NCBI RefSeq assembly: GCF_010548245.1
Contig: NZ_JAAGLR010000817.1
Location: 1 to 46,337, forward strand
Source of the DNA: Streptomyces sp. SID11385
GTDB taxonomy: Bacteria; Actinomycetota; Actinomycetes; Streptomycetales; Streptomycetaceae
Direction of reading: 5' to 3'
DNA length: 46,337 bases
In this document: piece by piece, positions 1-46,337 of the stretch
Numbering within the stretch: position 1 is the stretch's first letter
How the letters are laid out: each line of letters starts with the position of its first letter
Notes under the pieces: model-generated
Told to the model about the DNA's origin: nothing
The model's database searches: none
What the model saw: only the letters and a program-made list of their open reading frames with translations
Position numbers and translations under genes: made by a program

Positions 1-847
1 GGGCGCTTTGGGCGGGGGCCGGGCGCGGGCGAGCCGGGCGCGGGCGAGCGCGCGCCGCGTAGGCGTTTCGTACGGGTGCGCCGCACGACTACGGCTGCTG
101 GGTGAGGCGCGTGGGCCGCGAGCTCCGGGAGGGGTAGCGGGCCGGCCCGTTGAGCCATCCGCGAAGGGGGCAGGGCAGCGGAGCAGCCCGGCCGCTGATG
201 GTCGCTGCGGCGCCGCTGGTGGTCGGAGCGGGATCGTTTGCGATCGCCGAGCCGACGCTCATCGCGGGGGCCGCCTGGGCTTGCCGTGACCTTCCCGGCG
301 TCGCCCGGCGGGCGGCCGGGCAACTCCCCGGCCCTCGGCCATGAGGCGCCCCAGACGCGTGCTCTCACGCGTGCCCCTGCTGGCCGCCCTTGTTGTCCGG
401 AACAGCGCGGCGAGTGGTGCCATCGCCGCAGCGGCCACCGTGGTCACGGGCGATTTTGGGCACACCCGTACGCCGCGGGCGGGTGTGGCGTACGGGTCAA
501 CCCCAGGGGGTGGGCGGCCCAGGGCGACAAGCGCACCATAGACCGCCCCGGGCGGGTCGCGCGGAGCTCGACGGAGCGGAGGTGGTCGACTCCGGAGCTG
601 CTCGGACGCGAGGGTCCGCCCTTTCGGGAGCGTGGGGGACGCGGAGGTCCGCGCCACGTTCCACTCCCCGTGGAGACCGGACTCGGGTGAGGGGTCCGGC
701 ATGCACAACTGTGCCCGCCCCCGCCCGCCCGCGCCAGGTCTTTTCTATTACGTTTCGGCCGCTTCCCCTCCCCGGTCGAAGAACCTCCGCGACCGCGCGG
801 GGCACGGCCCGAAGTCCGGTGCGGCGGAGAGCGTTTTCCCGCCCCGC
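1..847. other. No confident gene; GC-rich flank
   Basis: I see no convincing coding region here. Every open frame is short or Pro/Arg/Gly-rich without family motifs. A short plus-strand frame near 190-344 has plausible third-position GC, but it is blocked by stops upstream and has no recognisable start, so it may be a gene remnant or chance. The only structured element is the perfect inverted repeat at 464-497, listed separately. Confidence 0.5.
464..497. terminator. Strong intergenic hairpin, possible terminator
   Basis: ACCCGTACGCC at 464-474 is perfectly complementary to GGCGTACGGGT at 487-497, giving an 11-bp stem with a 12-nt loop. No U-tract follows, which is common for Streptomyces terminators. 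It lies 350 bp past the end of the minus-strand gene at 848-1453. Terminator is the simplest reading; a protein-binding palindrome is possible. Confidence 0.4.
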
Positions 848-1453
848 TCAGTCGTCCCCGCGCCGCTTCCTCCGTCTCCGCGCCCGCCGGGAGCGGCTGA
901 AGAACCAGCCCGCCGGGGGCTCGTCCGAACGCCAGGGCTGCGGCGAGGGCGGACCACCCTCCGCGCGCCAACGGGCGGCGAGCATCCGCGCCCGCGCCGA
1001 CGGCTCCGCCGTATCGGCGGCACGAATGAAGTCCATGTCGAGCTCCACGTCGTCCCAGTCCCCGCTCTCGCCCGCCCCCGCCCCGCCTTCCGCTCCCCCG
1101 CCACCGACTTGCGCCTCACCGTTCCCGGACTCACCAGCCCGAGGCGGCTCACCGGTCCGAGGCTCACCAGTCCGGTCTTCACCGGTCCGGTTCTCACCGC
1201 TCCCGGTTTCACCGCTCGCCGCCGCATCGGGCCCGGCCTCACCAGCCCCGGCTCCCCCGCTTTCGGCGCCCCCTCCGGAGTCAGCGCCCCCTCCGGAGCC
1301 GGCGCCCGGCCCCGAGCGGCCACCCGACCCCGTACGCGGGTCAGCGGCCTCCTCCTCCGCGCCGGAACCCGTACCCGCACCCCCGCCGGGCGCCGCCTCG
1401 CGGCGGGCCGAGGGGTCGGGCTCTTCCGGGGGTGGGGTGTCATGTCCGGTCAT
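848..1453 (-). CDS. Conserved-looking acidic hypothetical protein
   Basis: The 201-residue product has a low-complexity Gly/Ser/Glu/Thr-rich first two thirds with imperfect GEPRTGE-like repeats. A compact C-terminal block follows with DWDDVELDMDFIRAAD, a segment rich in Ala/Arg, then PPAGWFFSR and a basic tail RRARRRRKRRGDD. The ATG at 1453 is preceded by GAGGAGC about eight bases upstream, which supports the start. There is no signal peptide and no membrane segment. The acidic-then-basic organisation could suit a regulatory or nucleic-acid-associated protein, but I do not recognise the family and assign no function. It stands alone, 634 bp from the ABC operon on the same strand. Confidence 0.65.
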   Translation of the reverse strand: MTGHDTPPPEEPDPSARREAAPGGGAGTGSGAEEEAADPRTGSGGRSGPGAGSGGGADSGGGAESGGAGAGEAGPDAAASGETGSGENRTGEDRTGEPRTGEPPRAGESGNGEAQVGGGGAEGGAGAGESGDWDDVELDMDFIRAADTAEPSARARMLAARWRAEGGPPSPQPWRSDEPPAGWFFSRSRRARRRRKRRGDD

Positions 1454-2087
1454 GGGTTCCGCTCCTCACGGTCGGGGAACCGGCGGCGGCTCGTCCGGAC
1501 GGATTCGGCACGATAAGAAACCGATGCATGCAGTAGGCACGCTTCATGCCGATCCGTCCCTTCCCTTCCAGTGTCGCGCGGTCGGCGTCAGAACGGCGTG
1601 AGGCGACGGACGCCCTCGCAGGAAGACGGCACGAGCCATGCCGGACCTCGCGCAAGCCTGGCCGGACCCAGCGCGAGCCACGCCCGGAACCCCGGCACGG
1701 AACCCACCGAGGACCCGCCCGGCCACACCTCCGCCCGAGCCCCGCCGGAATCCCCCGCGAGCCCGGCCGAAGCCGAAGCCCCAGCGCGAGGACCAGAGGA
1801 CCCCGCCGAAGCTTCAGCGCGCGGGCCGGGGACCCACCGACGCCCCGCGCGAGGACCCCGGAACCCCACCGACACCCCGCGCGAGGACCACGCGCCCCTC
1901 AGCCGGAGCCCCAGCGCCGGCCCCACCCGGCCGCCACCTCCGCCCGAGCCCCGTCAAAGCCCCAGCGCAAGGCCCCCGGCCCCCCGACGCAGCTCCGCAC
2001 GACGCCCCCGGAGCCCCACCGCCGGTCCCGCCGAAGCCCCCGTCCCTGATTCCCCAGGCCCCCGAGTCCTCGGGCCCCCGCTCCCCG
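1454..2087. other. Low-complexity CG-rich spacer, no confident gene
   Basis: This stretch lies between the hypothetical gene and the last gene of the ABC operon. It is built of degenerate CCGAGCCCC / CCCGCGCGAGGACC-like elements; CGCGAGGACC recurs near 1785, 1845 and 1875. Open frames in several phases translate to Pro/Ala/Arg-rich strings without motifs, so I regard them as composition artefacts. No tRNA or obvious terminator was seen. Confidence 0.5.
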
Positions 2088-2813
2088 CTACTCCTCCCCC
2101 GCCGCCAGCTTCAGGCTGCGCAGCTTCTGCCCCGCGTACCACGTGGCCAGCACCGTCACCGCGACCAAGAGCACGATGCCCACCGGCAGGCTCACGTCCG
2201 AGCTGACCAGGTCTGGTCGTCCCACGACCTTCTCGGCGAGCGCGAGCGCCCACTGCTGCACGCTGAGTGTCCGCGCCCCGGCGACGAAGGAGCCGAAGAG
2301 GGCCTCCCAGACCAGCGCGTAGACGAGCCCCGCGATCACGGCATGCCGCGTGATCGTGCCGAGGAGGAGGAAGATGGCCGCATAGGCGATGGAGGCGACG
2401 AGCGCGGCGACGGTGTAGGCGACGGCGATGTTCTGTCCATTGCCGTTGAGGATGAAACCGGCGATGAGCGTGGGCACCGCGGCGAAGGCCATGGTCACGG
2501 CGATCGCGACGATCAGCTTCGTGAAGATGATCGTCGGCCGCTTCACCGGCTTGGCGAGCAGGTAGAGCACGGAGCCGTCGTCGATCTCCGGGCCGATCGC
2601 GCCCGTTCCCGCGATGACCCCGATGATCGGGACCATCGTGGCGAGCGCGAAGCCTCCGAGGACCTCGCCCGCCGTGTTGTCGTCCGCGCCCGCGAGGACA
2701 CGGGTGAAGACGGCGATGACGAGGAGGAGAACGGGCAGGGCGAAGAGGATGAGCGCGCGGCGACGGCCGAGCAGTGCCCGGTAGGTGAGCCGGGCGACGG
2801 TGGGGTGGTACAT
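2088..2813 (-). CDS. ABC-2 type transporter permease (second module)
   Basis: The 241-residue integral membrane protein has about six hydrophobic segments, for example LILFALPVLLLVIAVF near residues 21-36, a stretch near 100-120 and a final one near 210-228. The family form is an ABC-2 permease, and EIDDGSVLYLLAKPVKR after the second segment resembles its conserved cytoplasmic loop. It should pair with the ATPase encoded 18 bp upstream (2832-3743). It is the last gene of a four-gene operon holding two ATPase-permease pairs. The substrate is unknown; such Streptomyces exporters are usually linked to drug or lipid export. Confidence 0.85.
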   Translation of the reverse strand: MYHPTVARLTYRALLGRRRALILFALPVLLLVIAVFTRVLAGADDNTAGEVLGGFALATMVPIIGVIAGTGAIGPEIDDGSVLYLLAKPVKRPTIIFTKLIVAIAVTMAFAAVPTLIAGFILNGNGQNIAVAYTVAALVASIAYAAIFLLLGTITRHAVIAGLVYALVWEALFGSFVAGARTLSVQQWALALAEKVVGRPDLVSSDVSLPVGIVLLVAVTVLATWYAGQKLRSLKLAAGEE

Positions 2814-2831
2814 CGGACTCCTTCCGGCCCG

Positions 2832-3743
2832 CTAGGCCGCGACGAGGTAGGAGAAGACGGATTCCAGCGACTCGTCGGACGGCGAGACGGTGAGCAGGCG
2901 GATGTTGCCCCCGCGGGCGACCTGCGGGAGCAGTGCGGTGAAGCGGGCGAAGTCCACGGCCTGCACGAGCAGCGCGTCCTCCTTGAGGTCGACCTCGATA
3001 CCGGCGGTCGACGGGTCGGCGATGAGCGCGGCGGCGAGTGCCCGGTCGTCGCTGGAGCGCACGAGGTAGCGGTGCGGGCGGTCGGTCATGAGCCGGCGGA
3101 TACGGCGGAAGTCGCCGCTCGCCGCGTGCCGCCCCGCCACGATCACCTCGATGTGCGAGGCGAGTTGCTCGACCTCCTCCAGGATGTGCGAGGAGAAGAG
3201 CACGGTCCTGCCCTCGTCACCCATGCGCCGGAGCAGGTCCATGAGCTGCATCCGCTGGCGTGGGTCCATCCCGTTGAAGGGCTCGTCGAGCAGCAGCACG
3301 GACGGCTCGTGGACGAGCGCCGACGCCATCTTGACGCGCTGGCGCATCCCCTTGCTGTACGTGGAGATCTTGCGGTCCTGCGCGTACTCCATCTCGACCG
3401 TGGCGAGTGCCTTCGCGGCGGCCTTGTCGTCGAGCCCGTGCAACTCGGCGTTGGCGACGACGAATTCGCGGCCCGTGAGGAAGTCGTACATGCCCTCGCG
3501 CTCGGGGACGAGACCGATCGCCCGGTAGCTCTCCTCGTTGCGCCAGATCGGCGTGCCGTCGAGGGTCACGGTGCCGCCCGAGGGGGCGAGGAAGCCCGCC
3601 ATCATGTTGATGAGGGTCGATTTCCCCGCTCCGTTGGGCCCGAGCAGCCCGGTGACGCCGGGGCCGACGGTCATCGAGACGTCGTTGACGGCGACCACGT
3701 TGCCGAACCAGCGCGAGGTGTGGTCGAGGTGGAGGGTGGTCAC
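2832..3743 (-). CDS. ABC transporter ATP-binding protein (second module)
   Basis: The 303-residue ATPase has every nucleotide-binding motif: Walker A GPNGAGKST near residues 34-42, signature YSKGMRQRV, Walker B LLLDEPFNGMDP, and the H-loop in LFSSHILEE. The roughly 90-residue C-terminal extension is typical of DrrA/CcmA-like exporter ATPases. Its ATG overlaps the stop of the upstream permease gene by four bases (ATGA), indicating translational coupling. It most likely energises the permease encoded at 2088-2813. The transported substrate cannot be read from sequence. Confidence 0.93.
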   Translation of the reverse strand: MTTLHLDHTSRWFGNVVAVNDVSMTVGPGVTGLLGPNGAGKSTLINMMAGFLAPSGGTVTLDGTPIWRNEESYRAIGLVPEREGMYDFLTGREFVVANAELHGLDDKAAAKALATVEMEYAQDRKISTYSKGMRQRVKMASALVHEPSVLLLDEPFNGMDPRQRMQLMDLLRRMGDEGRTVLFSSHILEEVEQLASHIEVIVAGRHAASGDFRRIRRLMTDRPHRYLVRSSDDRALAAALIADPSTAGIEVDLKEDALLVQAVDFARFTALLPQVARGGNIRLLTVSPSDESLESVFSYLVAA

Positions 3744-4627
3744 AGCACGGCCTTTCGGTAGCGGCGCAGCAGGAGCGAGTAGCAGCCGGCGACGAGGCCG
3801 AGCACCAGGAGCAGGAAGACGAGGCCCCGCGCGGCCGAGACGTCCTGCCCGCCCGGCCAGGCCGGGGAAGCGCCGAGGAAGGCGGACTGCACTCCGTCGA
3901 TGAGCGTGATGGGCGAGAAGAGCCCGAGCCAGGAGACGGCGCTGCCGCTGCTCTGCGTGTAGGCGATGCCCTGGAGGGTGCTCACCGCGCCGTAGCTGAT
4001 GGTGAAGACGGCGATGACGGCGGCGACACCGAAGCCGCGGCGTGGGGTGACGGCGGAGACGACGAGCCCGATACCGGCGAAGAGGAGCGAGAGGAGCGCC
4101 ACGGAGACCAGTCCCTGTGCGAAGCCCTTGGTGTGCTCCGCGACATCGAATTTGGCGAGGAGCGCCCCGATGTACATCACCAGCAGCGGGGTGCCGGTGA
4201 GGATGAAGAGCGCGGTCGCCGTCGCCGCGAACTTCGCCCGGACGTAGTCCGCGGGCTCCAGGGGGCGGGAGAAGTAGAGGGGCATCGTCCTGAACCGCAG
4301 GTCGTGCGAGACGGCCTGGGGCGCCTGGGCGGCGAGGAAGAGGCCGACGACCGCCTGCATGACGATCGCGTACCGCGTGTAGTCGAGCGGCAGGTCCTTG
4401 AGCTTCGCCGCGATGGTGACGGCCGCGAGGATGCCCGCGACGAGGACCATGACGCCGAAGAGCAGGGCGGGCAGCACCTTGGACTTCGCCGCGCGGCCCA
4501 GGCCGAAGCTGCCGCGCAGGGACTGTACGTAGAGCGCGCGGCGGATGGCGGTGCGGCCCAGGCGCGGGCCGTCGTAGTGGCGGTAGCCGATGTCGTGGAT
4601 CGTCGAGGACCCGGCGGGGCTTGTCAT
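3740..4627 (-). CDS. ABC-2 type transporter permease (first module)
   Basis: The 295-residue membrane protein begins MTSPAGSSTIHDIGYRHYDG, a soluble N-terminus typical of one Streptomyces ABC-2 permease family, then has about six membrane segments (for example LLFGVMVLVAGILAAV and LVFLLLVLGLVAGCYSLLL). The ATG at 4627 is preferred over a much longer open frame because it overlaps the stop of the upstream ATPase gene by four bases and removes an Arg/His-rich non-coding-like extension. It is expected to form an exporter with the ATPase at 4624-5682. Substrate unknown. Confidence 0.85.
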   Translation of the reverse strand: MTSPAGSSTIHDIGYRHYDGPRLGRTAIRRALYVQSLRGSFGLGRAAKSKVLPALLFGVMVLVAGILAAVTIAAKLKDLPLDYTRYAIVMQAVVGLFLAAQAPQAVSHDLRFRTMPLYFSRPLEPADYVRAKFAATATALFILTGTPLLVMYIGALLAKFDVAEHTKGFAQGLVSVALLSLLFAGIGLVVSAVTPRRGFGVAAVIAVFTISYGAVSTLQGIAYTQSSGSAVSWLGLFSPITLIDGVQSAFLGASPAWPGGQDVSAARGLVFLLLVLGLVAGCYSLLLRRYRKAVL

Positions 4628-5682
4628 CGGTTCCGCACCTCCTGCGGGGACGGGCCGGCGGGTGCGGCGGGGGACGGGGACGAGCCGGTGGGCTGCGGCA
4701 GTGTGGCGGTGCCGCGCCCGGGCACGGCGGTGGTGGCGGGCGCTTCGGAGCGGAAGACCTCGGCGATGTGGTGGCGGCGCTGTTCCATGCGGACGAGGCC
4801 GAGACCGAGGTCGGCGACGGTGTCGCGGACGAGGTCGTACGTCCGCTCGCCCGCGGCCTCCAGGAGGAGGATGTGGCCGGCGCCCGGCAGGCCCTGTTCG
4901 GCGGGCCCCTTGTCGAGGGCGACCCCCGCGGCGAGCAGGGCTTCGCGCAGGGCCGCCGTACCGTCCGGGTGTGCGTCGGAGTCGGTGACTTCGACGGCCA
5001 GGGTCGTCGTGGTCTGCGTGAAGTCGCTCGTGGAGCTGGAGCGCAGCAGGGTGCCGCCGTCGATCACGACGACGTGGTCGCACGTGCGCTCCAGCTCGCC
5101 GAGCAGGTGCGAGGTGACGAGGACGGAGATGCCGAAGTCGGCGTGCACACGGCGGATGAGGCCGAGCATGTCGTCCCTGCCGACCGGGTCGAGGCCGTTG
5201 GTCGGCTCGTCGAGGAAGACCAGCTCGGGATCGTGCACGAGGGCCTGCGCGAGCTTGACGCGCTGCTTCATGCCCGTCGAGTAGCCGCCCATGGGGCGGT
5301 AGCGCTCCTCGTAGAGGCCGACGTGGCGCAAGGTGTCGGCCGTGCGCTCGCGCGCGGCGGTGGCGGGGAGCCCGGCCATGCGCGCCATGTGGACGACGAA
5401 CTCGGTCGCCGACACATCGGGTGGCAGGCAGTCGTGCTCCGGCATGTAGCCGACGCGGCGGCGGATCTCGCCGCCCTGACTCGCGACATCGAGTCCGAGC
5501 ACGGCGGCACGACCCTCGGTGGCCGGGGAGAGGCCGAGGAGGATCTTGATCAGGGTGGATTTGCCGGCTCCGTTGGAGCCGACGAGCCCGGTCACCCCGG
5601 GCCCGATCTCCACGGTGAGCCGGTCGAGTGCGGTCACCTTGGGGTACCGCTTGCTCAGGCTTTCGGTCGCGATCACAGTCAC
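4624..5682 (-). CDS. ABC transporter ATP-binding protein (first module)
   Basis: This ATPase of 352 residues carries Walker A GSNGAGKST, signature YSTGMKQRV, Walker B VFLDEPTNGLDP and the H-loop LVTSHLLGE. The C-terminal part after about residue 220 is an exporter-type extension ending in a Pro/Ser-rich tail. I place the start at GTG 5682 rather than the TTG at 5721: no ribosome site is visible, but TAGCGT lies exactly seven bases before the GTG, the arrangement of leaderless Streptomyces transcripts. It is first in a four-gene operon with four-base overlaps to the next gene. Substrate unknown. Confidence 0.9.
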   Translation of the reverse strand: MTVIATESLSKRYPKVTALDRLTVEIGPGVTGLVGSNGAGKSTLIKILLGLSPATEGRAAVLGLDVASQGGEIRRRVGYMPEHDCLPPDVSATEFVVHMARMAGLPATAARERTADTLRHVGLYEERYRPMGGYSTGMKQRVKLAQALVHDPELVFLDEPTNGLDPVGRDDMLGLIRRVHADFGISVLVTSHLLGELERTCDHVVVIDGGTLLRSSSTSDFTQTTTTLAVEVTDSDAHPDGTAALREALLAAGVALDKGPAEQGLPGAGHILLLEAAGERTYDLVRDTVADLGLGLVRMEQRRHHIAEVFRSEAPATTAVPGRGTATLPQPTGSSPSPAAPAGPSPQEVRNR

Positions 5683-5689
5683 GAGAAAG

Positions 5690-5721
5690 ACGCTAGTGGC
5701 CCGGACCACACGCGTCGTCAA
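5690..5721 (-). promoter_or_regulatory. Putative leaderless promoter of ABC operon
   Basis: On the minus strand TAGCGT (5695-5690) sits seven bases before GTG 5682, and TTGACG (5721-5716) matches a -35 element. The 20-bp spacing is longer than ideal, so the -35 call is weak; the -10 position relative to the start codon is the stronger argument. Confidence 0.45.
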
Positions 5722-5968
5722 CCTGTGGATTGGTCTTCGGGTCCCTCTCGGGTACTACGGGAACCCTTAGGGGTCACCGCGGCGCGGGGCGGAGGCGACC
5801 GCTCCGGCCTGCGGTTTCACCGCTGCGGCACAGGTGCCGGAAGGTTTCCGCAGCTCTCCCGAGGTTTCCCTGGGTAACATCCGGGGCTTGACGCGGACGG
5901 CACGGGGTTGCGACGGTCGTCCCCGGAGCCGGACCCGCACGGGTCCGCCGGACGGACCAGGGGGCAGG

Positions 5969-7018
5969 GTGCCGGAGCGACGAGCGCAAGACGGTACGGG
6001 GCGGGACGGCGAGGCGGCGGCCGGTACGGCGGCGACGGGCGACGACGGCGACCGTACGGGCGCCCCCTCAGCGCCCTCAGCGCCTTCCACGCCCTCAGCG
6101 CCGGCCGAGGGCCCGCGCGAGAGCTGGGTGGAGACCGGCGGCGTGCGGCTGCGGGTCCTGGAACGCGGGGACGCGGCGCGGCCCACCGTGCTGCTCGTCC
6201 ACGGCTACCCGGACTCGCAGGAGGTGTGGGAGGAGGTCGCGGAGTTCCTCGCGGACCGCTTCCACGTCGTCACGTACGACGTGCGCGGGCACGGCGGTTC
6301 GAGCGCGCCGCTGCCCCTGCGCGGCGGATTCACGCTGCCGAAGCTCACCGACGACTTCCTCGCCGTCGCGCACGCGGTGAGCCCCACGCGGCCCGTGCAT
6401 CTGGTCGGCCACGACTGGGGCTCGGTGCAGGGCTGGGAGTTCGCCACCGTGGGCCGTACGCAGGGCAGGATCGCCTCGTTCACGTCGATCTCCGGGCCCT
6501 CGCTCGACCACCTCGGTCACTGGTACGCGCGGCGCGGCAGGCACCCGAGTCCCGAGGGGCTGCTCCAGCTCGTCGACCAGGGCCTCAAGTCCTGGTACAT
6601 CGGCGCCCTCCACCTGCCCCGCCTGCCCGAACTCGCCTGGCGGGGGCCGCTCGGCCGGGCCTGGCCGAGCGTGCTGCGCCGCGCCGAGAAGCTCACCTCG
6701 ACCACGTACCCGACCGCCTCGCTCCCCTCCGACGCCGCGAACGGCGCGTGGCTCTACCGCGACAACATCCTTCCCCGGCTGCGCAGGCCGCGTCCGGACG
6801 CCTTCGCCCACGTCCCCGTGCAGCTCGTGATCCCGACGCGCGACGCGTTCCTCTCCCCGTACCTCTACGACAAGGTCGGCGACTGGACCCCGCGCGGGCT
6901 GCGCCGCCGCGCCGTTCCGGCCAAGCACTGGCTGCCGCGCTCGCGGCCTGAGCTGCTGGCCGGATGGATCGCCGACTTCGTCGCGGACCGGGAGGAGTTG
7001 GGAGAGGGCGAGGACTGA
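5969..7018 (+). CDS. Alpha/beta hydrolase, epoxide-hydrolase-like
   Basis: The alpha/beta-fold hydrolase has the oxyanion-side motif HGYPDS, a nucleophile elbow GHDWGS in which the nucleophile is Asp rather than Ser, and a late His in AKHWLPRS. An Asp nucleophile with HGxP is the pattern of epoxide hydrolases and haloalkane dehalogenases; the substrate is unknown. The core occupies roughly the last 290 residues, after a Ser/Pro/Ala-rich, probably disordered N-terminus. GTG 5969 has AGGGGG four bases upstream; an ATG-type start at 5834 in the same frame is possible but adds only low-complexity sequence. In many Streptomyces this domain is fused to a C-terminal short-chain dehydrogenase; here it ends alone. 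Confidence 0.85.
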   Translation: MPERRAQDGTGRDGEAAAGTAATGDDGDRTGAPSAPSAPSTPSAPAEGPRESWVETGGVRLRVLERGDAARPTVLLVHGYPDSQEVWEEVAEFLADRFHVVTYDVRGHGGSSAPLPLRGGFTLPKLTDDFLAVAHAVSPTRPVHLVGHDWGSVQGWEFATVGRTQGRIASFTSISGPSLDHLGHWYARRGRHPSPEGLLQLVDQGLKSWYIGALHLPRLPELAWRGPLGRAWPSVLRRAEKLTSTTYPTASLPSDAANGAWLYRDNILPRLRRPRPDAFAHVPVQLVIPTRDAFLSPYLYDKVGDWTPRGLRRRAVPAKHWLPRSRPELLAGWIADFVADREELGEGED

Positions 7019-7257
7019 GGTGCGGCAAGGCGGCCAGGTCAAGCCCGGTCTGTGCGCACTGCGTTGATGGCATGTCACGCAACTGCGCGCCACACGCGCA
7101 TAATTGGGCAATTGCCGCAAATAGCACGCCACTTATCCACAGCTCGGCCAATAAGCCTGTGGATAAGTCGAGTTGCTTGTGGATCAAACCTGTTCAGCCA
7201 TACGAGTGAGGTAAAAACGCGGTGCGATCTTACTGATCCGATGGTCAGCTGATACGC
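7019..7257. other. AT-richer intergenic region with DnaA boxes
   Basis: This gap between the hydrolase gene and the phosphotransferase pseudogene is visibly richer in A and T than its surroundings (for example ATAATTGGGCAATTG near 7100). It contains three DnaA-box-like 9-mers, described separately. I see no small gene here that I can support. Confidence 0.6.
7132..7187. promoter_or_regulatory. DnaA-box cluster
   Basis: TTATCCACA at 7133-7141 and its exact reverse complement TGTGGATAA at 7158-7166 form a perfect 11-bp inverted repeat (CTTATCCACAG at 7132-7142, CTGTGGATAAG at 7157-7167). A third box, TGTGGATCA at 7178-7186, has one mismatch. TTATCCACA is the classic DnaA box, and Streptomyces accepts TTNTCCACA. 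No dnaA or dnaN is present, so this is not oriC itself. Non-oriC DnaA-box clusters that affect initiation timing are known in Streptomyces. The arms could also form a hairpin, and the site may regulate the gene starting at 7258. Confidence 0.65.
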
Positions 7258-7901
7258 ATGAGAGAAAGCCGCGCCTCGAACGAATCGCCGAGTCCTGCCA
7301 GAGTTGGTCACGCGGCCGAGGCCGTGTCCGAGGACGCTCTCGCCGCGCCCCTCGACCGGCGCCTCGTCGCCCTCTCCCGCTTCCTCTCCCGCCACCTGCG
7401 CCACGCGCCGGACCGCCTCGGCATCACGCTCGACCAGGCCGGATGGACCGACATCGGCCCCCTCCTGGACGCCGCGGCACGCCACGGACTGCCCGCCACG
7501 CGCGCGGACCTCGCACGCGTCGTCGCGGGCAACGACAAGCGCCGCTTCGCCGTGGAAGGCGACCGCATCCGCGCACAGCAGGGCCACTCGGTCCCCGTCG
7601 ACCTCGGTCTCGTACCGCTCGCGCCGCCGCAGTACCTCTTCCACGGCACCCAGCCCGCCGCGCTCGCCGCGATCCGCACCGAAGGGCTGCGGCCCATGAC
7701 GCGGCACCACGTGCACCTCACCGCGGACCGCGAGACCGCGCGGCGGGTCGGCGCGCGGCGCGGCAGGCCCGTCCTCCTCACGGTGCGGTCGGGGCAGTTG
7801 CACGAGGACGGACCGTCTTCCTGCGCTCGGGCAACGGCGTCTGGCTCACCGCGCACGTACCGCCGCAGTACGTGCATTTCCCCGACACGCGAAAAAACTG
7901 A
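7258..7901 (+). pseudogene. kptA: RNA 2'-phosphotransferase, frameshifted
   Basis: The KptA/Tpt1 family removes a 2'-phosphate from RNA by transfer to NAD. The first frame encodes the N-lobe (RFLSRHLRHAP, DKRRFAV) and most of the NAD-binding lobe (LFHGTQPAAL, HHVHLTADRETARRVG) up to QLHEDG near 7813. The conserved ending, VFLRSGNGVWLTAHVPPQY, continues in the other phase to a stop at 7901, so one base is missing near 7811-7816. The first-frame product (stop at 7944) would lose the late Arg and the NGVWL segment of the active-site lobe. No slippery heptamer or structure suggests programmed frameshifting. Either this is a real inactivating deletion or an assembly error. GTG 7326 is an alternative start. 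Confidence 0.8.
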
Positions 7902-7982
7902 ACGGCTGTCAGCCCGCGCCAGGCACCGCCGAAACGGGCCGTAAAGCGCCCGAAGCAGCCGCCCGCACGGGAGAATCGCCGC

Positions 7983-8648
7983 ATGAGCGAGTCGCCAGGA
8001 ACCCACGCCCCCACACCCGTGTCCGCCGTGCGCACCACGCCGCTCGACGCCTACCTCGGCCGGCTCGCCGCGCGCGAGCCGGCCCCCGGCGGCGGCGCGG
8101 CGGCGGCCGTGCACGCGGCGCAGGGCGCGGCGCTCGTCGCGATGGTGGCGCGCTACTCGACGGGCCCGAAGTACGCCGCGCACGCCGAACGCCTCGCCGA
8201 GATCACCACCGAGGCCGATGACCTGCGCGAACGCGCGCTGACCCTCGCCGACGAGGACGCCGCCGCCTTCACCGCCGTGACGGACGCCTACCGGCTGCCG
8301 AAGAACACGCCCGAGGAGAAGTCCGCCCGCTCCGGCGCCATCGCGGCGGCGCTGCTCGGCGCGGCGACTCCCCCGGCCGCGCTCCTGTCCCTCGCGGAGC
8401 GGATCGTCAGCCTCACGGAGGAGCTGCTGCCGGTCGGCAACCCGAACGTCGTCACCGACGTCGCCGCCGCGGCCGAGGCCGCGCGCGCCGCCGCGAGCAC
8501 CGCGCGCGTCAACGTCGAGATCAACCTCGGCGGCATCAAGGACGCGGAGGCCCGTGAGCGGCTCACCGCGACGCTGGGCCGTACCGATCCCCTCCTCGCC
8601 CGCGCCGAAGCGGTCACCGCGGAGGTGCGGGACCGGCTGAGGTCCTGA
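7983..8648 (+). CDS. Cyclodeaminase/cyclohydrolase family protein (FTCD_C)
   Basis: The 221-residue all-helical protein starts TTPLDAYLGRLAAREPAPGG and contains GGGAAAAVHAAQGAALVAMVARYS. Together with NPNVVTDVAAAAEAARAAAST and VNVEINLGGIKD these are hallmarks of the formiminotransferase-cyclodeaminase C-terminal family. Family members act on formimino- or methenyl-tetrahydrofolate. Here it lies 93 bp upstream of folD, the next enzyme on methenyl-THF, which strengthens a folate one-carbon role. GGGAG lies about ten bases before the ATG. It lacks the formiminotransferase domain, as is usual for bacterial stand-alone members. Confidence 0.9.
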   Translation: MSESPGTHAPTPVSAVRTTPLDAYLGRLAAREPAPGGGAAAAVHAAQGAALVAMVARYSTGPKYAAHAERLAEITTEADDLRERALTLADEDAAAFTAVTDAYRLPKNTPEEKSARSGAIAAALLGAATPPAALLSLAERIVSLTEELLPVGNPNVVTDVAAAAEAARAAASTARVNVEINLGGIKDAEARERLTATLGRTDPLLARAEAVTAEVRDRLRS

Positions 8649-8741
8649 GCGGGCCGCTTCCCGTACATACCCGACGCCCTCGCCCGCGCCAGCCCCGCGC
8701 GTACCCGCACCGCCCCCTCCCGCCCCGTACCGAGGAGCCCC

Positions 8742-9647
8742 ATGAACGCTTCGCTGAACCCGACCGGTACCGAGAGCGGCGAAGCCGCGCGCCCGCTGCC
8801 GGGGAAGGCGCTCGCCGCCTCGCTGCGCGACGGGACGCGCGCCGCGGTCGAGGCCGCGCGCAAGGCCGGGAGGGCGCCGAAGCTCGCCGTCGTGACCGCG
8901 ACCGACGACGAGTCGAGCGCCTGGTACGTACGCTCCCTCGTCTCCGCCGCCGAGAAGTCCGGGCTGCTCCACGAGGTCGTGCACCTCGGTCCGAAGGCGA
9001 GCACGGAGGAGGTACGGGACGCACTGCGCCGCCTCGGCGAGGACGCCACCGTGCACGGCGTGATCCTCCAGACCCCGCTGCCTGCGGGCGTCGACGCGCG
9101 AGCGCTCGCCGAGGCGGTGCCGACGGCGAAGGACGTCGACGGTGCGAACCCGCTGTCGCTGGGCCGTCTCACCGCCGGCCTCGCGGCCTTCGCCCCCGCG
9201 ACCGCCGAGGCCGTGATCACACTGCTCGACCACTACGAGGTCCCGCTGCGCGGGGCGCGCACGGTGGTCGTGGGGCGCTCCACGGTCGTCGGCAAACCGC
9301 TCGCGCAACTGCTCCTCGCGCGCGACGCGACCGTGACGGTGTGCCACTCGCGCACGCGTGACCTGCCGTCGGTGACCCGCGAGGCGGATGTCCTGATCGC
9401 CGCCGCCGGTCAGCCGGGGCTGATCACGGCGGAGCACGTCCGCCCGGGCGCGATCGTCATCGACGTCGGCACCAACCCGACCCCCGACGGCGGCCTCACG
9501 GGTGACGTCGACCGTGGCGCGGCGCGCATCGCCGGAGCGCTCAGCCCCGTCCCCGGTGGCGTGGGCCCGGTGACGACGGCGGTGCTGCTGGCGCACGTGG
9601 TGCGGGCGGCGCAGGGAGCGGGGATCGGGGAGGGCCTGCGGGGGTGA
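8742..9647 (+). CDS. folD: Methylene-THF dehydrogenase/methenyl-THF cyclohydrolase
   Basis: This bifunctional cytosolic enzyme interconverts 5,10-methylene-, 5,10-methenyl- and 10-formyl-tetrahydrofolate with NADP. It has 301 residues. Diagnostic segments are PTAKDVDGANPLSLGRL, VVVGRSTVVGKPLAQLLL (Rossmann/NADP loop), VCHSRTRDL, IDVGTNP and the C-terminal PVPGGVGPVTTAVLL. A GAGGAG ribosome site precedes the ATG. It probably cooperates with the cyclodeaminase-family gene upstream. The first ~12 residues and the segment YVRSLVSAAEKSGL are somewhat divergent from the usual FolD core, and many Streptomyces have a second folD elsewhere, so this may be the accessory copy. Confidence 0.95.
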   Translation: MNASLNPTGTESGEAARPLPGKALAASLRDGTRAAVEAARKAGRAPKLAVVTATDDESSAWYVRSLVSAAEKSGLLHEVVHLGPKASTEEVRDALRRLGEDATVHGVILQTPLPAGVDARALAEAVPTAKDVDGANPLSLGRLTAGLAAFAPATAEAVITLLDHYEVPLRGARTVVVGRSTVVGKPLAQLLLARDATVTVCHSRTRDLPSVTREADVLIAAAGQPGLITAEHVRPGAIVIDVGTNPTPDGGLTGDVDRGAARIAGALSPVPGGVGPVTTAVLLAHVVRAAQGAGIGEGLRG

Positions 9648-9669
9648 GGGCGGACGGGGCATTCGGGGA

Positions 9670-9685
9670 TGTTTCACGTGAAACA
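9670..9685. promoter_or_regulatory. parS: parS centromere site (ParB-binding)
   Basis: TGTTTCACGTGAAACA is the perfect 16-bp palindromic parS consensus; it extends to 20 bp of dyad symmetry (9668-9687). ParB binds such sites to build the segregation complex. In Streptomyces about twenty copies cluster around oriC, mostly between genes, as here between folD and the truncated LLM gene. It therefore places the window in the origin-proximal region. Confidence 0.95.
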
Positions 9686-9763
9686 TCGCGGCGGCGGGCG
9701 GCCCCGGAGGAGCGTCGGAACGGCTTCCCACGGGGCCTGCGGCCGGACGCCCGACCTGCCTCG

Positions 9764-9769
9764 TAGAGT
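9764..9769 (+). promoter_or_regulatory. Leaderless -10 box of truncated LLM gene
   Basis: TAGAGT lies six bases before ATG 9776. The intact paralogue at the other side of the CRISPR island has TAGGCT seven bases before its start, so the promoter architecture is conserved between the two copies. Confidence 0.4.
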
Positions 9770-9775
9770 CGTCGC

Positions 9776-10024
9776 ATGCGTCTGAGCACTGTGATTCTCC
9801 CCGTGAACCGCTGGTCGCAAGGGGGTCGCGCCCAGTGGGTGCGCGCCGAGGAACTCGGCTTTCACGCCGCGTACACCTACGACCACCTCTCCTGGCGCAC
9901 CTTCCGCGACGGCCCCTGGTTCGGCGCCCTCCCCACCCTGACCGCCGCCGCCACGGCCACCACCCACCTCCGCCTGGGGACCCTCGTCACGTCGGTCAAG
10001 GCTTGTTCACCCATCACGGGGTGA
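9776..10024 (+). pseudogene. LLM-class oxidoreductase, 3'-truncated
   Basis: The first ~75 residues ([57 protein letters not shown]) match the N-terminus of the intact luciferase-like, probably F420-dependent, oxidoreductase encoded at 23352-24254; I estimate over 80 percent identity by eye. Homology stops abruptly after the LVTS codons (about 10001) and a few unrelated residues lead to a stop at 10024. The remaining three quarters of the protein is missing. The break lies 95 bp from the first decayed repeat of CRISPR array 1, so arrival or rearrangement of the CRISPR island probably destroyed the gene. Confidence 0.85.
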
Positions 10025-10095
10025 GCTGCGGAAATGGAGGATGTCTCAGTCCACGAGGGCGTTCGGGCCTCGCTCGGTGACGGTTTTCCCGGACA

Positions 10096-11781
10096 GTTGC
10101 GATGTCGGCCGACGCCGTTGAGGACATGGCGGTCACGGGCACCGTCGCGGTAGCGGTCCGGGTTGCGACCCTCCCCAGAGGAGATGAGGACTCGTTCTCG
10201 CTCGACGCCGACACCACCAGCGAGTAGTCGCGACCCCCTTTGGGAACGATGAGGACGCGGCCCTTCGACCGCGTCCTTGTGCTGTACGCGCTGTTGCGAC
10301 CCCCGCTGGGGGCGATGAGGATCCGCCTGGCTGGAGTCCCGTTCCGGCATTGACCTCCGGTTGCGACCCCCACTGGAGGCAATGAGGACGGCGGACGCGG
10401 ATGCTGCTGATGCCGTCCCGCTGGTTGCGACCCCCACTGGGAGCGATGAGGACCCCCTTGAGGCCCTCGTACCACCCGCTTCAGGTCATGTTGCGACTTC
10501 CGCTGGGGGCGATGAGGACGCGGCTGCTGCCGTCCGAGGACGCGATGCGCGACATGTTGAGACCGCCGCTGGGGGCGATGAGGACCCGCCTCGGGCCCGC
10601 TCCGGCCTTCACGGCCCCGTAGTTGTGACCCCGCTGGGGCGATGAGGACTCGCGCTCGCATGGATCGGCGTCACCCACGCGGTCATGTTGTGACCCCCCG
10701 CTGGGGGCGATGAGGACTACGGCGACTCGCGGCTCGATGGCGTGCTCGCGACGTTGTGACCCCCGCTGGGAGCGATGAGGACTGGACGCTGCGCGCGGAC
10801 CCTGCCGCCTGGCCCATGTTGTGACCCCCGCTGGGGGCGATGAGGACTCCTCGGCGCCCACCCGGCGCACGCGGGCGCCGTCGTGTTGTGACCCCCGCTG
10901 GGGGCGATGAGGACCGCCTCCTGGACGCGCTGCACGCGCTCCAGGTCCGGTTGTGACCCCCGCTGGGGGCGATGAGGACAGCGGGTCGCCGTCCCGTGGT
11001 CGCCCGTCATGAAGGGTTGTGACCCCCGCTGGGGGCGATGAGGACCCCGGGCGACGACCGCATCGAACGTTCCGGCGCCGGGGTTGTGACCCCCGCTGGG
11101 GGCGATGAGGACGCGCTGGATGGGGAGGTCACGGTGGTCGGAGACCTGTTGTGACCCCCGCTGGGGGCGATGAGGACGCGCAAGCCGGTCGTCGTGCTCT
11201 ACGAGGAGTGCTTCGGGTTGTGACCCCCGCTGGGGGCGATGCGGACTGGGTCAGGCGGAGCGGCAACTCCTTGACGACGAGAGGTTGTGACCCCCGCTGG
11301 GGGCGATGAGGACGTGCAGGACCATGCGCAGGTCCATCCGGTTCTTGCCGGTTGTGACCCCCGCTGGGGGCGATGAGGACCTCGCGGGAGAACGGGTGAC
11401 GGCGGGGGACGGGCGGTTGTGACCCCCGCTGGGGGCGATGAGGACCCGGGAAACCGCAAAGCCCGAGGGGACCCCCTACCTCATGTTGTGACCCCCGCTG
11501 GGGGCGATGAGGACACCGGCAGTATCAGCACCTCGCCAGGGACCGAGGCGTTGTGACCCCCGCTGGGGGCGATGAGGACTCGCGTGCAGCGTGCACAGCC
11601 AGCGTCGTTTCACTCAGTTGTGACCCCCGCTGGGGGCGATGAGGACCACGCGACCCGCTCGGCCACCACCACCCGCACCAGCTGTTGTGACCCCCGCTGG
11701 GGGCGATGAGGACGTTAGCAGGGAGTGTGGACAGGGTCGCTCGAACCCGGAGTTGTGACCCCCGCTGGGGGCGATGAGGAC
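10096..11781 (-). CRISPR. CRISPR array 1: 26 repeats, 25 spacers
   Basis: There are 26 repeats of 30 bp (28-31) at about 66-bp period with spacers mostly 35-39 bp. Starts include 10096, 10162, 10227, 10293 and so on to 11752. Read on the minus strand the repeat begins GTCCTCATCG, has hairpin CCCCC-AGC-GGGGG and ends TCACAAC. Repeats right of about 10687 are near-identical, with an isolated change such as GCGGAC at 11241. The left end decays and switches to a TCGCAAC ending; 10096-10125 keeps only the repeat ends but the right spacing. Conserved repeats next to cas3 plus a leader shared with array 2 (11782-11883) fix transcription as right to left, towards decreasing coordinates. Confidence 0.97.
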
Positions 11782-11883
11782 CCACGGTAAAGCCGCAGGC
11801 AGACCGATGTCCGTCATGGTCTGTCGGGGCCGATTTTTCAGCGGACCGGCGGTTGTGCTGCCGAGTCCGGCGTGGCGCTGAAA
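11782..11883 (-). promoter_or_regulatory. CRISPR array 1 leader
   Basis: Read on the minus strand this 102-bp stretch aligns with the array 2 leader (20930-21033). It starts TTTCAGCG, then has AACCGCCGGTCCGCTGAAAAA, and ends GCGGCTTTACCGTGG directly before the first repeat. TTTCAGCG and CGCTGAAA form an inverted repeat inside it. It lies 29 bp after the cas3 stop, so the array may also receive read-through from the cas operon. Confidence 0.85.
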
Positions 11884-11912
11884 TTCCCCTGCGGGGAGAG
11901 CCGCGTCGGCCT

Positions 11913-14366
11913 TCAGAGGACTTCGCCTGCCTGGTAGGTGCGCCGCGTGTCGTGGTTGATCGACACGAGGCCGAGTTCGGGGTCGTAGTCGGCGTTGAGG
12001 ATGTGGACGCCAAGGCGCTTGTCGAAGCGGGCAGCCGAGGCGGCCCATTGCGGGAGAGGGACAAGGTAACGATCGGCTTGGAGACGGCCGGTGCTGCGCG
12101 TATCGGCAGTCGTCAGCAGCTTCTCGTATTCCGCGAGGTCCTCCTGGAGCACGGCTTCGATGCCGTCGAACTGGCGGTCGAAGGCTTCGGCGAGGCCGGT
12201 GCGGTCCTCGAAGGGCTGGGTGAAGGTCAGGAACGCGTTGTGGAACACCTCGCGGGCGGCCTGGGTAGCGGCACACCAGCGGTCGCCCCAGTCGGAGGTG
12301 TAGATCTCGTCGAGCCAGGCGGTGACCTGCTGTTCGTCGATGGTCTGGCCGTCATGGCGGGTGAGGATGTTCCAGGCGAGGCGGGTGGGGTCGGCCTCGT
12401 AGACGCCGTCGGCCCATTCGGCGGTCCCGGTGCCTCGACGGGGGCCGTAGGCAGAGGCGTGGACGATGACTGGTGCTGGGGGGCGGGCGGCAAGGCGGTT
12501 GACGCGGCCGAACCGTTGGAGGAGTGCTTCGAGGTCGGCAGCTGAGGTGTGACAGAGGTCGAGGTCGAGGTCGAGCGAGACCTCCAGGGCCTGCGTGCCG
12601 ACCAGGAGGCCGGGGAGACGCTGGGCGTGGCCTGCGGCGAACCGCTGCCGCAGGGACGTCTCGATGGTGTCGCGGTCCATCCGGCGGAAGCGGGAGTGGA
12701 GGAGGTATGCGGAGCCTTCACCGTGCAGGCCGACGCAATGAGGCGCGAGAGTCTCGTAGAGGGTGATGGCGTCGCGGACGTTGTTGGCGACGACCAAGAC
12801 GGATTGCCCGGCGTCGAGTGCCGTACGGATCTCGGCGAGGGCGGCCTCGCTGGTGAGGTGGTCGTCGCGCAGGTGGAGGCGGTGCCGGGCGGGCGCCGTC
12901 GTAACAGGTGGGGGCTCGACGAGGGTGGTCTGTCCGTCGAGGGTTTCGGTGACGAGTTCGGCGAGGCGGGTGGGCAGGGTGGCGGACATGACGGCGATAC
13001 GGCCGCCGGTCTCGTGCCAGAAGCGCATCGCGGCCAGGATCATGCCGAGTCGGCGGGCGTCGTAGGCGTGAAGCTCGTCGAGGACGAAGACGGAGTTGAC
13101 GCTGTCGGTGAGGATGCCGGAGTGGACGGGGCCGGCGAGCGCGCCGCGCAGGAGCTGGTACGGCGTACCGACGCGGAAAAGCTCGCGGAAGTTGCGGGTC
13201 GCCTGGGCGCGGGAATGGGCCTTGACGGCAGCATCGGCTGTTTCCGCGTCGTCGTCGCGCAGGGCCGGTTCGCCGAGGCCGTCGTCCGTGGGACAGCCGT
13301 CCTTCAGGGCTTGCGCGAGGTGGTACGAAGCGGCCTTCGAGTGGGCGACGCCGATGCGGTCGCGGGCGTCGAGTTCCTTCTCCAGACGTTCGGTCATGGC
13401 GTTGATGCTGGCGAGGTACGGCAGGACGTAGAAGACGCGCGGAACACAGCTGTGCAGGGTGCCGAGTTCGGTGATCTGGCGCCGGGCCCACAACAGGACG
13501 GCTTCGGTCTTGCCGCTCCCGGTCCAGGAGCGCAGCAGGAGGTGGCCACTCGTATCTGCGGCCTCGGCCTGCTGGGGCCGCAAGGCGTGACCGCCGACGG
13601 CGAGGCGTTCGGCCAGCGCCTCGGGATAGCCGGAGGTGAGCGGGTGATGCGTGTCGAGCGGCGAGTGGGCGGACGAAAGGTGGTCGGCCATGGTGACAGC
13701 ACCGAGGAGCAGGGTGGCCGTGCGGCCGACGAGTTGCGCATCGACGGCGGGGAGAACGGGGCGTTCCCAGCGGTCCATCAGGCGCGAGAAGACGTCGAAC
13801 GCGGCATCCGTGAGGTCCCGGACGCTGATCTCGGGAAGGTCGGGGAGGACGGGCAGATCGAGGCGGCGGGCGGTGCCACGCAACCAACGGAGCAGCCGAA
13901 GGAGCTGCTCGGGGTCGATCCGGGAGAACCGTTCGTGGAAGTCGTCGGCGGTGTCGTCGGACAACTGGGCGAGGAGTACCCGGGGAGCGTTCACGCCCGT
14001 GTAAGGGCGGTGGTGGCCGGCCACGACGGCAGCAATCCACAGGCGGTCGTCGTCGGGCAGGTGCGACAAAAGGTGTTCGACGAAGCCGAGGGACAGAATC
14101 TCGTGCCGCTCGCCCCAAGAGACGGCCTCGTCCGACGTGTTACCGACCATGCGCTGGAAGCCGTAGGGGATCTTGCCGGTGTCGTGGAGGAGCGCGGCGA
14201 GAGCGACCCAGGTCCAGAAATCGGTGGGCGTGCCGGGGATGGTGCCGATCCTGGCCTGGATCCGTTGTGCGGCGCGCGCGGTGAGGCCCAGGTGGGTGGT
14301 CAGGAGCTCGCCGGGGCGTCCGCGAACGGTGGCGCTCTTCGCGCGAAGTGGTGGGGTGCTGGTCAC
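11913..14366 (-). CDS. cas3: CRISPR-associated helicase-nuclease Cas3
   Basis: The 817-residue effector nuclease-helicase degrades DNA once Cascade has bound its target. The N-terminal HD nuclease domain shows H25, H61-D62 (LLHDTGK), H88 and GHHR at 118-120. The superfamily 2 helicase part shows Walker A WTGSGKTE (281-288), DELH (430-433), SAT (461-463) and motif VI QRFGRVNR (617-624). All key residues are present, so it looks active. The GTG start has a G-rich ribosome site (AGGGGGG) ahead of it. It is the last gene of the leftward cas6-cas8-cas7-cas5-cas3 operon, 27 bp after cas5, and is followed directly by leader and array 1. Confidence 0.97.
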   Translation of the reverse strand: MTSTPPLRAKSATVRGRPGELLTTHLGLTARAAQRIQARIGTIPGTPTDFWTWVALAALLHDTGKIPYGFQRMVGNTSDEAVSWGERHEILSLGFVEHLLSHLPDDDRLWIAAVVAGHHRPYTGVNAPRVLLAQLSDDTADDFHERFSRIDPEQLLRLLRWLRGTARRLDLPVLPDLPEISVRDLTDAAFDVFSRLMDRWERPVLPAVDAQLVGRTATLLLGAVTMADHLSSAHSPLDTHHPLTSGYPEALAERLAVGGHALRPQQAEAADTSGHLLLRSWTGSGKTEAVLLWARRQITELGTLHSCVPRVFYVLPYLASINAMTERLEKELDARDRIGVAHSKAASYHLAQALKDGCPTDDGLGEPALRDDDAETADAAVKAHSRAQATRNFRELFRVGTPYQLLRGALAGPVHSGILTDSVNSVFVLDELHAYDARRLGMILAAMRFWHETGGRIAVMSATLPTRLAELVTETLDGQTTLVEPPPVTTAPARHRLHLRDDHLTSEAALAEIRTALDAGQSVLVVANNVRDAITLYETLAPHCVGLHGEGSAYLLHSRFRRMDRDTIETSLRQRFAAGHAQRLPGLLVGTQALEVSLDLDLDLCHTSAADLEALLQRFGRVNRLAARPPAPVIVHASAYGPRRGTGTAEWADGVYEADPTRLAWNILTRHDGQTIDEQQVTAWLDEIYTSDWGDRWCAATQAAREVFHNAFLTFTQPFEDRTGLAEAFDRQFDGIEAVLQEDLAEYEKLLTTADTRSTGRLQADRYLVPLPQWAASAARFDKRLGVHILNADYDPELGLVSINHDTRRTYQAGEVL

Positions 14367-14393
14367 GGGGTGTCCCCCCTGTTTGTTCGATGA

Positions 14394-15092
14394 TCAGGCG
14401 GCGGTCGCCAGTTGGTCGGGGTGAGTGGAGGGCAGCAGGACGACGGCCTGGCCCTCGGCGGTGGTCAGCACGTCGGCGAGAGGGGCCTGTGATCCCTCGC
14501 GGTGGTAGCGGTAGCCGTCCCAGCGGGTGCGGTCACGCTGGTGGGCGATGGCGGTGGTCAGGCGCATCCGGGTGCCGGTGGCGCCGGGCTGGGTGTCCGG
14601 GATGATCGCGTATCCCTGCCGCCCGGTCCCCGGAGCGAGCTCGACGCGAGCGGTGCGGACGGCGACGAGGTCCTGGCTGCGGCCCAGGCGCAGCGGCCAG
14701 GCTGGGCGGCGCAGCGCTCGCTCCCAGTGGTCGATGGCAGCGGACCTCTCACCGGAGGGGGTGGCGTGCGGCTCGTCGGGCTGGTCCGTGAGCCAGATGG
14801 TGAGGGTGACGAGGGCGAGGAAGTCGCGGTCCTTGATCGTCGTGTTGGTCTCGATACCAGGCGCGGCAAGGGGGTGGTAGGTCTCCAAGTCCACCCCGTT
14901 GCCTGCGGCGTGGAAGGCCATGGCGAACCGTGTGCTGGCAGGGACGCGGTCCCAGCCGCCGGCTGCTGCGGCGAGGAGACCACCGGCGGTCGAGGGCGGT
15001 GGGCAGGGCAGGCCGATCTGAAGACCGGCGTAGAGGGGGTTGCGGAAGCTGACGACGGGTGCGGTGACGGTGACTTCGAGGGCTTCGGGCAT
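14394..15092 (-). CDS. cas5: Type I-B Cascade subunit Cas5
   Basis: This RAMP-family protein of 232 residues should cap the crRNA 5' handle in the Cascade complex. The N-terminus VTVTAPVVSFRNPLYAGLQIG, followed by LPCPPPSTAGGLLAAAAGG, is the conserved Cas5 pattern (beta strand with Phe, then PPPST-x-GLL). The ATG at 15092 with GAGGGAAG upstream is chosen; an in-frame start at 15152 would add a non-conserved extension. The order cas7-cas5-cas3 matches Cst/Dev-type I-B systems. The gap to cas7 is 90 bp, the longest inside this operon. Confidence 0.9.
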   Translation of the reverse strand: MPEALEVTVTAPVVSFRNPLYAGLQIGLPCPPPSTAGGLLAAAAGGWDRVPASTRFAMAFHAAGNGVDLETYHPLAAPGIETNTTIKDRDFLALVTLTIWLTDQPDEPHATPSGERSAAIDHWERALRRPAWPLRLGRSQDLVAVRTARVELAPGTGRQGYAIIPDTQPGATGTRMRLTTAIAHQRDRTRWDGYRYHREGSQAPLADVLTTAEGQAVVLLPSTHPDQLATAA

Positions 15093-15182
15093 GGAGGCGC
15101 TTCCCTCACAGGGTGATCGGGCGGCGGGGTGTCCCCTTCGAGGGGCGATCAAGCGGCACAGCGCTCGGGACTACGTGGCAGG

Positions 15183-16241
15183 TCAGGCGACGGGCTCGTC
15201 GTCGAACCAGGCGTCGTGGTCACCGTTCTCGATCTCGGCGGCGAGGGTGCCGAGAACGGTGCGCGGGTGATCGATGAGGACCACGCCCTCCTCGATCAGC
15301 TCGGCGAGGTCCTTGCGGGCCTTGTCGCGCTGACCGCCGAGGAACCCGGGAGCCCAGCCGATGCGGACCGTTCCGTCGAGTTTGTCCTGCCAAGCCCGGA
15401 TTTCCTCGATGAGGACATCCGCGTCGAAGAAGGTGGCGCGCTCACGGTTGCGCACCACCCGCGTGAAGGGGTTGGTGCCGCCCTTCACCGGCGCCAGGAT
15501 GACCAGGCCGGGGGTTCGGTCGCCGTAGTGCGCGGAGTGCTTCGCCCCACCTCGTACCGTGGCCATGGTGCGCAGCAGGACCGCCACCCGGCGGCGGCGC
15601 TCGGCGAGCGGCAGACGCACGCACTCCACGCCTCGGAGGACGACCTCCGTCCCCCCAGACTCCACGACAGCTGCGGCCGTCGACGGGGGCAGCGCGGACT
15701 TGGTGGTCCTCCCGCCGATCTCGAAGCTCCCGACGCGGGGCAGGTCCAGCAGGAGATCGCCGGCGAGGTCCGCGCTGTACATCTCGTGCTCGTGGATGAC
15801 GGGATTGGTGCCGGGCCCGAAGTCGCGGCTCATCGTCCCGAAGTCCATCACCGGAGCGTTGGGGACGACGGCGACCAAGGTGCCCGTGGCGAGGACGGTG
15901 TCGCGCATGAATGTCTTCGACTCCCCCTTCTTCGCACCCGCCTCGTCGGCCTTCACCGCGATCATGTAGCCGAAGAGGTCGTCGTCCAGGTACAGGTCGG
16001 GGCGGCCCTTGGTGTACGCCTGCTGCTTCTTGCCCTGACCACTGCGGGTGACGGGCGAGGTCGCCTCTCCGGCGGGCAGGCTCTCGCGCAGCCACCGGCG
16101 GCTCGCCTGCGCCGAGACGTACGGGTAGACGTCGCTGCCGGCCCGGAACTGCTTGACCATGCCGCGGTTGTCCTCACCACGGCCGTTGTTGGGAGCACCG
16201 GCCTTGACGGCCAGCACGCTCTGTCCCGAAAGGAACGTCAT
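15183..16241 (-). CDS. cas7: Type I-B Cascade backbone Cas7 (Cst2/DevR family)
   Basis: The 352-residue protein forms the crRNA-coating backbone of the complex. The N-terminus FLSGQSVLAVKAGAPNNG, then EDNRGMVKQF and YPYVSAQASRRWLRE, together with DLYLDDDLFGYM, are characteristic of the Cst2/DevR branch of Cas7. The ATG at 16241 has GAGGGA about ten bases upstream and follows the cas8 stop by ten bases; a GTG at 16271 overlapping cas8 is a less likely start. The family includes DevR of the Myxococcus development locus, which is a type I-B cas gene. Confidence 0.93.
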   Translation of the reverse strand: MTFLSGQSVLAVKAGAPNNGRGEDNRGMVKQFRAGSDVYPYVSAQASRRWLRESLPAGEATSPVTRSGQGKKQQAYTKGRPDLYLDDDLFGYMIAVKADEAGAKKGESKTFMRDTVLATGTLVAVVPNAPVMDFGTMSRDFGPGTNPVIHEHEMYSADLAGDLLLDLPRVGSFEIGGRTTKSALPPSTAAAVVESGGTEVVLRGVECVRLPLAERRRRVAVLLRTMATVRGGAKHSAHYGDRTPGLVILAPVKGGTNPFTRVVRNRERATFFDADVLIEEIRAWQDKLDGTVRIGWAPGFLGGQRDKARKDLAELIEEGVVLIDHPRTVLGTLAAEIENGDHDAWFDDEPVA

Positions 16242-16251
16242 CGTCGATCCC

Positions 16252-17709
16252 TCATCCCTCGTTGGTGTCACTGTCGTGGGCCGCAGAGTCGGCCACCTCG
16301 GAGCTGAACTCGTCCAGCTCCTCCTCCGAGCCCTCCGGCTTCCACCCGGCCTCGGCCAACGCCTCCAGCACCGCGAAGGTCAACAAACGACGCCAGGCCC
16401 AGGAGCGCTCGTCCTCGAAGAGCAGGAGGTAGTCGTGCACCGGGAACAGCAGTGGTGCGCTGCCTTCGTGGGGGAAGAGTTGCCACTCCACCGCCTTGGT
16501 GCGGAACCACCCGTGGAGGTTGCCGCCCCGGCTGTTGGCGCGGATGAAGCCGCGGAGCGGCCCCGGGCGGCTGTCCCGGCCCAGCACCGAGGCCAGCCGG
16601 CCGGCCAAGGGCCGGATTCGCTCGACATCCTTCTCGTCCATGTTCAGTACCTCTTCGCAGTAGGAATGCAGGATCGGGCCGAGGCACACCGCCTCGGGAG
16701 GGATCACGCCCCGAGCCGCTGCCGTCCGTTCCAGCAGGTATGTCACCGCCCTCACCAGGACCTGACCGGGGCGGGAGAACAACCGCTTGGCCAGGAACGC
16801 CTCACCGGGCACCTGCCTGGCCGCCTGAGTCGCCACCAGCACGGGGTAGCCCTTCGCACGCTCGCTGCGCCGTACCGTCGACCGCAGCCAGACGGCGATC
16901 GGCTCGCTCATCTCCTGTGTGACCAGCAGCTGTTCTTTGTTGGAGTTGGACAGCACGATGAGCTCGACCGGCGCCGTGATGCGGTGGCCGTAACCCCGCA
17001 CCGCCTTCAGGACCGAAAGTTCCCGCTCGTACGGACCGGGTTTGACGTCCTTCTGCGCCGCGCTGACCGCCGCGTCCTGCTGCGTCCGCCGCACGGCCGA
17101 CTGCACGCTCCAGGCCAGGAAGGAGTCGTCCCAGGAGTGGACCGCCATCGCCCGGCCGCCCGCCAGGCGGGCGCCGTAGGGAAAGGCCCACAGGCAGGCC
17201 ACGCACGAGAAGCACAGCGGAGTCCCCTGCTGCCCGGGCGCCGTGGTGTTGCGGTGCTCGACACTGGCTCCGAGGGGGATGTCGACCTTCCCGAACCAGT
17301 CGCACGCCTCCCTCCCGCAGTACGCACACGGCACACCGAGCCTCCGCGACGCCGCGTCCCCGGAACGCCAGTCCTCGATCCGCGCGCGGCGCTCAGCCGG
17401 GCTGAGCCGGCCGCGCGAAGACGGGTTGATCTTCGAGTTGGGCCACAACAGGTAGCTCGCGCTGAGCCAGAATCCGCCGGGGTCGGACGCCTTCGCCAGG
17501 TCGGATGTCCGGAGCAGGTCGTCCGTCATACCGGCGACGACCGCCACCAGAGCTTCGGAGGTGACCTCTCCGGGCGAGGCGGCCCCCGCCTTGTCGGCGA
17601 GCGCGAAGGCGCCGATCCGCTGGAGCGGGCTCGCCGTCAGCAACACCGGCGTGGAGGGGGCTGCCGGGACCTCGACGGCCACGTCCAGTACTTCGTCGTG
17701 CTCAGGCAC
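16252..17709 (-). CDS. cas8: Type I-B large subunit Cas8 (Cst1, CXXC-CXXC)
   Basis: The 485-residue large subunit is expected to recognise the PAM and support Cas3 recruitment. Two cysteine clusters, CAYCGREAC and CFSCVAC about 60 residues later, give the paired CXXC motif that defines the Cst1-type Cas8b family. Other supporting features are an N-terminal helical part and the position between cas6 and cas7. Its GTG start overlaps the cas6 stop by eight bases. The C-terminus ends in an acidic tail EELDEFSSEVADSAAHDSD. Sequence divergence among Cas8 proteins is large, so the assignment rests on the CXXC pair and gene order. Confidence 0.88.
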   Translation of the reverse strand: MPEHDEVLDVAVEVPAAPSTPVLLTASPLQRIGAFALADKAGAASPGEVTSEALVAVVAGMTDDLLRTSDLAKASDPGGFWLSASYLLWPNSKINPSSRGRLSPAERRARIEDWRSGDAASRRLGVPCAYCGREACDWFGKVDIPLGASVEHRNTTAPGQQGTPLCFSCVACLWAFPYGARLAGGRAMAVHSWDDSFLAWSVQSAVRRTQQDAAVSAAQKDVKPGPYERELSVLKAVRGYGHRITAPVELIVLSNSNKEQLLVTQEMSEPIAVWLRSTVRRSERAKGYPVLVATQAARQVPGEAFLAKRLFSRPGQVLVRAVTYLLERTAAARGVIPPEAVCLGPILHSYCEEVLNMDEKDVERIRPLAGRLASVLGRDSRPGPLRGFIRANSRGGNLHGWFRTKAVEWQLFPHEGSAPLLFPVHDYLLLFEDERSWAWRRLLTFAVLEALAEAGWKPEGSEEELDEFSSEVADSAAHDSDTNEG

Positions 17710-18445
17710 CGATCCACCCCATCCCCGTGGAGTTCGCCTGGCCTAGGCCGAAGTCCTGGATGGCCGCGAGCGTCTGCGGGGCGCCCGTCACGACGACCTC
17801 CACACAGGCCCCGGGCTTCTTCCCGCCCCTGCCGGACACCCCGGTCACCGCGAACGACCTCTTGGGGCCGACCCAGTTGACCCGTTCCAACGTCACCTCG
17901 GGGTCCAGGCCGAGCGACTGCGCCTTGCGGCGCAAGTTGCCCTGAATCTGGACGTCCCACTCGGGTTCTCCGGGAAGCCTCCACGGCGTACCACCCAGAT
18001 CGCCTCGCTCCTCGCGCGGCAGTACCACCTTGGTGACCACCGGTGTCACGGTGCGGAACACCGCCCGCCCGGACGGGAAGGCCGGCTCCTCCACTACGGA
18101 CACCCGGTCCACGATGAAGGCAGTGGCCCCCCAAGCAAGCACGGGCAGCGGATTCAGAGCCGCGGCCCACCCCTCGACCACCTCGATGAGCGGGCTGCCC
18201 AGCTCGACGATGCCGGGGCCCTCGGCGACGTAGACGCCACGCCGCCGCCGCGCCGCCGGGAACACCGGAGCGCTGTAGCCGAACGGCACCATCCCGTACG
18301 GACCATGGCCGCTCCGGTGCAGCCGGGCACCCAACGCCGGTGCTCCTCGCTCCAGCAAGGCGTACGACACCGCACGCCCCGGAGCCAACACGTCCGGCCA
18401 CGGCAACTTCCGGGCTGACGTGTGGAACTCGATCCGCAGGCGCAT
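17702..18445 (-). CDS. cas6: CRISPR pre-crRNA endoribonuclease Cas6
   Basis: This protein of 247 residues should cut the repeat hairpin to release mature crRNAs. The start MRLRIEFHTSA and the C-terminal glycine-rich loop GLGQANSTGMGWIGA match Cas6; a central hydrophobic beta region is as expected. A conserved catalytic His is a candidate at H12 or in GARLHRSGHGPYG. An ATG at 18445 is used; the codon just before it is GTG and could serve too. It is the first gene of the leftward operon, 380 bp from the small upstream frame at 18827-18955 and about 650 bp from the divergent cas4. Confidence 0.87.
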   Translation of the reverse strand: MRLRIEFHTSARKLPWPDVLAPGRAVSYALLERGAPALGARLHRSGHGPYGMVPFGYSAPVFPAARRRRGVYVAEGPGIVELGSPLIEVVEGWAAALNPLPVLAWGATAFIVDRVSVVEEPAFPSGRAVFRTVTPVVTKVVLPREERGDLGGTPWRLPGEPEWDVQIQGNLRRKAQSLGLDPEVTLERVNWVGPKRSFAVTGVSGRGGKKPGACVEVVVTGAPQTLAAIQDFGLGQANSTGMGWIGA

Positions 18446-18826
18446 CACCCGGCCCCCTTCCCTCATGAGCAGCGTCACCGCAGGTCACAGACACGTGACC
18501 CGGGATTGTCAGTACCGCCTGCCAGGGTCGGCACCAAGACGGGCGGCTCGGGCTCGAACCCGAAGTAAGACTGAACGTATCCAACAGGTCATAGGAAAAA
18601 GGGATTTCACCGGAAAGTTAGACACGACGGGAGTTCGTGCTGTAAGGCGCGGCGGAAGTAGTTGCCGCGCTCCGATCCGGACGGCCGGACGCAGCGCTAG
18701 GCTGGCCGCATCTCCCCTCCTGACCGCACCTCAGCGCGGCGGATGGGGTTCGCAAATGTCTGACTTTGTGCTGCGTACCGTTGTAAGGTCGGCCTCATTG
18801 CCCCTCTAAGGGGACTCCTTCGCCGC
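18446..18826. promoter_or_regulatory. Divergent cas regulatory region, left part
   Basis: No gene is supported here. Structured elements are: GGTCAC at 18483-18488 with GTGACC at 18495-18500, a 6-bp inverted repeat 38 bases before cas6; the quasi-palindrome CGGGCTCGAACCCG near 18545; TAGGCT at 18698-18703 on the plus strand, a good -10 hexamer without a clear -35; and a CCCCT-CTA-AGGGG hairpin near 18800. I infer control of cas6 expression but cannot name a regulator. Confidence 0.45.
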
Positions 18827-18955
18827 TCAGGCGCGCACCCATCGGTACGGCCCGTCGTCCGTGCCGTACATCAGCGGTGCCTTGTCCCTGCTCAGGGTTG
18901 ATGCAGCAAACAGCACTCCGGTCTCCTGGACGTGCTGGTACTCGTCACCCAACAT
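18827..18955 (-). CDS. Small 42-residue ORF between divergent cas operons
   Basis: On the minus strand an ATG at 18955 opens a 42-residue frame with natural-looking composition: MLGDEYQHVQETGVLFAAST, then about five residues, then APLMYGTDDGPYRWVRA and stop. It is too short for usual gene callers. The frame stays open 18 codons further upstream (WDEENGGRAGIRTETPA) to a stop without another good start, so it may instead be the 3' remnant of a longer gene. A weak GGAG lies upstream and a small hairpin (CCCCT-CTA-AGGGG) follows. I do not recognise the family. It is on the same strand as, and about 380 bp ahead of, cas6. Confidence 0.45.
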   Translation of the reverse strand: MLGDEYQHVQETGVLFAASTLSRDKAPLMYGTDDGPYRWVRA

Positions 18956-19096
18956 CGCGGGAGTCTCCGTGCGTATCCCGGCTCTGCCGCCGTTTTCCTC
19001 GTCCCACCCTCACGCCCGCCCGGCGTTCCGGCGCAGCCGCCGGCTCCGCCTTCGCCCCGGCCTCGTCCCTGGTAGTGGCTTTGAAGGAGCCAGGCT

Positions 19097-19594
19097 GTGA
19101 TCACCTACGACGACATCGACGGCGTCCACATCAAGTACCTCTACCACTGCCCTCGCCAACTCTGGCTGTACGTACGCGGCATTCGCCCCGAAGCGCTGAG
19201 CGCCGCCGTCCAACTCGGCGAAGTCGTCCACGACACCACCTACACCCGTGACAGTCCCGTCGACCTCGGTGCCGCACGCATCGACTTCATGGACGGCCAC
19301 CGCTGGGTTCACGAGGTCAAGTCCTCACGCCGCCCGACCCCCGCCGACGAGGCCCAGGGCCGGCACTACTGCCACCGGCTGCACCGGCTCGGCATCGCAG
19401 CCGAAGGAGCGATCCTGCACTACCCGGCGACGCGACGTACCCAGCGCCATCGCTACGACACGGACGCCGCTGACCGGGCCGAAGCGGACATCGCCGAAGC
19501 TCTCGCCGTCGCTCGCGCGCCGCAGTCCCCCGCCCGCCTGTCGCGCTCCGGGTGCCGGGGATGCAGCTTCACCGACTACTGCTGGACGGAGTGA
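19097..19594 (+). CDS. cas4: CRISPR adaptation nuclease Cas4
   Basis: The 165-residue RecB-family nuclease trims prespacers and selects the PAM side during adaptation. Complete motif set: iron-sulfur cysteines C18 (YHCPR), C153, C156 and C162 (CRGCSFTDYC); H45; D63 (RIDFMDG); E73-x-K75 (HEVKSS); and Q87-x3-Y91. The GTG start has AAGGAG eight bases upstream. It is the first of three adaptation genes running towards array 2, and the gap to cas1 is only four bases. All catalytic and cluster ligands are present, so it appears functional. Confidence 0.95.
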   Translation: MITYDDIDGVHIKYLYHCPRQLWLYVRGIRPEALSAAVQLGEVVHDTTYTRDSPVDLGAARIDFMDGHRWVHEVKSSRRPTPADEAQGRHYCHRLHRLGIAAEGAILHYPATRRTQRHRYDTDAADRAEADIAEALAVARAPQSPARLSRSGCRGCSFTDYCWTE

Positions 19595-19598
19595 CCCC

Positions 19599-20579
19599 GT
19601 GCCCGCCGCCTCGCGCACCTACTGGCTCACGAGCCCATGCCGCATCCGCCGCCAAGATCAGTCCCTGGTCATCGAGCGGGAAAGTGCGGCCCCTGTCCAC
19701 ATCCCCGTCACCGATGTCCGCGACATCGTCGCCTGCGCGGAAACCGATCTCAACACCGCCGTCGTGTCCCTCCTGAACCGCCACCGGATCAGCGTCCACC
19801 TCCTCTCCTACTACGGCGACTACGCCGGCTCCCTCCTCACCTCGGACACCAGCACCTCCGGAAGCACCGTTCTCGCCCAAGCCCGCCTTGCGGAGGACCC
19901 CGCCCGTGCCCTGGGCGTCGCGCGCGCCCTCGTGGAAGCCACCGCCTTCAATGTGCGGCGCGTCTTGGACCGCAAGCTCCTCGCTCGCCCCTACAACGTC
20001 CTTCAGGAATCGACGCGAGCCGCCACCTCCTCCGCCGAACTCATGGGCGCCGAAGGAACCTTCCGTCGCTCCGCATGGGAAGTTCTCGACACCCGGCTTC
20101 CCGACTGGCTTCAATTGGCAGGCCGCAGCCGCCGCCCGCCGAAGAACGCCGGGAACGCCTTCATCAGTTACGTCAACGGCATCACCTACGCCCGCACCCT
20201 CAGTGCGCTGCGGCTCACGCCGCTGCACACCGGTATCGCCTTCCTCCACAGCAGCATGGAGCGCCAGCGCCACTCCCTTGTCCTTGACCTCTCGGAGATG
20301 TTCAAGCCGCTGTTCGCCGAACGCCTCCTGCTGCGCATGGCCTCGCGCAACCAGCTCAAGCCCCACCACTTCGACACCGACACCAACCAGGCCATGCTCA
20401 GCGACACCGGCCGCAAACTCGTCGTCCAGACGGTCCGGGACGAATTCGCCGTCACGGTCATGCACCGTGCCCTCGGCAGACCCGTCGCCTACGACGAACT
20501 GCTCTACTTCGACGCTCTCGCTCTCACCCGCCACTGCCTCGAAGGCACTCCCTACAAGCCCTTCCGCATCTGGTGGTGA
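19599..20579 (+). CDS. cas1: CRISPR integrase Cas1
   Basis: The 326-residue spacer integrase has the metal-binding residues E152 (MGAEGTFRR), H217 (FLHSSMERQ) and D230/E233 (SLVLDLSEMFKP). An N-terminal beta domain is followed by the alpha-helical catalytic domain, the usual Cas1 layout. GTG 19599 follows the cas4 stop by four bases; the open frame extends much further upstream over cas4 in another phase and is ignored. NAFISYVNGITYARTLSAL is the conserved segment before the catalytic His. It should act with Cas2 and Cas4 at the array leaders. Confidence 0.96.
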   Translation: MPAASRTYWLTSPCRIRRQDQSLVIERESAAPVHIPVTDVRDIVACAETDLNTAVVSLLNRHRISVHLLSYYGDYAGSLLTSDTSTSGSTVLAQARLAEDPARALGVARALVEATAFNVRRVLDRKLLARPYNVLQESTRAATSSAELMGAEGTFRRSAWEVLDTRLPDWLQLAGRSRRPPKNAGNAFISYVNGITYARTLSALRLTPLHTGIAFLHSSMERQRHSLVLDLSEMFKPLFAERLLLRMASRNQLKPHHFDTDTNQAMLSDTGRKLVVQTVRDEFAVTVMHRALGRPVAYDELLYFDALALTRHCLEGTPYKPFRIWW

Positions 20580-20588
20580 CCTCGGTCC

Positions 20589-20852
20589 ATGCACGTCATC
20601 GTCGTCTACGACACCGCCGCCGAACGCAACTCCCGCATCCTGCGCACCTGCCGCAAATACCTGCACCACACCCAACGCAGCGTCTTCGAGGGCCAGCTCA
20701 CCCCCGCACAACTTCGAGCCTTCCAAGCAGCCGTCGAGACGGTTCTCGACCTGACCTACGACAACGTGATCGTCTACACGTTCCCCCCGGGCACCAGTCC
20801 CGTCCGCCACGCCTGGGGCGCCACCGAGCCCGAGCCCACGGACGTGCTGTGA
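20589..20852 (+). CDS. cas2: CRISPR adaptation protein Cas2
   Basis: This small ferredoxin-like protein has 87 residues and scaffolds the Cas1 integrase. The N-terminus MHVIVVYDTAAERNSRILRT carries the conserved Asp (D8) at the end of strand 1; KYLHHTQRSVFEGQLTPAQL and DNVIVYTFP complete the typical fold. It starts nine bases after cas1 and ends 77 bp before the conserved part of the array 2 leader. Residues are as expected for an intact protein. Confidence 0.95.
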   Translation: MHVIVVYDTAAERNSRILRTCRKYLHHTQRSVFEGQLTPAQLRAFQAAVETVLDLTYDNVIVYTFPPGTSPVRHAWGATEPEPTDVL

Positions 20853-20929
20853 CGGGCGTCGTGGAGCCTTGGCTTCTTGGGTGGAGCGCAAGCGTGGAGG
20901 GCGACTTTCGGAACACCGGCCGACCTCGA

Positions 20930-21033
20930 TTTCAGCGGCGCACCGGGCCGGAGAACGCAACCGACGGTCTGCTGAAAAACAGAGCATGTATCGCCCTCCG
21001 CTGGAGCCTCGGACCAGCGGCTTTACTCTGGGC
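20930..21033 (+). promoter_or_regulatory. CRISPR array 2 leader
   Basis: This stretch of 104 bp is homologous to the array 1 leader in inverted orientation. Shared blocks are TTTCAGCG at its start, AACCG-CGGTC-GCTGAAAAA in the middle, and GCGGCTTTAC-CTGGG immediately before the first repeat. The TTTCAGCG and GCTGAAA blocks are inverted copies of each other. The conserved repeat-proximal block is a likely Cas1-Cas2 docking element, by analogy with other leaders. Confidence 0.87.
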
Positions 21034-21502
21034 GTCCTCATCGCCCCCAGCGGGGGTAGCAACGTGCGTCCTCGACGCCGAAGACCGCGCCGAAGACGCG
21101 TCCTCATCGCCCCCAGCGGGGGTAGCAACGACACGGGGAGCTCCTCCGGGACATCCTGCGGAGGAACCGTCCTCATCGCCCCCAGCGGGGGTAGCAACGG
21201 CGTGGGCGGTCGGTGGGACCGGCCGGAGGCCGCAGCGTCCTCATCGCCACGGGTACGGGGGAGCGCTCGGCCACCTCGGTCAGCGCCGTCCTCATCGCCC
21301 CCAGCGGGGGTAGCAACGTGCGTCCTCGACGCCGAAGACCGCGCCGAAGACGCGTCCTCATCGCCCCCAGCGGGGGTAGCAACGACACGGGGAGCTCCTC
21401 CGGGACATCCTGCGGAGGAACCGTCCTCATCGCCCCCAGCGGGGGTAGCAACGGCGTGGGCGGTCGGTGGGACCGGCCGGAGGCCGCAGCGTCCTCATCG
21501 CC
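21034..21502 (+). repeat. Tandem duplication of three leader-end spacers
   Basis: 21034-21248 and 21288-21502 are identical (215 bp; offset 254 bp) and cover three repeat-spacer units plus the first 12 bases of the next repeat. Between them lies a 39-bp sequence found once, attached to the truncated repeat. Identity of the copies implies a recent event. Confidence 0.95.
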
Positions 21503-23312
21503 CCCAGCGGGGGTAGCAACGCCGCTGCGGCGTGCCGGGGCCGGGCGAGGCGGAGTCCTCATCGCCCCCAGCGGGGGTAGCAACGTGAGGGTCAGGGTCT
21601 CGGTTGCCACAGCGGGCCTGTCCTCATCGCCCCCAGCGGGGGTAGCAACCAGAAAGCCTTCGCGGAGCGGGCCACGAAGAAGCGGGTCCTCATCGCCCCC
21701 AGCGGGGGTAGCAACACGCCGAGGGTCCCGCCCTCCTGCGTGATCCACCCGTCCTCATCGCCCCCAGCGGGGGTAGCAACAGGAGATACCGCGCGACTCA
21801 CTGTCCGGCGGCCGGCCGTCCTCATCGCCCCCAGCGGGGGTAGCAACTCCGGCGGGGCTCTCTTCGGCCCTCCAAACCCCACCAGGTCCTCATCGCCCCC
21901 AGCGGGGGTAGCAACGCGAGCTGCGCGCGGGCTCGCGCGAGTGGGGCCCGGAGTCCTCATCGCCCCCAGCGGGGGTAGCAACAGCAGCAGCTCGACGCGC
22001 ACGCCGAGCGGGTCATCGGGGTCCTCATCGCCCCCAGCGGGGGTAGCAACACCTGGAGGTAGCCGGGCCGGCCCACGGCCGCAGGGGTCCTCATCGCCCC
22101 CAGCGGGGGTAGCAACAAGAGGAGACCGCCGGTGTAGACGAGGTACTGATCGGGTCATCATCGCCCCCAGCGGGGGTAGCAACATGTTCACGCGGGTGAC
22201 CGCGGCGGTGTAGGCGCGGGTCCTCATCGCCCCCAGCGGGGGTAGCAACGGATGTTCGTCGGGAAGCTGGACGGGGCGTTCACGGTCCTCATCGCCCCCA
22301 GCGGGGGTAGCAACTAGGCCGGTTTGCTGCCCGAGCCGGGGTTGGCGGGGGTCCTCATCGCCCCCAGCGGGGGTAGCAACTGCTACTGGTCACGAGGTGC
22401 CCCCTCGCCCGCCGGGGGTCCTCATCGCCCCAGCGGGGGTAGCAACTCCGCTTGCTCGGCGAGCATCCGGGCCCGGTCCACGAGGGTCCTCATCGCCCCC
22501 AGCGGGGGTAGCAACATGGTCTTCGACAGGACCGCGTACCGAGGCGTCGCGCGGTCCTCATCGCCCCCAGCGGGGGTAGCAACACGATCAGCACGACCTA
22601 CACGCGCGGCATCAAGCCCGGGTCCTCATCGCCCCCAGCGGGGGTAGCAACACCTGCACTGGAAGCAGTGGCCCGACCGGGCCGCGGTCCTCATCGCCCC
22701 CAGCGGGGGTAGCAACGTCCAGATGCACAGGCGCGGGGTGATGTCGACAGCGGTCCTCATCGCCCCCAGCGGGAGTGGCAACAGGACCAGCTCACCGACG
22801 TCCGCGACGACATCCAGCAGTCCTCATCGCCCCAGCGGGGGTGGCAACAGCGGGGGCAGCAGGACCGCACCTCTCCACCCTGCAGTCCTCATCGCCCCCA
22901 GCGGGGGTGGCAACGTCGTACGCACCCCGTATCGCAGCGCGTCGCACGAAGTCCTCATCGCCCCCAGCGGGGGTGGCAACGTCGTACGCACCCCGTATCG
23001 CAGCGCGTCGCACGAAGTCCTCATCGCCCCCAGCGGGGGTGGCAACACGAGCGCGTCGGCGCGCGCCTGCCAGGCGCCGCGCAGTCCTCATCGCCCCCAG
23101 CGGGGGTAGCAACCGCCGGGGGAGCCGCTGCGATGACTGCTCCCCGCCGGTCCTCATCGCCCCCAGCGGGGGTAGCAACCAGCCAGCTGTCTTTTCCCAC
23201 CCCGGACGGTCCGCTGTCCTCATAACCCCCAGCGGGGCAGCAACCCCGCCACGACCCAGCGAGCTTCCTCGCCGAGGTCGAGTCCTCACCGCCCCCCAGC
23301 GGGCGTTGCAAC
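21034..23312 (+). CRISPR. CRISPR array 2: 35 repeat units, 34 spacers
   Basis: There are 35 repeat units at about 66-bp period, 30 bp each. The repeat begins GTCCTCATCG, has hairpin CCCCC-AGC-GGGGG and ends TAGCAAC. Repeats are near-perfect at the left (leader) end. From 22753 to 23046 the ending becomes TGGCAAC, and the last two (23216, 23282) are degenerate, marking the trailer. Block 21034-21248 is repeated exactly at 21288-21502, and the unit at 21237 has only the first 12 bases of the repeat. Spacer 22915-22950 is repeated exactly at 22981-23016. Transcription is rightward. The repeat differs from array 1 only near its 3' end. Confidence 0.98.
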
Positions 23313-23351
23313 CATCGAGGGTCCCGCGGAAGGGGGCCATCACGGCCATGA

Positions 23352-24254
23352 TCACTTCAGCTGAGCGAGCGCCTCCGTAGCGATCCGCTCGAAGACCGTC
23401 TGGTCCACGGCGAAGTCCGAGTCCGGGATCGGCCAGTGGATCGCGATCTCCGTGAAGCCGAGTTCTTGGTGGCGGCCCGCGAAGTCGACGAACGCGTCGA
23501 GCGAGGCCAGCGGTCCGTTGCGGTCGGGGGTGAAGCCGTGGAGGAGGATCTTGTCGAGGGCGGCGATGTCGCGGCCTGCGGCCTCGCACGCCGCGCCGAG
23601 GCGGGCGATCTGGCTGCGGAGGGCCTCCAGCGACTGCTCCGGTGTGCCCTCCTCGTAGAGCTTCGGGTCGCCGGTCGTGACCCATGCCTGGCCGTAGCGG
23701 GCTGCCAGCTTCAGGCCGCGTGGGCCGGTTGCCGCGACCGCGAAGGGCAGGCGGGGGCGCTGGACGCAGCCGGGGATGTTGCGGGCCTCCTCGGCCGAGT
23801 AGAACGTGCCCCGGTCCGTCACCGCGTCCTCGGTGAGCAGGCGGTCGAGCAGCGGCACGAACTCGCCGAAGCGGTCGGCGCGCTCCTTCGGTGTCCAGGG
23901 CTCCTGGCCGAGCGCCGTGGCGTCGAAGCCGTTGCCGCCCGCTCCGATGCCGAGGGTGACCCGGCCGCCGGAGATGTCGTCGAGCGAGATCAGTTCCTTG
24001 GCGAGCGTCACGGGGTGGCGGAAGTTTGGTGACGTGACGAGGGTGCCCAAGCGCAGGCGCTCCGTGGCGGTGGCGGCGGCGGTGAGGGTGGGCAGGGCGC
24101 CGAACCAGGGGCCGTCGCGGAAGGTGCGCCACGAGAGGTGGTCGTAGGTGTACGCCGTGTGGAAGCCGAGCTCTTCCGCGCGCTGCCACTTCGCGCGGCC
24201 TCCCTCGTGCCAGCGGTCGACAGGGAGGATCACGGTGCTCAGGCGCATGCTCAT
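23352..24254 (-). CDS. LLM-class (probably F420-dependent) oxidoreductase
   Basis: The 300-residue luciferase-like monooxygenase-fold protein has the N-terminal [63 protein letters not shown] and the C-terminal [15 protein letters not shown]. These are typical of F420- or flavin-dependent LLM oxidoreductases; the substrate is unknown. ATG 24254 (MSMRLS) is preferred since TAGGCT lies seven bases upstream, a leaderless arrangement. Its stop is 40 bp from the last degenerate repeat of array 2. It is the intact relative of the truncated gene at 9776-10024 and faces it in the opposite orientation. Confidence 0.9.
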
Positions 24255-24261
24255 GCGGCCG

Positions 24262-24267
24262 AGCCTA
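24262..24267 (-). promoter_or_regulatory. Leaderless -10 box of LLM gene
   Basis: On the minus strand TAGGCT (24267-24262) ends seven bases before ATG 24254. This fits a leaderless transcript starting at the ATG and decides the start over an in-frame codon at 24296. Confidence 0.5.
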
Positions 24268-24345
24268 CGCCGGGAGCCGGATCGTGCCAGCTCCACGGCT
24301 CGCGCGCGGGGGCGGCCCCGTACAGCGGCTGGCTACAGTGCGGTC

Positions 24346-24513
24346 ATGGGATGGATCGAGATCGAGCGGATACGGGAGCCGCAGACCTGCTACTGCGGGG
24401 CGCCCGTCAAGCAGACCGGCCGCTGGTTCACCCGGCGGTACTGCTCGCGCAAGCACCGGGTCCGGGGCCGCTTCCTCACCGCCGTGGTCTCTGTCCTCAC
24501 CTTCCTCTCCTGA
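24346..24513 (+). CDS. Small cysteine-rich protein, 55 residues
   Basis: Starting [13 protein letters not shown], the protein has [25 protein letters not shown], in two cysteine groups (C-x-C and C-x3-H) that could bind one zinc ion, followed by a short hydrophobic tail [12 protein letters not shown]. It resembles zinc-ribbon-like small proteins of actinomycetes, but I cannot name a family. TACAGT lies six bases before the ATG, again suggesting a leaderless transcript. It ends 91 bp before gltX and diverges from the LLM gene. Confidence 0.65.
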
Positions 24514-24604
24514 AGGCCCCGGCGCACCCACACCACCGAAGCCCGCCCTCCGCAAAACCCGCGACGGTCCACGCCCACACCCCCGGCTCGGTACCCTGGC
24601 TCCC

Positions 24605-26029
24605 ATGTCCACTACCCCGCTCCGTGTCCGTTTCGCCCCTTCCCCCACGGGGATGTTTCACGTTGGTGGGGCGCGGTCCGCGCTCTACAACTGGGCCGTG
24701 GCGCGACAGTCCGGGGGGACGTTCGTCCTGCGGATCGAGGACACGGACGCGGCGCGGAACAAGCCGGAGTGGATCGACGGGATCGTGAGCGCGCTCGCGG
24801 CGATCGGGATTCACGGGGAGGACCCGGCCTTCGAGGGGCCGTACTTCCAGTCGCAGAACGCGGAGCGGCACCGGGAGGCGGGGCTGCGGCTCTTCGCCGA
24901 GGGGCGCGCGTACTACTGCGACTGCACGCGGGAGCAGTTGAAGGAGCGGACGGGCTCCGAGCACCTCGGGTACGACGGCTTCTGCCGGGACCGTGGGTTG
25001 CAGTACGAGGAGGGGCGGGCGCTGCGGTTCCGGACGCCCGACGAGGGGGAGACCGTCGTGGTCGACCTCGTGCGCGGGGAGCCGGCCTTCCCCAACAGCG
25101 CCATCGAGGACTTCGTGATCGCGCGCGGGGACGGGTCACCTGTCTTCCTGATCGCCAACGTCGTGGACGACCTCGACGAGGGCATCACGATGGTCATCCG
25201 CGGTGAGGAGCACCTCTCGAACACGCCGAAGCAGCAGTTGCTGTGGGAGGCGCTGGGGGCGCAGCCGCCGACGTGGGCGCACCTGCCGGTGATCGTGAAC
25301 GAGAAGCGGCAGAAGCTCTCCAAGCGCCGCGACAAGGTCGCGCTGGAGGACTACCTCGCCGAGGGCTTCCTGCCCGAGGCGATGGTCAACTACCTCATGC
25401 TGCTCGGCTGGGGCCCCGGCGGGGACCGGGAGATCATGCCGTACGAGGAGCTGGAGCGGCTCTTCCGGATCGAGGACGTCAACACCGCGCCCGCCTTCTT
25501 TGACGTGAAGAAGCTGACGGCGTTCAACGGGGACTACATCCGCGCGCTGTCGCCGGAGCAGTTCGCCGCCGCGTGCGCCCCGTGGCTCGTCGCCCCGTAC
25601 GCGCCGTGGCGCCCGGAGGCTTTCGACAAGGACGTCTTCGAGGCCGCCGCTCCGCTGGCGCAGACGCGGGTGGCCGTGCTGTCGGAGATCACCAACAACG
25701 TGGACTTCCTGTTCCTCGACGAGCCGGTCGAGGACGAGGCGTCGTGGAACAAGGCGATGAAGCCGGGCGCCGCTGACATCCTGACCGGCGCGCGCGCCGA
25801 GTTGGCCGCGCTCGCGGACTGGAAGGCGGACGAGCTGAAGGCCGTCGTGCTCGCCGTGGGCGAGAAGCACGGGCTCAAGCTCGGCAAGGCCCAGGCCCCG
25901 ATCCGCGTCGCCGTCACCGGGCGCACCATCGGGCTCCCGCTCTTCGAGTCCATGGAGCTGCTCGGCCGCGAGGGCGTGCTCGCCCGCCTGGACGCGGCGG
26001 CCGAAAATCTGGCCGCCGCGCAGGCGTAG
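24605..26029 (+). CDS. gltX: Glutamyl-tRNA synthetase
   Basis: This class I aminoacyl-tRNA synthetase of 474 residues charges tRNA-Glu (and, in GatCAB organisms, often tRNA-Gln). The HIGH motif appears as FHVGG within [23 protein letters not shown], the KMSKS motif as KLSKR, and a zinc-knuckle-like CDC with a later Cys (YDGFCRDR) is present. Full length and C-terminal anticodon domain distinguish it from short GluQRS. The leading sequence differs from the GluRS I recall as the housekeeping copy in Streptomyces, so it could be a second, possibly specialised, GluRS. The 3' end including the stop is duplicated just downstream (26014-26064). Confidence 0.93.
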
Positions 26030-26064
26030 CCGTACGAACGTCGCCGCGCAGGCGTAGCCGTACG
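26014..26064. repeat. 23-bp direct repeat at gltX 3' end
   Basis: CGCCGCGCAGGCGTAGCCG plus TACG occurs at 26014-26036 and again at 26042-26064. The first copy contains the gltX stop codon, the second lies between the convergent gltX and glycosyltransferase genes. It is a small tandem duplication with no evident function. Confidence 0.85.
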
Positions 26065-26075
26065 CGCCTCGCCGC

Positions 26076-27062
26076 TCAGCCGGTCTTCGCGAGGAGGTCG
26101 GTCCACGCGGCGGCGAAGTACGGGCGGTCGAAGCGGGCCAGGACCTCGTACGCGACCTTCGCCTCGCCGTCCGGCGCGTCCGCCCGTTCCCGTACCTGCG
26201 CCGCGAGCCTGCCGAGGTCCGGGGCCGGCTGCCCGGTGAGGGCCGCGAGGTCGCCCAGGCCCGCCACCGGGCGGATCAGGCACGGGAGCCCGAGGAGCAG
26301 CGCCTCGGCCGCGCAGCGGCTCCAGCCCTCCCGCATCCGTGGGGCGAAGACGCCTACGTCGCAGGCGCGGAGCAGGCGCAGGTACCGCGCGCGTGCGACG
26401 TCGTAGTGCGCGCTGTCCAGGCCGATCGTGTTGCTGCCGCTCGTGACCAACCGCACTCCGGGGACGCCCGCGAGCGCGCCCGCGACCTCGTCGGCGCCCT
26501 TCCAGTGCACCGCCTTGCCCCCGTACACGGCGAGCGTGTCCGGGGGCAGGCCGAACTCCGCGCGGCACGCGGCGCGGTCAGCGGCCCGGGCACGGTCGAT
26601 CTCGGTCATGTCGAAGGCGTTGTGGATGACCCGTACGTCGCGAACGCCACGAGCGCGGAGGAAGTCCGCCCAGTACGGAGCCACGCACACCACGGCCGCG
26701 CACTGCGGCAGCATCCCGAACAGGCGCTCCCAGAGCAGGGCTTCGACCGGTGCCGAGTCGTGTTGCAGCGGCTCGTAGTGGTGGAGGACGAACACCGTCC
26801 GCGCCCGCATCCGCGGCGTGAAGAGCAACAGGCTCAGGTCGTCCCACACGAACACGCCCGGTGCCGCGCCCAGCGCCCGCACCGTCGGGGCGAGGCGCGT
26901 GAGGTGGCGGAGCTTGCGCCAGCGGCGGACGCGGTAGGTGCGCTTGTGGTCGGGGACCGTGCGCCACTCCACCTCGGCCGAGGTGACCTCGTGGAGCATC
27001 CGGAGGTAGGCCCGGCCGCCCGTGCGGCCGACCGGTTCCATCGAGTACGCGATCCGTCTCAC
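26076..27062 (-). CDS. Glycosyltransferase, GT4-like
   Basis: The 328-residue GT-B-fold transferase starts VRRIAYSMEPVGRTGGRAYL. The C-terminal half has YGGKAVHWKGADEVAGAL (sugar-nucleotide domain beginning) and EGWSRCAAEALLLGLPCLI, equivalent to the E-x7-E acceptor/donor motif of family 4. Donor and acceptor are unknown. GTG 27062 overlaps the HD-gene stop by four bases, so the long upstream open frame is discarded. It is the last gene of the nine-gene operon and converges on gltX. Confidence 0.82.
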   Translation of the reverse strand: MRRIAYSMEPVGRTGGRAYLRMLHEVTSAEVEWRTVPDHKRTYRVRRWRKLRHLTRLAPTVRALGAAPGVFVWDDLSLLLFTPRMRARTVFVLHHYEPLQHDSAPVEALLWERLFGMLPQCAAVVCVAPYWADFLRARGVRDVRVIHNAFDMTEIDRARAADRAACRAEFGLPPDTLAVYGGKAVHWKGADEVAGALAGVPGVRLVTSGSNTIGLDSAHYDVARARYLRLLRACDVGVFAPRMREGWSRCAAEALLLGLPCLIRPVAGLGDLAALTGQPAPDLGRLAAQVRERADAPDGEAKVAYEVLARFDRPYFAAAWTDLLAKTG

Positions 27063-27667
27063 GGGCGGGGCTCCTGTCGGTGTCTGTCGTACTCGGCGTG
27101 GAGCAGCGTGCGCAGTGCCGCCAGGTGGGAGGTGCGGTCGGCGGCCTCGTCCGCGAGCGGGAGGTAGAAGTCCCGCAGGCTGCGGAGGAAGCGCTCGCGG
27201 CGGGCGGAGCCCGGAACGAGATCTCGCAGGTTGTGTACGCGGTCCGCGAGGCGGACGAGGAGGAGGCCGGGAGGCAGCCCGGCCTGCTTCTCGCGCCAGC
27301 CGAGTTCGTCCCCCGAGCACTTGGGGCGCCCTTCGAGGCGGTGGTCGGGAGTCATCGACCGCAGGCGGGTGGTGCAGCCGGCGCCGAGGTGCCAGGCGAG
27401 CAGTTCCGACGACTCCGGCGCCACCTCCAGGGCGTCGTGGAGGAGGGCGAGAACGAGGGTGTCGGCGTCGTCCGCACCGATCTCGTCCCGCAGGATCGTC
27501 ACGACGCCGAGCGGGTGTTCCAGGTACGGGGTCCCCTGGTCGCGTACGTGGCCGTCGTACACGATCAGCGCGAGCCGAGCGGCCACTTCGGCGTGGCACT
27601 GCTCCGCCTCAGCCCACGACGCCGCGCCGAGGACGGTCAGGACGTGGTCCAGGTCGATGGCTGTCAT
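27059..27667 (-). CDS. SpoT/Mesh1-like HD phosphohydrolase
   Basis: This protein of 202 residues has the HD arrangement of (p)ppGpp hydrolases: H51 (YLEHPLGVV), H77-D78 (ALLHDALEV) and D142 in RLADRVHNLRDL, which closely resembles the LADRLHN motif of SpoT. The catalytic Glu-Asp pair normally after HD reads E81-V82, so one acidic residue is replaced. It may hydrolyse a nucleotide intermediate rather than ppGpp. ATG 27667 has GAGGTGA upstream and lies five bases after the carbamoyltransferase stop. An HD nucleotide hydrolase beside a nucleotidyltransferase-like gene and two radical SAM genes suggests a nucleotide-derived pathway. Confidence 0.82.
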   Translation of the reverse strand: MTAIDLDHVLTVLGAASWAEAEQCHAEVAARLALIVYDGHVRDQGTPYLEHPLGVVTILRDEIGADDADTLVLALLHDALEVAPESSELLAWHLGAGCTTRLRSMTPDHRLEGRPKCSGDELGWREKQAGLPPGLLLVRLADRVHNLRDLVPGSARRERFLRSLRDFYLPLADEAADRTSHLAALRTLLHAEYDRHRQEPRP

Positions 27668-27672
27668 CCGCT

Positions 27673-29373
27673 TCACCTCGGCCGCGAAGCCGTGCCGCGC
27701 GGGTCCGGTACGTGGTCGGCGAGCAGCAGCGTGTCCCCCACCGCCAGGGCGTCGAGCCCCAGCTCCGTACCCGCCGCCACCGCGTCCCCGGCGGTGCGCA
27801 CGATCGGGGCGCCCTTGCGGTTGAAGGAGGTGTTGAGCAGGAGCGGTATGCCTGTGCGCTCGTGGAACGCTTCCAGGAGTTCGCGCAGGCCGACGTGGCC
27901 CGGGGCGACGGACTGGACGCGCGCCGTGCCGTCGTGGTGCGTGACGGCCGCGAGGCGATCGGCTCGGCAACGGCGTACGCGCGCGACCCGGTTCATGAAG
28001 GGGTCGCCCTCCGACATGAACCACTCCGGTACGTGCTCGGCGAGGACGGCCGGGGCGAAGGGGCGGTAGGCGGCCCGCTGCTTGATCGCGTTGAGCCGGT
28101 CCCTCGTGGCGGCGCGGCCGGGGTGGGCGAGGATCGAGCGGTGGCCGAGGGCGCGCGGGCCGAATTCGAGACGCCCCCGCACCCACCCCACGATGCGGTG
28201 GTCGGCGAGCAGCGCGGCGACCGCGGAAGTCAACTCTCCTACCGGTACGGCCCGGTAGCCCTTCGGTACGGGGATCGCGGCCGGACTGCCCGCCTCCGGG
28301 CCCCAATCCGCGTCCACCGGTACCGGAAGCCGCTCCTGCCCGAGCTGGTAGTGCCACCCGTAGAGCGCTGCTCCCACCGCCGTGCCCGCGTCGTGCGGCG
28401 CGGGAGCGACGAACAGCGTGTCGAAGCCGCTGTCGAGGACGAGGTGGCCGTTGAGGTGCGAGTTGAGCGCGCACCCGCCGGAGAAGACGAGCGCCGGGGC
28501 GCCCGTGAGCCGTCGGAGGTGGCGGGCGACGTGGACGACCGACTCCGCGAAGACCTCCTGGACGGCGGCGGCGAGGTCGACGCGCTTGTGCTCCGGCTGA
28601 TCCGAGGCGTTGCGAGCGGTCCAGGCGCGTCCGTCCAGGAGGAGCGGGGTGTCGCGGTCCGCCGAGCCCCACGGGTGGGCGATGCGTACGTCCCCGTCGT
28701 CGCCGAGCCGTACGAGTTCGCGTAAGCGCGTCCCGTATCGCTGCGGGTCGCCGTACGCGGCCAGCGCCATCATGCTGCCCTCGGGCTCGTCGCCCGGCGG
28801 GATCACGCGCTGGGCGAGGTTCCGGTAGAAGTGGCCGAGCGAGGAGTGGACGCGGCGCGGGCCCGGGAGGATGGTCGGCATGGCCTGGTGCACGCGGTCG
28901 ACGCGGTCGGGCCGCAGGTCGTATCCCGTAACGCGCTCGCGGCCAGGGCCGAAGTCCGAGCCGAGGGACGAGCCGCCCGCGTCGATGACGAGCCCTGCGG
29001 CGTGCTCGTGGCCGGAGAGCAGGTAGCCGGAGAGGACGTGGGCGGTGTGGTGGGAGAGGAGGCGGAGGCGTTCGCCGAGCGGGGCGGGCAGGAGCGCGGC
29101 GAGTTCGTCGCGCTCCTCGGCCAGCCACCCGCCGGCCGCCGGGCTCGGGCGCATGGACGCGGCCCACACGGCGTCCACCTCACCCGGCGCGAGACCGGCG
29201 GCCTCCAGGCACCACCGCAGGGCGCTCGCCGGGGCGGCGAGCGTGCACTTGCGGACCGGGTGATGGTGCTTGATGCCGCTCCAGCGTTCCTCTTCGGCGG
29301 CGTGGAGACGGCCGTCGACGACCAGGGCGGCGCTCGTGTCGTGGTGGAAGTTGAGTCCGAGGACAGCGGGCAT
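27673..29373 (-). CDS. NodU/CmcH-family O-carbamoyltransferase
   Basis: The 566-residue enzyme is expected to transfer a carbamoyl group from carbamoyl phosphate (via carbamoyl-AMP) to a hydroxyl of a sugar or antibiotic. N-terminal Kae1-like domain: GLNFHHDTSAALV, SHHTAHVLSGY, DAGGSSLG, MMALAAYGDP, GGCALNSHLNG. C-terminal YrdC-like domain: GRLEFGPRALGHRSILA, RPFAPAVL, LLNTSFN. All family signatures are present at usual length. It is the clearest pointer that the operon builds a decorated natural product, as in nodulation factor, cephamycin, tobramycin and novobiocin pathways. Confidence 0.93.
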   Translation of the reverse strand: MPAVLGLNFHHDTSAALVVDGRLHAAEEERWSGIKHHHPVRKCTLAAPASALRWCLEAAGLAPGEVDAVWAASMRPSPAAGGWLAEERDELAALLPAPLGERLRLLSHHTAHVLSGYLLSGHEHAAGLVIDAGGSSLGSDFGPGRERVTGYDLRPDRVDRVHQAMPTILPGPRRVHSSLGHFYRNLAQRVIPPGDEPEGSMMALAAYGDPQRYGTRLRELVRLGDDGDVRIAHPWGSADRDTPLLLDGRAWTARNASDQPEHKRVDLAAAVQEVFAESVVHVARHLRRLTGAPALVFSGGCALNSHLNGHLVLDSGFDTLFVAPAPHDAGTAVGAALYGWHYQLGQERLPVPVDADWGPEAGSPAAIPVPKGYRAVPVGELTSAVAALLADHRIVGWVRGRLEFGPRALGHRSILAHPGRAATRDRLNAIKQRAAYRPFAPAVLAEHVPEWFMSEGDPFMNRVARVRRCRADRLAAVTHHDGTARVQSVAPGHVGLRELLEAFHERTGIPLLLNTSFNRKGAPIVRTAGDAVAAGTELGLDALAVGDTLLLADHVPDPRGTASRPR

Positions 29374-29390
29374 GGGGGTGTTCCTCCGGT

Positions 29391-30194
29391 TCAGGTGCGG
29401 GCGGGGAGCGCTGCGGCGCCGGAGTCGGTGTACTCGTGGCAGCGGAGGCAGAAGCGGTAGTGCTCGCCGCGCGGCGCGAAGACCTTCGCGGCGAAGTCCT
29501 CGTCCCAGACGCTGAACTCGCTGTCCTCCTTCGCCATGGCGTTGAAGCAGCGATAGCAGGAGCCGTCCATCTCGATCATGAGGTGCTGGTCGAGGTAGCG
29601 GTCGCAGAGCCCGCGCAGCTCGTTCGCGGGCTGGCCGACGTCGATGTGGTGCACGTGGTTCGTCACGTGGACGGCGCCGTACGTCGCGCACAGCCGCGCG
29701 AGCGCCGCACACCGGGTCGCGCTGATGCCCTCCAGCACGCTGTTGACGACCACCGTCTTCCCGGCCTCGCGGAGACGGGGCACGACGGCGTGCACCTCGT
29801 CGTAGTTCCCGTGCTCGTCGTCGCAACCGATGAGGACCTGGTCGTACGCGCGGAGGGTGGCGGCCATGATCCGCTTGTTGCGGGCCAGGGTCAGGGCATT
29901 CGTGCCCAGGACCATGACCTTGTCGGGCAGGCGGGTGCGGGCCGCGTCGCTGAGGGCGGGGAAGTCGCGGTGGACGGTCGGCTCGCCGCCGTTGATGTGC
30001 AACTGGCGGAAGGGGACGGTCTCCAGCCTGGTCAGGACGGTCGAGAACAGCTCCAGGGGCATGTTCTCGCCGTGGGCGCCGTCGGCGAAGATGCAGAAGT
30101 CGCAGGACCTGTTGCACTTCGTCGTGATCTTGATCTTCGCCGTCTTCAGGACGCGGGGCGGGTGCGTGCGGGGGTGCGGGACGAGGGCGGGCAT
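29391..30194 (-). CDS. Radical SAM protein with extra Cys motifs
   Basis: The 267-residue protein has the radical SAM cluster motif C27-x3-C31-x2-C34 in TTKCNRSCDFCIF, the GGEP motif (HINGGEPTVH) and two further C-terminal pairs, CYRCF and CLRC, which may bind an auxiliary iron-sulfur cluster as in SPASM/twitch proteins. ATG 30194 has AAGGAG nine bases upstream; the preceding gene runs on to 30146, so the two overlap by 49 bases. Substrate unknown. No candidate precursor peptide gene fits into the operon gaps, which argues against a simple RiPP role. Confidence 0.9.
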   Translation of the reverse strand: MPALVPHPRTHPPRVLKTAKIKITTKCNRSCDFCIFADGAHGENMPLELFSTVLTRLETVPFRQLHINGGEPTVHRDFPALSDAARTRLPDKVMVLGTNALTLARNKRIMAATLRAYDQVLIGCDDEHGNYDEVHAVVPRLREAGKTVVVNSVLEGISATRCAALARLCATYGAVHVTNHVHHIDVGQPANELRGLCDRYLDQHLMIEMDGSCYRCFNAMAKEDSEFSVWDEDFAAKVFAPRGEHYRFCLRCHEYTDSGAAALPART

Positions 30195-31360
30195 GGCGCG
30201 GGGCTCCTTGTCGTGGTGGGCTGCTCGGGGGTGTGGCTGTCGGGGATCTGGCTCCCCGGGGGCTGGCCCTCGGGGGTGGGGCTCTCCGGGGTGTGGCTGA
30301 GGAAGTCCTGCACGGTCGCGCACTCGCGGTGCCAGGTGGCGAGCGCCGCGCGGAGGGTGGCGGCGGTGGTCGGGCCGGTGGGGACGAGCGCCGTCATGCG
30401 GGCGGCGAGCCGCTGGGCGGGGGTGGCCCCGTCCGCCGCGTACGCGGTCAAGATCCGTACGGCGGCGCTGAGTTCCTTCGCCTCGCGGCGGATCAGGTAG
30501 CCGGTCGCGACCCCGGGCGGCGGGTCGAGGTAGTAGAGCCAGCGGGCGACGCGGACCCGGAGCATTCCGGCGGTCATGGTCCAGTCGCTACGGGACGGTT
30601 CCGTGCCCGCGCCGGTGCGGCGGTCCGCCGGGATACGGCGCAGGGCGGCTTCCAGTGCGACATGCGCCGTACGGAGGAGGTGGCGCGCGCCGCGCTCTGC
30701 GGCGTGGTGGAGGAAGAGTTCGGCGTATCCCTCCAGGCCCTCCGGGCGCCACTGCGTGAGCGCGGCCGTCTTGCCGGGGCAGCGGGTCCGCGTCGCGAGC
30801 GCGGAGGCGGCGAACCAGCACGGGGCAAGGTAGTGCCAGGCGACGCAGTGGCGGCGGTACGCGGTGAGGTCGCCGAGCACGTTGTCCGTGCTGTCCGCGG
30901 CGAGCCGGTACCGGCCGCCGAGCCGCGCGTGCAGGAGCGCGCGGTAGAACCGCTCGTCGGACGGGCCCCAAGGCGCCATCTGCGCGCGGGACTTCCAGCG
31001 CTGGAGTTCGCGGGCGTTGCCGCTGATCAGCGACCACGTGGCGAGTTCGGGCGCCGAGACGAGGCGGCCGTCCGCTTCCTCCAGCGTGAAGGCGAAACCG
31101 GGCGGGTGCTCCAGGAGACGCCGGTTGTCTTCCGCCTGGCGGACCGTGGCAGCGTGCGCGGCGGCGAGGCGGTGGTTCCACTCCTCCCAGTCGTCCGGGG
31201 GCTCGGAAAGCAGGACGCGTATGTCCAGGTCGGAGTGCGGGTCCAGCAGGTCGGCGGGCTGCCACTTGTGCGTGAGCATCGCGGCGCCGACGCCGTGGGC
31301 GGCCAGCTCACCCGCGTACGCGTCCCCGAGCCGCTCGTAGCGTGACCGCTCGGCCGTCAC
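30146..31360 (-). CDS. Nucleotidyltransferase-like protein
   Basis: The predicted protein of 404 residues has near its N-terminus (about residues 34-50) ADLLDPHSDLDIRVLL, the beta strand and D-x-D metal motif of minimal nucleotidyltransferases. A long helical part without familiar motifs follows (FYRALLHARLGGRYRLAAD, CVAWHYLAPCWFAASALA). The C-terminal ~45 residues are a Pro/Thr/Ser-rich tail that overlaps the next gene by 49 bases. GTG 31360 overlaps the upstream radical SAM stop by four bases. It could adenylylate or otherwise nucleotidylate a small molecule, or be a resistance factor; I cannot decide. Confidence 0.7.
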   Translation of the reverse strand: MTAERSRYERLGDAYAGELAAHGVGAAMLTHKWQPADLLDPHSDLDIRVLLSEPPDDWEEWNHRLAAAHAATVRQAEDNRRLLEHPPGFAFTLEEADGRLVSAPELATWSLISGNARELQRWKSRAQMAPWGPSDERFYRALLHARLGGRYRLAADSTDNVLGDLTAYRRHCVAWHYLAPCWFAASALATRTRCPGKTAALTQWRPEGLEGYAELFLHHAAERGARHLLRTAHVALEAALRRIPADRRTGAGTEPSRSDWTMTAGMLRVRVARWLYYLDPPPGVATGYLIRREAKELSAAVRILTAYAADGATPAQRLAARMTALVPTGPTTAATLRAALATWHRECATVQDFLSHTPESPTPEGQPPGSQIPDSHTPEQPTTTRSPAPCPPSSRTPARTRPAS

Positions 31361-32460
31361 CGGTCGCCCCCGGCGGTGCGGGCGCGCGACAGCGCCTTGG
31401 TCACGGTCGGGAGGAGCGGCAGCGGTACGGGGGTGCCCTGGGGCCGCTCCATCCGGTCCCAGCGCAGGTCGTAGTCGACGTAGTGGAAGCCCTGCCAGGC
31501 GTCGTTGGCGTCGCGGTCGAGCATGGAGCGGAAGAGGTGCGCGAAGGCGTCGGCAAGCGTGCCCTCGGCGAGGTGGGGCTTCAGGGGGATGTCGCGGTTG
31601 TGGAGGATGCAGGGGCGGGCGACGCCGGTCGGGGTGATCTTGATGCGGTTGGCGTCGGAGCAGGTGGCGCAACTGGAGTTGGAGATGAAGCCGATCGAGC
31701 CCGCCCAGCCCTCGGGGCGGAGGTAGCGCCCGGGGCTGCGGACGCCGAGTTCGTCGCGAGGCACCTCGCCGGCGCCCGCGAACCACTCGTTCAGGCGGTC
31801 ACGCACCTCGGCCTCGGGGATGAACTCGGTGTCGAAGAGCGCCTGCGCGGGGCCGATGTTCTGGAGTTCGATGAGTCGGACGGCCACGGGCAGCTCGCGG
31901 GCGAGTTCGGCCACCGCGAAGGCGTCGGCCACGTAGCTGCGCTGGAGCACGCAGTTGATCTTCACGCGGAGACCGAGAGCGAGAGCGGCGTCGAGGGTGC
32001 GCCGCGTGACGCGCGGATCGCCGCCGCCCATGATCGCGGCGGAGCGCGTGGGGTCGAGGCTGTGGAGGCTAAGGTTGAGGTACGTCAGTCCGGCGTCGGC
32101 GAGCTTCTCGACGGTGAGGCCGCGGCGGAGGTTCCCGTGGCTGGTCATGCCGATCGCGGCGTCCGGGCCGAGCCCTGCGGCCAGGCCTGCGATCACGTCG
32201 AGGATGTCCGCCCGCAGGGTCGGCTCACCGCCGGAGCAGTGCGCCTTCCGCACCCGCCACGCTCCGGCCTCCGTGGCGATGGCCGCGTAGTCGTCGGCGG
32301 TGAGGGGCCGGTCCTTGTGCCCGTAGTCCGGCATGCAACGGGGCTTGCAGAACACGCAGTCCAGGTTGCACAGCGAGTTCAGGGTGAGGGCGAGGTACGG
32401 GTGGTTGCGGCCGTTCGCGGCGAACGCGTCGGCGAGCGCACGGTGTTGAGCGAGGGGCAT
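31357..32460 (-). CDS. MoaA-like radical SAM protein
   Basis: This radical SAM enzyme of 367 residues has C31-x3-C35-x2-C38 (SLCNLDCVFCKP), CSGGEPTLR and a C-terminal CATCSDANRIKITPTG with a later Cys (RPCIL). The second cysteine set and the NRIKIT-like context match the auxiliary cluster of MoaA, the GTP cyclase of molybdopterin synthesis. An Arg/Gly-rich end (RTAGGDR) vaguely recalls MoaA's terminal GG but is not identical. With no other moa genes nearby, a paralogue acting on a nucleotide or sugar is more likely than MoaA itself. It overlaps the next gene by four bases. Confidence 0.88.
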   Translation of the reverse strand: MPLAQHRALADAFAANGRNHPYLALTLNSLCNLDCVFCKPRCMPDYGHKDRPLTADDYAAIATEAGAWRVRKAHCSGGEPTLRADILDVIAGLAAGLGPDAAIGMTSHGNLRRGLTVEKLADAGLTYLNLSLHSLDPTRSAAIMGGGDPRVTRRTLDAALALGLRVKINCVLQRSYVADAFAVAELARELPVAVRLIELQNIGPAQALFDTEFIPEAEVRDRLNEWFAGAGEVPRDELGVRSPGRYLRPEGWAGSIGFISNSSCATCSDANRIKITPTGVARPCILHNRDIPLKPHLAEGTLADAFAHLFRSMLDRDANDAWQGFHYVDYDLRWDRMERPQGTPVPLPLLPTVTKALSRARTAGGDR

Positions 32461-32463
32461 CGG

Positions 32464-33441
32464 TCAGCCTCCAGTGCGGAGAGGGAGGGCAGCGGGGACC
32501 TCGGCGAGGCCTTCGAGAGGCCGTCCCGCGAGGTGGCGGTGCAGGTTGGCGGCGAAGAACGCGACCGCCTCGTTCATGTACGTACGGCTGAGCACGGAAC
32601 TCTTCGGCGTGAGGACGACGCGGGGGTGCAGCCGGAGCGGGTGGTGGGCGGGGAGCGGTCTCGGGTCCGTGACGTCCAGAGCCGCGCCGCGCAGGTGGCC
32701 CGTGTCGAGGGCGTCCAGCAGGGCGAGTTGGTCGACCGTCGAGGCGCGGCCGAGGTTCAGGAAGAGGGCGCCGGGCTTGAAGGCCGCGAAGAGGCGGCGG
32801 TCGAAGTAGCGGTGGGTGGCGACCGTGGCGGGGAGGAGGTCGACGACCACGTCCGCGGCGGCGACCGCCGGGTACGCGGCCGTCGTGACCCAGGGCTCGG
32901 CGCTCGTCGGCGGCGTCCTCCGTACGCCGATGACGCGCATCCCGAAGGCGCGCGCCGCGCGGGCGACGTGTCCGCCGACGCTGCCGCAGCCGACGATGGT
33001 CATCGTCGCCCCGGCCAGGTCGAAGAACTCCTCGGCCAGCTCGTCCTTCCACCAGACGCGGTTGCGTTGCACGCGCTGACTCGTGAACAGCCCGCGAGAG
33101 AAGCCGAGCACGAGCCCCATGGCGTGCTCGGCGATGGGCCGCCCGTGGAAGCCGTACGAACGGGTCACGGCCACGCCGGCCGCGTGGGCCTCGGTGACGG
33201 GGAGGTGGTCGGTACCGGCGGCCGGGGAGGCGATCCAGCGCAGGTGAGGGGCGGCGGGCAGCCACGAGGGCGCGAAGCGCCACCCGAAGTAGACGTGGGT
33301 GTCGACGAGATGACGCGGTACGTCGGCCTCGGTCGCCGTACGGAACTCGACGCCCGGGAAGGCGCCGGACAGGGCGCGCTCGTGCTCGGCGGACAGGCGC
33401 CAGAAGGCGTGCGGGGACTCCAGGCAGGTCAGCACCTTCAC
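32464..33441 (-). CDS. D-2-hydroxyacid dehydrogenase homologue, altered active site
   Basis: The protein has 325 residues and the NAD-binding fingerprint VGCGSVGGHVARAARAFGMRVIG and the FxPGALFLNLGRASTVD segment containing the catalytic Arg of the family. The usual TPH motif that supplies the catalytic His is TPK (VVLTPKSSVLS), and the usual Glu position in the DVFxxEPL motif reads DVTDPRPL. The enzyme may therefore not perform ordinary hydroxyacid oxidation. GTG 33441 overlaps the glycosyltransferase stop by four bases; MoaA-like gene begins three bases after its stop. Confidence 0.82.
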   Translation of the reverse strand: MKVLTCLESPHAFWRLSAEHERALSGAFPGVEFRTATEADVPRHLVDTHVYFGWRFAPSWLPAAPHLRWIASPAAGTDHLPVTEAHAAGVAVTRSYGFHGRPIAEHAMGLVLGFSRGLFTSQRVQRNRVWWKDELAEEFFDLAGATMTIVGCGSVGGHVARAARAFGMRVIGVRRTPPTSAEPWVTTAAYPAVAAADVVVDLLPATVATHRYFDRRLFAAFKPGALFLNLGRASTVDQLALLDALDTGHLRGAALDVTDPRPLPAHHPLRLHPRVVLTPKSSVLSRTYMNEAVAFFAANLHRHLAGRPLEGLAEVPAALPLRTGG

Positions 33442-34736
33442 CGGCGGACCTCGCTCGGCGCCAGAGCCCACGGGGCGAGCTTCGCAAGAAGGGAAGCGAT
33501 GCCTTTTTCGTAGTCGTAGCGGGACCGGACGAGCGCCGCGCCGGTCGCGCGGAGGCGCTCGCGTTCTCGCGGGAGGACGGTCAGGGCGCGGTGGAGCGCA
33601 ACGGCGAGCGACCGAGGGTTGCGCGGCGCGGCGGTGAAGCCGGTCTCGCCCTCGACGACCGTCTGGGCCAGCCCTCCGGCGGCGGTCGCCACCACCGGGG
33701 CCGCTCCCGCCGCGAACGCTTCCAAGGGGACGCGCCCGAAGGGTTCCTCGCGCGAGGGCACGACGACGGCGCGGAGCGCGGGGCTGTGCAGCCAGGCTCG
33801 GATCGCGGGGGAGAAGCGTGTGAGCAGGGTCGCGTCGAGCCCGTACGCGTCGATACGGGATGCCAGGTCCTCCTGGTACAGGGGGAGACCTCGGCGCGCT
33901 TCGGAGGTCACGGCCGCGAGGAGCAGGTGCGGGGTACGGACTCCGCGTTCCTTGAGGAGGTGGAGCGCGTCGAGGAGGTCGTCGAAGCCCTTCGTGGGCA
34001 CGGCGCGGCCCATGGCGAGGAGGAAGCCGGGGCGGGCTCGGAACGGCAGCGGGGGAAGCTCGCGGGGCCGGGTGAGCTCGCGCCGGATCAGCCCGTTCGG
34101 AAGACCGACCACGGCGGCCGGTGGCACCTCGTACCGGCTCACGAGGTGACCGCGCATCGCGGCGGAGATGGCGCCGATCTTCCCGCCTCGGGAGGTCGCC
34201 GCCCGCAGTGCGGCGCGTTCCCAGCGGATGCGGGTGATGTCCTCGGGGTGGGCGAGGGCTGCGGTCGAACGCGGGACGAGCAGGAGATCCGCTCCGGGCG
34301 GCGCTTCGAGGCCCAGGAGCGGGGTGTCGAGACCGACGAGGAGGCAGCGGTCCGCGCGAGCGGCGATCCGCGCCGCCGCCGCGCTCGCGGACGCGCTCAA
34401 CCGGATCGCGCCATGGAGCGAGTCGGGGACCGTCCGGTGCTCCGGGAGCGTGACGACCTCGGCGCCCGATTGCCGCATCATGCGCTGGACCTCGGCCGTC
34501 CATCGCCGGTCGTGGGCCATGTTCGGCTCGTCCGGCGTGATGACGGAGAGGCGGTCGGGGGGCAGCAGGCGGGTCAGCGCGGTGAGGAAGGCGCGGTTGC
34601 TGAAGCCGCTGCCGGAGGTCGTGCCGTGGAAGCCCTCGTGGAGGGCGACGACGACGCGGGGGGCTTCCGCCGTGGGCATCAGGCTCGCGGGGGCGGTGGG
34701 CGCACGGCCCCGCTCGCCACGGCTGGGGGTGACCAT
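33438..34736 (-). CDS. Glycosyltransferase family 4
   Basis: The 432-residue GT-B transferase has an N-terminal acceptor domain after a short disordered lead, and a donor domain with FLLAMGRAVPTKGFDDLLDAL and SREEPFGRVPLEAFAAGAAPVVATAAGG, the E-x7-E motif region of GT4. ATG 34736 shares its first base with the stop of the preceding ATP-binding gene (TGATG), a coupling arrangement. FHGTTSGSGFSNRAFL near the N-terminus fits the Gly-rich acceptor loop. Donor and acceptor unknown. Confidence 0.88.
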   Translation of the reverse strand: MVTPSRGERGRAPTAPASLMPTAEAPRVVVALHEGFHGTTSGSGFSNRAFLTALTRLLPPDRLSVITPDEPNMAHDRRWTAEVQRMMRQSGAEVVTLPEHRTVPDSLHGAIRLSASASAAAARIAARADRCLLVGLDTPLLGLEAPPGADLLLVPRSTAALAHPEDITRIRWERAALRAATSRGGKIGAISAAMRGHLVSRYEVPPAAVVGLPNGLIRRELTRPRELPPLPFRARPGFLLAMGRAVPTKGFDDLLDALHLLKERGVRTPHLLLAAVTSEARRGLPLYQEDLASRIDAYGLDATLLTRFSPAIRAWLHSPALRAVVVPSREEPFGRVPLEAFAAGAAPVVATAAGGLAQTVVEGETGFTAAPRNPRSLAVALHRALTVLPRERERLRATGAALVRSRYDYEKGIASLLAKLAPWALAPSEVRR

Positions 34737-35239
34737 CAGGAACCACCGCCGCTCGTGAGGCGGCACCAGGCCCGAGTCGCCGCGGCGCCGGTCCGCAGGG
34801 ACCACGCGTCGGCCAGAGCGGCGACGATCAGCAACCCGCGCCCCGACTCGTCGTCCTCACCGGGAACCGCCGGGATCACGGAACTCGGGCGGAGGCAGCC
34901 GCCGTCGGTGACCGTGATCTCGACTTCCAGCCCACCTGCGGCCGGCCGGGTGCGGTCCACACACAGGACGAGGGGAGCCCGCCCCGACGCGAAGGCGTTG
35001 GTGGCGAGTTCGGAGGTGATGAGGCGGGCGTCGTCGAGGAGTTCTCGTGCCGCGCCGTGCAGGGCGACCGTGACGGCTGCTCGGGCGATCTCGGCCGCCT
35101 CCGGGCCGTACGGGAGGTCCGTGAGAAGCGTGGTCGTGCCGATGGCGGCTTCGCGTGCGGTCGCGGCTGCCGTCTGGCCGTCGTCGCGCTCCAGCACGCT
35201 GCCCTGTCCGCCCCGGACGGTCCTTGTGTGGGGTCCCAA
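34736..35239 (-). CDS. RsbW-like ATP-binding protein
   Basis: The 167-residue protein has a single histidine-kinase-type ATPase fold: N box LITSELATNAF, DGG (ITVTDGGCLR) and G box GRGLLIVAAL. Streptomyces encodes dozens of such anti-sigma-factor-like or regulatory ATP-binding proteins, usually with HTH partners; here the divergent HTH/TPR gene at 35443 is the natural partner. It is first in the nine-gene operon, so it may feed back on the cluster's expression. A hairpin (35266-35287) lies just upstream of its start. Confidence 0.85.
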   Translation of the reverse strand: MGPHTRTVRGGQGSVLERDDGQTAAATAREAAIGTTTLLTDLPYGPEAAEIARAAVTVALHGAARELLDDARLITSELATNAFASGRAPLVLCVDRTRPAAGGLEVEITVTDGGCLRPSSVIPAVPGEDDESGRGLLIVAALADAWSLRTGAAATRAWCRLTSGGGS

Positions 35240-35265
35240 GGCTCACCTCTTTCTCCGTGGGCTCT

Positions 35266-35287
35266 CCCCGGCGGACTGTCGCCGGGG
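35266..35287. promoter_or_regulatory. Hairpin upstream of the nine-gene operon
   Basis: CCCCGGCG (35266-35273) pairs with CGCCGGGG (35280-35287) around a 6-nt loop, 27 bases before the start of the ATP-binding gene. It would fall in the 5' leader of the operon transcript and could act as an attenuator or merely as a palindromic operator. Confidence 0.4.
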
Positions 35288-35324
35288 TCCAAGAAGACCC
35301 GAGGGGGAGGGGGCCCAGGGACCC

Positions 35325-35348
35325 GATCAACCGGTCAACTCGGTCAAC
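35325..35348. promoter_or_regulatory. GGTCAAC direct-repeat operator candidate
   Basis: Three direct copies, GATCAAC (35325-35331), CGGTCAAC (35332-35339) and CGGTCAAC (35341-35348), lie in the divergent gap between the operon and its putative regulator. On the minus strand they read GTTGACC, so one could also serve as a -35 box. The head-to-tail arrangement suggests cooperative regulator binding. Confidence 0.5.
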
Positions 35349-35442
35349 TTCTCGGCGCAAGAGGTGGATCGGCCGCGCATGGGCATCACGATGGTGAGGC
35401 GGGCCGACGAGAGGCGCACCGCTCAGGCAAAGGTGGTCGTGG

Positions 35443-36885
35443 ATGGCACCACACACGGGGGAACCGAACGCCGTGCTGGCCGGGTGCCTCGACGAACTCG
35501 GCTGGAGCCCGAAGGCGCTCGCGCGCAAGCTCAACCGGGTGTTCGGCACGGGTACGGTGGCCGAGTCGGCGCCGTACCACTGGCGGGACGCGGGCGCGTT
35601 GCCCCGAAGCCCCCTGCCCGCGATGACCGCCTATGTCCTGGCCCAGGAGCTGGGCAGACCGGTGTCCGTCGCCGACCTGTGGCAGGGGCGCGCGGGCGAC
35701 TCCTCCGCGCTCGTCCCCGCCGACACGGATCTCGCGCGGCCGTGGACCAGGCACGGCATGGAGGCGATCGTGGAGGACTGGGTACGAGGCGGGCTCGTCG
35801 ATCGCCGCCGCTTCCTCGCGATCTCGGGCGCGGGCCTGCTGGCGATCGTCGCCCAGTACCTCGACGGGGCGGCCGGCCGGGGAAGCTATCCGCCCGGCAG
35901 CGCGCTGAGCGGCCCCGATCCGCTCATCGAGCAGGTCGAGCACCACCTCCCCATGCTGTCCGCACTGGACGACGAACACGGCGGAGCACGCCATCTCCCC
36001 TACGTAGGTGCTCAGTTCCGCGCGATCGGTCTGCTCATCCACGACGGAGGGCACTCCCCCGCCACCGCGACCCGTCTCGTCCGGGCACTCGCGGAGATCG
36101 GACAGCTCGCCGGATGGATGGCCTTCGACGCCGCCGACCACGGCCTCGCCCAGCGCTACTTCGTCACCGCGCTCCGCGCCGCGCACCAGGTCAACGATCT
36201 GCCGCTGTCGGCGCACATCCTCGGCGACCTCTCCTTCCAGGCCGCGAGCCGGGGCCACCCGGCGGACGCCATCGCCCTCGGCGAAGCCGCCCGCCGCGCG
36301 AGCGAGGCCGCGCCGCCCGTCGTCCGCGCGTCCGTACTCTCCCGGCTGGCGTACGCGTACGCCGTCGCCGGGCGGGACGACGACTTCGCACACGCCCGGG
36401 GGACGGCGGCCGAACTGATCGCCTCACGGAACGGCGGGCGGGAGGAGCCCCGCTGGATGTACTTCCTGACCCCCAACCACCTCGACTGCCAGGCCGGTTA
36501 CGGGCTCGTGCAGATGGGCCGCGCCGAGCTGCGGTCGGAGAACGGGCGAAAAGGGCGGCGGCTTCTGGCACAGGGCACGGAGATGCTGCGCTCGGGGGCG
36601 TACGAGGTGCCCCGGGGCGATCCCAGTCAGCGCAGAGCCATGTTCGAGGGCGCATGGCTGGCTCTCGGGCACAGCGCGCACGGCGACTTGGAAACCGCCT
36701 GCGAGGTCGGACGCATCGTGGCCGACCGCCTGCACGTCGTGCGCTCGCCCCGCAGCGCGGCCCTGCTCCACCAGCTCGCGGCGGACCTTCGCCGAAGGCA
36801 GCGCAACGCCCACGTCCGTACGTTCCTCCCCGAGCTGGAGCACGCGCTCGCCGAGCACGCTCCGGCGGTGCCGCCCGGTCGTTAG
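35443..36885 (+). CDS. HTH transcriptional regulator with TPR-like C-terminus
   Basis: The protein has 480 residues. The N-terminus resembles an XRE-like HTH (LDELGWSPKALARKLNRVFG, then YHWRDAGALPRSPLPAMTAYVLAQELG). After a linker with a hydrophobic stretch (FLAISGAGLLAIVAQYL near 125-142) the rest is helical, with Ala-rich repeats resembling TPR (GLAQRYFVTALRAAHQVNDLPLSAHILGDLSFQAASRG). Such proteins are common pathway regulators in Streptomyces. It is transcribed away from the nine-gene operon, with shared direct repeats between, so it is the prime candidate regulator of that operon. The ligand is unknown. Confidence 0.8.
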   Translation: MAPHTGEPNAVLAGCLDELGWSPKALARKLNRVFGTGTVAESAPYHWRDAGALPRSPLPAMTAYVLAQELGRPVSVADLWQGRAGDSSALVPADTDLARPWTRHGMEAIVEDWVRGGLVDRRRFLAISGAGLLAIVAQYLDGAAGRGSYPPGSALSGPDPLIEQVEHHLPMLSALDDEHGGARHLPYVGAQFRAIGLLIHDGGHSPATATRLVRALAEIGQLAGWMAFDAADHGLAQRYFVTALRAAHQVNDLPLSAHILGDLSFQAASRGHPADAIALGEAARRASEAAPPVVRASVLSRLAYAYAVAGRDDDFAHARGTAAELIASRNGGREEPRWMYFLTPNHLDCQAGYGLVQMGRAELRSENGRKGRRLLAQGTEMLRSGAYEVPRGDPSQRRAMFEGAWLALGHSAHGDLETACEVGRIVADRLHVVRSPRSAALLHQLAADLRRRQRNAHVRTFLPELEHALAEHAPAVPPGR

Positions 36886-36894
36886 GGTCGGTGC

Positions 36895-37842
36895 ATGACC
36901 GGAGTTGAGCGGGTTGTCGTTGTCGGAGCGGGCGTCGCCGGGCTCACCACCGCGGTCGTTCTCGCGGAGGCGGGACTGGCGGTGCACGTGGTGGCCGAGG
37001 AGATCCCGGGGGTCACGTCGCTGGCGGCGGGGGCGATGTGGGGGCCGTACCTGGTCGAGCCGAAGGCCAAGGTGGACGAGTGGAGCCGACGGTCGCTGGA
37101 GGTCTTCCGAGAGCTGGCCGGGGACCCGGCGACGGGCGTACGGCTGACGAGCGGCATCGAGGCATCGCGTACGGCGGAGGTTCCACCGGAGTGGGCGACG
37201 ACGCTGCCGGACCATCGCCCGTGCGAGGCGGCTGAGCTGCCGCCGGGGTTCACGGCCGGATACCGGTTCACCGTGCCGCTGATCGACATGCCCGTTTACC
37301 TGGGGTACTTGCTGCGCCGGCTGGAGGCGACCGGAGGGACGGTCGAGGAGCGGCGCGTGCCCTCGCTCGCGCAGGCGGGACCGGCTGACGTGCTCGTGAA
37401 CTGCTCGGGGATGGGGGCGCGGGAGCTGGCCCCGGACGGTGATCTACGGCCGATTCGCGGTCAGCACGTCGTGGTCGAGAACCCGGGCCTGACGGAGTTC
37501 TTCTCGGAGGACACGGGGACCTCGCCGGAGCTGTTGTGCTTCTACCCGCACGGGAAGACGGTCGTGTTGGGCGGTACGGCGGTCGAGGGCGAAGTCGGCC
37601 TCGCGCGGGACGACGAGGCGGCGGCCGGGATTCTGGCCCGGTGCGCGGAAGTCGAGCCGCGACTGGCGGGGGCGCGCGTTTTGGACCACCGGGTGGGAGC
37701 CAGGCCAACCCGCGCCGCCGTGCGCGTGGAGGAGGAACGGGCGACGGTCGGGGCGCGGGTCGTGCACAACTACGGGCACGGGGGTGCGGGGGTGACGTTG
37801 TCGTGGGGGTGCGCGGGGGAAGCTCTCAGGTTGGCCCTTTAA
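36895..37842 (+). CDS. D-amino-acid-oxidase-type FAD protein
   Basis: The 315-residue flavoprotein starts with a dinucleotide-binding VVVVGAGVAGLTTAVVLAEAG, has the conserved AAGAMWGPY segment and the C-terminal DAAO signature VHNYGHGGAGVTLSWGCA. These fit D-amino-acid oxidases (DAAO, DASPO) that deaminate D-amino acids to keto acids. A Tyr/Arg pair for carboxylate binding is plausible but I did not assign it. It starts nine bases after the regulator stop and so is probably cotranscribed; a link to the operon's product is conjectural. Confidence 0.9.
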   Translation: MTGVERVVVVGAGVAGLTTAVVLAEAGLAVHVVAEEIPGVTSLAAGAMWGPYLVEPKAKVDEWSRRSLEVFRELAGDPATGVRLTSGIEASRTAEVPPEWATTLPDHRPCEAAELPPGFTAGYRFTVPLIDMPVYLGYLLRRLEATGGTVEERRVPSLAQAGPADVLVNCSGMGARELAPDGDLRPIRGQHVVVENPGLTEFFSEDTGTSPELLCFYPHGKTVVLGGTAVEGEVGLARDDEAAAGILARCAEVEPRLAGARVLDHRVGARPTRAAVRVEEERATVGARVVHNYGHGGAGVTLSWGCAGEALRLAL

Positions 37843-38064
37843 TCAGAAACTGAGCCTTTTCGATGCCGGCCGTCGGGCGCCATGTGGAGTGACCAGGGGG
37901 CGTCCTGTCGCATGGCGGGATCGCTGGTCAACAGCCTGGACCATCTACAGCCAAGGCCGAGAACCAACCCTCTGACCAGGAAGGTGCCAAGTCGAAAAGA
38001 GCTCCTTGGGTGGAGGTTTTCAAGTATTCCGCGAAGTGTCGGTGAGAGGTGGGAAGATCGGTGC
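37843..38064. other. Upstream region of STAND-nuclease gene
   Basis: No gene is supported in this gap of 222 bp. It is richer in A and T than the flanks (for example CTTTAATCAGAAACTGAG). An in-frame extension of the next gene reaches 37882 but has no ribosome site. I found no clear attachment site or tRNA fragment here, though a mobile-element border is expected near this point. Confidence 0.4.
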
Positions 38065-41000
38065 ATGGCAGGTGGTGTGTTCGGTTTCCAGGTTCCTCGG
38101 GTGTGCCAGGTCCGGGGCGGTAGCGGCCCTGAGACAGACCTGTTCACTGCAGATGACGGGGCTTTCCGAGTGGACGGCCAGGGGCTGGTGACGGAAGTGA
38201 GCCAGCTGGACGAGGGGGCGCTGGTGTCTCCGTCGGTGGTGGCGGCGTCCGGAGCGATGGTGGTGCTCGGGGAGCCGGGCGTGGGGAAGACCTCGGTGCT
38301 GACCAGTCTGGTCGAGGGGCTGCCTCGCCTGGAGGAGGTGTGGGAGTGGGAGGGGGGCGAGGACGCCTGTGTGTGGGTGTCGGGCGGGGATCTGACGGAG
38401 ACCTCATACGCGGACGAGCTCGGCTGCCACTTCGAGGCGCTGCCTGCGGCAGGCAGCACCGGCGGTGGCGCCGGAATGCTGACGGTCGTGTTGGACCAGG
38501 CCGACGAGAGCTCTTATCTGAGACATCTGTCCAAGCGGCTGAAGAGATCGTTGCGTGGCCGGGATGTCAGCCGGGTCCGGTTCCTGATGGCCTGCCGCAC
38601 GGCCGACTACCCACCCGACGCGACGGGCGTGCTGACCGAGGTTTTCGGCACATGCCGTTGCGTGGATCTGGCGCCGCTGAGTCGGCAGGAAGCGGTCGCG
38701 CTGGTCGACAGCGCCGGGGCGCCGGGGGAAGAGGTGGTGACCGCAGCCGAGGTCGCCGGTGCGGCGGCACTGGCCTGCGTCCCGCTGACCCTGGAACTGC
38801 TGGTGATGACTTACCGCGTCGACGGCCGGCTGTATGGCACGCCCCGCGAGTTGTTCGCCCGCGGTGTGCAGCACCTCGCAGAGGATCCTGACCCTGACAG
38901 GCTCAGCCACGCTGTCACCACGACCGCGCCGCAGCGCCTGGTGGTGGCTGGACGGATCGCTGCCTGGATGCTGTTGTCCGGTCACCGGAGCGTGTGGCGC
39001 GGCCACAGCCTCAGCGCAGGTACCTTCGATCTGCCCGGCGAGCGGCTGGCGTCCGGCCAAGAGCAGACGATCGCCGGCGCCTTTGACGTCACCCCGCAGG
39101 TAGTCCAAGAGACCTTAAAAACAGCCTTGTTCACGGCCCCAGATGCCAACCGGGTCTCCTTCCGGCATTCGTCCGTGGCCGCCTACCTCGCCGCGCTGTA
39201 CCTGATCGAACGTCAGGCCACACAGCGACAGCTTGAGAACCTGTTCCTGGTCGGCGCCCCCGACGGCGGGACCGCCAGCATCCCTATCCCGCTGCGGGAG
39301 ACCGCCGCCTGGTTGGTCGCGATGAACCCCACAGCCACCAGGTGGTTGGTCGGCGCCGACCCCGAGAGCCTGGCAGCACACAGCGGGCTGGTGCGGTCCG
39401 ATGAGATCCGACAGCTGACAGTGGAACGCCTCTTGGACCGCGCCGCCCAGATCGAGCTCAGCGGACACAGCTGGCAGCCGACCAACTGGGACCTCCAGCA
39501 TCCCCAGCTGGGAGACCAGCTCACCGACGTGCTCCGGGCGGCTCCCGAGGGCGAGGCAGCCGACTGGCCGACCAGGGCGCGCATCCGGCTGGCGATCCGG
39601 CTGGCGCAGGACACCGGCACCATCCACTCGGGGCTGGCCGGAGCACTCCTGCACCTGGTGGAGAACGACACCTGGCACCAGACTGAACGCCGCCTGGCCG
39701 CACGCGCGGCATTCACCTGCGACCCCGGCCTCGCCATCCCCGTCCTCAAAGAGGTCCTCGCCTCGCTCATCGACCCTGCCCACGTGGACGCTGTCGACCC
39801 CGACGACGGCCTCCGAGGCACCGTGCTGAGCGTGCTGTGGCCGGACCACCTGGACGCGGGGACCATGCTTGCAGCACTCCGTCCCCCGCGATCCCAGCAC
39901 ACCTACGGCATGTACGCCCACTTCCTGAGGATCATGCCGGATCGGTGCACGGACGAGCAGCTCCCGGAGGTCCTTACCTGGGCCGAGAAAGCCACTACTG
40001 CTTCCGCCCGGCCCGCGCCGACAGCCCAAGACAACTTGGCAGAGACCACAGTGCTGGCCAAGGGGGCCTCCGAGGACCAAGCGAGGGGCGGCTTCGACTT
40101 CGCACCCCACCGGGTGGGCTCCGGACTGCTCGACGCCTTGGTCAACCGGACCCTTAGCAGCCAGAACGCGACACAGCACCTGGACGCCCTGGCCAGGATT
40201 ATCTTCTCCCGGTTCCAGAGCCACCACACCGTTCGCATGCCCGACGCGCTGCAGCCTGACGAGCACGGACAGGAGCCCCATCACGTGCAGAAACTGCGCC
40301 ATGCCCTGGCCCATGCACTCATCGGTGAGGCCGTCCGCAGAAAGATCGAACCTCGCCTCGCGGCCTGGCTCATCGTGCGGGAATGGGAGCGCCGATCGCC
40401 TCTGCTATGGGGCTCCGCGCCCGAGCGTTTTGGCCGCCATCTCCTGCTGGACGAAGCCGACTTCCCCTGGGCATGGGAGCAGATACAGTCTGCTGCGGCA
40501 TCCGGGAACGAGGAGGTCATGCACGCCTTCGGCGAACTGGCCTCTAGCCTGTTCCCCCACGGCGACCAGGACGCCTTTGAACTGGCCTACGACAATCACC
40601 ACCCCGGTTGGCCGTACATGCGCCACCTCTACGAGGCTGTAGACCTCGGGAGCGCTCTAGCCAAGGCATGGCGCCGCAATCATCAGGGGCAGGACAGCAC
40701 CTGGCCGGAGTCGACCGCCTTCCTCGCCGAGCAGAATCACCTCCTCGCCGACGCCAGAGATGGTGACAACGACAGCCTCTGGAAGTTCCTGTGGCGCCTG
40801 CACGTAAACCCGCAGACCGGCCACTCCGAGGAGTTGTCCGACACCATCCGCGCCTGGCCGGGAAGCGCCGCCCTCCAAGACAGCCTCACCGACCTGGCCG
40901 ACCTCGCACTGCGCTACCTCACCATCGAGAACGATCACGCCGACTCCTGGCTCGGGCAGAAACTGCACGACAAGCGCTCATGGGCCGGGTACGCCCTCCT

Positions 41001-42657
41001 TACCGAACTGCACCACGCCAACCGCATCACAGACCTGCCACCTAGCGCCTGGAGGGCGTGGGCCGCGGCTCTCCTCACCGAGAACCTGCATCTGGCCACC
41101 AGCTACACCGAAGACACCCGACGGGACCTGCTGCGCATGGTCGCCGCCCACGCTCCCGAGGAACTGGCACGCCGCGTCGACCAACTGGCCCGAGCAGAAC
41201 TAGCCGACGGCAGCCAGCCTCTCCAGCTCAACCCGCTCGACCCGCGCTGGGCACCACAACTGCGCGGCGCCCTGGAGCACCTCGCCGCCGGCCTCACCGC
41301 CCGGCTCCGGGTTGTCCAGACCACCAGCACGGGATCCGTTGGACCAGCCGCCTCAGACCACAGCCCTCTGCAGGTGCCCGACACCAGCGAAGCTCGTGAC
41401 GCCGCCATACGGACCTGGCACAGCCTCCTCACTTCGCTCCTGGAAGCCGACAGCCAGGTTGCCTATGACATCGCGGAAACCGTACTCTTCGCGCCCGCCG
41501 AAGCACCTGAGTCCGCCGACCTCCTCCTACCGGCCGCCCAGGCTCTTCTGGTCACGGACGCCGCCACACACTGGCCCCGCATCCGGGCTCTTACCGCAGC
41601 CCATCCCGGCCTCAGCCACCAACTCGCCGAAGCCTGCGCCCAAGGCCACATCAGCACGCCGATCCAGACCTCCCTCGCTGAAGCGGGACTCGCAGGCCTG
41701 TACCACTGGCTTAGCGACCTGTACGCGCCCGAAGAAGACATGAACCCCCTGGGGGCCCACTGGGTGACCCCGCAGGAGCAGGCGAGACGGTGGCGGGACT
41801 CCTTGCTCGGGGAACTGAGTCAGCGGGCCACCGCGGAAGCCGTCATCGAACTCGGGAAATTGGCCAACGAGTATCCCGACAGGCTGTCTATCGCCGCGGC
41901 TCTAATCACCGCAAGAACCCAGTACAGCGCCGCTAGCTGGGACCAGGTGCGGCTGGAAGACGTCATCAAAGTCCTCCATGACCCCGCACGGCGCGTCCTC
42001 CGTACCAGTACCGATCTCCTGGCCGCTGCCAGCGAGGTCCTTGAGCAGATCGCACAGGACATCCCTTCCCATGGCGAGCTGCTCTGGGACAGGACCCCTG
42101 GCAAACGCACCCGCAGAAAACCCCCCACAGCCGAGGACGCATCGGTTCCGGACACCTGGCGGCCCAAGCCCGAAGCGGCCCTATGTGCATACCTCACACA
42201 TGAGCTTCGCCTGCGGCTGGGCGGCCACCACGTCGCGGTGAACCGGGAGGTGCTGATTCATCCCACCGACGCCTATGGCGCGGGGAACCGAACCGACATC
42301 CTCATCGACGCCATGCCGACCCCTGGCGACAGCCCCCACTCCGCCTCGGAAGAACCGGTCAAACTCGTCATTGAGGTCAAGGGGTCCTGGAACCCAGGCG
42401 TTACCACTGCTCAGGAGGGCCAGCTGGCGGGCAGGTACCTGCCCGAAACGAAGACCGACGCAGGCATCTACCTCGTGGGCTGGTACCCGATAGATCTATG
42501 GGACGCCGTGGGGGACACGCGTAAAACTCAGGCGAAGAAGCTCGACCTCAGTACGCTGCGCACGCATCTGGCCGAGCAGGCGCGGAAGATCTCCGAGGCC
42601 GCGACAGTGCACCTGCGTCCCATGGTGGTCGAAATCCCCCGGCCGTACTCCGGGTAG
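38065..42657 (+). CDS. STAND/NACHT-like NTPase with C-terminal PD-(D/E)XK motif
   Basis: The 1530-residue protein has an N-terminal P-loop NTPase: Walker A GEPGVGKTS (69-77), Walker B LTVVLDQADE (139-148) and a sensor-like RFLMACRTADYP (172-183). RVSFRHSSVAAYLAALYLIE (about 370-390) matches the winged-helix end of NACHT/STAND ATPases. About 1000 residues of helical, Leu/Ala/Trp-rich repeats follow, probably a sensor. The C-terminal part has NRTDILID (D1411), 26 residues later VIEVKG (E1437, K1439) and QLAGRYL, a PD-(D/E)XK nuclease signature. I infer an antiviral NTPase-nuclease. ATG 38065 is best but not certain. A TTA codon (residue 351) is present. Codon use is less GC-biased than neighbours, suggesting transfer. 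Confidence 0.85.
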   Translation: MAGGVFGFQVPRVCQVRGGSGPETDLFTADDGAFRVDGQGLVTEVSQLDEGALVSPSVVAASGAMVVLGEPGVGKTSVLTSLVEGLPRLEEVWEWEGGEDACVWVSGGDLTETSYADELGCHFEALPAAGSTGGGAGMLTVVLDQADESSYLRHLSKRLKRSLRGRDVSRVRFLMACRTADYPPDATGVLTEVFGTCRCVDLAPLSRQEAVALVDSAGAPGEEVVTAAEVAGAAALACVPLTLELLVMTYRVDGRLYGTPRELFARGVQHLAEDPDPDRLSHAVTTTAPQRLVVAGRIAAWMLLSGHRSVWRGHSLSAGTFDLPGERLASGQEQTIAGAFDVTPQVVQETLKTALFTAPDANRVSFRHSSVAAYLAALYLIERQATQRQLENLFLVGAPDGGTASIPIPLRETAAWLVAMNPTATRWLVGADPESLAAHSGLVRSDEIRQLTVERLLDRAAQIELSGHSWQPTNWDLQHPQLGDQLTDVLRAAPEGEAADWPTRARIRLAIRLAQDTGTIHSGLAGALLHLVENDTWHQTERRLAARAAFTCDPGLAIPVLKEVLASLIDPAHVDAVDPDDGLRGTVLSVLWPDHLDAGTMLAALRPPRSQHTYGMYAHFLRIMPDRCTDEQLPEVLTWAEKATTASARPAPTAQDNLAETTVLAKGASEDQARGGFDFAPHRVGSGLLDALVNRTLSSQNATQHLDALARIIFSRFQSHHTVRMPDALQPDEHGQEPHHVQKLRHALAHALIGEAVRRKIEPRLAAWLIVREWERRSPLLWGSAPERFGRHLLLDEADFPWAWEQIQSAAASGNEEVMHAFGELASSLFPHGDQDAFELAYDNHHPGWPYMRHLYEAVDLGSALAKAWRRNHQGQDSTWPESTAFLAEQNHLLADARDGDNDSLWKFLWRLHVNPQTGHSEELSDTIRAWPGSAALQDSLTDLADLALRYLTIENDHADSWLGQKLHDKRSWAGYALLTELHHANRITDLPPSAWRAWAAALLTENLHLATSYTEDTRRDLLRMVAAHAPEELARRVDQLARAELADGSQPLQLNPLDPRWAPQLRGALEHLAAGLTARLRVVQTTSTGSVGPAASDHSPLQVPDTSEARDAAIRTWHSLLTSLLEADSQVAYDIAETVLFAPAEAPESADLLLPAAQALLVTDAATHWPRIRALTAAHPGLSHQLAEACAQGHISTPIQTSLAEAGLAGLYHWLSDLYAPEEDMNPLGAHWVTPQEQARRWRDSLLGELSQRATAEAVIELGKLANEYPDRLSIAAALITARTQYSAASWDQVRLEDVIKVLHDPARRVLRTSTDLLAAASEVLEQIAQDIPSHGELLWDRTPGKRTRRKPPTAEDASVPDTWRPKPEAALCAYLTHELRLRLGGHHVAVNREVLIHPTDAYGAGNRTDILIDAMPTPGDSPHSASEEPVKLVIEVKGSWNPGVTTAQEGQLAGRYLPETKTDAGIYLVGWYPIDLWDAVGDTRKTQAKKLDLSTLRTHLAEQARKISEAATVHLRPMVVEIPRPYSG

Positions 42658-42721
42658 AGGCAGTGCTCACCCAGACTGCTGGCCAGGTGAGTGGTCCACA
42701 ATATTTACCGTCACATACGTC
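42658..42721. terminator. Convergent gap with terminator-like hairpin
   Basis: CTCACC at 42666-42671 and GGTGAG at 42686-42691 form a stem, with an inner CCAG/CTGG pairing, between the 3' ends of the NTPase and relaxase genes. Followed by the AT-rich CACAATATTTACC, it is a fair bidirectional terminator candidate. Confidence 0.4.
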
Positions 42722-44422
42722 TCAGCGACGCCGTGAACGGCTGCTCATCGGTGCGGGAGCCGGTGCACGATCCGGCGTAGAGGACTTGGAAACCCGGCGA
42801 TTCGCGCGGGTGGTGCTGGGTGCGTCGGCAGGTAGAGCAGCCAACTGCCGTATGCGCCACACCAGGACGTCGCTGACGTGCTCGGCCGAGTGCAGCTCGC
42901 GCCGCGCCGACGCCTTGCGGAGGAGTACGCACGGATCGCCGCCCCCGCGTCGCACCTCGTCGAGGGTCGCCGCAAGCGCGGGCCAGCCTGGCTCGGCGAG
43001 GACGCGGTCGGCGCGGTCGGGGAGGGCGTCGTGGAGGGTGGCGGCGTGGTGGCGGCGCTGGGTGGGCGTGAGCACCGTGCCGTGCTTGTGGAGGCGTGCC
43101 AGAGGTGCGGCGGCGGCCGTTCCGTAGGCGGCGCGCAGGTGCTCAGCGGCCCGGTGAGCCGCTTCGGCCTGCTGCTCGTGGTGCTTGGCCGCGTGCCAGC
43201 GGGCTGCGGCGGTGACCAGGAAGACGAGCATGTCCAGCGCCATCGCTGTGGCGGCTCCCTCCTCGCCCCGGCCGAAGGCCGGGCCGCTGTGGACGAGGTC
43301 GCGGGCCGCTCGGCGCAGCGCTTGGCTGTGGCCGTGGGCGGCGCGGATGTGGGAGCGGGAGGCGCGTTCGTAGGCGGTCGCGGCTGCGCGTAGTTCCTGG
43401 CGGGTGTGCGCGGCGGAGGTCTGGGCGAGGGCGTCGAGGACTTCTCCGGTGGCGGCGACGTGCGCGGCGACGATGGTGTCCTCGCCGTGGTCTATGACGA
43501 GGAGCGCTTCCCAGGCGGCGGTCATGGTGCGGCGGCGTGCGAGCGCGGGGCCGTTGGTCACGGGGAGATCCGTCCGCCGCGTAGTCTCCGGCGCGGCCCA
43601 ACGGGCGCGGACGCGCGGGAGGGAGAGGTCGGGGGCGAGCTTGGAGCCGGAGTACCAGACGGGTTCGTTCTTGCCGTTGCGGTCGCCGGGCTGGGCGACG
43701 GTGTAGCCGATGACGTCGCCCGAGGGTGCGACGCGCGTGCGGACGCGCAGGCCGGCCTCGGAGATGCGGCGGAAGAACTCCGCGTCGCTGGACGCGCCCG
43801 CGACGGCGCTCCGGACGGCTTGGCGGAGCTCTTCGCGGGGTGTGCGGTCACGGTTCCTGCGAGCGGCCTTGTGCTGCTCGGCGGGGGTGGGGCGCTTCGC
43901 GGCGGTGCCGTCGCCCGTCCTCACGCGGCGCAGCCCGTAGTCCTTCTCGATGGCGCGGCACTCGGTCTGCGCGCGCTTGGCGGAGAGGTGGTGGCGGGGG
44001 CGGCGGCCGTCCTCGCGTATGAGGGTCGCGACGAGGTGGATGTGGTCGTCGGCGTGGCGGACGGCTGCCCAGCGGCAGCCCGCGCCGTCGCCGGGGTCGA
44101 TGCCGGTGGCGGCGACGACGCGGCGCGCGATGGCGGCCCACTCGGCGTCCGTGAGGGTCCGGTCCTCGGGGGCGGCGCGTACGGACGCGTGCCACACGTG
44201 GTCGGCGGGGCGGGCGTCGACGGGCAGGAGGTGCAGCGGCTCGTCGAGGAGGCGGGCGAGGTCGGCGCGGGCGGTGCCCGAGTCACGGCCGGGGTCGGGG
44301 GCCTGGTGGTCGAAGGAGGCGACGAGGTGCGGGTCGGTGTGCTCCTCGCGGCGGCCCGGCCCGTAGAGGTAGGCGAGGAGGCGGGCCGTGTCGCGCCCCT
44401 GCTTGTGGAGGGACGGGATCAT
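42722..44422 (-). CDS. Relaxase/mobilisation nuclease
   Basis: The 566-residue relaxase nicks a transfer origin and leads single-stranded DNA transfer. The metal-binding three-histidine motif appears as RHADDHIHLVATLIREDG, after an N-terminal MIPSLHKQGRDTARLLAYLYGPG typical of actinobacterial plasmid relaxases. A long helical C-terminal half is Ala/Arg-rich. Its ATG overlaps the stop of mobC by four bases (ATGA). The 3' part near 42722-42850 is Ser/Arg-rich and may be variable. With MobC it forms the mobilisation core of an integrated or plasmid-derived element; no integrase or oriT was identified within the window. Confidence 0.9.
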   Translation of the reverse strand: MIPSLHKQGRDTARLLAYLYGPGRREEHTDPHLVASFDHQAPDPGRDSGTARADLARLLDEPLHLLPVDARPADHVWHASVRAAPEDRTLTDAEWAAIARRVVAATGIDPGDGAGCRWAAVRHADDHIHLVATLIREDGRRPRHHLSAKRAQTECRAIEKDYGLRRVRTGDGTAAKRPTPAEQHKAARRNRDRTPREELRQAVRSAVAGASSDAEFFRRISEAGLRVRTRVAPSGDVIGYTVAQPGDRNGKNEPVWYSGSKLAPDLSLPRVRARWAAPETTRRTDLPVTNGPALARRRTMTAAWEALLVIDHGEDTIVAAHVAATGEVLDALAQTSAAHTRQELRAAATAYERASRSHIRAAHGHSQALRRAARDLVHSGPAFGRGEEGAATAMALDMLVFLVTAAARWHAAKHHEQQAEAAHRAAEHLRAAYGTAAAAPLARLHKHGTVLTPTQRRHHAATLHDALPDRADRVLAEPGWPALAATLDEVRRGGGDPCVLLRKASARRELHSAEHVSDVLVWRIRQLAALPADAPSTTRANRRVSKSSTPDRAPAPAPMSSRSRRR

Positions 44423-45021
44423 CGGGCCGGCCCGCCCGCCTCCGGACCGGTCATGCGGGCAGTCAGCCGCCGTATCCCCTCGGCGGCCTGGCGGGTGGCG
44501 GTGAGAGTGGCCTCCAAGCCGGTCGGGTAGACGCCGCTGTTCAGGGCGTGGGCGACCTGGTTGAGGTTGTTGCCGATGTGACCGAGCTGGCGTTGCAGGC
44601 TGAAGAGTGCGGTCAGGGTGTCGCGTCGGTCGGCGATGGTGGCGGCGGTGCGGTCGAGGTCGCGGGCGGCGGCGAGGCCGCTGTGCGCGAGGAATCCGGC
44701 CACGCTCATCCCGACCGTGTCTGCCGCCGTGCTGACGGCGGCGAGTTCGGACTCGCTGAGGCGGACGCTGTGCGCGCGGCGCTGCTCGCGCTCGCGGATA
44801 CGGGCCTTGGCCCGGCGCCCTCCCCGCTGCGCACCGTCCTCGGTCGCCGCCTTCCGTGCCCCCTGGCTCGGGAGCGGGCCCGCCACCCCTGGGGCGGGCT
44901 CTGGTTCGGACGCGCCCCCGACGGGGGAGTGTCCGAACCTACAACTTGCTCCGCCTGAAAGGTCGGTGGACGACTGATGCTGCTGGGACGGTGCGGGGGT
45001 GTCGCGGTGCTGCTGGTACAT
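44419..45021 (-). CDS. mobC: MobC-family relaxosome accessory protein
   Basis: The 200-residue protein helps the relaxase at oriT. A disordered N-terminal ~70 residues precede the conserved domain: SVRLSESELAAVSTAADTVGMSVAGFLAHSGL (ribbon-helix-helix-like) and RQLGHIGNNLNQVAHALNSG, the MobC signature. It is translationally coupled to the relaxase. The gene is preceded by 19 bp from the upstream membrane-protein gene, so the three form one transcription unit. Confidence 0.9.
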   Translation of the reverse strand: MYQQHRDTPAPSQQHQSSTDLSGGASCRFGHSPVGGASEPEPAPGVAGPLPSQGARKAATEDGAQRGGRRAKARIREREQRRAHSVRLSESELAAVSTAADTVGMSVAGFLAHSGLAAARDLDRTAATIADRRDTLTALFSLQRQLGHIGNNLNQVAHALNSGVYPTGLEATLTATRQAAEGIRRLTARMTGPEAGGPAR

Positions 45022-45040
45022 GGCTCTCCTACGAGGGGGT

Positions 45041-46288
45041 TCAGCCGGTGGGGCGTCTCAGTTCGGCCTTGAGCTCGCGGACGATCTCGCCCGCGTGGTC
45101 GCTGGCGACGCTGTATCCGGCCTCGCGCACGGCCTTCTCCAGGAGGTCGCGGGACAGGCGGCCCTGCGAGGCGTGGATCTTGCGCGCGACGCGGCGCAGG
45201 CGGTCGTCGGAGGCGCGGGACTTGCGGCCCGGGGAGTGGTGAGGCTCGGGATCCGTACCGGTCGCGGGCGCAAGCGTCCCGCCATGCCCGCCCGGCCTGT
45301 CCGGGCGGGCGGTGTCGTCGGGCCGGGCTGTTTCCGGGCGGGCGGTGTCGTCGGGCTGTGCTGTTTCCGGGCGGGCGACGGGCTGAAAGGGCGCTCCGCC
45401 CGGGTGCTCCCGAGCTCCGTCCGCTGCCCGCCCGGCAGTGCTCACCTGCGTGGCGACGGCCCGCCCGCCCGTCCCCGCCCAGCGCGCGGGCAGGTCGATG
45501 GTCGCCAGGTCAGCGGCCTGACGGCGGGTCGCGAGCTGCCGGAGGAACTGCCCGTCGCGGGTGGGATCGGCGTCGATCCCCGCCCGTGCGAGTGCCCGCG
45601 ACAAGCGGCGGATCACGCGCCGCCCGGACCGCCTCGCCCGCCGCCCGGGCGGCATTTCCGCGAGCCGGGCGGCCAGGGCGACGGCCCGCCGCGCCGCCCG
45701 GTCCCGGGCGATCTGCGCGGCTCCCCGGTCCTGCTCGACGATCCCGAGCCGGGCCAGCAGCCGCTCACGCCCCTGCCGTATGAGGACCGCGCCCAGCCCG
45801 CGCGACGCGGCGTCGGGCGTACGGTGCCGGAGCTCGATGCCCATCGCCGAGTGCCAGAGCACGGCGGCCATCACGGGTCCGACGAAGGCCCGCACCGTTC
45901 CCCCGACAGGCCCGGACTCGGCGTACGCGGGAAGGGTCTGCACGGCGGTGATCACCCACACCAGGACCCCGGGCAGCCCGGCCGCCCGCCTCGGCCCGTG
46001 CAGGTTCTGCCGCGCCAGCAGCGCCATCGCGAACAGCGCGAGCTCGGCGGCGCCGAACATCACCGTCCGCTCGGCACCGTCCCGCATGTCGAGGTGATGC
46101 GCCGCGAACCGCCAGCTCGTGTCCGCGCTGTACGCGGTGCAGCACGCGGCGGCGAGCGCGGCGACCTTCACCGCGACCGTGCCGCGCCCGCCCGTGCGGA
46201 CTCGCCGGAGACGGCCGGCGACGAGGAGGACGACTGCGACGAGCACTCCGCCGACCGCGAGCGGCGCGGTTCCGAGCGGGTTGGTCAC
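45041..46288 (-). CDS. SpdB/DUF2637-like membrane protein
   Basis: The 415-residue protein has about four hydrophobic segments in the first 150 residues (for example VGGVLVAVVLLVAG, VLVWVITAVQTLPAY, AFVGPVMAAVLWHSAMGIEL), then a charged Arg/Ala-rich cytoplasmic part and a Pro/Asp/Thr tandem-repeat linker. The C-terminal ~50 residues (RLRRVARKIHASQGRLSRDLLEKAVREAGYSV) look like a small helix-turn-helix. This organisation is that of DUF2637/SpdB spread proteins on Streptomyces conjugative plasmids. GTG 46288 has GGGAGG upstream and overlaps the preceding gene's stop by four bases. Confidence 0.82.
   Translation of the reverse strand: MTNPLGTAPLAVGGVLVAVVLLVAGRLRRVRTGGRGTVAVKVAALAAACCTAYSADTSWRFAAHHLDMRDGAERTVMFGAAELALFAMALLARQNLHGPRRAAGLPGVLVWVITAVQTLPAYAESGPVGGTVRAFVGPVMAAVLWHSAMGIELRHRTPDAASRGLGAVLIRQGRERLLARLGIVEQDRGAAQIARDRAARRAVALAARLAEMPPGRRARRSGRRVIRRLSRALARAGIDADPTRDGQFLRQLATRRQAADLATIDLPARWAGTGGRAVATQVSTAGRAADGAREHPGGAPFQPVARPETAQPDDTARPETARPDDTARPDRPGGHGGTLAPATGTDPEPHHSPGRKSRASDDRLRRVARKIHASQGRLSRDLLEKAVREAGYSVASDHAGEIVRELKAELRRPTG
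45301..45383. repeat. 33-bp tandem repeat inside the SpdB-like gene
   Basis: Two and a half copies of a 33-bp unit (45301-45333, 45334-45366, partial from 45367) encode the 11-residue repeat ARPDDTARPET-like in the linker of the membrane protein. Copy number may vary between strains. Confidence 0.75.
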
Positions 46289-46337
46289 GCTGCCTCCCGC
46301 TTGCCGCGCGCCACGGCGAGGTCGCGGCGCGTCGGGT
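46285..46337 (-). CDS. Partial CDS at window edge (C-terminal 16 residues)
   Basis: The minus strand ends with PTRRDLAVARGKREAA followed by a stop whose TGA overlaps the GTG start of the SpdB-like gene (GTGA). The coupling implies a real gene continuing past the window, probably another transfer function. No family can be recognised from the fragment. Confidence 0.5.
   Translation of the reverse strand, partial: PTRRDLAVARGKREAA

Follow-up and report, generated by a model that had tools for sequence, protein, structure and literature searches.

Avs proteins are large STAND NTPases in which the effector generally comes first, and in most descriptions of NLR-type proteins the effector precedes the switch and the sensor follows it. 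As given in the available part of one report (PMC12169576), the C-terminus of bNACHT proteins senses and the N-terminus is the effector. GT4 domains located C-terminal to STAND NTPases are predicted effectors according to the available part of a second report (PMC8195603). In addition, NCBIfam holds two families with antiphage names, EruA (NF058535) and HyoA (NF058534). Our literature search found no papers on either of them, so the word "antiphage" rests for both on the NCBIfam family names. A literature match to an E. coli regulator of the same name was unrelated and was discarded.

The gene analysed here lies on a contig of Streptomyces sp. SID11385, the whole of which, 46,337 nucleotides, is called the window. 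The source genome, assembled as a 7.5 Mb draft of 1202 contigs, has one copy of the gene. The P-loop of the encoded protein starts at residue 69 and the predicted nuclease comes last; the usual bNACHT/NLR-like layout (N-terminal effector, central NACHT, C-terminal sensor) was not found in it. It resembles bNACHT25 in joining a NACHT switch to a PD-(D/E)XK nuclease, but in bNACHT25, as far as the available part of the source goes (PMC12169576), the DNase occupies the N-terminus and sensing falls to the C-terminus, whereas the window protein starts with the NACHT module and ends with the nuclease. We consider that the protein probably works on its own in phage defence, as an NLR-like member of the EruA/HyoA superfamily with a C-terminal effector, a likely function for a large gene of the source genome that neither Pfam nor PADLOC calls.

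The gene and its domain map

Within an open frame at 37882-42657 (+), the ATG at 38065 opens a gene (38065-42657, +) for an intact protein of 1530 residues with no internal stop. This start is supported by the first residues, which are conserved in both close homologues aligned, by the DNA similarity to three close homologues, which starts at 38037, 28 bases upstream of the ATG, and by a purine-rich stretch in front of it. The G+C content of the gene is 67.4%, against 71.5% for the window. The features of the gene, all on the + strand, are as follows.

38044..38056, +, purine-rich stretch, possible ribosome-binding site (read in the sequence)
38065..42657, +, single gene (P0001) for the NACHT-helical-nuclease protein (frame and full-length relatives)
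38065..39648, +, predicted NLR-type NACHT module, about residues 1-528, of which 1-47 are poorly modelled (model, Foldseek, VIA)
38269..38295, +, Walker A, GEPGVGKTS, residues 69-77 (pattern in 34/36 family members)
38479..38511, +, Walker B region, LTVVLDQADES, residues 139-149 (sequence; LDQADE is 143-148)
39160..39204, +, FRHSSVAAYLAALYL, residues 366-380, with the nearly invariant H368 (alignment)
40045..41814, +, most variable large stretch, residues 661-1250, likely sensor (column identity)
42151..42654, +, predicted PD-(D/E)XK nuclease domain, residues 1363-1530 (model, VIA)
42172..42174, +, codon of E1370, invariant (alignment)
42295..42297, +, codon of D1411, invariant (alignment)
42373..42381, +, ExK motif, E1437-V-K1439, with E and K invariant (alignment)
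42421..42438, +, Q1453-L-x3-Y1458, with Q, L and Y invariant (alignment)

All the motifs quoted in the initial annotation were found where it had placed them, namely GEPGVGKTS at 69-77, LDQADE at 143-148, RHSSVAAYLAA at 367-377, D1411, E1437 and K1439. It had also described about 1000 residues of helical repeats, of which our models bear on a part only, since they cover residues 1-660 and 1180-1530.

The NACHT module, the C-terminal domain and the variable middle

The AlphaFold2 model of residues 1-660 (11 rows) reached a pLDDT of 75.9 and a pTM of 0.74. In a Foldseek search with this model NOD2 was the top match (E 1.3e-10), NLRP and NLRC4 chains came next, and 102 chains were matched at E <= 0.001. 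VIA aligned residues 1-528 with residues 114-661 of NLRC4 (Z 20.8, rmsd 5.2 over 402 residues), followed by NLRP3 at Z 18-19. These matches bear out the NACHT/STAND NTPase that had been assigned to the N-terminus, a switch of the type known from immune sensors of animals. As the alignment with NLRC4 takes in residues 1-528, the NACHT module is larger than the nucleotide-binding core. RHSSVAAYLAA had been counted to the P-loop domain; it is present, but it aligns in the model beyond the NLR nucleotide-binding core. H368, which lies in FRHSSVAAYLAA, is kept in 23 of 24 alignment rows. In NLR proteins, a winged-helix histidine in a similar motif holds ADP. Judged from the model, the window protein combines Walker A and Walker B with a predicted NLR-type NACHT fold, as expected of a NACHT/STAND protein.

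Sequence profiles gave low scores for this part. The Pfam NACHT score of the window protein was 15.6 bits, below the cut-off of 26.7, and its Pfam P-loop scores were all under their cut-offs. A phmmer search of the PDB yielded no sequence relative, the single match (E 2.4) being meaningless; profile searches of the PDB matched AAA+ P-loop, designed-repeat and clamp-loader proteins and, over the NTPase part, Avs4 (8dgf, E 0.0017). The protein is like Avs in being a large STAND NTPase with this weak sequence match, but differs in effector order and in matching no PADLOC 2.0 model at E <= 1, a model set that we take to include Avs. In a motif scan of 36 family members, the Walker A pattern was present in 34. 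The two members without a recognisable Walker A (L055, 5250-9242, and L065, 6348-10796) have an intact nuclease motif; they are possibly inactive switches or have wrongly extended N-termini.

The AlphaFold2 model of residues 1180-1530 (12 rows; pLDDT 77.7, pTM 0.57) ends in a helix-strand-strand-strand-helix-strand succession, that is, an alpha-beta-beta-beta-alpha-beta core. E1370 begins the first helix of this core; the second strand carries D1411, the third carries both E1437 and K1439, and the helix after it carries Q1453 and Y1458. The predicted core, with the D and the (D/E)xK on strands, is that of a PD-(D/E)XK nuclease. Foldseek gave zero PDB matches to this model at E <= 0.001; the best was MUS81 (E 0.04), and BamHI ranked fifth. 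The Foldseek candidates were then aligned by VIA, which warns that Z values below 8 may mean little; the leading nucleases lay slightly above this value, BamHI with 8.8 (rmsd 4.5, 156 residues), barely past "middling", OkrAI with 8.4, Can2 with 8.3 (rmsd 2.9, 121 residues) and BstYI with 8.1. The best 11 of the 50 rows listed were all PD-(D/E)XK nucleases, and McrC (6hz4) was among the matches at Z 7.3, below that warning value.

The family alignment comprises 24 rows, of which three are 60-61% and twenty 15-26% identical to the window protein. Nine columns are invariant in all 24 (P240, E1370, E1395, D1411, E1437, K1439, Q1453, L1454 and Y1458), and eight of these lie in the nuclease region, which shows that the motifs quoted initially are more than chance. 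In the scan of 36 members, the pattern ExK...QL...Y occurred in all 33 that have no glycosyltransferase domain and in none of the three that have one. Pfam recognised P-loop, HEAT and other families in the 24 members, and zero nuclease family was among the best 25 of 26 families. The case for a C-terminal PD-(D/E)XK fold is moderate from the predicted structure alone and strong when structure and invariant residues are taken together. Thus the nuclease call of the initial annotation, including its REase-like C-terminal fold, is supported, but it no longer depends on three motifs, as family-wide invariance and a fold model with BamHI at the head of the VIA matches now stand behind it.

Averaged over the 24 rows, column identity is 0.26 for residues 61-210 and 0.25-0.26 for 211-420, both in the NACHT core, 0.14-0.17 for 661-1250 and 0.32 for 1366-1480, the nuclease core. 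The three close homologues are 47-54% identical to the window protein in 661-1250, against 76-79% in 1361-1480. Being the most variable large stretch, residues 661-1250 are likely the sensor, and phage recognition may take place in this variable middle. It is not the sole candidate, since residues 1-60 are also variable among the close homologues (47-55% identity).

Kinship with EruA and HyoA and a probable C-terminal effector position

In an NCBIfam search at E <= 1, the sole match of the window protein was EruA (E 6.8e-52), with 176.9 bits, which does not reach the curated cut-off of 1000 bits. Profile positions 72-556 and 1060-1272 were matched, by the NTPase part and, separately, by the nuclease region (41752-42486). 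HyoA, with a cut-off of 1200 bits, was not matched at E <= 1. When the members of the 24-row alignment were searched at E <= 0.01, all 24 matched EruA and 18 matched HyoA. Two relatives exceeded the EruA cut-off, one on a Vibrio campbellii plasmid (L076, 1478 bits) and one on a Bradyrhizobium plasmid (L074, 1035 bits); a Dysgonomonadaceae plasmid protein exceeded that of HyoA (L095, 1635 bits), with a near member at 972 bits (L096). Among genomes of the phylum, 57 of 396 matched the EruA model, mostly by short P-loop matches and none over the cut-off, and 2 of 14 control genomes also matched under the cut-off.

The window protein shares with EruA the N-terminal NACHT, the long helical middle and the C-terminal PD-(D/E)XK domain with the same E, D, ExK, Q and Y, all in a single gene, but is only 15-18% identical to the EruA-clade rows of the 24-row alignment. 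The domain order is common to HyoA too, and both L095 and L096 have the nuclease; the differences are the lack of a HyoA match at E <= 1 and the position in the tree. The initial annotation had called this order unusual. It is indeed opposite to the bNACHT layout described in the available part of PMC12169576, but it is not unique to the window protein, since EruA and HyoA members above their cut-offs share it.

A tree of the NTPase region was built from 32 rows, including three with a C-terminal glycosyltransferase, and was rooted at the midpoint only. The EruA-type clade (12 rows, 100/99) excludes the window protein, which is also outside the HyoA pair (100/100). Together with three Streptomyces homologues it forms a group (100/100) outside the EruA, HyoA and glycosyltransferase groups; the branch uniting the other 18 rows has a support of 86/81 only. 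Judged by sequence, the window protein is a divergent relative of the two antiphage-named families and not an orphan. More tentatively, with slightly less than even confidence, we suggest that EruA, HyoA and a third lineage, as yet unnamed, to which the window protein belongs, make up a superfamily of "inverted" bacterial NLRs. These would have an N-terminal NACHT, a variable solenoid sensor and a C-terminal plug-in effector slot, which holds a PD-(D/E)XK nuclease in most members and a GT4 glycosyltransferase in some.

Four relatives carry a C-terminal glycosyltransferase in place of the nuclease.

L078, 7881-12887, glycosyltransferase-type relative on a viral contig
L092, 5986-10941, glycosyltransferase-type relative on a Sinorhizobium plasmid
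L093, 7977-12890, glycosyltransferase-type relative on a Rhizobium plasmid
L094, 5977-10890, glycosyltransferase-type relative on a Rhizobium plasmid, near-copy of L093

L078 aligns at 27% identity with residues 27-1209 of the Dolichospermum relative, and the C-terminus of L078 (residues 1251-1643) matches the Pfam GT4-conflict glycosyltransferase family (PF20706, E 2.4e-105). Each of the three plasmid relatives could be aligned to L078 in both of its halves. A family-derived nuclease profile matched L095 and L096 and found nothing in these four proteins. In the tree, the three glycosyltransferase rows cluster together (98/96), flanked on either side by nuclease-bearing rows. Since the nuclease is replaced by a glycosyltransferase in these relatives, the C-terminus appears to be a swappable effector position, which supports an effector slot at this end of the window protein. 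The C-terminal place of the effector agrees with that of the STAND NTPases with C-terminal GT4 in the available part of PMC8195603, except that the window protein has a nuclease instead. In another member (L061, 7351-11772) the nuclease is kept and is followed by a nucleotidyltransferase domain (PF01909, residues 1393-1460); the NCBIfam matches of the 24 aligned proteins include an MntA antitoxin.

An NTPase and a PD-(D/E)XK nuclease on one chain, together with McrC among the structural matches of the nuclease, could also suggest an McrBC-like, NTP-driven restriction enzyme, in which the NTPase powers or licenses the nuclease on foreign or modified DNA and the helical part binds DNA. We consider this unlikely, because the NTPase model fits the NLR NACHT far better than any listed restriction translocase, because a restriction enzyme would not tolerate the replacement of its nuclease by a glycosyltransferase, and because the helical part is the least conserved.

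For the phage-defence protein with a C-terminal effector, which we prefer, the following sequence of events may be proposed. At rest, the NACHT module would hold ADP and the protein would be monomeric. The variable helical region 661-1250 would recognise a phage product or a phage-caused disturbance, whereupon ADP would be exchanged for ATP and the NACHT modules would oligomerise. Oligomerisation would pair the C-terminal nucleases, so that DNA would be cut and the infection would abort. We infer here the phage as target, the trigger, the oligomerisation and DNA as the substrate, and with them the antiphage activity and DNA cleavage of the window protein. With the conserved effector at the far end, the question is raised of how a NACHT switch signals to the C-terminus across some 600 variable residues; the natural exchange of nuclease for glycosyltransferase provides a matched pair for testing the passage of this signal.

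The locus and the occurrence of relatives

The gene is flanked as follows.

36895..37842, +, FAD-dependent oxidoreductase (DAO) gene, left flank (PF01266, E 2.8e-36)
37819..42718, no strand, 4900-base stretch missing from a near relative (G010), which has 80 bases instead (flank comparison)
42722..44422, -, MobA/VirD2-like relaxase gene, right flank (PF03432, E 1e-8)
44419..45021, -, NikA/MobC-like mobilisation protein gene (PF21983, E 4.9e-9; PF05713, E 7.8e-8)

The near relative G010 is a genome with no match to the protein; its flanks (L117 9680-14252 against window 36916-46337) are 94.6% identical in the oxidoreductase and 93.9% in the relaxase, which reads there as two overlapping frames. 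Since the same flanks stand 80 bases apart without the gene in G010, the gene is, on this comparison of sequences, to be regarded as a movable one-gene cargo. Neither direct repeats of >= 9 bases shared by the two borders of the insertion nor inverted repeats of >= 8 bases were found there, and no similarity to three close homologues was found outside the gene at the thresholds used. A phage-integrase gene lies directly upstream of one close homologue (L062). In another genome (G006; L118 6815-10271), the same two flanks enclose other cargo, including a DUF317/SPDY protein, which is not a known defence gene.

The initial annotation took the lone gene beside a mobilisation module for the cargo of a defence island. 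Its insertion between the oxidoreductase and relaxase genes agrees with cargo, but the relaxase occurs without the gene in relatives, and a scan of four neighbouring genes in the window gave no convincing defence gene. A PADLOC match of the oxidoreductase covered a 28-residue dinucleotide-binding stretch and was not taken as defence. "mad2", the one PADLOC match from ten genes near two close homologues, is a generic methyltransferase by Pfam and was likewise set aside.

The loci of 18 plasmid-borne relatives were fetched, 15 annotated and three without annotation. A defence-named gene was nearby at 5 of the 15 annotated loci (TIR at L053, NACHT at L056, TrlF at L069, Ppl and Abi at L071, SIR2 at L093) and an integrase or recombinase at 8 of the 15, the background rate being computed for neither count; the neighbours of the Streptomyces eurythermus homologue look metabolic.

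The relaxase next door, the plasmid-borne relatives and the integrases or recombinases near them would also fit a defence directed mainly at plasmids and other mobile elements, or a competition among these, rather than at phages. This reading seems improbable to us, as EruA and HyoA are named antiphage, relatives are also found in IMG/VR viral contigs, and plasmid carriage is to be expected where a plasmid collection was searched on purpose. In that collection, 9 of 72,556 records matched, all at less than 60% identity (Streptomyces, Rhodococcus, Bradyrhizobium and Dolichospermum). With the window protein as query, no relative was found in 50,697 phage records and no match in IMG/VR viral contigs; the Vibrio EruA query matched one unannotated phage record, and the IMG/VR relatives were found only with A4, A5 and L076 as queries.

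A peptide-pattern scan of 84,980 species genomes found two full-length relatives, in S. eurythermus and Streptomyces sp. WELS2, both 59% identical to the window protein in the best segment. Within the genus, 11 of 246 genomes match, the source genome included, and four hold an unbroken close full-length copy (the source genome, G181, G102 and G163). Two others have distant copies with frames of 1448 and 1483 residues (G091 and G136, respectively), and four have short matches only (G006, G043, G062 and G101). A housekeeping or regulatory STAND protein, with a nuclease-like domain that is no defence effector, would accord with the metabolic-looking S. eurythermus locus and with the lack of a recognised defence gene beside the window gene. 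We regard it as very unlikely in view of this patchy distribution, the absence of the gene from the same site in the near relative and the invariance of the catalytic-type residues. Phage defence with a C-terminal effector is thus still the reading that we favour.

Several minor observations were made on the way. The homologue in G058 (L063 6876-11429) is broken by an in-frame stop and is probably decaying. The distant relative in G091 occurs twice on contig C1, at 63203-67033 and 10199618-10203448, in opposite orientation and near both ends of the 10.27 Mb contig; that in G136 (C1 7763401-7764111) lies roughly 24 kb inside one end of its 7.79 Mb contig, so that the distant relatives in both genomes are subterminal. 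At another locus (L129 2005-5542), a UvrD-like helicase gene adjoins an OLD-TOPRIM ATPase gene 3.6 kb from a relaxase gene like that of the window, a pair that we take to be Gabija-like.
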